This document shows, piece by piece, positions 1 through 35,534 of a stretch of 35,534 bases of DNA. This DNA comes from an uncultured Merdimonas sp. (GTDB lineage: Bacteria > Bacillota > Clostridia > Lachnospirales > Lachnospiraceae), in contig CALWAV010000063.1 in the NCBI GenBank assembly GCA_944375745.1, positions 1-35,534 of the forward strand, in the 5' to 3' direction. The notes beneath the pieces were generated by a model that was given only the letters and a program-made list of their open reading frames with translations, did no database searches and was not told where the DNA came from. Both the position numbers and the translations under genes were made by a program. Numbering within the stretch: position 1 is the stretch's first letter; each line of letters begins with the position of its first letter.

Positions 1-753
1 CTGGGCCTGTGCATCAAGCTGAAACAGGCGGGACTGGAGCCGATTATCCAGGTGACAGGACGTGACAGAAGCCGTATGGGAATCATGGGCGATATGCTTT
101 CCGCGGCGGCCTTTGGAATTGATACTATGCTGGCTCTGACCGGAGATCATCCCACTGTGGGAGACTGCAAGCAGTCCAAGCCGGTTTACGATCTGGATTC
201 TGTGGGAATTCTGCATATGCTGACAGCCATGGAGGCTACGGACAAAGACTGCGGCGGGAACCCCATTGAGGGCGGCGCGCCTGTCTTTTACAAGGGCGCA
301 GTGGTGACTCCGGTTTATGACCCGCTGCCGCTGCAGATCAACAAGCTGCGCCAGAAGGTGGAAGCAGGAGCCCAGTATATTCAGACACAGGGCATCTTCG
401 ATATGGAAAGCCTGAAGCGTTTTATGGATGAAGTGGACAAAGCCGGAATCCATACGCATATTATGGCTGGAATCATTCCGCTGAAGGCTGCGGGAATGGC
501 GAGATACATGAATGAGAATGTGCCGGGAATTGCGGTTCCCCAGGATATGATAGACCGTTTGGCTGCAGCGGCTGCTGAAGGCAAGGAAAAGGGTATCAAG
601 GGTCTTCCCACTCAGCTGGGCATTGAGATGGCCGCAGAAATGATTGCGAAGATCAAGGAAGAAGGAATCTGCGACGGCGTACATATTATGGCTATCGGCG
701 CGGAAAAGAATGTGCCGAAGATTCTGGAGAAAGCCGGACTTACGATTGAATAA
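1..753 (+). CDS. metF: Methylenetetrahydrofolate reductase, MetF family (5' end outside window)
   Basis: The reading frame is open from base 1 and ends at TAA 751-753, so about 250 codons of the C-terminal part are visible and roughly the first 40-50 residues are missing. Enzymes of this family reduce 5,10-methylene-THF to 5-methyl-THF on a TIM barrel, for methionine synthesis or the methyl branch of the Wood-Ljungdahl pathway. The run IQVTGRDRSRMG followed by LALTGDHPTVGD is typical of the family, as is the later stretch with GIIPLKAAGMARYMNENVPG. The ATG at 52 is internal and is not the start. The sequence does not show which pathway it serves, because the upstream neighbours are outside the window. 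A terminator follows directly. Confidence 0.88.
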   Translation: MGLCIKLKQAGLEPIIQVTGRDRSRMGIMGDMLSAAAFGIDTMLALTGDHPTVGDCKQSKPVYDLDSVGILHMLTAMEATDKDCGGNPIEGGAPVFYKGAVVTPVYDPLPLQINKLRQKVEAGAQYIQTQGIFDMESLKRFMDEVDKAGIHTHIMAGIIPLKAAGMARYMNENVPGIAVPQDMIDRLAAAAAEGKEKGIKGLPTQLGIEMAAEMIAKIKEEGICDGVHIMAIGAEKNVPKILEKAGLTIE

Positions 754-797
754 GCCCCTCAGATATTTCTGAGAATAAAACAGATTACATCAGAAAG

Positions 798-846
798 ACG
801 TTCTGATCCCCGCTGCCGGGAGGCGGCGGAGATTGGAACGTTTTTC
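798..846 (+). terminator. Rho-independent terminator after metF
   Basis: Outer arms ACGTTC (798-803) and GAACGT (836-841) enclose an inner GC-rich stem, CCGCTGCC against GGCGGCGG, with a GGGA loop. Five T follow at 841-845. It ends metF. It also lies just past the stop codon of the minus-strand histidine kinase and could act weakly in that direction. Confidence 0.8.
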
Positions 847-856
847 GTATGTGCGT

Positions 857-2368
857 CTATTCCCGCGGAGCTGCCGGTTTTTCTCTGCGCAGCAGACTTT
901 TCTTTTCCGGTTCCGCTTTTTCCGGCTCCTGTATGGGCAGCCGGATTTTTACGCAATGGCAGACATCCTTCTGCAGTTCGAACTCCAGCTCTCCGTGATG
1001 GGCTTCCACGATCTGCTTTACGATGCGCAGTCCCATTACGTGGGGCGCTGCAGGGGCTGAAGATCTGGATGTTTTTCCTTCTGCGGCCCTTCCTTTTTCT
1101 TCCGGCTGTCCTGTATGGACGCCTGGCCGGGAAACGGGACGGTAAAGCGTCTTTATCACGGCGACAGGAATTCCGCGTCCGGTATCGAAAAATGAGATTT
1201 CCGTCATGCCGCGGCATTTTCCGGCCCGGATTTGAATCAGGCACCCTTTAGGATTGTGGCGGATGCTGTTAGTGGTGAGATTTCGAAAGGCGCGGGTCAG
1301 GAGATCCGCGTCGCCCAGAACAGTGACGCGCTCCAGTTCAGGAGAAATGTTCAGTTCCAGCTGGAACTGTTCCGGGAGGCCGTTATTCATATGCCAGGCA
1401 GCCAGGCTTCGAAGCAGGGCGGCAGGAGAACAGGAAACCAGGCGCAGAGGGTAGGAATCATATTCCAGCTTGGAGGTCAGGTTTAAATCGGAAATCAGAT
1501 TGCGTATCTGGAGGCTGTTTTCTCGGATGGAGGCGGCCTCTTTCCTTCCCTCCTCATCCAGAGAGGAATTTTGTTCCAGGCTGTCCGCGTGGCCCATAAT
1601 CAGAGCCAGGGGAGTGCGGATATCATGGGATACACCGGAGATCCATTCTGTGCGGGCGTTGTCCCGTTTGTCCAGGGCAAGCTTCTGGCGGAAAAGCAGA
1701 ATGGACGCGTCGTTGAGCTTCTGTGCCAGAGTGGCAGTCATTCCCCGTTCCGGCAGGTTTAAAGGCTTTTGAAGATGGAGATTTTCAATGCCTCCGGCCA
1801 CAGATTTCAGCGACTTGTAAAGCCGGACGCCGAAGAAAAGAGACAGCAAAAAGACCATCAGGAGATTGCACAGGAGATAAGCGCCCAGATAGGATGGAAA
1901 AGATTTCAGGGTGCTTATGCGGAATTCCATATCGTATTTGGCAACGGAATTCTTAGGCTGGGCAGCCACAAACAGGCCTCTGGGATGTTCCCAGACCTTT
2001 ACCGGGTAATCCTTCAGATACCAGCGGCTCATGGATGCGATATCGTTCAGAGAATAAGAAAGGGGGATTTCCTCCGGCAGGTTGCGGCTCCACACCACCT
2101 GGCCTTCCGGGTCTATGAGCATGGCAAAGGCATAGTCGGCGTCAATTTTTTCAGCGGCTTCCGGGAAAAGGGAATAATTCTCCCCGTCCCAGGCCAGAGA
2201 CTCAGCCAGCCGTTCTGTGCGCCAGTTATAGTAGTAGGGCTCAGATTTATACATGTTTTCCCGGATAAGGTAGACAAAGAGAAAAAGAATATTGATTCCA
2301 AGTACAAAACATATGGTTAAAACGGCCGTCATGATATAACGGCGGCAGATTTTCAGCAGATCCTTCAT
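857..2368 (-). CDS. Sensor histidine kinase, membrane-bound, of the lantibiotic-sensing type
   Basis: This 503-aa two-component kinase probably phosphorylates the adjacent OmpR-type regulator. The order is: TM1 at about residues 13-36, an extracytoplasmic segment of about 120 residues (40-158), TM2 at about 160-182, a HAMP-like linker, H-box GVSHDIRTPL with the phospho-acceptor His248, N-box NLTTNSIRHNP (363-373), G1 box DTGRGIP (395-401), and a G2-like box HVMGLRIVK (about 443-451) that lacks the usual first glycine. The tail after residue 480 is rich in Lys, Glu and Pro. The start ATG overlaps the response-regulator stop by 4 bp, so the two genes are translationally coupled. The size, the single medium ectodomain and the nearby ABC-2 transporter resemble clostridial lantibiotic-resistance kinases; the ligand is inferred. 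Confidence 0.9.
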   Translation of the reverse strand: MKDLLKICRRYIMTAVLTICFVLGINILFLFVYLIRENMYKSEPYYYNWRTERLAESLAWDGENYSLFPEAAEKIDADYAFAMLIDPEGQVVWSRNLPEEIPLSYSLNDIASMSRWYLKDYPVKVWEHPRGLFVAAQPKNSVAKYDMEFRISTLKSFPSYLGAYLLCNLLMVFLLSLFFGVRLYKSLKSVAGGIENLHLQKPLNLPERGMTATLAQKLNDASILLFRQKLALDKRDNARTEWISGVSHDIRTPLALIMGHADSLEQNSSLDEEGRKEAASIRENSLQIRNLISDLNLTSKLEYDSYPLRLVSCSPAALLRSLAAWHMNNGLPEQFQLELNISPELERVTVLGDADLLTRAFRNLTTNSIRHNPKGCLIQIRAGKCRGMTEISFFDTGRGIPVAVIKTLYRPVSRPGVHTGQPEEKGRAAEGKTSRSSAPAAPHVMGLRIVKQIVEAHHGELEFELQKDVCHCVKIRLPIQEPEKAEPEKKSLLRREKPAAPRE

Positions 2369-3084
2369 GCTCTTTCCTCCTGTGCCAGGCGGTAGCCGAT
2401 TCCCCGTGCCGTAAGAAGCCAGCGGGGGTGGGAGGGATCTTCCTCGATTTTTTCCCGGAGCCGCCTGATATGTACCATCAGGGTGTTTTCATAAGTATAG
2501 TAGCCGTCTCCCCAGACTGTGTCACAGAGAGCGTCGAAGGTCACGATGTTCCCCCGGTTCTCGAAGAGCTTTTTCAGGATCAGCAGTTCTTTGGCTGTCA
2601 GAGAGACAGAACCTTTGGGCGTATCTACGGTTCCCCGTTCAAAATATACAGTTCTGCTGCCAAGCTTCAGTCCGGTCTCTTCCTTTTGGGGATGGGAGCC
2701 TGAGAGATAGGTTCTGCGGATAATGGCCGCGAGACGGAGCGTCAGCTCTCTTGGAAGAAAGGGCTTGGTCAGATAGTCGTCTGCGCCCAGTCCGAGTCCC
2801 AGAAGTCTGTCGTTGTCCTGATCCTTTGCGGACAGGAATAAGATGGGAATATCCGATGCGGCGCGGAATTCCTGAAACAGGGAAAAACCGTCTCCGTCCG
2901 GAAGCATAACATCCAGAATGATCAGGTCAGGAGTTTCCCGGGCAAAGACGCTGCGGGCTTCCCGGCAGCTGGAGGCTTTGTAAAGAGACTGGTAACCTTC
3001 CTTCTGCAGAATGGAAAACAGCATGTCCAGAAGCTGGGGATTATCATCTACTATCAGAATACTGCATTCATATATGTGTTTCAT
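2365..3084 (-). CDS. OmpR/PhoB-family response regulator
   Basis: A 239-aa DNA-binding regulator, partner of the kinase that follows it. The receiver domain (about 7-120) has the acidic pair in ILIVDDN, the phospho-acceptor Asp58 in LIILDVMLPDGDG and the conserved Lys107 in YLTKPF. A C-terminal winged helix (about 140-235) contains VWGDGYYTYENTLMVHIRRL and TARGIGYRL. An in-frame ATG at 3144 gives 20 more residues, but the ATG at 3084 is preferred because a GGCAGGA ribosome binding site lies just before it and the protein then begins directly with the receiver fold. A tandem-half-site motif upstream (3176-3193) is repeated before the ABC operon at 5988, which suggests the regulator controls both. 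Confidence 0.92.
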   Translation of the reverse strand: MKHIYECSILIVDDNPQLLDMLFSILQKEGYQSLYKASSCREARSVFARETPDLIILDVMLPDGDGFSLFQEFRAASDIPILFLSAKDQDNDRLLGLGLGADDYLTKPFLPRELTLRLAAIIRRTYLSGSHPQKEETGLKLGSRTVYFERGTVDTPKGSVSLTAKELLILKKLFENRGNIVTFDALCDTVWGDGYYTYENTLMVHIRRLREKIEEDPSHPRWLLTARGIGYRLAQEERA

Positions 3085-3132
3085 AAAATTGTCCTGCCTT
3101 TCTGTTTCCGCAGGCTGCGGAAATCTGATCTG

Positions 3133-3193
3133 AGTATAGAGCAAATCTCCGCAGGTTTCATCTCTTTTTCATACATTTAAGGAAAAAGTAAGG
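3133..3193 (-). promoter_or_regulatory. Promoter of the two-component operon with a candidate regulator site
   Basis: Read on the minus strand, TATACT (3138-3133) makes a -10 box, with a poor -35 (ATGAAA) 17 bp upstream. That fits an activator-dependent promoter. Further upstream, 3176-3193 reads on the plus strand TTTAAGG, then 5 bases, then GTAAGG. These are two similar half-sites spaced by about 11 bp, the usual layout for OmpR-family binding. The same motif stands before the ABC transporter at 5904-5921, in the opposite orientation relative to the gene. Confidence 0.55.
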
Positions 3194-3234
3194 AACGGAA
3201 AATACAGGAAGCAGATGAAATGTTCCTGAAAATC

Positions 3235-3243
3235 TGGTATAAT
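3235..3243 (+). promoter_or_regulatory. Extended -10 promoter of pepD
   Basis: TGG followed by a perfect TATAAT (3238-3243) forms an extended -10 element. Transcription would begin at about 3250, which makes the ATG at 3252 an unlikely start and supports the ATG at 3279. Confidence 0.6.
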
Positions 3244-3278
3244 CAGGGAAAATGAATGCAGAAAGGAAAGACAGTTTT

Positions 3279-4739
3279 ATGGAGTATCAGATCACAGGCT
3301 ATCAGCCGGAAAAATTGTTTCATTTTTTTGAGGAGATCAGCGCGATTCCCAGAGGATCCGGAAATGAAAAAGGGATCAGCGATTATCTTGTAAAATTCGC
3401 AGAGGAGAGAGGGCTCTGGGTGCATCAGGATGAAGCCTGGAATGTGATTATCAAGAAGGCCGGAAGCCCGGGAGCGGAAAATCAGCCTCCTGTGATGCTT
3501 CAGGGACATCTGGATATGGTATGTGAGAAGCTTGCGGGTGTGGAGCATGATTTTACTAAGGAGGGGCTGAAGCTGCTCGTAAAGGATGGCGTACTCACTG
3601 CGGACGGTACGACTCTCGGAGCCGACAACGGCGTGGCAGTCGCCCTGATGCTTATGGTGCTGGATGATGAGGAACTTGTGCATCCTCCGGTAGAATGTGT
3701 TTTTACCACGGAAGAGGAAGTAGGGCTGAACGGAGCAGTGGCTCTGGATAAATCTCTGCTTTCGGCCCGTATCATGATCAATATGGACTCTGAGGAAGAA
3801 GGAGTCGGAACAGTCAGCTGTGCCGGCGGACTTCGGATCGAGTGTGCCAGACCTGTAAAGCGGGAAGAGGCGGAAGGGACGCTTCTTAAGCTGGAAATCA
3901 CCGGCCTCAAGGGCGGCCATTCCGGTATGGATATCGATAAGGAGCGGCAGAATGCCAACTGCCTGATGGCGCGGACAGTGTGGCAGCTTCTGAAGCATAC
4001 AGACGGGAAACTGGTGGATTTCCAGGGAGGAAACAAGGATAATGCCATTCCCAGAGAATGCATGGCTTCTCTGATTTACGCAGCCCCGGAAGAGGCAGAG
4101 AAGGCAGAAGCGCTGGCTGTGGGTATGGCTGATACGCTGGCAGCGGAGATTACCCCTTATGAAGAAAACTTTGCATGCCGGGTGGAAAGACAGGAAGGAA
4201 GCAGAGCAGAAGCGCTTCCGGCAGAGGATGCGAAAGCATTTGTGACAGCCATGTATCTGGCTCCGGGCGGCGTGCAGAGCCGCAATATGCATATGGACGG
4301 CTTTGTGGTGTCTTCTGTCAATATGGGCGTGGTCCGCGCGGAGAAAGACAGATTGGTCCTTGTCTTCTCGCCCCGTTCCTCTGTGGCATCTCTTCAGGAG
4401 GAGATGAAAGCGCGTCTGGGACTGCTGGCAGAGACCTTTGGATTTACTTCTTCCTGCAGCGGAGAATATCCGGGATGGAGTTATAAGGAAGATTCCAGAA
4501 TCCGGGAAGTGTTTGCGGAAAGCTATCGGGAGCTCTTTGGCAGAGAGATGAAGATGGAAGGAATCCATGCCGGACTGGAGTGCGGACTTTTCTCTGACGC
4601 GCTGCCCGGACTGGACGCTATCGCGGTGGGTCCGACACTGAATCATGTCCACACGCCGGAGGAAAATCTGCCGCTGGATTCCTTTGAAAGATTTTATGTT
4701 CTGTTGAAGGATGTCTTGAGAAGACTGGCACAGCAGTAA
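3279..4739 (+). CDS. pepD: Aminoacyl-histidine dipeptidase (PepD-like, M20 family)
   Basis: A 486-aa cytosolic metallopeptidase that cleaves dipeptides such as Xaa-His (carnosine type). Visible M20 features are GHLDMV with metal ligand His77, the GTTLGADNGVAVA stretch with the bridging Asp, TTEEEVGL with the catalytic and ligand Glu pair, and GGHSGMDI in the lid/dimerisation domain. The length matches PepD (about 485). An upstream in-frame ATG at 3252 lies at the predicted transcription start. The ATG at 3279 follows an AGAAAGGAAAG ribosome binding site and is chosen. It appears to be a single-gene unit between the two-component genes and popT, with no visible link to antibiotic resistance. 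Confidence 0.93.
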   Translation: MEYQITGYQPEKLFHFFEEISAIPRGSGNEKGISDYLVKFAEERGLWVHQDEAWNVIIKKAGSPGAENQPPVMLQGHLDMVCEKLAGVEHDFTKEGLKLLVKDGVLTADGTTLGADNGVAVALMLMVLDDEELVHPPVECVFTTEEEVGLNGAVALDKSLLSARIMINMDSEEEGVGTVSCAGGLRIECARPVKREEAEGTLLKLEITGLKGGHSGMDIDKERQNANCLMARTVWQLLKHTDGKLVDFQGGNKDNAIPRECMASLIYAAPEEAEKAEALAVGMADTLAAEITPYEENFACRVERQEGSRAEALPAEDAKAFVTAMYLAPGGVQSRNMHMDGFVVSSVNMGVVRAEKDRLVLVFSPRSSVASLQEEMKARLGLLAETFGFTSSCSGEYPGWSYKEDSRIREVFAESYRELFGREMKMEGIHAGLECGLFSDALPGLDAIAVGPTLNHVHTPEENLPLDSFERFYVLLKDVLRRLAQQ

Positions 4740-4878
4740 GCCTTTGACTGGAAAATCGGGAGCATGAATGAGGGGGTATGGACTTTACAGGAAGATTGTG
4801 CTAATATAGGACCCGAATCTTAAACAACAAAGGCGTCTGCCGGTGATGGCAGGGGCTGTCTTTATGAAGGAGGATTTT

Positions 4879-5730
4879 ATGAATCAGAAGTCAACCGGAC
4901 TTCGTCCGGCTCAGTTCATTTTCCGCATCTTTCAGGGTGCGCTGATTGGTCTGGGCGCTGTGCTTCCTGGAATCTCCGGAGGAGTTCTGGGTGTGATTTT
5001 CGGGGTATATAAGCCTATTATGGAGCTGATTTCCCATCCCTTTGCCAACTTTAAGACCCATGTGCCGAAGCTGATCCCGGTATTTATCGGCGGCGTCATC
5101 GGATTCTTAGGGATCGCTAATCTGCTGGCGTTCTTTCTGGAAAAATATCCGGATCCGTCCGTATGCCTTTTTATCGGTCTGATCGGCGGCATGCTGCCGT
5201 CTCTGTTCCGGGAGGCCGGAGAGCAGGGAAGAAGCAAGGGTTCTTTTATTTCTCTGATCGTATGCATGATTGTGATTTTTGCCCTTTTAAGCGCTTTGAG
5301 CGTGGCATCTGTAACGATTGAGCCCAATTTCTTCTGGTATCTGTTCTGCGGCTTCTGCCTTGCGCTCAGCGTAATTGCGCCGGGCATGAGCTTTTCCACT
5401 CTTTTGATGCCGCTGGGCCTGTATACGCCCTTTATTGATGGAATCGGCCATCTGGATTTTTCCGTTCTGATTCCCGGAGGAATCGGCGCTCTGCTGACTG
5501 TGATTCTGCTTGCGAAAGCAATCAACGCCCTGTTTACACATTATTATTCCCTGGCTTTCCATGGCATTGTGGGAATTGTAATCGCGGCCACAGTTATGAT
5601 TATCCCGTTCTCCAGCTTTGCGGTTTCCGTTCAGAGCGCCCTGGTCAACGTGGTCTGCCTTGTGGTGGGCGTGGTCTGCGCCCTGCTTCTGGATAAGTTC
5701 AACAGCCGTGTGGATGTGCCGGAGGTTTAA
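4879..5730 (+). CDS. popT: DUF368 polyprenyl-phosphate transporter (PopT-like)
   Basis: A 283-aa polytopic membrane protein. DUF368 proteins have been shown to recycle undecaprenyl phosphate across the membrane for wall synthesis. Two related glycine/proline-rich motifs mark the family and its internal repeat: GAVLPGISGGVLGVIFGVY near the N terminus and SVIAPGMSFSTLLMPLGLY in the middle. About eight hydrophobic segments are visible. ATGs at 4843 and 4864 are also in frame, but AAGGAGG sits five bases before the ATG at 4879. The location, between a peptide-sensing two-component system and its probable transporter, is suggestive because lipid II and C55-P are targets of lantibiotics and bacitracin; that link is inference. 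Confidence 0.88.
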   Translation: MNQKSTGLRPAQFIFRIFQGALIGLGAVLPGISGGVLGVIFGVYKPIMELISHPFANFKTHVPKLIPVFIGGVIGFLGIANLLAFFLEKYPDPSVCLFIGLIGGMLPSLFREAGEQGRSKGSFISLIVCMIVIFALLSALSVASVTIEPNFFWYLFCGFCLALSVIAPGMSFSTLLMPLGLYTPFIDGIGHLDFSVLIPGGIGALLTVILLAKAINALFTHYYSLAFHGIVGIVIAATVMIIPFSSFAVSVQSALVNVVCLVVGVVCALLLDKFNSRVDVPEV

Positions 5731-5738
5731 AAATACGA

Positions 5739-5766
5739 TTGACAGATTCTGAAAAAGTGGTATGCT
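5739..5766 (+). promoter_or_regulatory. Sigma-A promoter in the popT-ABC intergenic region
   Basis: TTGACA (5739-5744) and TATGCT (5761-5766) are separated by 16 bp, and the site begins only 9 bases after the popT stop. A strong terminator lies about 65 nt downstream, so the promoter would make a short transcript unless the terminator is read through. Confidence 0.6.
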
Positions 5767-5772
5767 GTTAGA

Positions 5773-5840
5773 CAGGTAGCACTTGAAAAAGAAAATCTTC
5801 GATGACAGAAAGAAATTTCTGCCGTCGAAGATTTTTTTAT
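5773..5840 (+). ncRNA. Candidate short transcript (small RNA or attenuated leader)
   Basis: This is the expected transcript from the promoter at 5739-5766 to the terminator at 5792-5838, about 65 nt, most of which is the terminator hairpin. No ribosome binding site or convincing small ORF is present. It could be a small RNA, or a leader in which the terminator attenuates transcription into the ABC operon at 5988. It could also simply be the popT terminator with a chance promoter in front. Confidence 0.35.
5792..5838 (+). terminator. Strong rho-independent terminator after popT
   Basis: AAAATCTTCGA (5792-5802) pairs with TCGAAGATTTT (5825-5835), with an inner CAGAAA/TTTCTG stem (5806-5811 and 5816-5821) and a seven-T run. 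Confidence 0.85.
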
Positions 5841-5903
5841 TTCCGCTATTTCCGCGGGCAGTGAGCCGGACGGATACTGCCGCGGCTCTGGCCGAAGGAA
5901 AAG

Positions 5904-5958
5904 TTTAAGGTAAATGTAAGGCAGACTTCATGGCATTGTAAGCAGAGGGCGTTATACT
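5904..5958 (+). promoter_or_regulatory. ABC-operon promoter with candidate response-regulator site
   Basis: A -10 box TATACT (5953-5958) has no good -35. Upstream, 5904-5921 reads TTTAAGG, five bases, GTAAGG, matching 16 of 18 bases of the motif at 3176-3193 before the response-regulator gene. The motif ends 31 bp before the -10. A further GTAAG at 5938-5942 may be an extra half-site. A ribosome binding site GGAGGA (5975-5980) precedes the ATG at 5988. Confidence 0.6.
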
Positions 5959-5987
5959 CTTCCTATCTCAGACAGGAGGAAAAAAGC

Positions 5988-6902
5988 ATGGAATATATTG
6001 TGGAAACAAAGGGACTGACCAAAAGCTATGGCGGAAAACAGGTCGTGAAGAATGTGGACCTGAAAGTCCCGAAGGAATGTGTCTATGGATTTATGGGGCC
6101 GAACGGAGCGGGAAAGAGCACAACCTTAAAAATGCTGCTGGGCCTTATCCGGTGCACCGATGGCCAGGCCTGGATAGACGGAAAAGAGATGAACCAGAAA
6201 AACCGGCTGGAGATTCTCCGGGAGACGGGCTCTCTTATTGAATCTCCCTCTTATTACGGCCATCTGACCGGAAGAGAGAACCTGGAAATCGTGCGCACGC
6301 TGAAAAAGGCGCCGGAAAAAGAGGTGGATCAGGTCCTGGAGCTGGTGCGCATGGAGCGGCAGCAGGATAAAAAGGCCCGGGAATATTCCTTGGGAATGAA
6401 GCAGCGGCTGGGACTGGCCGCCGCGCTGATTGGAAGGCCGAGGCTTCTGATTCTGGATGAGCCTACGAATGGCCTTGATCCGGCAGGTATTCAGGAAATC
6501 CGGGAGCTGATTTGTGAGCTGCCGAAACGTATGGGAATCACAGTTCTGGTGTCCAGCCATCTTTTAAGTGAGATGGATCAGATGGCAGATTATGTGGGAA
6601 TCATTAACCACGGACAGCTGATTTTTCAAGATAAGCTGGAGGCCCTTCACGAGCACAGCAAGAGCAAGCTGCTGCTCCGGGTGATGAACCGGACAGCGGC
6701 ACTGAAGATTTTGGAAGGCAGGCAGATAGAAGGAAGAGTGACAGAGGAAGGAATTCTGATTCCGGGACTCTCCGATGACAGAGCAGCGGATCTTGTGTCA
6801 GCCCTGGCTGCCGGAGGAGCGGGGCTTTACCGGATCGAAGAACGGCAGAAGAGTCTGGAGGATATTTTCCTGAGCCTGACAGGAAGGAGGGAAAGTCTGT
6901 GA
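5988..6902 (+). CDS. ABC transporter ATP-binding protein, LanF/BcrA type
   Basis: A 304-aa ATPase of an ABC-2 exporter, probably protecting against a lantibiotic or another cell-wall-active peptide. Visible motifs are Walker A GPNGAGKST (38-46), signature YSLGM (133-137) in place of the usual LSGGQ, and Walker B LLILDEP (153-159) followed by TNGLDPAG, then the switch His in LVSSHLLSEM. Where the Q-loop glutamine is expected the sequence is SLIESPSYY, with Glu85. This E-loop variant is described for LanF proteins of lantibiotic immunity transporters. The C-terminal 80 residues are the variable regulatory part of BcrA-like proteins. It overlaps or abuts the first permease gene. The promoter shares a motif with the two-component operon at 857-3084. 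Confidence 0.92.
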   Translation: MEYIVETKGLTKSYGGKQVVKNVDLKVPKECVYGFMGPNGAGKSTTLKMLLGLIRCTDGQAWIDGKEMNQKNRLEILRETGSLIESPSYYGHLTGRENLEIVRTLKKAPEKEVDQVLELVRMERQQDKKAREYSLGMKQRLGLAAALIGRPRLLILDEPTNGLDPAGIQEIRELICELPKRMGITVLVSSHLLSEMDQMADYVGIINHGQLIFQDKLEALHEHSKSKLLLRVMNRTAALKILEGRQIEGRVTEEGILIPGLSDDRAADLVSALAAGGAGLYRIEERQKSLEDIFLSLTGRRESL

Positions 6903-7660
6903 TGCTGCGGGAATGGAAGACAGAATGGATGAAACTGCGCCGCAGAAAGGTGGGGCTGCTGCTTCTGGCCTTTCTTGGATTTACCTTTGTCTGGTGCGCC
7001 TGGATTCTGTCAGACGCGGGAGCAGAGGAACTGATGGACGGATACCGGTGGATTTTTTCCAATCTGTCCATCATCAATACCATTTTACTGCCGGCTCTGC
7101 TGTCTATGCTGGCCAGCCGGCTCTGTGATATGGAAATCAAGGGAAATACCTTGAAGCTTATCTGTACCATGGAAAAGAAGGGGCGTCTGTTTGATATGAA
7201 GTTTCTCACAGGCAGCCTGTATCTGGTCCTTTATATCGCGGCAGAGCTTATGCTTCTGTTCATCTGCGGCAGAGCATATGGCTTCGGCGAGCCTATGCAG
7301 CTTCGGCATGTCCTGTATTTCCTGATTCAGAATGTGACTGTGAGCCTGGTGATTTATCTGCTGCAGATGATGCTGTCCTTCCGGTTTGAGAATCAGATCA
7401 TTCCTCTGGCGGCAGGACTTTTCGGCTCCTTTATCGGCCTTTTTTCCTGGTTCTTTCCGGATACCAGCCTTTTCCGGTGGATCTTTGTATGGGGACATTA
7501 TTCTCTTCTGCACTTCATAGGAAACAACTGGGATGAAACCACCAGAATCAGCACCTTCTATGATGTGGAGCCAAAGCAGGCGGCGCTGTGCCTGGTGCTG
7601 GTCCTTCTGACCGGCGGATACCTGGCCGGCAGACATCTGTTTGTAAGAAAGGAGATCTGA
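6899..7660 (+). CDS. ABC-2 permease subunit 1 (lantibiotic immunity type)
   Basis: A 253-aa membrane protein with six predicted hydrophobic segments: about 18-36, 52-72, 105-125, 140-160, 170-192 and 230-247. The N terminus is short and basic (EWKTEWMKLRRRKVG), as in LanE/LanG-like permeases. The GTG at 6899 overlaps the ATPase stop and lies 8 bases after GGAGG. The ATG at 6902 is the alternative, one codon shorter. It forms the channel with the next gene's product. The assignment to the peptide-exporter group rests on size, topology and the ATPase E-loop, not on a diagnostic motif. Confidence 0.85.
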   Translation: MMLREWKTEWMKLRRRKVGLLLLAFLGFTFVWCAWILSDAGAEELMDGYRWIFSNLSIINTILLPALLSMLASRLCDMEIKGNTLKLICTMEKKGRLFDMKFLTGSLYLVLYIAAELMLLFICGRAYGFGEPMQLRHVLYFLIQNVTVSLVIYLLQMMLSFRFENQIIPLAAGLFGSFIGLFSWFFPDTSLFRWIFVWGHYSLLHFIGNNWDETTRISTFYDVEPKQAALCLVLVLLTGGYLAGRHLFVRKEI

Positions 7661-7662
7661 TT

Positions 7663-8394
7663 ATGCTGTTTGCCTGTGTAAAAACCGAACAGAAAAAGCT
7701 GCGCCATTCTCATCTTTGGGCAGCCTTTCTGATAATACCTCTGCTTCCCACAGTGATGGGGGCAGCCAATTATGTGAATAACCTGGGACTGCTGAAATCA
7801 GAGTGGTATTCCCTGTGGACCCAGCACTCCCTGTTTTATGCGAACTTCTTTTACGCGCCTCTGATAGCGCTTTACTGCTCCTATATCTGGAGAGTGGAGC
7901 ACCTGAATTATAACTGGAATCATCTGATGACTATGCCCGTTTCCGCAGCGGATGTCTTTCTGTCCAAGCTGCTTCTGGCAGTGCGCTGCACGCTTCTGCT
8001 TCAGCTCTGGATGTGGGTGCTTTTTCTTGCTGCCGGTAAAGTGGTAGGGCTGCCGGGACTTCCGGATCCGCAGATTCTCATATGGCTTTTGCGGGGAAGC
8101 GTCGGAGCTGTGGCAGTCACAGCGCTTCAGCTGGTGCTTTCCATGATCATTCGAAGCTTTGCTGTTCCCATTGCCCTGGCGCTTCTGGGAAGCGTGGGCG
8201 GCCTTCTGGCCAGCAACAGCGGCTTGGGGCTGTTCTGGCCCTATTCCCTGATGCTGATGGGGATGAATGCCAATAAGACTGAGGATATGGTGTCCAGCTC
8301 TCTGGGGTTTGGCGTCAGCACGCTGGTGTTTTTCCTGGTATTTACCGGGGCTGGGATTTTGTGGCTGAAGAGGAAGGATGTGCATGCGACGTAA
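7663..8394 (+). CDS. ABC-2 permease subunit 2 (lantibiotic immunity type)
   Basis: A 243-aa permease with six hydrophobic segments and the N-terminal layout of the family: a basic stretch KTEQKKLRHSHLW, then a first transmembrane segment, then a loop containing EWYSLWTQHSLFYANFF. The ATG at 7663 is chosen because AAGAAAGGAG lies just upstream and the start is three bases after the previous stop. A longer in-frame reading from 7588 would sit inside the preceding gene. It is the last gene of the three-gene transporter operon. A run of short repeats follows directly after its stop. Confidence 0.86.
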   Translation: MLFACVKTEQKKLRHSHLWAAFLIIPLLPTVMGAANYVNNLGLLKSEWYSLWTQHSLFYANFFYAPLIALYCSYIWRVEHLNYNWNHLMTMPVSAADVFLSKLLLAVRCTLLLQLWMWVLFLAAGKVVGLPGLPDPQILIWLLRGSVGAVAVTALQLVLSMIIRSFAVPIALALLGSVGGLLASNSGLGLFWPYSLMLMGMNANKTEDMVSSSLGFGVSTLVFFLVFTGAGILWLKRKDVHAT

Positions 8395-8402
8395 CGTCTG
8401 AC

Positions 8403-8513
8403 GTTTTACAGTGGCGCCTCCCGGCTTTTAGAGTGGCTGCGGCGTTTTGCAATGACGCCTCCCGGCTTTTAGAGTGGCTGCAGTGTTTTGCAGTGGCGCC
8501 TCCCGGTTTTTAG
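8403..8513. repeat. 41-bp tandem repeats, two full copies and one partial
   Basis: Units begin with GTTTT(A/G)CA at 8403, 8444 and 8485, exactly 41 bp apart. Each contains GCCTCCCGG(C/T)TTTTAGA. The first two units continue with GTGGCTGC; the third diverges after about 29 bp and becomes the left arm of an inverted repeat (8497-8646). No spacers are present, so this is not a CRISPR array. Confidence 0.85.
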
Positions 8514-8646
8514 ATTCCCTTCAGAACTCGCTTGCGCTCCTGTCGAGCGTAACGGTACTAAGGCTTCCCGAGCCAAAAAGCGGCCCGGGAAACCAAGTGC
8601 CGACGCTCTCCAAGGGTTCTTCCGGAAATCTAAAAGCCGGGAGGCG
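8497..8646. repeat. Element bounded by 20-bp inverted repeats, MITE-like
   Basis: The left arm 8497-8516 and right arm 8627-8646 are inverted copies with one difference, which would be a G-U pair in RNA. The roughly 110 bp between them is GC-rich and contains further dyads, including TTCCCGAGCC against GGCCCGGGAA (about 8564-8590). It may be a small non-autonomous mobile element or a long-stem structured transcript end. No transposase is visible and no target-site duplication was recognised. Short ORFs across it are not supported. Confidence 0.5.
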
Positions 8647-8725
8647 TGCGCAGTAAAAAGAAGCAGGCGTAAGGGAGCCCAGGAGATCTAGTAAAAACAG
8701 GAATGAAAAAAATGTGAAAAAATGC

Positions 8726-8754
8726 TTGCCAAACGGTCTTACGGAAGCTATACT
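8726..8754 (+). promoter_or_regulatory. Promoter of ssrA
   Basis: TTGCCA (8726-8731) and TATACT (8749-8754) are separated by 17 bp, about 45 bp before the mature 5' end of tmRNA. Confidence 0.75.
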
Positions 8755-8798
8755 GTTAGTTACAGATTAGCCAAGAGGGCAGACGTCTGATATTACCA

Positions 8799-9135
8799 GG
8801 GCTTGTACTGGTTTCGACGGGGGTCTCGCAGCTGGTGAAGCTATCCGCAGGCGATGCGTCAAATCGCAAACCTAAATATAAACGCTGAAGACAATTTAGC
8901 ATACGCTGCTTAATGGCAGCTGTCGGCCTTAGGGCACCTGCACCTTAAGAGTCCGGCATCGACGATGCGGGAAACGACATGCGTTAAGCTTTGCGCGCAT
9001 GGGCATATCATGAAGCTACTGAAGCTGTCAGGATGTCCGTTTTCGGGCAGCGGAGGGAATGACAAATAACTGACTATGATAGTAGAAGAACAGGGAACAG
9101 GCTTTCGGACAGGGGTTCGATTCCCCTCAGGTCCA
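8799..9135 (+). ncRNA. ssrA: tmRNA (transfer-messenger RNA)
   Basis: tmRNA rescues stalled ribosomes and tags the unfinished protein for proteolysis. The 5' end GGGCTTG (8799-8805) pairs with CAGGTCC (9128-9134) to form the acceptor stem. The third pair is G-U, as in tRNA-Ala, and A9135 is the discriminator. GGTTTCGACGGGGG follows the 5' strand, and the T arm AGGGG TTCGATT CCCCT lies at the 3' end. The tag reading frame starts at the resume codon GCA 8866 and ends at TAA 8911-8913, giving ANLNINAEDNLAYAA. The final LAYAA fits ClpXP/ClpAP-recognised tags. The 3' CCA is not encoded and must be added after processing. Confidence 0.95.
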
Positions 9136-9231
9136 TTTTGACCCGCATGAAGCAGGAGCTGTAAAGCTGAAATCTGCGTTTGGGTATCAGAATCCATAGG
9201 AAAGAAGGAGGAAACTCCTGAACATCTGATG

Positions 9232-9290
9232 TGCTGGCATAGGAGTGGTGTCGATAATGAAATTCGGCCCCTGCTGCCAGCAGTTTTTTT
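9232..9290 (+). terminator. Terminator downstream of ssrA
   Basis: TGCTGGCA (9232-9239) pairs with TGCCAGCA (9275-9282), followed by a seven-T run. A smaller local hairpin CTGCT-GCC-AGCAG can form before the same T run. The roughly 95 bp between ssrA and this site hold no gene that I can support. Confidence 0.65.
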
Positions 9291-9334
9291 ACCTGTAAAT
9301 AAATACGGCGCCGCGGCTTCAGAAGCCGCAGGGA

Positions 9335-9736
9335 TTATCTGGCGTTTAAAGCATTTACAAATGCAAGATAACAGGCGAAATCTCCAATGGCTTTCCGGTT
9401 ATAAGGATCGTCCTCCTCATATCCGAGTGTGTCCCGCCACGCGGCATTTTTGCCCTGCTGTTTTGCATATCTTGCCAGCATGTTAAAATGAGAAATAACA
9501 GAGTCATGGCAGGAAGTGCGGTCAGAGTCAGAATCCATTTTCTGACTGCGTGTTAAAAGAGGCCAGCCGGCCCGTATTTTTGCATATTTCACTGAAACGG
9601 CCAGAAGATCATGGTAAAGCTCCAGAGCGTCCGGGTCAGAACCAACATCTTCCAGAAGTGCCTCATGGATAGAATGCATGGTATCTGGAGATAAAGCTTT
9701 GGGCTGGGTCAGATATTCGCGGAAAGTTGAAATCAT
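9335..9736 (-). CDS. Conserved hypothetical protein (possibly DUF3232)
   Basis: A soluble, mainly helical 133-aa protein with no signal peptide or transmembrane segment. The C-terminal half, with SCHDSVISHFNMLARY and RKAIGDFACYLAFVNALNAR, resembles a small family of clostridial hypothetical proteins; the DUF3232 name is given from memory and is uncertain. A good AAGGAGG ribosome binding site lies just upstream of the ATG at 9736. Its promoter region is shared with the divergent metallo-hydrolase gene. A 7-bp hairpin at 9313-9329 beyond its stop may serve as its terminator. No function can be assigned. Confidence 0.8.
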   Translation of the reverse strand: MISTFREYLTQPKALSPDTMHSIHEALLEDVGSDPDALELYHDLLAVSVKYAKIRAGWPLLTRSQKMDSDSDRTSCHDSVISHFNMLARYAKQQGKNAAWRDTLGYEEDDPYNRKAIGDFACYLAFVNALNAR

Positions 9737-9794
9737 ATTAAAAACCTCCTTACGAAAACAGTTTACTCTGTTTATGGGAGAAAGTCCAGAAACA

Positions 9795-9803
9795 TGTTAT
9801 AAT
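9795..9803 (+). promoter_or_regulatory. Extended -10 promoter of the MBL-fold/Crp operon
   Basis: TGT then TATAAT (9798-9803) is an extended -10 element. The in-frame ATG at 9802 overlaps it and cannot be the start, so translation must begin at 9838. Confidence 0.65.
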
Positions 9804-9837
9804 GAATCCAATATATGATTGGATGGAGAAACGTAAA

Positions 9838-10554
9838 ATGAAAATAACTTATATTGCCCACAGCGGGTTTCTCGCTGAGCTGGAGCATACGCTTCTGCTG
9901 TTTGATTATTATCAGGGAGAACTTCCGGATTTTCCGGGAGACAAGACTCTTTTTGTTTTCGCCAGCCACCGGCATCCGGATCATTTCAATCCGGATATTT
10001 TCCGTCTGGCGGAAGGCAGGGACCATGTATTTTTTGTGTTGTCCCATGATATCTGGAAAAGCCGGGTGCCGGATGGACAGAAAAGCAGGACTGTGCACCT
10101 GAAAGCGGGGGAGGAATGGAGCCGGAGCGGAGTAATGGTGAAGACCCTCCGTTCTACGGATGAAGGCGTGGCGTTTCTTGTGCAGGCGGACGGGAAGATG
10201 GTGTATCATGCAGGAGATTTGAATGACTGGCGCTGGGATGGAGAGCCGGAGGACTGGAACCGCCGGATGGCGGAAAAGTTCCGCAGATATATCGAGCCTC
10301 TTCGTGGAGTTCATATGGATGCCGCATTTGTTCCACTGGATCCGAGGCAGGAGGAGCATTATGCCCTTGGCCTGGATTATTTTCTGACGCTTGCGGATTA
10401 TGGAGATGCCCGTGAAGGGGCGGAGAAAATTTATCCGATGCACTGCTGGGATGATTATGGCATCATTGAACGATGGCTTTCAGAGCATCCGGACAATCCG
10501 GCCAAGGGACGGATTGTGAAAATCACCGGGCGGGGTGAGGCCTTTGTTCAATAG
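9838..10554 (+). CDS. MBL-fold metallo-hydrolase, UlaG-like
   Basis: A 238-aa cytosolic protein of the metallo-beta-lactamase superfamily. The metal-binding signature SHRHPDHF provides His44, His46, Asp48 and His49. Later ligands are likely in VYHAGDLNDW (His and Asp) and in YPMHCWDD near the C terminus. The short N-terminal strand motif ITYIAHSGFLAEL is typical of UlaG/YtnP-like members that act on lactones, phosphoesters or nucleotides; the substrate cannot be read from the sequence. The start at 9838 follows GGATGGAG. A Crp/Fnr regulator gene begins 11 bases after its stop, so the two are probably co-transcribed and functionally linked. Confidence 0.88.
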   Translation: MKITYIAHSGFLAELEHTLLLFDYYQGELPDFPGDKTLFVFASHRHPDHFNPDIFRLAEGRDHVFFVLSHDIWKSRVPDGQKSRTVHLKAGEEWSRSGVMVKTLRSTDEGVAFLVQADGKMVYHAGDLNDWRWDGEPEDWNRRMAEKFRRYIEPLRGVHMDAAFVPLDPRQEEHYALGLDYFLTLADYGDAREGAEKIYPMHCWDDYGIIERWLSEHPDNPAKGRIVKITGRGEAFVQ

Positions 10555-10565
10555 GAGGACAGCTT

Positions 10566-11225
10566 ATGGATTTTGCGGAATATTTTCCCATATGGGACAA
10601 GCTGACACCGGAAGAACAGAAAAAACTTTCTGACAGCGCTCTGCCCCGGAAGGTAAAAAAGGGAACATTGCTTCATGGAGGTTCAGAGGACTGCCAGGGG
10701 CTTCTGCTGGTATCGTCCGGACAGCTGCGGGCCTATATTGTATCGGAGGAAGGGCGGGAGATTACGCTGTACCGTCTGTTTGAGCGGGATCTCTGCCTGC
10801 TCTCAGCTTCCTGCATCATGCAGAATATTCAGTTTGAGGTTATGATAGAGGCAGAAAAGGATTCGGAACTTTTTGTAGTGCCGCCCAGAGTCTATAAAGG
10901 GCTTCAGGAGGAGTCGGCTGCTGTGGCAAATTATACGGGCCAGGTAATGGCCGGACGTTTTTCAGAGGTCATGTGGCTTTTGGAACAGATTATGTGGAAA
11001 AGCTTTGATAAGCGGCTGGCAGAATTTCTCTTGAATGAAACTCTGCTGGAGGGAACGGACAGCCTGAAAATCACTCATGAAGCGATTGGAAATCATCTTG
11101 GCACAGCACGTGAAGTGGTCACAAGGATGCTCCGCTATTTTCAGAGTGAAGAGATGGTGAAACTGTCGCGGGGAACTGTGGAAGTGACGGATGCTGCCCG
11201 GCTGCGGGAGCTGTGCGGCAGATAG
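10566..11225 (+). CDS. Crp/Fnr-family transcriptional regulator
   Basis: A 219-aa regulator with an N-terminal cyclic-nucleotide-binding-like beta-roll (about 15-130) and a C-terminal winged helix (about 150-215) containing LKITHEAIGNHLGTAREVVTRMLR-like recognition-helix sequence. The beta-roll lacks a recognisable cAMP phosphate-binding cassette, as in most Clostridia members, so the effector is unknown. Several cysteines are present (for example in EDCQGL, RDLCLLSASC) but no Fnr-type four-cysteine cluster is visible. It overlaps nothing and follows the metallo-hydrolase by 11 bp. A candidate GTGA-N5-TCAC site lies upstream of the convergent rhodanese/CoA-disulfide-reductase operon, which is a possible target. 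Confidence 0.9.
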   Translation: MDFAEYFPIWDKLTPEEQKKLSDSALPRKVKKGTLLHGGSEDCQGLLLVSSGQLRAYIVSEEGREITLYRLFERDLCLLSASCIMQNIQFEVMIEAEKDSELFVVPPRVYKGLQEESAAVANYTGQVMAGRFSEVMWLLEQIMWKSFDKRLAEFLLNETLLEGTDSLKITHEAIGNHLGTAREVVTRMLRYFQSEEMVKLSRGTVEVTDAARLRELCGR

Positions 11226-11268
11226 ACAAAAGAGGATGAAGAGAGCCGCGGACCGCGGCGGAAAAGAG

Positions 11269-11308
11269 AAAATCCCGGGAAAGGCGTCTCCGCCTTTCCC
11301 GGGATTTT
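11269..11308. terminator. Bidirectional terminator between convergent operons
   Basis: A perfect 18-bp stem (11269-11286 with 11291-11308) has a TCTC loop. T runs on both outer sides make it effective for the Crp/Fnr gene on the plus strand and the oxidoreductase operon on the minus strand. Confidence 0.92.
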
Positions 11309-11326
11309 TATGCTTTTGCTTTCTTC

Positions 11327-13018
11327 TTAAAGATCTTTTCCGCAGGGCAGAGCCTGTTCTGCAGCAGCCTGATCCAGCATAACAGTCTGATACAAGCGGT
11401 ATCCGCCGGAAAAATTGCGGCAGTCAAAGCCATGCTGCATGAGGATTCGGCAGGAAATGTAGCTGCGCAGTCCGCTCTGGCAGATGACATAGACGGTTTT
11501 TCCCTTTTCCAGCTCATCCATGCGTTCCCGAAGCTCATCCACGGGAATATTGACGAAGCCTTCTATATGGCCGCCTGCATATTCCTCTTCGGTCCGTGTG
11601 TCCAGAAGGATTGCGCTTTCGTCCCGGGGGAGTGTTTCTATTTCGTCCCAGAAGAACTGTTTCAGAAGACCTTTGGATATATTTTCAATCATAAAACCTG
11701 CCATGTTGACCGGGTCTTTGGCGGAAGAGTAGGGCGGCGCGTAAGCCAGATCCAGTTCTTTCAGCTTCAAGGCAGACATTCCGGCCTGGATGGCTGTGGC
11801 CAGTACATCAATGCGCTTGTCTACACCGTCATAGCCTATGATCTGCGCGCCCAGAAGGCGGAAGGTCTTTTTTTCAAACAATACTTTCATAGTCATAACT
11901 CTGCCGCCGGGATAATAGCCGGCATGACTGGAAGGGGAGAGATATACCTTATCACAGTCGATGCCGGACTTTTTTGCGGCGCGCTCGTTGATACCGGTGG
12001 AAGCAGCCGTCATGTCGAAAAGCTTGATGACGGAGGAACCCATGGATCCGGGAAAACGGCTGTCCCCGCCGCAGATATTGTCGGCGGCGATGCGTCCCTG
12101 TTTGTTGGCAGGGCCGGCAAGAGAGATCAAGGTGTCTTCTCCGGTCACAAAATGCTTTACCTGTACGGCGTCTCCCACAGCATAGATGTCAGGCACAGAG
12201 GTTTCCATCCGATCATTGACCAGAATGCTGCCTTTGATGCCAAGCTCAAGTCCTGCCTGCCGGGCAAGGGGCGTATCCGGCGTGACGCCGATGGCCAGCA
12301 CTACCATGTCAGCGCTTAATGGCTCTCCTTCTTTCAGAAGCACCTGGATGGCGCCGTCCTTTTCCCGGAATCCTTCCACAGAATGTCCCAGCATCAGACG
12401 GACTCCTTTTTTGCGCATTTTGGCGTGGATAAAAGCGGCCATTTCCGGATCAAAGGGATTCATCAGCTGCCTGGGCCGCTGTACAATCGTAACATCCAGG
12501 CCCTGTTCTCTGAAATTTTCCGCCAGTTCCAGCCCGATAAAGCCGCCTCCGGCCAGGATTACAGAACGGGGTTTGTTCCGGGTTACAAATTCATGGATGC
12601 GGAAGGTATCTTCTACGGTGCGCAGCGTGAACAGCCTGTCCAGTCCGGTGCCTGGAAGTTCCGGCTGTGTGGGCCTGGCTCCGGGAGACAGGAGAAGCTT
12701 ATCATAGCTTTCCTCAAAGACGCTGCCCGTTTCCAGATTCCGTACGGTAACGGTTTTCTGTTCCGGATGAATGGCAGTGACCTCATGGCGCACTTTCATG
12801 CTTACGCGGAACCTTTCCCAGAAACTTTCCGGAGTCTGCAGAGTCAGCTCCTCCGGATCTGTGATGACACCGCCGATATAATAAGGCAGTCCGCAATTGG
12901 CGTAAGATACATAGCCGGAACGCTCAAATACAAGGATTTCCGCAGATTCGTCCAGCCTTCGAATCCGGGCAGCCGCAGTGGCGCCTCCGGCCACTCCTCC
13001 CACAATTATGACCTTCAT
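11327..13018 (-). CDS. CoA-disulfide reductase/rhodanese fusion (CoADR-RHD)
   Basis: A 563-aa FAD-dependent pyridine-nucleotide-disulfide oxidoreductase with a C-terminal rhodanese domain. FAD is bound by IIVGGVAGGATAAARI at the N terminus. The redox-active cysteine is Cys42 in SYANCGLPYYIGG, the single-cysteine arrangement of CoA-disulfide and persulfide reductases. The NAD(P)H motif is in VILAGGGFIGLELAENF and a second FAD motif in DIYAVGDAV. The rhodanese part (about 455-563) has its catalytic Cys513 in CQSGLRS. Such fusions reduce CoA or polysulfide persulfides, using the rhodanese to pass sulfane sulfur. It forms an operon with a stand-alone rhodanese gene that starts three bases upstream, so the operon probably handles reactive sulfur or oxidative stress. 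Confidence 0.92.
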   Translation of the reverse strand: MKVIIVGGVAGGATAAARIRRLDESAEILVFERSGYVSYANCGLPYYIGGVITDPEELTLQTPESFWERFRVSMKVRHEVTAIHPEQKTVTVRNLETGSVFEESYDKLLLSPGARPTQPELPGTGLDRLFTLRTVEDTFRIHEFVTRNKPRSVILAGGGFIGLELAENFREQGLDVTIVQRPRQLMNPFDPEMAAFIHAKMRKKGVRLMLGHSVEGFREKDGAIQVLLKEGEPLSADMVVLAIGVTPDTPLARQAGLELGIKGSILVNDRMETSVPDIYAVGDAVQVKHFVTGEDTLISLAGPANKQGRIAADNICGGDSRFPGSMGSSVIKLFDMTAASTGINERAAKKSGIDCDKVYLSPSSHAGYYPGGRVMTMKVLFEKKTFRLLGAQIIGYDGVDKRIDVLATAIQAGMSALKLKELDLAYAPPYSSAKDPVNMAGFMIENISKGLLKQFFWDEIETLPRDESAILLDTRTEEEYAGGHIEGFVNIPVDELRERMDELEKGKTVYVICQSGLRSYISCRILMQHGFDCRNFSGGYRLYQTVMLDQAAAEQALPCGKDL

Positions 13019-13021
13019 AGT

Positions 13022-13342
13022 CTATCTCTCCATTCTTCCGTGATAATGATTGATGCCTCCCAGATCTGTCACATGCGTATAGCCCATGCGCCTGAGGCCG
13101 GAAACAGCCTGGCGGCTCCGGGCGCCGCTGAAGCAGTACACAAACAGCGGAGTGCCGGAATCCGGGACGGCAGATTTTACTTTGCTCAGTTCGTGCAGGG
13201 CAATGTTTCGGCTTCCGGGGATCCGCCCTTCGGCGTATTCCTCATCGGTACGTACGTCCAGCAGGACGGCGCCCGGTGTACTGCGGCAGATTTTCAGCTC
13301 TTCATTGATGTCCGGTGTTTTGAAAAAATCGAAAAATCCCAT
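13022..13342 (-). CDS. Single-domain rhodanese-like sulfurtransferase
   Basis: A 106-aa cytosolic protein with one rhodanese domain: LLDVRTDEEYAEGRIPGSRNI at the N-terminal half, the catalytic cysteine in VYCFSGARSRQA, and GGINHYHG at the end. An in-frame ATG at 13378 would add 12 residues, but GGAGGAA lies seven bases before the ATG at 13342, which is chosen. The next gene starts 3 bp after its stop and also carries a rhodanese domain, so the pair probably exchange sulfane sulfur. Confidence 0.9.
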   Translation of the reverse strand: MGFFDFFKTPDINEELKICRSTPGAVLLDVRTDEEYAEGRIPGSRNIALHELSKVKSAVPDSGTPLFVYCFSGARSRQAVSGLRRMGYTHVTDLGGINHYHGRMER

Positions 13343-13430
13343 GTATGTTTCCTCCATAACGAATAACTTATTTTTCACAGGCAGCTCCGGTAAGCGTTCT
13401 GCCTGTGTTTTCTGCTTTTATTATCTGCAT

Positions 13431-13470
13431 TTTATACGGAAGGAAAAATTTTTTCAGTGATAAAGTCACA
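13431..13470 (-). promoter_or_regulatory. Rhodanese operon promoter with possible Crp/Fnr-family site
   Basis: On the minus strand, TATAAA (13436-13431) makes a -10 box. A dyad GTGA-N5-TCAC (13457-13469) is centred about 40 bp before the expected transcription start, the position from which class II Crp/Fnr activators work. The odd 5-bp centre differs from the usual 6 or 4, so the assignment is tentative. The 190 bp from 13379 to 13569 hold this and the padR promoter only. Confidence 0.4.
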
Positions 13471-13520
13471 AAGATTTCATGGGAACAAGGATTACTGGAA
13501 TTATGTATAATATTTTGCTG

Positions 13521-13550
13521 TTGACAATAGTGTGTGATACACAGTATATT
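13521..13550 (+). promoter_or_regulatory. padR promoter with internal operator palindrome
   Basis: TTGACA (13521-13526) and TATATT (13545-13550) are 18 bp apart. The spacer is occupied by a 21-bp interrupted palindrome (13527-13547) of form ATA-N-TGTGT-N3-ACACA-N-TAT. A repressor bound there would block the promoter, as expected for PadR autoregulation. Confidence 0.65.
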
Positions 13551-13569
13551 ATAAACAGGAGGAGATGAC

Positions 13570-13914
13570 ATGGGAGAGGAAAAAGATTTGCTGGCAGGAC
13601 TGGTTCTGGAGCTGCGAAGAGGAACCCTGATTTTAAGCGTACTCAGCCAGATGGGAGAAGCAAAATACGGCTACGCGCTGGTCCAGAGCCTGGAAGAAAA
13701 AGGAGTGGAAATTGATCCGAATACCCTTTATCCGCTGCTGCGCCGCCTGGAAAAGCAGGGACTTCTGGAAAGCCGGTGGGAGACAGGCGGCTCCAAACCG
13801 AGAAAATACTACCGGAGAACGGGATACGGAGACGAAATTTACCGGGAACTGAAAAATCAATGGAGGCAGATGGCTTCAGGAATCGAGGCACTGCTTGAGG
13901 AGGAAGAAAGATGA
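13570..13914 (+). CDS. PadR-family transcriptional regulator
   Basis: A 114-aa winged-helix repressor. The family core is plain: LRRGTLILSVLSQMGEAKYGYALVQSL-like helices, then DPNTLYPLLRRLEKQGLLESRW with the recognition helix and wing, then KYYRRTGYG. The C-terminal helix for dimerisation is short, as in PadR subfamily 2. The ATG at 13570 follows AGGAGGAG. The stop overlaps the start of the HAAS-domain gene by 4 bp, so the two are translationally coupled. PadR-HAAS pairs are common in Firmicutes and control membrane or envelope-stress functions. Confidence 0.92.
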   Translation: MGEEKDLLAGLVLELRRGTLILSVLSQMGEAKYGYALVQSLEEKGVEIDPNTLYPLLRRLEKQGLLESRWETGGSKPRKYYRRTGYGDEIYRELKNQWRQMASGIEALLEEEER

Positions 13915-15014
13915 CTGACAGAGATCGGGAGCTGATGGAACGATATCTTTATCAGGTGGTGCGCCGTCTGCCGAAGGACCAGAGAGAAGAGACGGCTCTG
14001 GAGCTTCAGGAGCTGATAGGAGATATGCTGGAAGAAGACGGAAGCACCATGGAGGATGTGCTGACGAAGCTGGGAGATCCGGCAAAATTTGCGGAACGGT
14101 ATCAGGATATTTCCCACTGTCTGATAGGGCCGGAATACTATGATACCTATCTGTGGTTTGTGAAAGTAGTGCTGCTGTGCAGCATGCTTCCGGTTTTTGC
14201 TGTGGGATTTCTGGATGCAGTCCGAAAAGCCGGCCCGGGAGCAGGCTATACGGGAGCATATGCCACAAACAGCGTCATATCAGAGGCGGTTTTCGTGCTG
14301 GGAAGTCTGCTGGGAGCTGTAGTTGATGCCTTGTCTGCGGGAATTGCGGCCTTTGGAGCGGTGACGCTGATCTTTGTGATTCTGGAATGGCAGAAGGTAA
14401 AGCTGGACAGAAAACGGGAACGGCAGTGGAAGGTGGATGACCTGGGGACGGCTTCCGGTAAAAGCTTTTCAGGCTGGACGCCGGGTGTGCTGTCTCCGGT
14501 GCCTCACCCGAAAGCCCGTATCAGCCGGGGAGACTGTATTGTGGAGATTATCTTTACGGTGGTCCTGGGAGTACTGCTCATTTTTGCGCCCCATTTTTTC
14601 GCGGTGATCTTTCCGGAGGGAGAAGGCGGGTTTGTCATTCCACTGTTGAATCTGGAGCAGTGGGATATGATTCTTCCGGTTTTTATTCTTTCACTTGCCA
14701 TTGGTCTGATGGACAATGTGGTCCGGCTGGCTGTGGGCGTATACGGGAAAATCGTGGTCATCAGCAGTGTGCTTTGCAATGCGGTTTCCCTGGTACTGGC
14801 AGTGGTACTTTTAAAGATGATGCCTTTCTGGAATCCGGATTTTGCTCTGGAGCTTCAGCTGTATCTGGGTGGAGATGGAGAAATCGCAGACTGGCTTACA
14901 CACTGGAATGGAGATACCGCATCCAGTCTTCTGCTGGCAGTGATTGTGTTTGCGGTGATTCTGGACAGTGGGACAGTGATTTATAAGACTCTGCGCTATG
15001 GACGATTGAGATAA
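13911..15014 (+). CDS. HAAS-domain membrane protein, partner of PadR
   Basis: A 367-aa protein. The first 65 residues form a HAAS/DUF1700-type helical domain: ELMERYLYQVVRRLPKDQR, then LQELIGDMLEEDG, then VLTKLGDPAKFAERY. About seven hydrophobic segments follow, from residue 85 to the end. Proteins of this design usually sit beside PadR regulators, and the helical domain is thought to signal between membrane and regulator. The biochemical role is unknown. Translation is coupled to padR by an ATGA overlap. A set of short GA-rich repeats follows its stop. Confidence 0.85.
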   Translation: MTDRDRELMERYLYQVVRRLPKDQREETALELQELIGDMLEEDGSTMEDVLTKLGDPAKFAERYQDISHCLIGPEYYDTYLWFVKVVLLCSMLPVFAVGFLDAVRKAGPGAGYTGAYATNSVISEAVFVLGSLLGAVVDALSAGIAAFGAVTLIFVILEWQKVKLDRKRERQWKVDDLGTASGKSFSGWTPGVLSPVPHPKARISRGDCIVEIIFTVVLGVLLIFAPHFFAVIFPEGEGGFVIPLLNLEQWDMILPVFILSLAIGLMDNVVRLAVGVYGKIVVISSVLCNAVSLVLAVVLLKMMPFWNPDFALELQLYLGGDGEIADWLTHWNGDTASSLLLAVIVFAVILDSGTVIYKTLRYGRLR

Positions 15015-15036
15015 GGCGCAGAGGGATGGAAAGATG

Positions 15037-15089
15037 CGGAGGAATGAAAAAGCCGGAGGAATGAGAAAAACCGGAGAAATGAAAAAAGC
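15037..15089. repeat. Three 17-18-bp GA-rich tandem repeats
   Basis: Units at 15037-15053, 15054-15071 and 15072-15089 share the form CGGAG(G/A)AATGA(G/A)AAA. They lie between the HAAS gene and the convergent minus-strand gene. On the minus strand they supply the T-rich tract of that gene's terminator. Confidence 0.6.
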
Positions 15090-15129
15090 GGAGGGAGAGG
15101 CCGCTGCTATTGCAGCAGTCTCTCCCTCC
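15082..15129 (-). terminator. Terminator of the minus-strand gene 15107-15946
   Basis: GGAGGGAGAG (15090-15099) pairs with CTCTCCCTCC (15120-15129), with an inner GCTGC-TATT-GCAGC stem. On the minus strand a six-T run follows (15087-15082). The hairpin includes the last codons of the gene. Confidence 0.75.
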
Positions 15130-15946
15130 AGCTGTCTTCTCCCAGGACTCGGAATCCCCAGGAACTGCCAAGAAAGCGGCACATGTTTCTGTAATTAGAG
15201 CTGGGAAGTAGGACAGATTCAGATGAATTGAAGACGGCCATTTCCGAATCTGCCAGAGCAATCAATTCCCGGGCTGCTGTGTCACAGTTATGAGTGTAAA
15301 TATGATATTTGGGAAGGGATTCCCGGGCAAGGAAGGCTTCCATGGCTTGTTCGGCAGATGACTTGCGGCCTTCTTCATTTTCAGCGGAATAAAGATCTGC
15401 GTACAGTTTTTCAAATTCATTGCCTGCTTCTATATATTTCTGGGTTCCAGACAAAATAGTTTCTAGTTCATCTGCAGTGATATATCGGTAAAGTATCCGG
15501 TCAAAGTTGTGGCATTCATCGAACCCTTCCCCGGGAACAGCGGAGGCAGGCGGCTCACCAGTTTCTAAAAACAGGGAGGTTTCCTCTGGATTCATAGAAA
15601 TAACTTTCATTTTACCGATGCCTTTCTTTCCAAGAAGACATTGAAACAGATTATACTGCATTCCGTTGTAGCTGAAGATTTGACCGGCACCTGTCTCATC
15701 AATCAGCAGAAGCGCGGAATGGCCAAGTCCTTTCATGCCGTCCAAATTCAGAAGATAGCAGACTTGACAGTTCTGCGTCTTGTTTCCGTCAGTTCCTCTG
15801 CCCTGTCCGGAGATAGACGCAGCAGCAATACGCTGGGGCGGAATGTAAAAAAAGAGTTTATAGATGATGAAAGCCAGGATAAGCAGAAAAAAAGCGATAA
15901 TAAGAATCCGGAGCCATCTTTTGTGGTATTTTTGACGGGCTTTCAT
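15107..15946 (-). CDS. Membrane-anchored protein, possibly permuted papain-like (NlpC/P60-related) fold
   Basis: A 279-aa protein with a basic N terminus, one transmembrane segment (about 12-33) and an extracytoplasmic domain. GHSALLLID places His76 early, and YTHNCDTAARELI places Cys221 late. This His-before-Cys order, with hydrophobic flanks and FSYNG between, resembles circularly permuted NlpC/P60/LRAT-like domains, so it may cut or modify a wall peptide or lipid; this is inference. Four other cysteines lie in the domain. The ATG at 15946 is chosen over one at 16015 because AAGGAGAAAA lies just upstream and the longer form begins in the promoter. It is divergent from blaI/blaR. Confidence 0.72.
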   Translation of the reverse strand: MKARQKYHKRWLRILIIAFFLLILAFIIYKLFFYIPPQRIAAASISGQGRGTDGNKTQNCQVCYLLNLDGMKGLGHSALLLIDETGAGQIFSYNGMQYNLFQCLLGKKGIGKMKVISMNPEETSLFLETGEPPASAVPGEGFDECHNFDRILYRYITADELETILSGTQKYIEAGNEFEKLYADLYSAENEEGRKSSAEQAMEAFLARESLPKYHIYTHNCDTAARELIALADSEMAVFNSSESVLLPSSNYRNMCRFLGSSWGFRVLGEDSWRERLLQ

Positions 15947-15986
15947 GTCAGTTTTCTCCTTTCGGAAAAGAGATGTTTCTGAGCTG

Positions 15987-16015
15987 AGTGTACCTGGAAG
16001 CCCTTGCATTGTCAA
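15987..16015 (-). promoter_or_regulatory. Promoter of gene 15107-15946
   Basis: Read on the minus strand, TTGACA (16015-16010) and TACACT (15992-15987) are separated by 17 bp. It lies back to back with the blaI promoter, whose -35 starts at 16037. Confidence 0.7.
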
Positions 16016-16036
16016 TTCATAAAAAGAAAAATAAGC

Positions 16037-16087
16037 TTGACATTCGGAGACTACAGATGTAGACTATAAGTGTCTACAAAAGTAGAC
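16037..16087 (+). promoter_or_regulatory. blaI promoter with two BlaI/MecI-type operators
   Basis: TTGACA (16037-16042) and TAGACT (16060-16065) are separated by 17 bp. Operator 1, CTACA-GA-TGTAG (16051-16062), covers the spacer and enters the -10. Operator 2, GTCTAC-AAAA-GTAGAC (16072-16087), is a perfect dyad over the transcription start. The TACA/TGTA core is the known recognition element of BlaI/MecI repressors. Confidence 0.85.
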
Positions 16088-16109
16088 TTCATAACGGAGG
16101 TGAACAGCT

Positions 16110-16481
16110 TTGGAGAAAAAGACAACGGTTTCGGATGCGGAGCTTGAGATTCTGGAAGTGCTCTGGGAGGCGGGAAAGGCTTTGAATGCCTCGGAGATAA
16201 GAAGCCTGCTGGAAAAGAATAAAAAATGGGAGCGGACCACAGTTCTGACTCTGATTCAGCGGCTGGTGAAAAAGGGAATGCTGGACCAGGAGAAGCGGGA
16301 GGTTTATTATTACATACCGAAGGTGGAGCGGAAGGATTATGTGAAGGAAGAAACCCGCAATTTTGTGAATAAATTTTTTAAGGGAAATGCCGGAAATATG
16401 GCGGCGGCTCTGATGTCTGACGACAGTCTGACAAAGGAAGATATCGAAGAACTCAGAGACTTTTTCAACAGCCGGTTCTGA
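16110..16481 (+). CDS. BlaI/MecI/CopY-family repressor
   Basis: A 123-aa winged-helix repressor. Characteristic parts are VSDAELEILEVLWEAGKALNASEI-like N-terminal helices, the recognition region TTVLTLIQRLVKKGMLDQEKR, and a C-terminal dimerisation/cleavage region ending in TKEDIEELRDFF. Translation appears to start at TTG 16110, nine bases after GGAGG; no suitable ATG is present at that place. In this family a membrane protease (BlaR1/MecR1) triggers cleavage of the repressor, and that partner is encoded 22 bp downstream. Two operator dyads lie in its own promoter. Confidence 0.93.
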   Translation: MEKKTTVSDAELEILEVLWEAGKALNASEIRSLLEKNKKWERTTVLTLIQRLVKKGMLDQEKREVYYYIPKVERKDYVKEETRNFVNKFFKGNAGNMAAALMSDDSLTKEDIEELRDFFNSRF

Positions 16482-16503
16482 AGAACCGGGAGGGGAGAAT
16501 GAT

Positions 16504-18735
16504 ATGGAACGAGAAATTATTTTGGAGATTCTGCTCCTGTCTCTTTCAGGAACAGTGCTGGGGCTTTTGTTCTGCCTGCTCCGGCCGCTTACCGGGAAGC
16601 TGTTTTCCTGGAAATGGCATTATTATCTCTGGCTGCTGGTGATTCTGCGTCTGGCGCTGCCCGTTCATGTAGATGCGGGAATTTTCCCGTCTCCGGCAGT
16701 ATGGAGTCCGGAGCAGACGCAGGCGGTCCAGACGGCGCAGACAGACAGGACGGATATCGGCGGAGAAGAGACTGGCAGAGAAGAGAACGCCGGGAATGCT
16801 GTCACCGCCGGGACAGAAGAGACGGCAGGGGCAGCGGGAACAGAAAGTACAGGAGCCGCCCAGAGCAGTCTTCCCAGCCAGGCGGGAACTGCCGATTCTT
16901 CCGCGCAGACAGAGGATTCTGCCGCTTCTGTGTCTCTGGACGGACAGAGCTGGACGGTGTTCCGGTGGCTGCTCCTGATCTGGCTTTTTGGAGCCCTGCT
17001 GTCGCTGGCTGTAAGGATTAGCAATTACCGGAATTTTGTAAATTATGTGAAAGCGGACTGCGCGCGTGTCAGTGACGACAGGATTCAGCGGCTGGCAGGT
17101 GAGCTTGCAGAGAAGCTGCATATCCGGAAATGGCTCTGGGTATACGAAAGTCCTCTTGTGGCAAGCCCTGTACTGATTGGAGTGCGGCATCCGTTCATTG
17201 TACTTCCGAAGACAGAGCTGTCTCTGGAAGAGGCCCGGCTGATTCTGCAGCATGAATTTATCCATCTGAAGCGTCATGATTTGTGGTATAAGTGGCTGTT
17301 TCAGCTGATTCTCTGTGCACACTGGTTCAACCCGGTGCTGCTGCTCTTCCGGAAAATGATGGACAGAGACTGTGAGCTTTCCTGCGATGAGGCAGTGATT
17401 GGCTCTCTTACAGAGACCGAGAGGAAAAGATATGGCAATATTCTGCTGGATACGGCAGAGCGGCAGCTGAAGCTTCACAGAAGCGTCCTGTCCGCTACTC
17501 TGATGGAAGGAAAAGAGAATTTAAAACAGCGCCTTCAGAGTATTCTGTCTTTTCGGAAACGGGGAGCGGCAGCAGCGTCGGTGTCTATTCTGATTTTCGC
17601 GGCAGCGGCGGCGCTGGCAGCCTGCGCGCCCGCCGGATATCGGCAGACAGCTGAGAGATCCCAGGCAGATTCCTCTGCAGAGGGAAATGCGTCGGAAGAG
17701 GGAAAAGAGAGTTCCGGAGGCTTTCTCTCCCAGCTGATAGACGGCATCGGAGGCGGATGGAAAGAGGAACTGATGAATGCTCCTTTTGATATCGATCCTG
17801 CGGAGGATGCCTGGCAGGTCTATGATGACGAGACCCTTCTGGCGGGAAAAGATGTGGACGGAATCTGGAGGGCTTATTTTTACAGCGGCGGAGACGGGCG
17901 CATTCAGGCAGAAAGCTTTGCCTTCTGCGGCTCGGATTCCATTCTCATCGCCTGGGCGGAGGAACCGGTGGATATCACGGTCTGCTCTTCCTGGGAACTG
18001 CTTTCCGGAGATTTCAAGCTGGTCCATATCGGTCCTGACGGTACGGTAAACACCCTGACAGAGGAGGATGGCGGAAAGGAAACCTCTGTGACGCTGGAGC
18101 CTGGCCGGAATGTGATCAAGATGGCCGGCCGGGAGGCAAAGCTTGGAAAGCTGGATATTTCCTTTCAGGGTCTGAACTCCAGCGGCCTCTCAGCAGTGTA
18201 TTATACGGAGGAGGAAGAGGACGCCGGACGCCTGGCGGAAAATATTCAGAACGGCGCGGCGGGAAAGGAGGAGTTCCTGTCTTCCCTGACCTGGCTGGAT
18301 GAGGATGTGATAAATGAAGCGTTCCAGGTTCTTCTTGACCGGGGAGAGACTTTTACCGGGCCGGAGCTGGAAGAAATATTCAGCTATGGAGATGAGAAGG
18401 AGGCCGGAGAGCTTCTGGTTCAGGCGGTGAAGGATGGAAAGCATCCCGCTTTTTCCGGAGAAACCATTGTGGAACTGCTGCCCTATATGGAAGAAACTGC
18501 GGCAGTGGAACTGGTTCAGGAGATGGACAGAGAGGATCTTACCTTTCACGTTCTGGAGGAGCTGCTTTACTATCTGGATGACGGGGACTGTGAGACCTGC
18601 GTGAATCATTATCTGGATCTGGGCAATACGCTTACAGGCAGTCAGTATGAAGAAATAAGATATCTGCTGGACGATGAGGCCGCCCAGAGGCTGGACCGGC
18701 GGCTGGGAGCCCGGCAGAGCCGGGATGACAGCTGA
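16504..18735 (+). CDS. M56-family BlaR1/MecR1-like membrane metalloprotease with unusual sensor domain
   Basis: A 743-aa integral membrane zinc protease that probably senses an envelope signal and inactivates the adjacent BlaI-type repressor. TM segments lie at about 8-28, 38-56, 152-172 and 355-373. Between TM2 and TM3 is a low-complexity stretch rich in Thr, Ala, Glu and Gly (about 66-146). The zinc site is HEFIH (250-254), with the downstream glutamate in RDCELSCDEAV (288-298). The extracellular part (about 380-743) has no penicillin-binding SxxK/SxN/KTG set that I can see. Instead a beta-rich part is followed by acidic helical repeats (about 585-730), so the ligand is unlikely to be a beta-lactam. 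A small lipobox-like LAAC (371-374) at TM4 is probably chance. Confidence 0.88.
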   Translation: MEREIILEILLLSLSGTVLGLLFCLLRPLTGKLFSWKWHYYLWLLVILRLALPVHVDAGIFPSPAVWSPEQTQAVQTAQTDRTDIGGEETGREENAGNAVTAGTEETAGAAGTESTGAAQSSLPSQAGTADSSAQTEDSAASVSLDGQSWTVFRWLLLIWLFGALLSLAVRISNYRNFVNYVKADCARVSDDRIQRLAGELAEKLHIRKWLWVYESPLVASPVLIGVRHPFIVLPKTELSLEEARLILQHEFIHLKRHDLWYKWLFQLILCAHWFNPVLLLFRKMMDRDCELSCDEAVIGSLTETERKRYGNILLDTAERQLKLHRSVLSATLMEGKENLKQRLQSILSFRKRGAAAASVSILIFAAAAALAACAPAGYRQTAERSQADSSAEGNASEEGKESSGGFLSQLIDGIGGGWKEELMNAPFDIDPAEDAWQVYDDETLLAGKDVDGIWRAYFYSGGDGRIQAESFAFCGSDSILIAWAEEPVDITVCSSWELLSGDFKLVHIGPDGTVNTLTEEDGGKETSVTLEPGRNVIKMAGREAKLGKLDISFQGLNSSGLSAVYYTEEEEDAGRLAENIQNGAAGKEEFLSSLTWLDEDVINEAFQVLLDRGETFTGPELEEIFSYGDEKEAGELLVQAVKDGKHPAFSGETIVELLPYMEETAAVELVQEMDREDLTFHVLEELLYYLDDGDCETCVNHYLDLGNTLTGSQYEEIRYLLDDEAAQRLDRRLGARQSRDDS

Positions 18736-18791
18736 TTTTCAAGGAGTCTAAAGGCTTCGGCATCCGGAGCCGGAAGGAAGCGGCAAAAGAG

Positions 18792-18834
18792 AGGAAAGGC
18801 GTCTGTACGCGGAAGGTGTACAGGCGCCTTTCCT
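18792..18834. repeat. Long hairpin between blaR-like gene and plsX
   Basis: AGGAAAGGCG-T-CTGTAC (18792-18808) pairs with GTACAG-G-CGCCTTTCCT (18818-18834); the odd bases form a T-G pair, so the stem is 17 bp. No T run follows, so it is not a standard terminator, although it is in the right place to end the blaI-blaR transcript. Confidence 0.55.
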
Positions 18835-18884
18835 GCCTGTATACAGCGCCTTCAGAGTGTTCCCGGTTTTTGCAAAATTACGGG

Positions 18885-18913
18885 TTGCTTTCTCAATTAA
18901 TATTTAGTATTAT
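18885..18913 (+). promoter_or_regulatory. Promoter of the plsX operon
   Basis: TTGCTT (18885-18890) and TATTAT (18908-18913) are separated by 17 bp in an AT-rich stretch. I could not recognise a FapR operator in it. Confidence 0.6.
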
Positions 18914-18977
18914 GATAAAGGACCTGACAGGTGGAGAGTTTTTCCTGACCTGGAAGGGAGACCAGGAGGAAGAGATC

Positions 18978-19991
18978 ATGCAGGAAATGATTAAGGTTGC
19001 GGTAGACGCAATGGGCGGTGACAATGCTCCTGATGAAATTATCAAGGGCGCGGTGGAGGCCGTCGGTTTACGGGAAGATATTAAAGTATTTCTTGTGGGA
19101 AAAGAAGAACTGATTCGGGAAAAACTGAAGGCTTATTCCTATAGAGGGCCACAGATTGAGGTGGTGAACGCCACTGAGGTGATCGAGATGGCAGAGCCGC
19201 CGGTTGCAGCGATTCGGAAGAAAAAGGATTCTTCTATTGTAGTAGGCATGAAGCTGGTGAAGGATGGAACGGCGGACGCCTTTGTATCTGCTGGAAGCTC
19301 GGGAGCCGTGCTGGTAGGCGGACAGCTTCTGGTAGGCCGCATAAAGGGAATTGAGAGACCGCCTCTGGCGCCTTTGATTCCTACAGAAAAGGGCGTGTCC
19401 CTTCTGGTAGACTGCGGCGCGAACGTGGACGCGCGGCCTTCTCATCTGGTGCAGTTCGCGATGATCGGTGCCATCTATATGGAGCACGTAATGGGAGTGA
19501 AAAATCCCAGAGTAGCTATTGTGAATATCGGCGCCGAGGAGGAGAAGGGAAATGCTCTTGTAAAGGAGACCTTCCCGCTTCTGAAGGAGTGTAAGGACAT
19601 CAACTTCACGGGAAGCATCGAGGCCAGAGAGATTCCCCACGGACAGGCTGATGTGATTGTCTGTGAGGCTTTTGCGGGAAATATCATTCTGAAGCTTTAC
19701 GAAGGGCTGGCAGCAGTGCTGGTCAGCAAGATCAAAGAGGGAATGATGAGTTCTCTGAGAAGCAAGATCGGAGCCCTTCTGGTAAAACCGGCTCTGAAGC
19801 AGACTCTGAAGTCTTTCGATGTGTCCGAATACGGCGGAGCTCCGCTTCTGGGACTGAACGGCCTGGTGGTGAAGACTCACGGAAGCTCCAAGGCACAGGA
19901 AGTAAGAAATTCCATTATCCAGTGCGTTACATTTAAAGAGCAGGGGATTAATGATAAAATCAGGGAGAATATTTTAAGAGAGGAAGGATGA
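18978..19991 (+). CDS. plsX: Phosphate acyltransferase PlsX
   Basis: A 337-aa enzyme that makes acyl phosphate from acyl-ACP as the first step of phospholipid synthesis in Firmicutes. The N terminus [17 protein letters not shown] is diagnostic. [25 protein letters not shown] and [15 protein letters not shown] are further family blocks. A longer in-frame reading from 18816 runs through the promoter and is rejected. The ATG at 18978 has AGGAGGAAGAG before it; the ATG at 18987 (directly before IKVAV) is an alternative. acpP starts 4 bp after its stop, which fits the substrate link. rpmF, often found upstream of plsX, is not here. Confidence 0.95.
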
Positions 19992-19995
19992 AAAC

Positions 19996-20229
19996 ATGGA
20001 ATTTGAAAAATTAAAAGGAATTATCGCGGACGTCCTGAACGTGGACGAAAATGAGATTACGATGGACACTACCTTTGTGGACGATCTGGGAGCAGATTCT
20101 CTGGATGTCTTCCAGATTATTATGGGAATCGAGGAAGAGTTCGACGTGGAGATCGACCAGGAAGAGGCAGAGAAGATCGTATCTGTAGGGGATGCGGTGG
20201 AGGAAATCAAGAAAGCCCTTAATAACTAA
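19996..20229 (+). CDS. acpP: Acyl carrier protein
   Basis: A 77-aa acidic helical protein that carries acyl chains on a phosphopantetheine arm. The attachment site is Ser35 in GADSLDVF. Size, charge and the helix pattern ending in [12 protein letters not shown] are standard. It lies between plsX and rnc, a common arrangement, with its start 4 bp after plsX. Confidence 0.96.
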
Positions 20230-20366
20230 GCTTCTGAATGAAATCAGAGGGCTGCTGTAAACGTAGAAGAAAGGAAGGCCTGATTCTATGTTTCCAGCAG
20301 CTTTCTTATATAAAGTATCAGGATATCCGGGGAACAGGATATCAAAGAAATGACAGGAGAATCTAT

Positions 20367-21050
20367 ATGAAACTGGAAGAACTGGAAAAAAAGCTGGAAT
20401 ATCATTTCAATGACCGGAGGCTTCTGGAACAGGCCCTCTGCCACAGCTCCTATGCAAATGAGCGCCATATGGACCGGCTTCTGAACAATGAGAGGCTGGA
20501 GTTCCTTGGCGATGCGGTTCTGGAACTGGCTACCAGCGAATATCTGTATCTGAATTATCCCGAGATGCCGGAGGGTGAGGCCACACGTACCAGAGCAAGC
20601 ATCGTGTGCGAGCAGACGCTGGCGCTCTGTGCCAGGGATCTGGGCCTGGGAGCCTGGCTGCGCCTTGGAAAAGGAGAAGAGCAGACGGGCGGAAGAGAGC
20701 GGGATTCTATCACCTCAGACGCTATGGAGGCTCTGCTTGGAGCCATTTATCTGGACGGTGGTTTTGCTAATGCGAAAGAATTTGTGCGCCGTTTTATTTT
20801 GAATGATATTGAGCACAAAAAACTCTTTTTTGATAGCAAGACTATCCTTCAGGAGCAGATTCAGAGTGAGACGGAAGAGCCTCTTCACTATGAACTGGTG
20901 AAAGAGGAAGGGCCGGATCACAACAAACGGTTTACCGTCAATGTTCTGCTGGGCCAGGAGATCCTCGGCACAGGAAGCGGACGGACCAAGAAAGCCGCGG
21001 AGCAGGAGGCTGCCTACCGGGCGATTTTGAAAAGACAGAAAAACGGATAA
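20367..21050 (+). CDS. rnc: Ribonuclease III
   Basis: A 227-aa double-strand-specific endonuclease for rRNA and mRNA processing. The signature NERLEFLGDAVLEL (41-54) carries the catalytic acidic residues. The second acidic site is in DAMEALLGAIYLDGG. A double-stranded RNA-binding domain occupies about 155-225 and ends GSGRTKKAAEQEAAYRAIL. The reading frame is open from 20238, but the added 43 residues are unlike the family and the ATG at 20367 follows AGGAGAA, so the shorter form is used. That leaves 137 bp after acpP with no other supported gene. Confidence 0.95.
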   Translation: MKLEELEKKLEYHFNDRRLLEQALCHSSYANERHMDRLLNNERLEFLGDAVLELATSEYLYLNYPEMPEGEATRTRASIVCEQTLALCARDLGLGAWLRLGKGEEQTGGRERDSITSDAMEALLGAIYLDGGFANAKEFVRRFILNDIEHKKLFFDSKTILQEQIQSETEEPLHYELVKEEGPDHNKRFTVNVLLGQEILGTGSGRTKKAAEQEAAYRAILKRQKNG

Positions 21051-21061
21051 GGTCGTGAGAC

Positions 21062-24000
21062 ATGTATTTAAAAAGTATAGAGGTACAGGGCTTTAAGTCC
21101 TTTGCAAATAAGATTGTATTTGAATTTCACAACGGAATCACCGGCATTGTGGGACCGAACGGAAGCGGAAAGAGCAACGTGGCGGACGCGGTGCGCTGGG
21201 TGCTGGGCGAGCAGCGTGTCAAGCAGCTGCGGGGCGGCAGCATGCAGGACGTGATTTTCGCGGGCACAGAGAACCGCAGGCCCTTAAGCTATGCCTATGT
21301 GGCCATTACATTGGATAATTCGGACCACCAGCTGGCCATCGACTATGAGGAGGTCACAGTATCCAGACGCCTGTACCGTTCCGGAGAGAGTGAATATCTG
21401 ATCAATGGGACGGTCTGCCGGCTGAAGGATGTCAATGAGCTGTTTTACGATACCGGTATCGGAAAGGAAGGCTATTCCATCATCGGACAGGGCCAGATTG
21501 ACCGGATCTTAAGCAGCAGGCCGGAGGAATCCAGAGAGCTCTTTGATGAGGCCACCGGCATTGTAAAATTCAAGCGCCGGAAAAATACAGCCCAGAAAAA
21601 GCTGGAGGATGAAAAGCAGAATATTCTGCGCATCAATGACATTCTGGCAGAGCTGGAAAAACAGCTGGGGCCCCTGGAGAAGCAGTCAGAGACAGCCAGG
21701 CTGTATCTGAAGAAAAAAGAGACATTAAAAAGCTATGATGTGAATATGTTTCTTCTGGAGACGGAGCGTCTTCAGAAACAGCTTTCCGAGCTGGAGGGAA
21801 AAGCCGGGACAGCCCAGGCCAATCTGGATGAGACCAGCCGGGAGTATGAGAAGATCAAGCAGGAGCATTCCCGGATTGAGGAAGAACTGGAAGAATTGAA
21901 TACCAGTCTGGATTCCGCAAAGGAGGCTGCGTCTCAGAATGATCTGAGCCGCCAGCAGATGGAGAACCAGATCGAGCTTCTGAAAGAGCAGATCAAATCC
22001 GTGCGTTCCGGAGCAGAGCAGAAGCAGGGCCGGCTTTCTGCCATCGGAGAAGATGTTCTGGAGCGCCGTGAGGCCAGAAAGCGCTTCACCGAGGAGCAGA
22101 AGCAGCTGGATGCCCAGTTAAAGGAAGTTACCTCTGTGTCCAGAGAGGCAGGAGAAAAGCTGAAGGAGCTCAGGGCTCAGATTGACAGCCTGAATCTGAA
22201 GTCTGAGCAGAGCAAAAATGAGATCATCAGCCTTCTGAATGAGCGTGCCTCCACAAAGGGGCGTCTGCAGCGGTATGATGCCATGCAGGAGCAGGCGCAG
22301 CTGCGGAAATCAGAGCTGACTCAGAAGCTTCTGGAGGCAAAGACAGGGGAAGAAGCCCAGAAAGCATCCTATGAGAAGCATCAGCAGGAGCTGATGGAAA
22401 TCAGCTCCAGAATTCTGGATTTGACAGCTTCCCAGAGAGAGAAGGAAGAAGAGGCGGAAGGCTTCCGCAGGCAGCTGGGAAAACTGAATGAAGAGCTGGA
22501 AATCGGCCAGAGTGCCTTTCACCGTGAATCTTCCAGGCTGGAATCCCTGCGCAATATGGCAGAGCGCTATGACGGCTATGGGAACAGCATCCGCAAAGTC
22601 ATGGAGCAGAAGGGAAAGCACCCGGGAATCCTTGGAGTGGTGGCAGATCTGATCCGGGTGGATCAGAAATATGAGACGGCTGTGGAGACAGCTCTGGGCG
22701 GCAATATCCAGAATATTGTCACTGATAATGAAGAGACAGCTAAGGACATGATCTCCTACCTGAAAAAGAACCGGTTTGGACGGGCCACCTTCCTGCCCTT
22801 GACCAGCGTGGGAAACAGAGATAATTTCCCAAGGAAAGAAGCACTGAAAGAAGAAGGAGCGGTGGGGCTGGCCAGCACACTGGTGGAGACAGAGGAAAAA
22901 TACGCAGGAATTGTAAACTATCTGCTGGGCCGGGTGCTGGTGGCGGAAAATATCGATGACGCCATAGCCATCGCCCGGAAATACAATCATTCCCTTCATA
23001 TTGTCACGCTGGAGGGCGAGTATTTAAGCCCCGGAGGATCCATGACAGGAGGAGCCTTCCGCAATTCCAGCAACCTGCTGGGCCGGCGCCGGGAGCTGGA
23101 AGAGCTGGAAGAAAATGTACGCCGTCTGGACCGGGATATGAAGGAAGCCCGGGAGAAGATTGAAGAGCTGAAAGAGAAACGGCGCAGTGTCCGCCGGGAA
23201 GCAGAAGAGCTGAATACCCGTCTTCAGGAACAGTTCCTGCTTCAGAATACGGCCAAGCTGAACGCGGATCAGGCAGAAAAACGTCTGCAGGAAATAGAGA
23301 CAGATTGTGAAGGATTGCAGACAGAACTGGCCCAGATCGAGGAGCAGTTCCGGGACATCCAGACCAGCCGGGAATCCATTACAGAAGAACTGACAGCATC
23401 GGAAAAGCAGGAAAAAGAGAATGAAGAACGGATTTCCAAAGCGCAGGAAAGCCTGGAGGAGCTGAAAAAGCAGGAGGCAGACTGCATCAAGAAAGCGGAG
23501 GAGATTCATCTGGAGGTGGCAAATCTGACCCAGAAAGCAGAGTTTGCCGGAGAAAATGTGGCCCGTATCGACAGAGAGCTGGACCGCCTGCGCCTGGAAG
23601 AAGAAGATCTGAAGGCCGGCGTGCAGGAAGGCGATAAAGATGTGAGGGCCAAGGAGGAGAGCATCCTTGCGCTGACAGGCCAGATCGGCCAGCTGACTGC
23701 CAGAAGTGAGGAGCTGGAGAAGAAGACGGCAGAGCTTTCCGGAAAGCGGGAGGCGCTTTTAAGCGGCCAGAAAGAATTTTTCTCCAGAAGAGAAGAACTG
23801 TCCGAGCAGAAGACGCTGCTGGACCGGGAAGTCTTCCGCCTGAACAGCCAGCGGGAGAAGCTGGAAGAGGCGGCCGACGCCCAGGCAGGTTACATGTGGG
23901 AGGAATATGAGCTTACCTATAATATGGCTCTGCCTCTCCGCAATGAGGAGTACACCGATCCGGGAAGCCTGAAAAAGCAGATTGCCTCCCTGAAGGATGA

Positions 24001-24622
24001 GATCCGGAAGCTGGGCGATGTGAATGTAAATGCCATTGAGGATTACAAAAATATTTCCGAGCGCTACACCTTCATGAACAATCAGAGAAATGATCTGGTC
24101 AAGGCAGAAGAGACATTGCTTGGAATCATCAAGGAACTGGATACCGGCATGCGCCGCCAGTTCGAAGAGCAGTTTGCAAAGATCCGCGTGGAATTCGACA
24201 AGGCCTTCAAGGAATTGTTCGGCGGCGGAAAGGGAACGCTGGAGCTGGAGGAGGACGCGGACATTCTGGAAGCGGGAGTCCGGATCATTGCCCAGCCGCC
24301 CGGAAAGAAGCTGCAGAATATGATGCAGCTTTCCGGAGGTGAGAAGGCGCTGACAGCCATTTCCCTGCTGTTTGCCATCCAGAATCTGAAGCCTTCGCCC
24401 TTCTGTCTGCTGGATGAGATCGAGGCGGCGCTGGACGATTCCAACGTGGGACGGTTTGCGAAATACCTACACAAGTTGACAAATAATACGCAGTTTATTA
24501 TCATTACACATAGAAAAGGAACGATGGAGGCCGCGGACAGGCTGTATGGAATCACCATGCAGGAAAAGGGCGTGTCAGCCCTCGTTTCCGTAAACCTGAT
24601 AGAAGAAGAGCTGGATGAATAA
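21062..24622 (+). CDS. smc: Chromosome segregation protein SMC
   Basis: A 1186-aa condensin ATPase that compacts and separates chromosomes with ScpA and ScpB. Walker A GPNGSGKSNV is at 31-40. Long coiled coils run over about 165-510 and 675-1010, separated by a hinge (about 515-670) with HPGILGVVADLI and SPGGSMTGG. The C-terminal head contains LSGGEKALTAISLLFAI (signature, about 1091) and FCLLDEIEAALDD (Walker B, about 1113-1125). It starts 11 bp after rnc, in the rnc-smc-ftsY order usual in Firmicutes. Confidence 0.97.
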   Translation: MYLKSIEVQGFKSFANKIVFEFHNGITGIVGPNGSGKSNVADAVRWVLGEQRVKQLRGGSMQDVIFAGTENRRPLSYAYVAITLDNSDHQLAIDYEEVTVSRRLYRSGESEYLINGTVCRLKDVNELFYDTGIGKEGYSIIGQGQIDRILSSRPEESRELFDEATGIVKFKRRKNTAQKKLEDEKQNILRINDILAELEKQLGPLEKQSETARLYLKKKETLKSYDVNMFLLETERLQKQLSELEGKAGTAQANLDETSREYEKIKQEHSRIEEELEELNTSLDSAKEAASQNDLSRQQMENQIELLKEQIKSVRSGAEQKQGRLSAIGEDVLERREARKRFTEEQKQLDAQLKEVTSVSREAGEKLKELRAQIDSLNLKSEQSKNEIISLLNERASTKGRLQRYDAMQEQAQLRKSELTQKLLEAKTGEEAQKASYEKHQQELMEISSRILDLTASQREKEEEAEGFRRQLGKLNEELEIGQSAFHRESSRLESLRNMAERYDGYGNSIRKVMEQKGKHPGILGVVADLIRVDQKYETAVETALGGNIQNIVTDNEETAKDMISYLKKNRFGRATFLPLTSVGNRDNFPRKEALKEEGAVGLASTLVETEEKYAGIVNYLLGRVLVAENIDDAIAIARKYNHSLHIVTLEGEYLSPGGSMTGGAFRNSSNLLGRRRELEELEENVRRLDRDMKEAREKIEELKEKRRSVRREAEELNTRLQEQFLLQNTAKLNADQAEKRLQEIETDCEGLQTELAQIEEQFRDIQTSRESITEELTASEKQEKENEERISKAQESLEELKKQEADCIKKAEEIHLEVANLTQKAEFAGENVARIDRELDRLRLEEEDLKAGVQEGDKDVRAKEESILALTGQIGQLTARSEELEKKTAELSGKREALLSGQKEFFSRREELSEQKTLLDREVFRLNSQREKLEEAADAQAGYMWEEYELTYNMALPLRNEEYTDPGSLKKQIASLKDEIRKLGDVNVNAIEDYKNISERYTFMNNQRNDLVKAEETLLGIIKELDTGMRRQFEEQFAKIRVEFDKAFKELFGGGKGTLELEEDADILEAGVRIIAQPPGKKLQNMMQLSGGEKALTAISLLFAIQNLKPSPFCLLDEIEAALDDSNVGRFAKYLHKLTNNTQFIIITHRKGTMEAADRLYGITMQEKGVSALVSVNLIEEELDE

Positions 24623-24630
24623 AGGCTTTT

Positions 24631-24653
24631 CGGGCAGATAACAGCTCTGCCCG
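24631..24653. repeat. Intra-operon hairpin between smc and ftsY
   Basis: CGGGCAGA (24631-24638) pairs with TCTGCCCG (24646-24653). There is no T run. It may adjust the relative amounts of smc and ftsY mRNA, or may have no role. Confidence 0.4.
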
Positions 24654-24688
24654 GATTCCGTCAGATCATATGACAGGGGGAAAGAAAC

Positions 24689-25621
24689 ATGCCGGAAGAG
24701 AAGAAAGGTTTTTTCAGCCGTCTGGTGTCTGGCCTGGCCAAGACACGGGCAAATATCGCAGCCGGAATAGACAATATTTTCAGCGGCTATTCGGCCATAG
24801 ACGATGATTTTTACGAGGAGATAGAAGAAATCCTCATCATGGGTGATATCGGCATCAATGCCACTACAGCGATTCTGGAGGATCTGAAGCGCAAGGTAAA
24901 GGAGCAGAAGATTAAAGATCCTTCCGAGTGCAAGCAGCTTCTGATGGACAGTATCCGGGATCAGATGCAGGTGGGCGAGGTGGCTTACCGGTTTGAGCAG
25001 GAGAAATCCGTGGTGCTGGTGATCGGAGTCAACGGCGTGGGCAAGACCACGTCTGTGGGCAAGCTGGCCGGAAAGCTGAAAAGCCAGGGGAAAAAGGTGA
25101 TACTTGCAGCTGCGGATACTTTCCGGGCGGCAGCGGGAGAACAGCTGACCGAATGGGCCAACAGGGCCGGAGTGGATATTATCAGCGGCTGTGAAGGAGC
25201 GGATCCGGCGTCTGTGGTATATGACGCGGTCTGCGCGGCAAAGGCCCGTCATGCGGATGTGCTGCTCTGTGATACGGCGGGCAGACTTCACAATAAGAAA
25301 AATCTGATGGAAGAGCTTCGGAAAATCAACCGCATTATTGACAGAGAATACCCGGAGGCCTTCCGTGAGACTCTGGTGGTGCTGGATGGAACCACAGGCC
25401 AGAATGCCCTGGAGCAGGCCCGCCAGTTTAAGGAAGTGGTGGATATCACAGGCATCATTCTGACCAAGCTGGACGGAACCGCGAAGGGCGGCATCGCAGT
25501 GGCCATCGAATCGGAACTGGGTATTCCGGTTAAGTATATCGGAGTGGGGGAAAGCATTGAGGATCTGCAGAAGTTTGACGCGGACGAATTTGTGAACGCG
25601 CTGTTTCATCAGGATAAGTAA
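24689..25621 (+). CDS. ftsY: Signal recognition particle receptor FtsY
   Basis: A 310-aa SRP-GTPase that docks ribosome-SRP complexes at the membrane. The acidic A domain common in FtsY is almost absent; the protein begins directly with the N domain (about 5-100). The G domain has GVNGVGKTT (113-121), DTFRAAAGEQL, CDTAGRLHNKKNLMEEL (G3), TKLDGTAKGG (G4) and KYIGVGESIEDLQKFD at the end. The ffh partner is about 8 kb downstream. ilvA starts 15 bp after its stop and may be read from the same transcript. Confidence 0.96.
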   Translation: MPEEKKGFFSRLVSGLAKTRANIAAGIDNIFSGYSAIDDDFYEEIEEILIMGDIGINATTAILEDLKRKVKEQKIKDPSECKQLLMDSIRDQMQVGEVAYRFEQEKSVVLVIGVNGVGKTTSVGKLAGKLKSQGKKVILAAADTFRAAAGEQLTEWANRAGVDIISGCEGADPASVVYDAVCAAKARHADVLLCDTAGRLHNKKNLMEELRKINRIIDREYPEAFRETLVVLDGTTGQNALEQARQFKEVVDITGIILTKLDGTAKGGIAVAIESELGIPVKYIGVGESIEDLQKFDADEFVNALFHQDK

Positions 25622-25636
25622 AGGAGAGACGAGAGT

Positions 25637-26848
25637 ATGCTTACATTAGAGAAATTTGAAGAAGCTTCAGAGGTGGTAAAAAAGGTCGCCATAGAGACCA
25701 AGCTTCTGTACAGCCAGTATTTCAGCGAGCAGACAGGCAACAAGGTCTATCTGAAGCCGGAAAATATGCAGGTGACAGGAGCCTATAAGATCCGCGGCGC
25801 CTATTACAAAATCAGCACGCTGACCGAGGAAGAGCGCTCCAAGGGGCTGATTACGGCTTCTGCCGGAAACCATGCCCAGGGAGTGGCCTATGCGGCAAAG
25901 GCTTACGGCGTAAAGGCGGTTATCGTGATGCCGACTACCACACCTCTTATGAAGGTGGAGCGTACCAAGAGCTATGGCGCGGAAGTGGTGCTGTACGGCA
26001 ATGTCTATGATGAAGCGTGTGAGCATGCCTATAAGCTGGCCGAGGAATACGGCTATACCTTTATTCATCCCTTCGATGATCTGGCTGTGGCCACCGGACA
26101 GGGAACCATTGCCATGGAGATCGTAAAGGAACTGCCCCTGGTAGATTACATTCTTGTGCCCATCGGAGGAGGCGGCCTGTGTACCGGTGTGTCCACCCTG
26201 GCAAAAATGCTGAATCCCAATATCAAGGTAATCGGCGTGGAGCCTGCGGGAGCCAACTGTATGCAGGTATCCCTGAAAAACGGAAAAGTGACGACCCTTC
26301 CCACAGTGAATACCATCGCAGATGGTACGGCTGTGAAGACGCCGGGCGAGAAGATCTTCCCGTATATTCAGAAAAATGTGGATGATATCATCACAGTTAC
26401 GGATGATGAACTGATCGTGGCTTTCCTGGATGTGGTGGAAAATCACAAAATGGTGGTGGAGAATTCCGGACTTCTGACGGTTGCGGCTCTGCGCCATATG
26501 AATGTACAGGGAAAGAAAATCGTATCTATCTTAAGCGGCGGCAACATGGACATTATCACCATGTCTTCTGTAGTACAGTTTGGCCTGATTCAGAGGGATC
26601 GTATCTTTACGGTATCCACCATGCTTCCGGACAAGCCGGGACAGCTGGTGCAGGTGGCTCAGCTGATTGCCGAGGAGCAGGGCAATGTCATCAAGCTGGA
26701 TCACAATCAGTTTGTCAGCACGAACCGAAACGAAGGCGTGGAGCTGCGCATTACGATAGAAGCTTTTGGAACCGAGCACAAGAACCGGATCGTAAAGCGT
26801 CTGGAAGAGGGCGGCTTCCGGCCGAGACTTGTGAAGATTATGATGTAA
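25637..26848 (+). CDS. ilvA: Threonine ammonia-lyase (PLP-dependent, ACT-type)
   Basis: A 403-aa enzyme that deaminates threonine to 2-oxobutyrate. The PLP lysine is Lys51 in TGAYKIRGAYYK. The phosphate-binding glycine loop is in VPIGGGGLCTG. SAGNHAQGVAYAAK is another family block. The C-terminal 75 residues (MLPDKPGQLVQVAQLIAEEQG onward) form a single ACT-like regulatory domain, so this is the shorter form seen in Clostridia (about 400 aa) and not the 500-aa E. coli biosynthetic IlvA. It may serve isoleucine synthesis or catabolism; tdcB is an alternative symbol. The gene follows ftsY by 15 bp with AAGGAGAG before the ATG. Confidence 0.92.
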   Translation: MLTLEKFEEASEVVKKVAIETKLLYSQYFSEQTGNKVYLKPENMQVTGAYKIRGAYYKISTLTEEERSKGLITASAGNHAQGVAYAAKAYGVKAVIVMPTTTPLMKVERTKSYGAEVVLYGNVYDEACEHAYKLAEEYGYTFIHPFDDLAVATGQGTIAMEIVKELPLVDYILVPIGGGGLCTGVSTLAKMLNPNIKVIGVEPAGANCMQVSLKNGKVTTLPTVNTIADGTAVKTPGEKIFPYIQKNVDDIITVTDDELIVAFLDVVENHKMVVENSGLLTVAALRHMNVQGKKIVSILSGGNMDIITMSSVVQFGLIQRDRIFTVSTMLPDKPGQLVQVAQLIAEEQGNVIKLDHNQFVSTNRNEGVELRITIEAFGTEHKNRIVKRLEEGGFRPRLVKIMM

Positions 26849-26933
26849 ATTATCATTTTGCAGGGTTCCCCTGATATGCATAGTTATGTTATTCTTAGAA
26901 ATAATAAAGATATATGACATTGGGAGGTAAACG

Positions 26934-28223
26934 ATGAAGAAATTTACTTACGTTGTTTCAAATCCAAGAGGTGTTCACGCGCGTCCCTGCGCTCTGCTGG
27001 CACAATGCTGCACGAATTTCAAAAGCATGGTGACAGTAAGCACCGATGAAAAGACGGCGTCTGCTCAGAATGTACTGGAGCTGATGGCTCTGGGAGCGGT
27101 GAAAGGAGATGTTCTGACCTTCCAGATTGAAGGGGAGGATGAGGAGCAGGCTCTCGAAGCGATTCAGGATGTGCTGAACAAGAGCTTTAATGAAAAGAAA
27201 ATATCCGGAATTCTGAAAGTAGCCTTTTTCGGAACCAAAGATTACGACAGAATTTTCTTCAGTGAGCTGGAAAAGGATAAAGGGGAAGGGGCCTATAATG
27301 TGGAGATCAAGTATTTCAGCTCCAATCTGGGCCCTGAGACAGCAGGTCTTGCCAAAGGCTATGACGCGGTCTGCATTTTCGTAAATGACGATGCTTCCAG
27401 ACCGGTAGTAGAGCAGCTTCATGACAATGGAATCCGGCTGATTCTGCTTCGCTGCGCCGGATTCAATAACGTGGATCTGGATGCTGCAAAGGAGTACGGA
27501 ATTACGGTGCTCCGTGTGCCTGCCTATTCGCCTTACGCGGTTGCCGAGCATGCCATGGCAATCCTTCAGGAGGCCAACCGCCATCTGCACAAGGCTTATA
27601 ATAAGGTAAGGGACAATAATTTTGCGCTCAGCGGTCTTCTCGGACTGGACCTGCACAACAAAGTGGCAGGCATCATCGGAACCGGAAAGATCGGTATCTG
27701 CATGGCCCGGATCTGCAAGGGATATGGAATGACTGTGCTGGGCTGGGATGCTTATCCCAACCAGAAGCTGGTAGACGAGGGACTGCTGACCTATGTGGAT
27801 AAAGACGAGCTGTTCCAGAAGGCAGATCTGATTTCTCTGCATGCGCCCCTATTCCCGTCCACGTACCACATCATCAATGAGAAGAGCATCGCCATGATGA
27901 AAAATTCCGTGATGCTGGTAAATACTGCCCGGGGAGGCCTGGTAGACACAGAGGCGCTGATCGCCGCCCTGAAGCAGGGAAAATTCCACGCAGTTGCGCT
28001 GGATGTGTATGAAGGCGAGGACAATAATGTCTATACAGACCGGAGCGATGAGGCTATCTCCGAGGATATCACGGCCCGTCTTCTGATGTTCCCGCAGGTG
28101 GTTCTGACCAGCCATCAGGCGTTCTTTACCCGTGAGGCCATGCAGGCCATTGCGGTCGTAACCATGGAAAATGCCCGCAACTTCAACGAGGGCAATGACT
28201 ATGGGGACGCAGAGGTGAAATAA
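26934..28223 (+). CDS. HPr-like domain fused to D-2-hydroxyacid (D-lactate-type) dehydrogenase
   Basis: A 429-aa fusion. Residues 1-88 form a complete HPr-like domain that aligns without gaps to classical HPr: His15 in GVHARP is kept, while position 46 is Asn (AQNVLELMALG) where HPr has the regulatory serine. Residues 93-425 form a D-lactate dehydrogenase-type NAD enzyme: Rossmann motif GTGKIG (249-254), NAD-selecting Asp272 in GWDAYP, Arg333 in NTARGGLVD, Glu362 in DVYEGED and His394 in LTSHQAFFT. The Arg-Glu-His spacing (29 and 61) equals that of D-LDH. The substrate may be pyruvate or another 2-oxoacid. A single uninterrupted frame with GGGAGG before the ATG supports a true fusion. The HPr part might accept phosphate at His15 from Enzyme I and couple sugar uptake to fermentation; this is inference. 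Confidence 0.9.
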   Translation: MKKFTYVVSNPRGVHARPCALLAQCCTNFKSMVTVSTDEKTASAQNVLELMALGAVKGDVLTFQIEGEDEEQALEAIQDVLNKSFNEKKISGILKVAFFGTKDYDRIFFSELEKDKGEGAYNVEIKYFSSNLGPETAGLAKGYDAVCIFVNDDASRPVVEQLHDNGIRLILLRCAGFNNVDLDAAKEYGITVLRVPAYSPYAVAEHAMAILQEANRHLHKAYNKVRDNNFALSGLLGLDLHNKVAGIIGTGKIGICMARICKGYGMTVLGWDAYPNQKLVDEGLLTYVDKDELFQKADLISLHAPLFPSTYHIINEKSIAMMKNSVMLVNTARGGLVDTEALIAALKQGKFHAVALDVYEGEDNNVYTDRSDEAISEDITARLLMFPQVVLTSHQAFFTREAMQAIAVVTMENARNFNEGNDYGDAEVK

Positions 28224-28230
28224 ATTTTTC

Positions 28231-28259
28231 TTGCGCCCGGCCGGAAAGTATTGTAGAAT
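28231..28259 (+). promoter_or_regulatory. Promoter of the mntP riboswitch transcript
   Basis: TTGCGC (28231-28236) and TAGAAT (28254-28259) are separated by 17 bp. Transcription would start at about 28266, just before the aptamer. Confidence 0.6.
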
Positions 28260-28267
28260 AAAAAAAG

Positions 28268-28390
28268 CGTATAAGGGAGTAGTTGGCGTCTTCGGGCGTG
28301 ACAGAATCAACACATTGGCCAGAGCCTGGTTTTGTATGAAATGACGAGACTTATCCGCAGAGTATCTCTGCGGGAAGGTCTCTTTTTTTA
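28268..28390 (+). promoter_or_regulatory. yybP-ykoY manganese riboswitch upstream of mntP
   Basis: The leader has the conserved parts of the yybP-ykoY aptamer: GGGAGTAG (28275-28282), the TCAACAC loop (28307-28313) with GGCCAGAGCC-like pairing after it, and a closing region that runs into a terminator hairpin (28346-28389). This class binds Mn2+ and usually switches gene expression on. The downstream gene encodes a Mn2+ exporter, which agrees well. Assignment is by eye; exact helix boundaries are not fixed. Confidence 0.85.
28346..28389 (+). terminator. Riboswitch expression-platform terminator
   Basis: GAGAC (28346-28350) pairs with GTCTC (28378-28382), and within it CCGCAGAG pairs with CTCTGCGG around a TAT loop, followed by a seven-T run. 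It stands between the aptamer and mntP, so metal binding would have to disfavour it to turn the gene on. Confidence 0.85.
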
Positions 28391-28509
28391 TCGGTAAAAG
28401 TCTCTGGAGACAGTTTGGACAGAAAAGAAAGATAAGCAGCCGGAGAAATATAGATTCTGAGCACAGAGAAGGCTCTGCTCCCCATGACAAAAGAAGAGAG
28501 GAGAAAAAA

Positions 28510-29091
28510 ATGGGATTACTGGAATTGTTTGTACTGGCAGTGGGACTGTCCATGGATGCTTTTGCGGTATCAGTCTGTAAGGGATTGAGTGTGCGGAAGG
28601 CAGGAATCAAAGAGTGCTGCATCACAGGTTTGTATTTTGGAGGATTTCAGGCTCTGATGCCTGCAATCGGTTATTTCCTGGGCGTTCAGTTCCGGGAGTA
28701 CATAACAAGCATTGACCACTGGATCGCCTTTGTTCTGCTGGGAATCATCGGCTTTAATATGATTCGGGAGTCCAGAGAAAAGGAGAGCGGTTCCGAGGAT
28801 GTCTGTCCAAAGGAGGAGCATCCCTTTGCGGTAAAGAGCATGCTTCTCCTGGCGGTTGCCACAAGCATCGATGCCCTGGCGGTGGGAATTACGCTGGCTT
28901 TTTTGAAGGTGAACCTGGCGGCATCGGTCAGCTTTATCGGGGTGACGACCTTTATTATTTCAGCCATCGGAATCCGCATTGGAAATATCTTTGGAATGAA
29001 GTATAAGGCAAAGGCGGAGCTGGCCGGCGGTGTAATTCTGATCTGCATGGGCCTGAAGATTCTGCTGGAGCATCTGGGCATTCTTGGGTAA
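28510..29091 (+). CDS. mntP: Manganese efflux pump MntP
   Basis: A 193-aa membrane protein that exports Mn2+. It has six hydrophobic segments in two related halves, each starting with the family signature: [15 protein letters not shown] near the N terminus and [14 protein letters not shown] in the middle; the aspartates are metal-binding candidates. Length matches MntP (about 190). AGAGGAG precedes the ATG at 28510. Control by the yybP-ykoY riboswitch just upstream is the known arrangement for this family. Confidence 0.94.
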
Positions 29092-29127
29092 ATCACATAG
29101 AATTTATCGAAAAACAATAAAAATTTA

Positions 29128-29156
29128 TTGACAAATGGATAAAACGTCGTTATCAT
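29128..29156 (+). promoter_or_regulatory. Promoter of the DUF6688-like gene
   Basis: TTGACA (29128-29133) and TATCAT (29151-29156) are separated by 17 bp. Confidence 0.65.
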
Positions 29157-29190
29157 AAGAACAGCACAAAAGTGAAAGGGGAACTGCTTT

Positions 29191-30250
29191 ATGGGTATGC
29201 TGGTGATAGCGGCGGTGCTGATTCTTCCCGGTCCACTGCTTACGGTCTGGAATGTATGGACGCTGATTTTTAAAAAGAAGCATTCCGGAAAGGTGGAAGC
29301 GGCAGCTTTCGCGCTGGGAATCGTATATATGGCTCTGCTTTACGGGCTCTGGCAGCCGAGGCCCTGGGAGGAAAGCATTGTGAAGCCCTCAGATATGTCA
29401 TCTCTTCACGAGCCTCTTTCCAGGGAGTATATTCTGACTGTTCTGGTGCTTTTTGTGGTCGGAATCGTTTCCTATGCGTTTCTAAAAATGAGAGAAGAAA
29501 AAGCGGCGCCTCTGGCGAAGGTGCTGGCCATGGCCGGCGTCTATCTGGGAATTGCCGTAAACCTTCTTTTCATCATACAGCTTTTTGGGATCACTGCAGA
29601 TAATGAGATCTTTATGAATGCCCTGCCCTTTGATGTGCTCCTGATGATGCTGGTGCCCTTTAATTATATTATCCTGGCAGTCAATCAGCTGCTGCAGCCG
29701 GATTCTGGCAAAGAGCTGCAGCTGGGCGCTCTATGCGCTGCTTTTGACCCTGCCGCTTCTCTGCGTCATTGTCGTGATTCTTCTTCTGTTCGGCCAGCGG
29801 CCGGACAGTGCCATCCGTGCTTTTACGGAGACCAGCGACTGGACTCTGTCTACGAAGATTTCTCCGCCTGAGGTTGTGGTGGACGCTCATTATCTCTGTA
29901 CCGTGGCGCTGCGGGGGCATGAGAAGCTGGTGCGGCCCACACGCATGGGACTGCGCCGGGAAGAAAAGATCGTGGTAAACCGCCAGCTCTGTGTGGCAAA
30001 CGCCTTTGAGCAGCTGCTGGAAGAGCGAATGCCGCGCTTTCACAGGGCAGTGAGAAAATTCTATGACACTTACGGTTATCCCATTTCCCGCCATATCCGG
30101 ACGCCGCTGGCCGCCGATGCGGTCTATCTGATGATGAAACCGCTGGAATGGCTGGTTATTTATTCCGTTTCTGTTAAGTTATCTCTTTTGCTTTTTGCAA
30201 GAAATATTCAAGGTTTCTCAGATTCATCAATGCAGCTTCTTTTATTTTAG
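29191..30250 (+). pseudogene. DUF6688-like membrane protein gene, frameshifted and truncated
   Basis: The first frame (from ATG 29191, with AAGGGGAA before it) encodes transmembrane segments and the family-like stretch SIVKPSDMSSLHEPLSREYI. It then turns into unrelated low-quality sequence after about residue 175. The next frame (+1) takes up a transmembrane segment LALL-type hydrophobic run from about 29725 and the conserved part CTVALRGHEKLVRP, IVVNRQLCVANAFEQLL, RHIRTPLAADAVYLMMKPLEWL. The shift therefore lies in about 29700-29735. After MKPLEWL (near 30155) the frame runs into AT-rich sequence up to a stop at 30250, so the native C terminus is apparently lost. The family name is from memory; function is unknown. 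A sequencing error could explain the frameshift but not the truncation. Confidence 0.72.
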
Positions 30251-30980
30251 CGCTTTTATGATTTTGAATACAAGAATAAATCGCGCCAAAAGGATTTGCT
30301 ATGGTATTTATTTTTGACTTTGGAACAGTAATCTTAGCTGTATGAGAATCCTCATACCATACCCATTCTCCGCCCCTTACAACAAAAAATTCTCCATATG
30401 CTGCAATAACAGGGAACAGTTCAAGATGATTTTCATTTGTAATATAACCTGGGAATTCGTCTATTGCTTTTTGTATTGCGGCCAATGATGCTTCGGTATT
30501 TAATGGATCATATTTATATCTGGCGTGAAATTCTTCTGCATATTTCCCGTGATTATGATACATTTCTTCATAATCTGCACTTTTAGGACATATGTCTCTG
30601 GAATCATTCAAAATTGTATCCATAGCTTTAAATCCGCGTAACTTCATAGATTTTGCAAATATTTCTATAATTCTCTCCACATCTTCACAGGTTTTATAAA
30701 ACCACTTCCCTTTAAGTCTCTTTGGCATTTTTTCTTCTTTAACAATAATCTTCTCCAGATCTATGGTAGGAGAATACAAAAAAGTGGGAAATGTATTCGC
30801 CTGAAATTGAACGTAAGACTGGTTCTTAAAATCTGTAATCCAAACTAATTGAGTTTTTTCCTGATCCATACTTTTTCTCTCAAAACAACAGCCGTCTGAA
30901 TAAAAAGTACAGCTAAATCCATGCTCTTCCATTAACGGAACCATTTGTTGTTTTATAATTGCTGTGGTTTCCTTATTCAT
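30174..30980 (-). CDS. Unrecognised AT-rich orphan protein
   Basis: A 268-aa soluble protein; I do not recognise the family with confidence. No signal peptide or transmembrane segment is seen. It is rich in aromatic and charged residues: an N-terminal part with EEHGFSCTFYSDGCCFERKS and a strand-like stretch VWITDFKNQSYVQFQANTF, a helical middle (TCEDVERIIEIFAKSM), and a C-terminal helical half. The first part has the look of small DUF4304- or immunity-type proteins, but that is only a resemblance. The ATG at 30980 follows AGGGGA; a longer frame from 31136 enters the likely promoter area. Base composition and codon choice are clearly more AT-rich than those of both neighbours, which points to horizontal transfer. 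Its stop lies at the very junction with the broken DUF6688-like gene. Confidence 0.75.
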   Translation of the reverse strand: MNKETTAIIKQQMVPLMEEHGFSCTFYSDGCCFERKSMDQEKTQLVWITDFKNQSYVQFQANTFPTFLYSPTIDLEKIIVKEEKMPKRLKGKWFYKTCEDVERIIEIFAKSMKLRGFKAMDTILNDSRDICPKSADYEEMYHNHGKYAEEFHARYKYDPLNTEASLAAIQKAIDEFPGYITNENHLELFPVIAAYGEFFVVRGGEWVWYEDSHTAKITVPKSKINTIANPFGAIYSCIQNHKSAKIKEAALMNLRNLEYFLQKAKEIT

Positions 30981-31308
30981 AATATTTCCCCTATTTACTA
31001 TATTGGACGCTGACAATCTGTATAGAATCCAATTATTTTGCTTACTGGCAGCCATGATTACAAATGAACTTTGGACTTGATATAATTTTACTATAATCAA
31101 TATGCTGAAACAACGATAGGAAATTGAAAAGTTCATTTTTATTCCGGATAAATTTATTGGTTCTTTATATTTTTAAATCAGCCGAATTATATGTAATCTC
31201 ACTACCGGTAATATCATTTGCAATTAAGAGGCTCTTTCGATGATCAGCTTTTTATCCAGAAATGCCATTGTTTTAAGAGGCTTATTCTGATACAGCCAAA
31301 AAAGCAAG
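30981..31308. other. AT-rich intergenic stretch
   Basis: No supported gene. It probably contains the promoter of the minus-strand orphan. A dyad TTGATATA-N7-TATAATCAA lies at about 31078-31101, and two similar segments starting AAGAGGCT appear near 31227 and 31275. Composition changes back to that of the chromosome near 31300. Confidence 0.5.
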
Positions 31309-31337
31309 TTGTCTTCTTCCCGGCAGACAGATATAAT
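31309..31337 (+). promoter_or_regulatory. Promoter of the potassium channel gene
   Basis: TTGTCT (31309-31314) and TATAAT (31332-31337) are separated by 17 bp. Confidence 0.7.
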
Positions 31338-31370
31338 AAGAATAAGTCTGGGCAGGAGGAGGACATAAGC

Positions 31371-32564
31371 ATGACGGGGGAAAGAAAAAAGCGCATATTT
31401 GAAGTGATCCAAATTGGTTTCGATGAGGACTGGCAGAGCAGAACCTTTGACGTGCTGCTTCTGGCCATGATTGTGGTAAACCTTGCGATTGCCTGTTATT
31501 CCACCTTTGAGGACGCGGCTTCCTATATGCCTATTTTAGGGAAAATCGAGCTGGTGACAGAGGTGTGTTTTGCGCTGGAATACGGCTTGCGTGTCTGGAC
31601 CGCGGAATATCTGTATCCCAAAATGACACCTGGAAAAGCTGTTGTAAAATATATGACCTCCTTCAACGGTGTGATTGATCTGCTGTCGTTTCTTCCTTAT
31701 TTTCTTCCCATCTTCTTCCCAACGGGCATGGTAGCCTTCCGGATGTTCCGGGTGGTACGGATTTTCCGTCTGTTCCGTGTCAATGCCTATTACGATTCTC
31801 TGAATGTGATCGCGGATGTAATCCGGGGAAAGCGAGACCAGATTTTGTCTTCCATATTTATTATTCTGGTACTGATGCTGGCCTCCTCTCTGTGTATGTA
31901 CAGCCTGGAGCATGAGGCGCAGCCGGAAGTGTTTCGGAATGCCTTTTCCGGATTCTGGTGGGCGGTATCCACCCTGCTGACCGTGGGTTATGGAGATATT
32001 TATCCGGTTACCATAGCCGGACGGATTTTCGGCATTGTGATTACCTTTCTGGGCGTGGGAATGGTGGCGATTCCCACCGGTATTCTTTCCGCCGGTTTTG
32101 TGGAGCAGTACAGCCGCCTGAAAAGCCTGAACGCTTATTCCGCGGAAGCGGACATTCATTTTGTCCGTCTGGAAGTGGGAAAAGAGCATCCCTGGCTGAA
32201 CCAGAGTGTTAGCGGGCTTTCCCTGCCGCCCGGCCTTCTGATGGCGGCGATTCAGAGACGGGGAAAGGTGGTGGTGCCCCGGGGAGATACGGTGATTCAG
32301 GAAGGCGACAGTCTGATTCTGGGCGCGGAGAGCTATCAGTATGAGGAGGGAATCCAGCTTCGGGAGATTGTGCTGAAGGAGAATCATCCCTGGGTGAATC
32401 AGGAGATCCGGGAATTGGACCTTTCAAGAAAGACGCTGATTGTCATGGTACGCAGAGACGGAAAGCTGATGATCCCCACGGGAACTCTGAAGCTGCAGGC
32501 CGGGGATATGATATTGTTGTATACAAAGAAGAATTACCGGGAAATGCAGATCCTGGAAGTATGA
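31371..32564 (+). CDS. Voltage-gated potassium channel with two RCK_C (TrkA-C) domains
   Basis: A 397-aa six-transmembrane channel. S1 lies at about 26-43, S2 55-73, S3 98-117, and S4 at 121-138 with regularly spaced arginines (FRMFRVVRIFRLFR), the voltage sensor. S5 is at about 159-178, the pore has the K+ selectivity filter TVGYGD (204-209), and S6 spans 215-240. The cytoplasmic tail holds two TrkA-C-like domains (about 261-325 and 331-397), each starting with a similar (L/V)EVGKEHPWLNQ or VLKENHPWVNQ segment, and no full RCK_N Rossmann domain. The tail likely gates the channel by binding a ligand such as a dinucleotide. The ATG at 31371 follows GGAGGAGGA; a longer frame from 31218 crosses the promoter. 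Confidence 0.92.
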   Translation: MTGERKKRIFEVIQIGFDEDWQSRTFDVLLLAMIVVNLAIACYSTFEDAASYMPILGKIELVTEVCFALEYGLRVWTAEYLYPKMTPGKAVVKYMTSFNGVIDLLSFLPYFLPIFFPTGMVAFRMFRVVRIFRLFRVNAYYDSLNVIADVIRGKRDQILSSIFIILVLMLASSLCMYSLEHEAQPEVFRNAFSGFWWAVSTLLTVGYGDIYPVTIAGRIFGIVITFLGVGMVAIPTGILSAGFVEQYSRLKSLNAYSAEADIHFVRLEVGKEHPWLNQSVSGLSLPPGLLMAAIQRRGKVVVPRGDTVIQEGDSLILGAESYQYEEGIQLREIVLKENHPWVNQEIRELDLSRKTLIVMVRRDGKLMIPTGTLKLQAGDMILLYTKKNYREMQILEV

Positions 32565-32791
32565 GATTTATTCCATCAGAATTCTTAGTTTACAGACACG
32601 ATACGTGCGGGAGTATGAACCGGGAATGAAGCCGGCAGAGGAAATAAGAGGGTATTTTGCCTTTCGCGAACAGTGAAAAGAAAATATCTGACTGCAGATA
32701 CAGGGGCGGCATGGTAGAATCAGGACAGGGAAAACAACCGTGCAGCAGACAAAATAGACTGAGATTAAAAAACTTCTGAGCGAAATCTGCA
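32565..32791. other. Intergenic stretch, no gene seen
   Basis: No ORF with a ribosome binding site. A TAGAAT box at about 32715 could be a promoter -10, but nothing clear follows it. Confidence 0.5.
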
Positions 32792-33022
32792 ATGTCGTCT
32801 GTTGGCAGAAGAGCAGCCGTTGCTAATAACGACCAGATCGCGCAAGGTATTGCAGCCGGCGTGGCGGCAGCTATGATGACTCAGAATGAACTTTTAACAC
32901 AACAGAATCAACTTCTTTTTGAAATACTCAACAAGGATACATCTATTAATCTTGATGGGCGTGAATTAGTTATAGGAATAGATGAAAGAAGGGCAAGGAA
33001 TGGATTTGGTTTTAGTGGATAG
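32792..33022 (+). pseudogene. C-terminal remnant of a phage tail tape-measure protein
   Basis: A 76-codon frame without a ribosome binding site. It is open only from a stop shortly upstream. The repeats NNDQIAQGIAAGVAAAM and the end INLDGRELVIGIDERRARNGF are typical of the extreme C terminus of tape-measure or tail-fibre-related phage proteins. No other phage gene is present, so it is read as a decayed prophage fragment. It could instead be a small functional protein, but nothing supports translation. Confidence 0.55.
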
Positions 33023-33242
33023 TCGTCTTGACGAAAAGAAAGGGAATGAAATTTCATCCCATTGGAAAAACTAATGGTATGCAAAAACGTATAATTTTGT
33101 TGCAAATTCTGATGCAAATTTGAAGAAAAGGATGACGCAAGACGGCACAAGATGAAAGTATTAAATATAGAAGAATCCCGTATTTGCGCTATGATGACAC
33201 GGGACGAAATAAGACAAAATTCATTCCGTCAAGAAAAAATAC
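33023..33242. other. Intergenic stretch after the phage remnant
   Basis: AT-rich, with a short dyad at 33042-33060 and no supported gene. An ATG at 33152 opens a 46-codon frame without family features that overlaps the ylxM promoter, so it is not called. Confidence 0.5.
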
Positions 33243-33283
33243 TTGACACCCGCCTCCTTTTTGTGTATGATAGTCAGGCGGGT
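33243..33283 (+). promoter_or_regulatory. Strong ylxM-ffh promoter flanked by an inverted repeat
   Basis: TTGACA (33243-33248) and TATGAT (33266-33271) are separated by 17 bp. ACCCGCCT (33248-33255) and AGGCGGGT (33276-33283) form an 8-bp inverted repeat around the -10. Transcription from about 33278 would leave a leader of only about 13 nt before the ATG at 33291. Confidence 0.75.
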
Positions 33284-33290
33284 GATGAGC

Positions 33291-33623
33291 ATGGAGAAAA
33301 TTTTGGAGCAGGCTCTCCTTTATGATTTTTACGGGGAACTGCTGACAGAGCATCAGAAGCAGATATATGAGGATGTGGTTTTTAACGACTACTCCCTCAG
33401 TGAGGTGGCCGAGGAGCAGGGAATCAGCCGTCAGGGCGTGCATGACCTGATTAAGCGCTGCAATAAGATTCTGCAGGATTATGAGTCCAAGCTTCACCTG
33501 GTGGAAAAATTTGTGGCCATTAAAGAGCAGATTAAGAAGATGGAGGCCTCACTGCAGGGGACGGAGCAGCCTGACAGAGAAGAGCTGATTCGCCAGCTTA
33601 ATGAAATATTGGAGAATTTGTAG
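33291..33623 (+). CDS. ylxM: YlxM, sigma-70 region 4-like DNA-binding protein of the SRP operon
   Basis: A 110-aa helical protein with a helix-turn-helix of sigma-region-4 type: [20 protein letters not shown], then [24 protein letters not shown] coiled-coil-like C terminus follows. YlxM lies upstream of ffh in most Firmicutes and, in streptococci, affects SRP function. Three in-frame ATGs exist (33267 region, 33285, 33291). The ATG at 33291 is preferred because GGCGGG (33277-33282) is at a workable distance, but the leader is very short. The stop TAG directly abuts the ffh ATG. Confidence 0.92.
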
Positions 33624-34970
33624 ATGGCATTTGAAAGTTTATCTGATAAATTACAGAATGTATTCAAAAACCTGCGGGGCAAGGGACGCCTTTCGGAAGC
33701 GGATGTAAAAGCTTCTCTGAAGGAAGTCAAGATGGCGCTTCTGGAAGCGGATGTAAGCTTCAAGGTGGTCAAGCAGTTTATCAAGGCTGTGGAAGAGCGG
33801 GCCATCGGCGCTGATGTGATGAACAGCCTGACGCCGGGCCAGCAGGTGATTAAGATTGTTCACGAGGAACTGATCCGCCTGATGGGAAGCGAGACCACAG
33901 AGCTTAAGCTGAACAGCAGCGGAATCACGGTTCTTATGATGATGGGTCTTCAGGGAGCCGGCAAGACGACCACGGCTGCCAAGCTGGCAGGCAAGCTGAA
34001 GGCGAAAGGAAAGCGGCCTCTTCTGGCTGCCTGTGACGTATACCGGCCGGCCGCGATTAAGCAGCTTCAGGTAAACGGCGAAAAGCAGGGCGTGGAAGTC
34101 TTCACGATGGGCGAAAATCAGAAGCCTGTCAATATTGCCAGGGGCGCTTATGAGCATGCCAGAAAAAATGGTTTTAATGTGGTAATCCTCGATACGGCAG
34201 GCCGTCTGCATATCGATGAGGATATGATGAAGGAGCTCCAGGAGATCCGGGAGAATGTCCCGATTGACCAGACGCTTCTGACCGTAGACGCCATGACCGG
34301 ACAGGACGCGGTCAATGTGGCGACTGCATTTGAGGAAAAGATAGGAATCGACGGTGTGATCTTGACCAAGCTGGACGGCGACACCCGGGGCGGCGCGGCT
34401 CTTTCCATCAAGGCTGTGACCGGAAAGCCCATTCTGTTTGTGGGTATGGGCGAGAAGCTTTCCGATTTGGAACAGTTTTATCCCGATCGTATGGCGTCCC
34501 GTATTCTGGGCATGGGCGATGTGCTGACTCTGATTGAGAAGGCCCAGGAAAATGTGGACGAGGAAAAAGCCAAGGCCATGACCCAGAAGCTTAAGAAAGC
34601 GCAGTTTGGTTTTGACGATTATCTGGAAAGCATGAACCAGATGAAGAAGATGGGAGGTCTGTCCAGCGTGCTGGCTATGCTGCCGGGGCTGGGAAGCCAG
34701 ATGAAGGGCATCGAGGATGCTATAGATGAAAAGAAAATGGCCAGGACGGAAGCGATTATTCTGTCTATGACGCCAAAGGAAAGATCCAATCCCGAGATCT
34801 TGAACCCGTCCAGAAAGCACAGAATCGCAAAGGGCGCGGGAGTGGATATCGCGGAAGTGAACCGCCTGGTCAAGCAGTTTGAGCAGATGCGCAAGATGAT
34901 GAAACAGATGCCGGGCATGATGGGCGGCGGTAAATTCGGTAAAAGGGGACGTTTAAAATTTCCCTTTTAA
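33624..34970 (+). CDS. ffh: Signal recognition particle protein Ffh (SRP54)
   Basis: A 448-aa SRP GTPase that binds signal peptides and SRP RNA. The N domain is at 1-90. The G domain has GLQGAGKTT (108-116), CDVYRPAAIKQL, LDTAGRLHIDEDMM and TKLDGDTRGGAALS. The methionine-rich M domain (about 300-448) ends with MRKMMKQMPGMMGGGKFGKRGR. It starts at the base right after the ylxM stop and is therefore translationally coupled. Confidence 0.97.
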   Translation: MAFESLSDKLQNVFKNLRGKGRLSEADVKASLKEVKMALLEADVSFKVVKQFIKAVEERAIGADVMNSLTPGQQVIKIVHEELIRLMGSETTELKLNSSGITVLMMMGLQGAGKTTTAAKLAGKLKAKGKRPLLAACDVYRPAAIKQLQVNGEKQGVEVFTMGENQKPVNIARGAYEHARKNGFNVVILDTAGRLHIDEDMMKELQEIRENVPIDQTLLTVDAMTGQDAVNVATAFEEKIGIDGVILTKLDGDTRGGAALSIKAVTGKPILFVGMGEKLSDLEQFYPDRMASRILGMGDVLTLIEKAQENVDEEKAKAMTQKLKKAQFGFDDYLESMNQMKKMGGLSSVLAMLPGLGSQMKGIEDAIDEKKMARTEAIILSMTPKERSNPEILNPSRKHRIAKGAGVDIAEVNRLVKQFEQMRKMMKQMPGMMGGGKFGKRGRLKFPF

Positions 34971-35010
34971 ATATAACAAATGTACAGCATAAAATGCGGA
35001 GGTGAATGAG

Positions 35011-35256
35011 ATGGCAGTAAAAATCAGATTAAGAAGAATGGGTCAGAAGAAAGCTCCTTTCTATAGAATCGTTGTAGCAGATTCCAGATCCCCGAGAGAC
35101 GGACGTTTCATTGAGGAAATCGGAACCTATGATCCGAACACTGATCCGAGTACTTTCAAGGTGGACGTTGAGGCAGCTAAGAAGTGGCTGGCTAACGGCG
35201 CACAGCCTACTGAAGTGGTTGGCAAGATCCTGAAGGCAGCCGGCGTTGAGAAATAA
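35011..35256 (+). CDS. rpsP: 30S ribosomal protein S16
   Basis: An 81-aa protein with the standard start [26 protein letters not shown] and the usual GTYDP turn. The frame is open from 35002, but GCGGAGGTG precedes the ATG at 35011, which also matches the family start. It follows ffh as in most Firmicutes. Confidence 0.97.
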
Positions 35257-35268
35257 TCGAGGTAGGAC

Positions 35269-35499
35269 ATGAAGGAATTAGTAGAAGTGATTGCAAAATC
35301 ACTGGTGGAGCATCCCGATGAGGTAGTCGTTACAGAGACGGAGAACGACAAGTCCATTCTTGTGGAACTCCGCGTAGCGCCTTCGGATATGGGCAAAGTG
35401 ATCGGCAAACAGGGCCGTATCGCCAAGGCCATCCGCAGTGTGGTAAAGGCAGCCTCCTCGAAGGAAGACAAAAAAGTAGTAGTGGAGATTCTTCAGTAG
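35269..35499 (+). CDS. khpA: KH-domain RNA-binding protein KhpA
   Basis: A 76-aa single KH-domain protein (YlqC). The KH motif is GKVIGKQGRIAKAIRSVVKAA. With KhpB it affects cell elongation and division and binds RNA in Gram-positive bacteria. It follows rpsP by 12 bp; rimM and trmD are expected next but lie beyond the window. Confidence 0.94.
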   Translation: MKELVEVIAKSLVEHPDEVVVTETENDKSILVELRVAPSDMGKVIGKQGRIAKAIRSVVKAASSKEDKKVVVEILQ

Positions 35500-35515
35500 A
35501 ACCTCCTGGGAAGCG

Positions 35516-35534
35516 GCGGGTGGAGACACCCGCT
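35516..35534 (+). terminator. Hairpin at the window end (incomplete)
   Basis: GCGGGTG (35516-35522) pairs with CACCCGC (35527-35533) around a GAGA loop. The window ends before any T run, so it may be a terminator or an intra-operon hairpin. Confidence 0.4.

Follow-up and report, generated by a model that had tools for sequence, protein, structure and literature searches.

An HPr domain joined to an LdhA-type D-lactate dehydrogenase as a putative sensor of the phosphotransferase state in cis

As read from its sequence, a gene of an uncultured Merdimonas sp. (Lachnospiraceae) encodes an HPr domain that is joined to a complete LdhA-type D-lactate dehydrogenase in one chain. We propose, at about even confidence, that the covalent HPr of this LdhA-type enzyme would act in cis, via His15, as a sensor of the phosphorylation state of the phosphotransferase system (PTS). 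The gene lies in a stretch of 35,534 nucleotides (contig CALWAV010000063.1) that was analysed as a whole and is called the window here; its features are the following.

26922..26927, + strand: GGGAGG, putative ribosome-binding-like stretch 6 bases 5' of the ATG (suggested by direct reading of the sequence)
26934..28223, + strand: whole gene of the HPr-D-lactate dehydrogenase fusion, 429 residues, stop included (ORF list, Pfam, 65 distinct full-length copies)
26934..27185, + strand: HPr domain, residues 1-84 (PF00381, residues 3-82, E = 3.8e-24; predicted HPr order of strands and helices)
26976..26978, + strand: His15 codon CAC, PTS phosphorylation site (His in 65/65; zero changes on the enzyme tree)
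27069..27071, + strand: Asn46 codon AAT, in the position of Ser46, the residue marked by HprK in HPr (N 55, D 5, S 4, E 1; n = 65)
27186..27212, + strand: linker, residues 85-93 (variable alignment columns; mean pLDDT of 75 for the block of residues 81-90)
27213..28220, + strand: LdhA-type D-lactate dehydrogenase domain, residues 94-429 (PF00389 and PF02826; 45-47% identity to solved LdhA-type enzymes)
27930..27932, + strand: codon of catalytic Arg333 (Arg in 65/65)
28017..28019, + strand: codon of catalytic Glu362 (Glu in 65/65)
28113..28115, + strand: codon of catalytic His394 (His in 65/65)

The original prediction of an HPr fused to a complete D-2-hydroxyacid dehydrogenase was borne out, with the Pfam domains above their cut-offs in one open reading frame of 429 residues. 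The frame opens with ATG, and the curated cut-offs were exceeded by PTS-HPr (residues 3-82, profile positions 2-80 of 81, E = 3.8e-24), by 2-Hacid_dh (PF00389; 103.2 bits, E = 1.1e-29) and by 2-Hacid_dh_C (PF02826; 168.4 bits, E = 1.4e-49); besides these, Pfam returned just a weak NAD-binding match. Among the 25 NCBIfam matches listed, the HPr model TIGR01003 was the sole one over its cut-off, no D-lactate dehydrogenase model reached its strict cut-off, and none covered the whole chain. The sequence has no in-frame ATG near the junction between HPr and enzyme, which makes it unlikely that the enzyme part is translated on its own. AlphaFold2, run with 56 aligned sequences, gave a mean pLDDT of 86.1 and a pTM of 0.73 for the fusion protein; the secondary-structure elements of its HPr part follow in HPr order, with block means of 86-92 pLDDT over residues 1-80.

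The enzyme part probably makes D-lactate, to judge from its relatives. In a Foldseek comparison with the PDB, the best 18 rows were LdhA-type D-lactate dehydrogenases of Fusobacterium, Pseudomonas, Escherichia and Salmonella at 45-47% identity; D-2-hydroxyacid dehydrogenases fill the 50 listed PDB fold rows because the enzyme part dominates a whole-chain query. The eight best sequence matches to solved structures are likewise D-lactate dehydrogenase-like chains, which start at query residue 94 or 95. Arg333, Glu362 and His394, named from the window's copy at the outset, are present in all 65 distinct fusions, and R173 and H206 are invariant with them.

A search for the same architecture across Lachnospiraceae, as originally suggested, found the fusion to be recurrent. 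At E ≤ 1e-60, 176 of 397 genomes of the window's family contain a match; among the matches listed, those of 13 genomes, the window's own included, are full length (query 1-428 or 1-429), and the remaining ones start at about residue 66-96, corresponding to the enzyme without HPr. Beyond the window's own genome, no match at E ≤ 1e-120 was seen in 391 genomes of the class. A scan of genome contigs identified 57 full-length fusions among the best 80 of 489 relatives. Adding the hits of the family search and a second copy of the locus in the window brought the total to 71 full-length open reading frames, corresponding to at least 65 distinct fusions. According to the labels, which are the submitters' own, the records belong to Lachnospiraceae, Erysipelotrichaceae and Oscillospiraceae. 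Records without a metagenome-assembled genome (MAG) label include Lachnoclostridium An131 and An138, Lachnospiraceae NK4A144, MC2017, KH1T2 and KH1P17, Floccifex porci and [Clostridium] spiroforme An567; among the MAGs are some labelled Erysipelotrichaceae, Solobacterium, Oscillibacter and, once, Selenomonadaceae. With 65 distinct copies, several of them in non-MAG-labelled records, chance or an assembly artefact is ruled out.

When 104 enzyme domains (65 fused and 39 labelled unfused) were placed in a tree, the fusions formed one clade with a support of 100/100 and a stem of 0.42. The lone 'unfused' row inside this clade, L090, is a locus cut by a contig end, and owing to it two label changes are counted on the tree. 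Within the clade, rows with Lachnospiraceae, Erysipelotrichaceae and Oscillospiraceae labels are intermingled, which suggests gene transfer after a single fusion. A split form is found in two genomes of one genus (G348 and G030), in which a separate HPr gene precedes that of the dehydrogenase at a distance of 80 and 102 bases, in the same order as in the fusion and on the same strand. The separate HPr proteins retain His15 and Arg17 and have Cys at position 18 and Gln at position 46. These two loci (L020 and L021) are the only ones with an HPr open reading frame in the fetched flanks of 38 unfused enzyme rows. A tree of HPr domains, poorly resolved with its 84 columns and including 29 of the 65 fused domains, groups these 29 with the two split-locus HPrs and L153 at 88/85, below the tool's starred support. 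Set apart from the fused domains are a group of HPrs encoded next to Enzyme I (99/91, 14 of 15) and a Crh-like group (99/98).

The HPr part of the fusion drifts except around its phosphorylation site. Mean pairwise identity across the fusions is 51% for the HPr part versus 76% for the enzyme part, and the corresponding tree lengths are 15.2 versus 6.1 changes per site. By parsimony on the enzyme tree, HPr sites average about 11 changes each, whereas G13, H15, A16 and R17 do not change at all; the chance of all four falling among the 7 unchanged of 81 HPr sites is 2e-5. His15, Arg17, Gly13, Ala16 and Ser31 are each found in 65/65 fused domains and Pro18 in 64/65, so that the random loss of His15 among homologues, named beforehand as an outcome that would speak against the idea, was not found, and the claim of an intact His15 extends to every copy. 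As the unchanged sites are a hallmark of HPrs in general, the constraint is HPr-like and is not proof of one mechanism.

The invariance of His15 suggests that sugar uptake may tune the enzyme directly. In the PTS, the level of phosphorylated HPr (HPr-P) follows the PEP/pyruvate ratio. The attached enzyme would consume pyruvate and NADH, and with an HPr of its own it could sense this ratio in cis. In the mechanism that we propose, His15 of the fused HPr would receive its phosphate either from PEP via Enzyme I or in an exchange with free HPr-P, and its occupancy would track the PEP/pyruvate ratio. According to its phosphorylation state, the domain would then alter how active or how cooperative the attached oligomeric enzyme is. 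As to direction, our guess leans slightly towards lactate being favoured by the unphosphorylated form, which would go with fast sugar uptake and high pyruvate, and restrained by the His-P form. The absence of Ser46 from most copies should stop HprK from adding a second mark. The fullest version of this reading, in which a His15-P receiver reports PEP/pyruvate to the D-lactate dehydrogenase, Asn46 bars HprK, and lactate overflow becomes a post-translational PTS switch in gut and rumen Firmicutes, is put forward tentatively, at somewhat less than an even chance. Two observations from other systems bear on these steps. In one study, the LdhA-type enzymes of three bacteria are described as cooperative, two of them as activated by fructose 1,6-bisphosphate and Mg2+, and their physiological effectors are called uncertain by the authors (PMC4230899). 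A precedent for contact between HPr and an enzyme of the pyruvate node is the direct binding of dephospho-HPr to PykA of V. vulnificus (PMC5987630).

Position 46 of the fused domain is occupied by Asn in 55, Asp in 5, Ser in 4 and Glu in 1 of the 65 copies, with six changes on the enzyme tree. The original prediction had treated the loss of Ser46 as a mark of the fusion that would free it from HprK. Non-Ser residues are indeed found in 61/65 fusions, but the state of free HPrs qualifies the claim. We examined 16 Lachnospiraceae genomes (13 with the fused, 2 with the split and 1 with the plain enzyme). Enzyme I was found in 16/16 and thus in 13/13 fused ones, HprK in 15/16 (none was seen in G030, which is 86% complete) and free HPr matches in 16/16. 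The free HPr matches number 72 (87 rows minus 13 fused and 2 split), of which 47 were tabulated; the table leaves out two stronger ones (G380:C10 and G249:C15) and 23 short matches that are weak, with E above 1e-8. By comparison of positions, 15 HPrs in 14/16 genomes have an Enzyme I match no more than 4 kb away, and 12 of these 15 have Lys or Arg at position 46, the other three (L121, L125 and L130) Ser. In the Lachnospiraceae genomes examined, Enzyme-I-adjacent HPrs thus mostly lack Ser46, and its absence is not peculiar to the fusion.

The remaining tabulated HPrs comprise 15 Crh-like proteins with Ser46, in which position 15 is Glu in 10, Asp or Ser in 3 and unaligned in 2, 12 proteins with His15 and Ser46, and five with His15 and Lys, Arg or Asp at position 46. 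The window's own genome contains an Enzyme-I-adjacent HPr with His15 and Arg46 (L002), a Crh-like protein (L001) and an HPr with His15 and Ser46 (L003). A division of HPr labour into three kinds is thus seen in Lachnospiraceae, in L001-L003 of this genome and in L117-L164. This split of roles suggests that the logic of HPr worked out in Bacillus may not apply in many Lachnospiraceae.

Eight further genomes (G776-G783) were reached via fused loci with other labels. All five of Erysipelotrichia type (G776-G780) have HprK, a fused domain with Asn46 and a free HPr that retains both His15 and Ser46. The free Ser46 and HprK, set against the fused Asn46, make insulation from HprK meaningful there; by these sequences the fused domain should lie outside the reach of HprK and the host HPr inside it. 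The proposed escape from HprK is thus plausible for this group, but in Lachnospiraceae the loss of Ser46 is not specific to the fusion. In G781 and G782 (Oscillospiraceae labels) and G783 (Selenomonadaceae label), position 46 of the HPr by Enzyme I is Gln, Lys or Gly; among these three, HprK was seen in G782 only, and the fused domain of G783 has Ser46. Enzyme I was found in 7/8 of the further genomes. The one without a match, G779, has a fused HPr (L078) with Leu at position 18, where Pro18 is lost, and Lys at position 69. A sub-branch of the fusions (L064-L067, L015 and L016) has Asp or Glu at position 46; in these 6/65 fusions the acidic residue might be a permanent mimic of Ser-P and could hinder Enzyme I.

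The side of the domain that would face Enzyme I is less basic than in Enzyme-I-adjacent HPrs. Counted over contact positions that we take to be those of the E. coli complex, the mean net charge is +1.5 for the fused domains (n = 65) versus +4.9 for the Enzyme-I-adjacent HPrs (n = 15), +2.8 for the other His15/Ser46 HPrs and +1.3 for the Crh-like proteins (n = 15). With fewer basic residues, docking of Enzyme I may be weak and phosphorylation of the fused domain poor; the phosphate may instead come from free HPr. The lost basic residues also fit an alternative in which HPr is a structural or allosteric module in cis that is no longer phosphorylated, its loop being kept since this face docks on the dehydrogenase. 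Cys26, present in 62/65 fused domains versus 0/42 tabulated free HPrs, points the same way, as do 33 enzyme positions that are conserved in the fusions and rare in 17 unfused Lachnospiraceae enzymes, 18 of which are also rare in all 38 unfused rows. However, His15 and Arg17 are a phospho-transfer pair, both of which an interface need not keep in 65/65 copies, and the separate HPr of the split loci retains them as well. We consider this alternative unlikely, although it is the best of those that compete with a phosphorylated sensor.

Improbable in our view is a role of HPr as a docking tag, which would place the dehydrogenase next to Enzyme I for immediate reduction of the pyruvate that the PTS generates there. 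Enzyme I turns PEP into pyruvate, which it releases, and this established property would suit such an arrangement; so would the occurrence of Enzyme I in most hosts examined and the hydrophobic residues found at positions 47, 48 and 51 in nearly all fused copies. The same loss of basic face residues that favours an unphosphorylated module speaks against docking here, free HPr would compete for Enzyme I, and the channelling is itself putative.

The gene surroundings bear on a further alternative and on physiology. Clustering of up to three neighbouring genes per side was possible for 58/65 loci, many with short flanks; in the other 7 a simple gene caller missed the fused gene. No neighbour family recurs in more than 6 of the 58 usable loci, and among the ten recurrent families listed, lactate permease alone was identified. 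The permease-like gene lies directly upstream of the fusion in 6/58 loci (L049, L052, L058, L060, L061 and L063), divergent in five and on the same strand at a distance of 43 bases in L063; PF02652 was confirmed in two of the six (L060 and L063). No such gene stands beside the fusion in the window. With regard to other lactate dehydrogenases, an N-domain of L-lactate/malate dehydrogenase was not seen in 9 of the 13 fused Lachnospiraceae genomes, was below cut-off in 1 and clear in 3, the window's own being one of these three. The fusion may thus be the main lactate dehydrogenase in the nine. No second LdhA-like match at E ≤ 1e-60 was found in the 13 genomes among the four candidates scored per genome.

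Upstream of the fused gene, a Rex-like TTGTKAANNNNTTMACAA with at most 2 mismatches occurs in 7/65 fused regions and at 2/2 split loci; both L020 and L021 have TTGTTAAAGTATTGACAA, a Rex-like site overlapping a TTGACA box. For the window's gene, Rex control is not claimed, as its best site has 4 mismatches to TTGTKAANNNNTTMACAA and a quarter of the shuffles match it; a cre-like site with 1 mismatch in the window follows a consensus too loose to weigh. In L039-L042, the fusion is directly followed by a second D-2-hydroxyacid dehydrogenase-like open reading frame, which shares 34-36% identity with the enzyme part. The genes upstream in the window (21062-26848, + strand) encode a probable SMC-like protein, FtsY and threonine ammonia-lyase, the last ending 85 bases before the fused gene. 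Downstream, at 28262-28388 (+ strand), weak Rfam matches below threshold (yybP-ykoY Mn2+ riboswitch, 11 bits; Streptococcus sRNA SSRC10, 26.7 bits) precede a gene for MntP manganese efflux at 28510, and a tmRNA gene is found at 8799-9138 (+ strand; 134 bits).

A bifunctional protein, in which an extra PTS phosphocarrier was fused by chance to a D-lactate dehydrogenase in the manner of multiphosphoryl transfer proteins, would fit the intact His15 and Arg17, and a survey mentions HPr within fusion proteins (PMC2405797). We hold it to be doubtful, however, as every genome examined that carries the fusion contains one or more additional HPr matches, the HPr tree places the fused domains away from the Enzyme-I-adjacent HPrs, and no neighbour family exceeds 6/58 loci in the clustering of neighbours. 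A fortuitous or decaying fusion with a functionless HPr part, to which the fast divergence of this part and the slight erosion in L078 might point, is strongly disfavoured by the four unchanged residues G13, H15, A16 and R17 in 65 copies and by retention of the fusion in records of three family labels, and we regard it as very improbable.

Returning to the HPr as a cis-acting sensor, we infer support for it from the single clade, the invariant sites, the HPr of the split loci, the Enzyme I of the hosts and the permease neighbours. The less basic face, the copies with Asp or Glu at position 46, the lack of an Enzyme I match in G779 and the fact that split loci are not general may count against it.

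Explanations of how such bacteria control lactate formation usually invoke transcription (Rex, CcpA) or small-molecule effectors. If the sensor reading is true, a covalent PTS receiver would couple D-lactate output to sugar uptake with no need to make new protein. This would be relevant to D-lactate production in the rumen and hindgut, and the fusion would provide a single-chain system for measuring HPr-enzyme contact. Some LdhA-type enzymes would also gain a physiological effector, which the study of three such enzymes calls uncertain (PMC4230899).

Both domains of the fusion, as well as contact of HPr with a metabolic enzyme, are familiar; the covalent sensor-enzyme form appears to be undescribed, and text searches of open-licence papers returned no description of an HPr-lactate dehydrogenase fusion. 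The LdhA-type D-lactate dehydrogenases of Fusobacterium (5z21/6abi), Pseudomonas (5z20/6abj) and Escherichia (5z1z) share the enzyme domain and its catalytic residues at 45-47% identity, but they have no HPr part, and the fused clade is set off by its long stem (0.42). With HPr, the fused domain has in common the sequence family (PF00381 over nearly its full length) and His15/Arg17; it differs from the tabulated free HPrs by Cys26 and its less basic face. Crh keeps Ser46. It lacks His15 (PMC3526391), and the fused domain is the reverse of Crh in 61/65 copies (His15 in 65/65, Ser46 in 4/65). In multiphosphoryl transfer proteins of the FruB and DhaM type, HPr is likewise a domain of a larger chain. 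Their partner domains are EI and/or IIA, whereas the partner here is a metabolic oxidoreductase, and Pfam finds no EI or IIA; in a 2008 survey, HPr is described as a single polypeptide or as part of fusion proteins, usually with a IIA domain (PMC2405797). The nearest functional likeness may be pyruvate kinase A of V. vulnificus, where the state of HPr is likewise read by an enzyme of the pyruvate node (PMC5987630). There, free HPr binds in trans, whereas the HPr of the fusion is covalently attached and its effect on the enzyme is putative.
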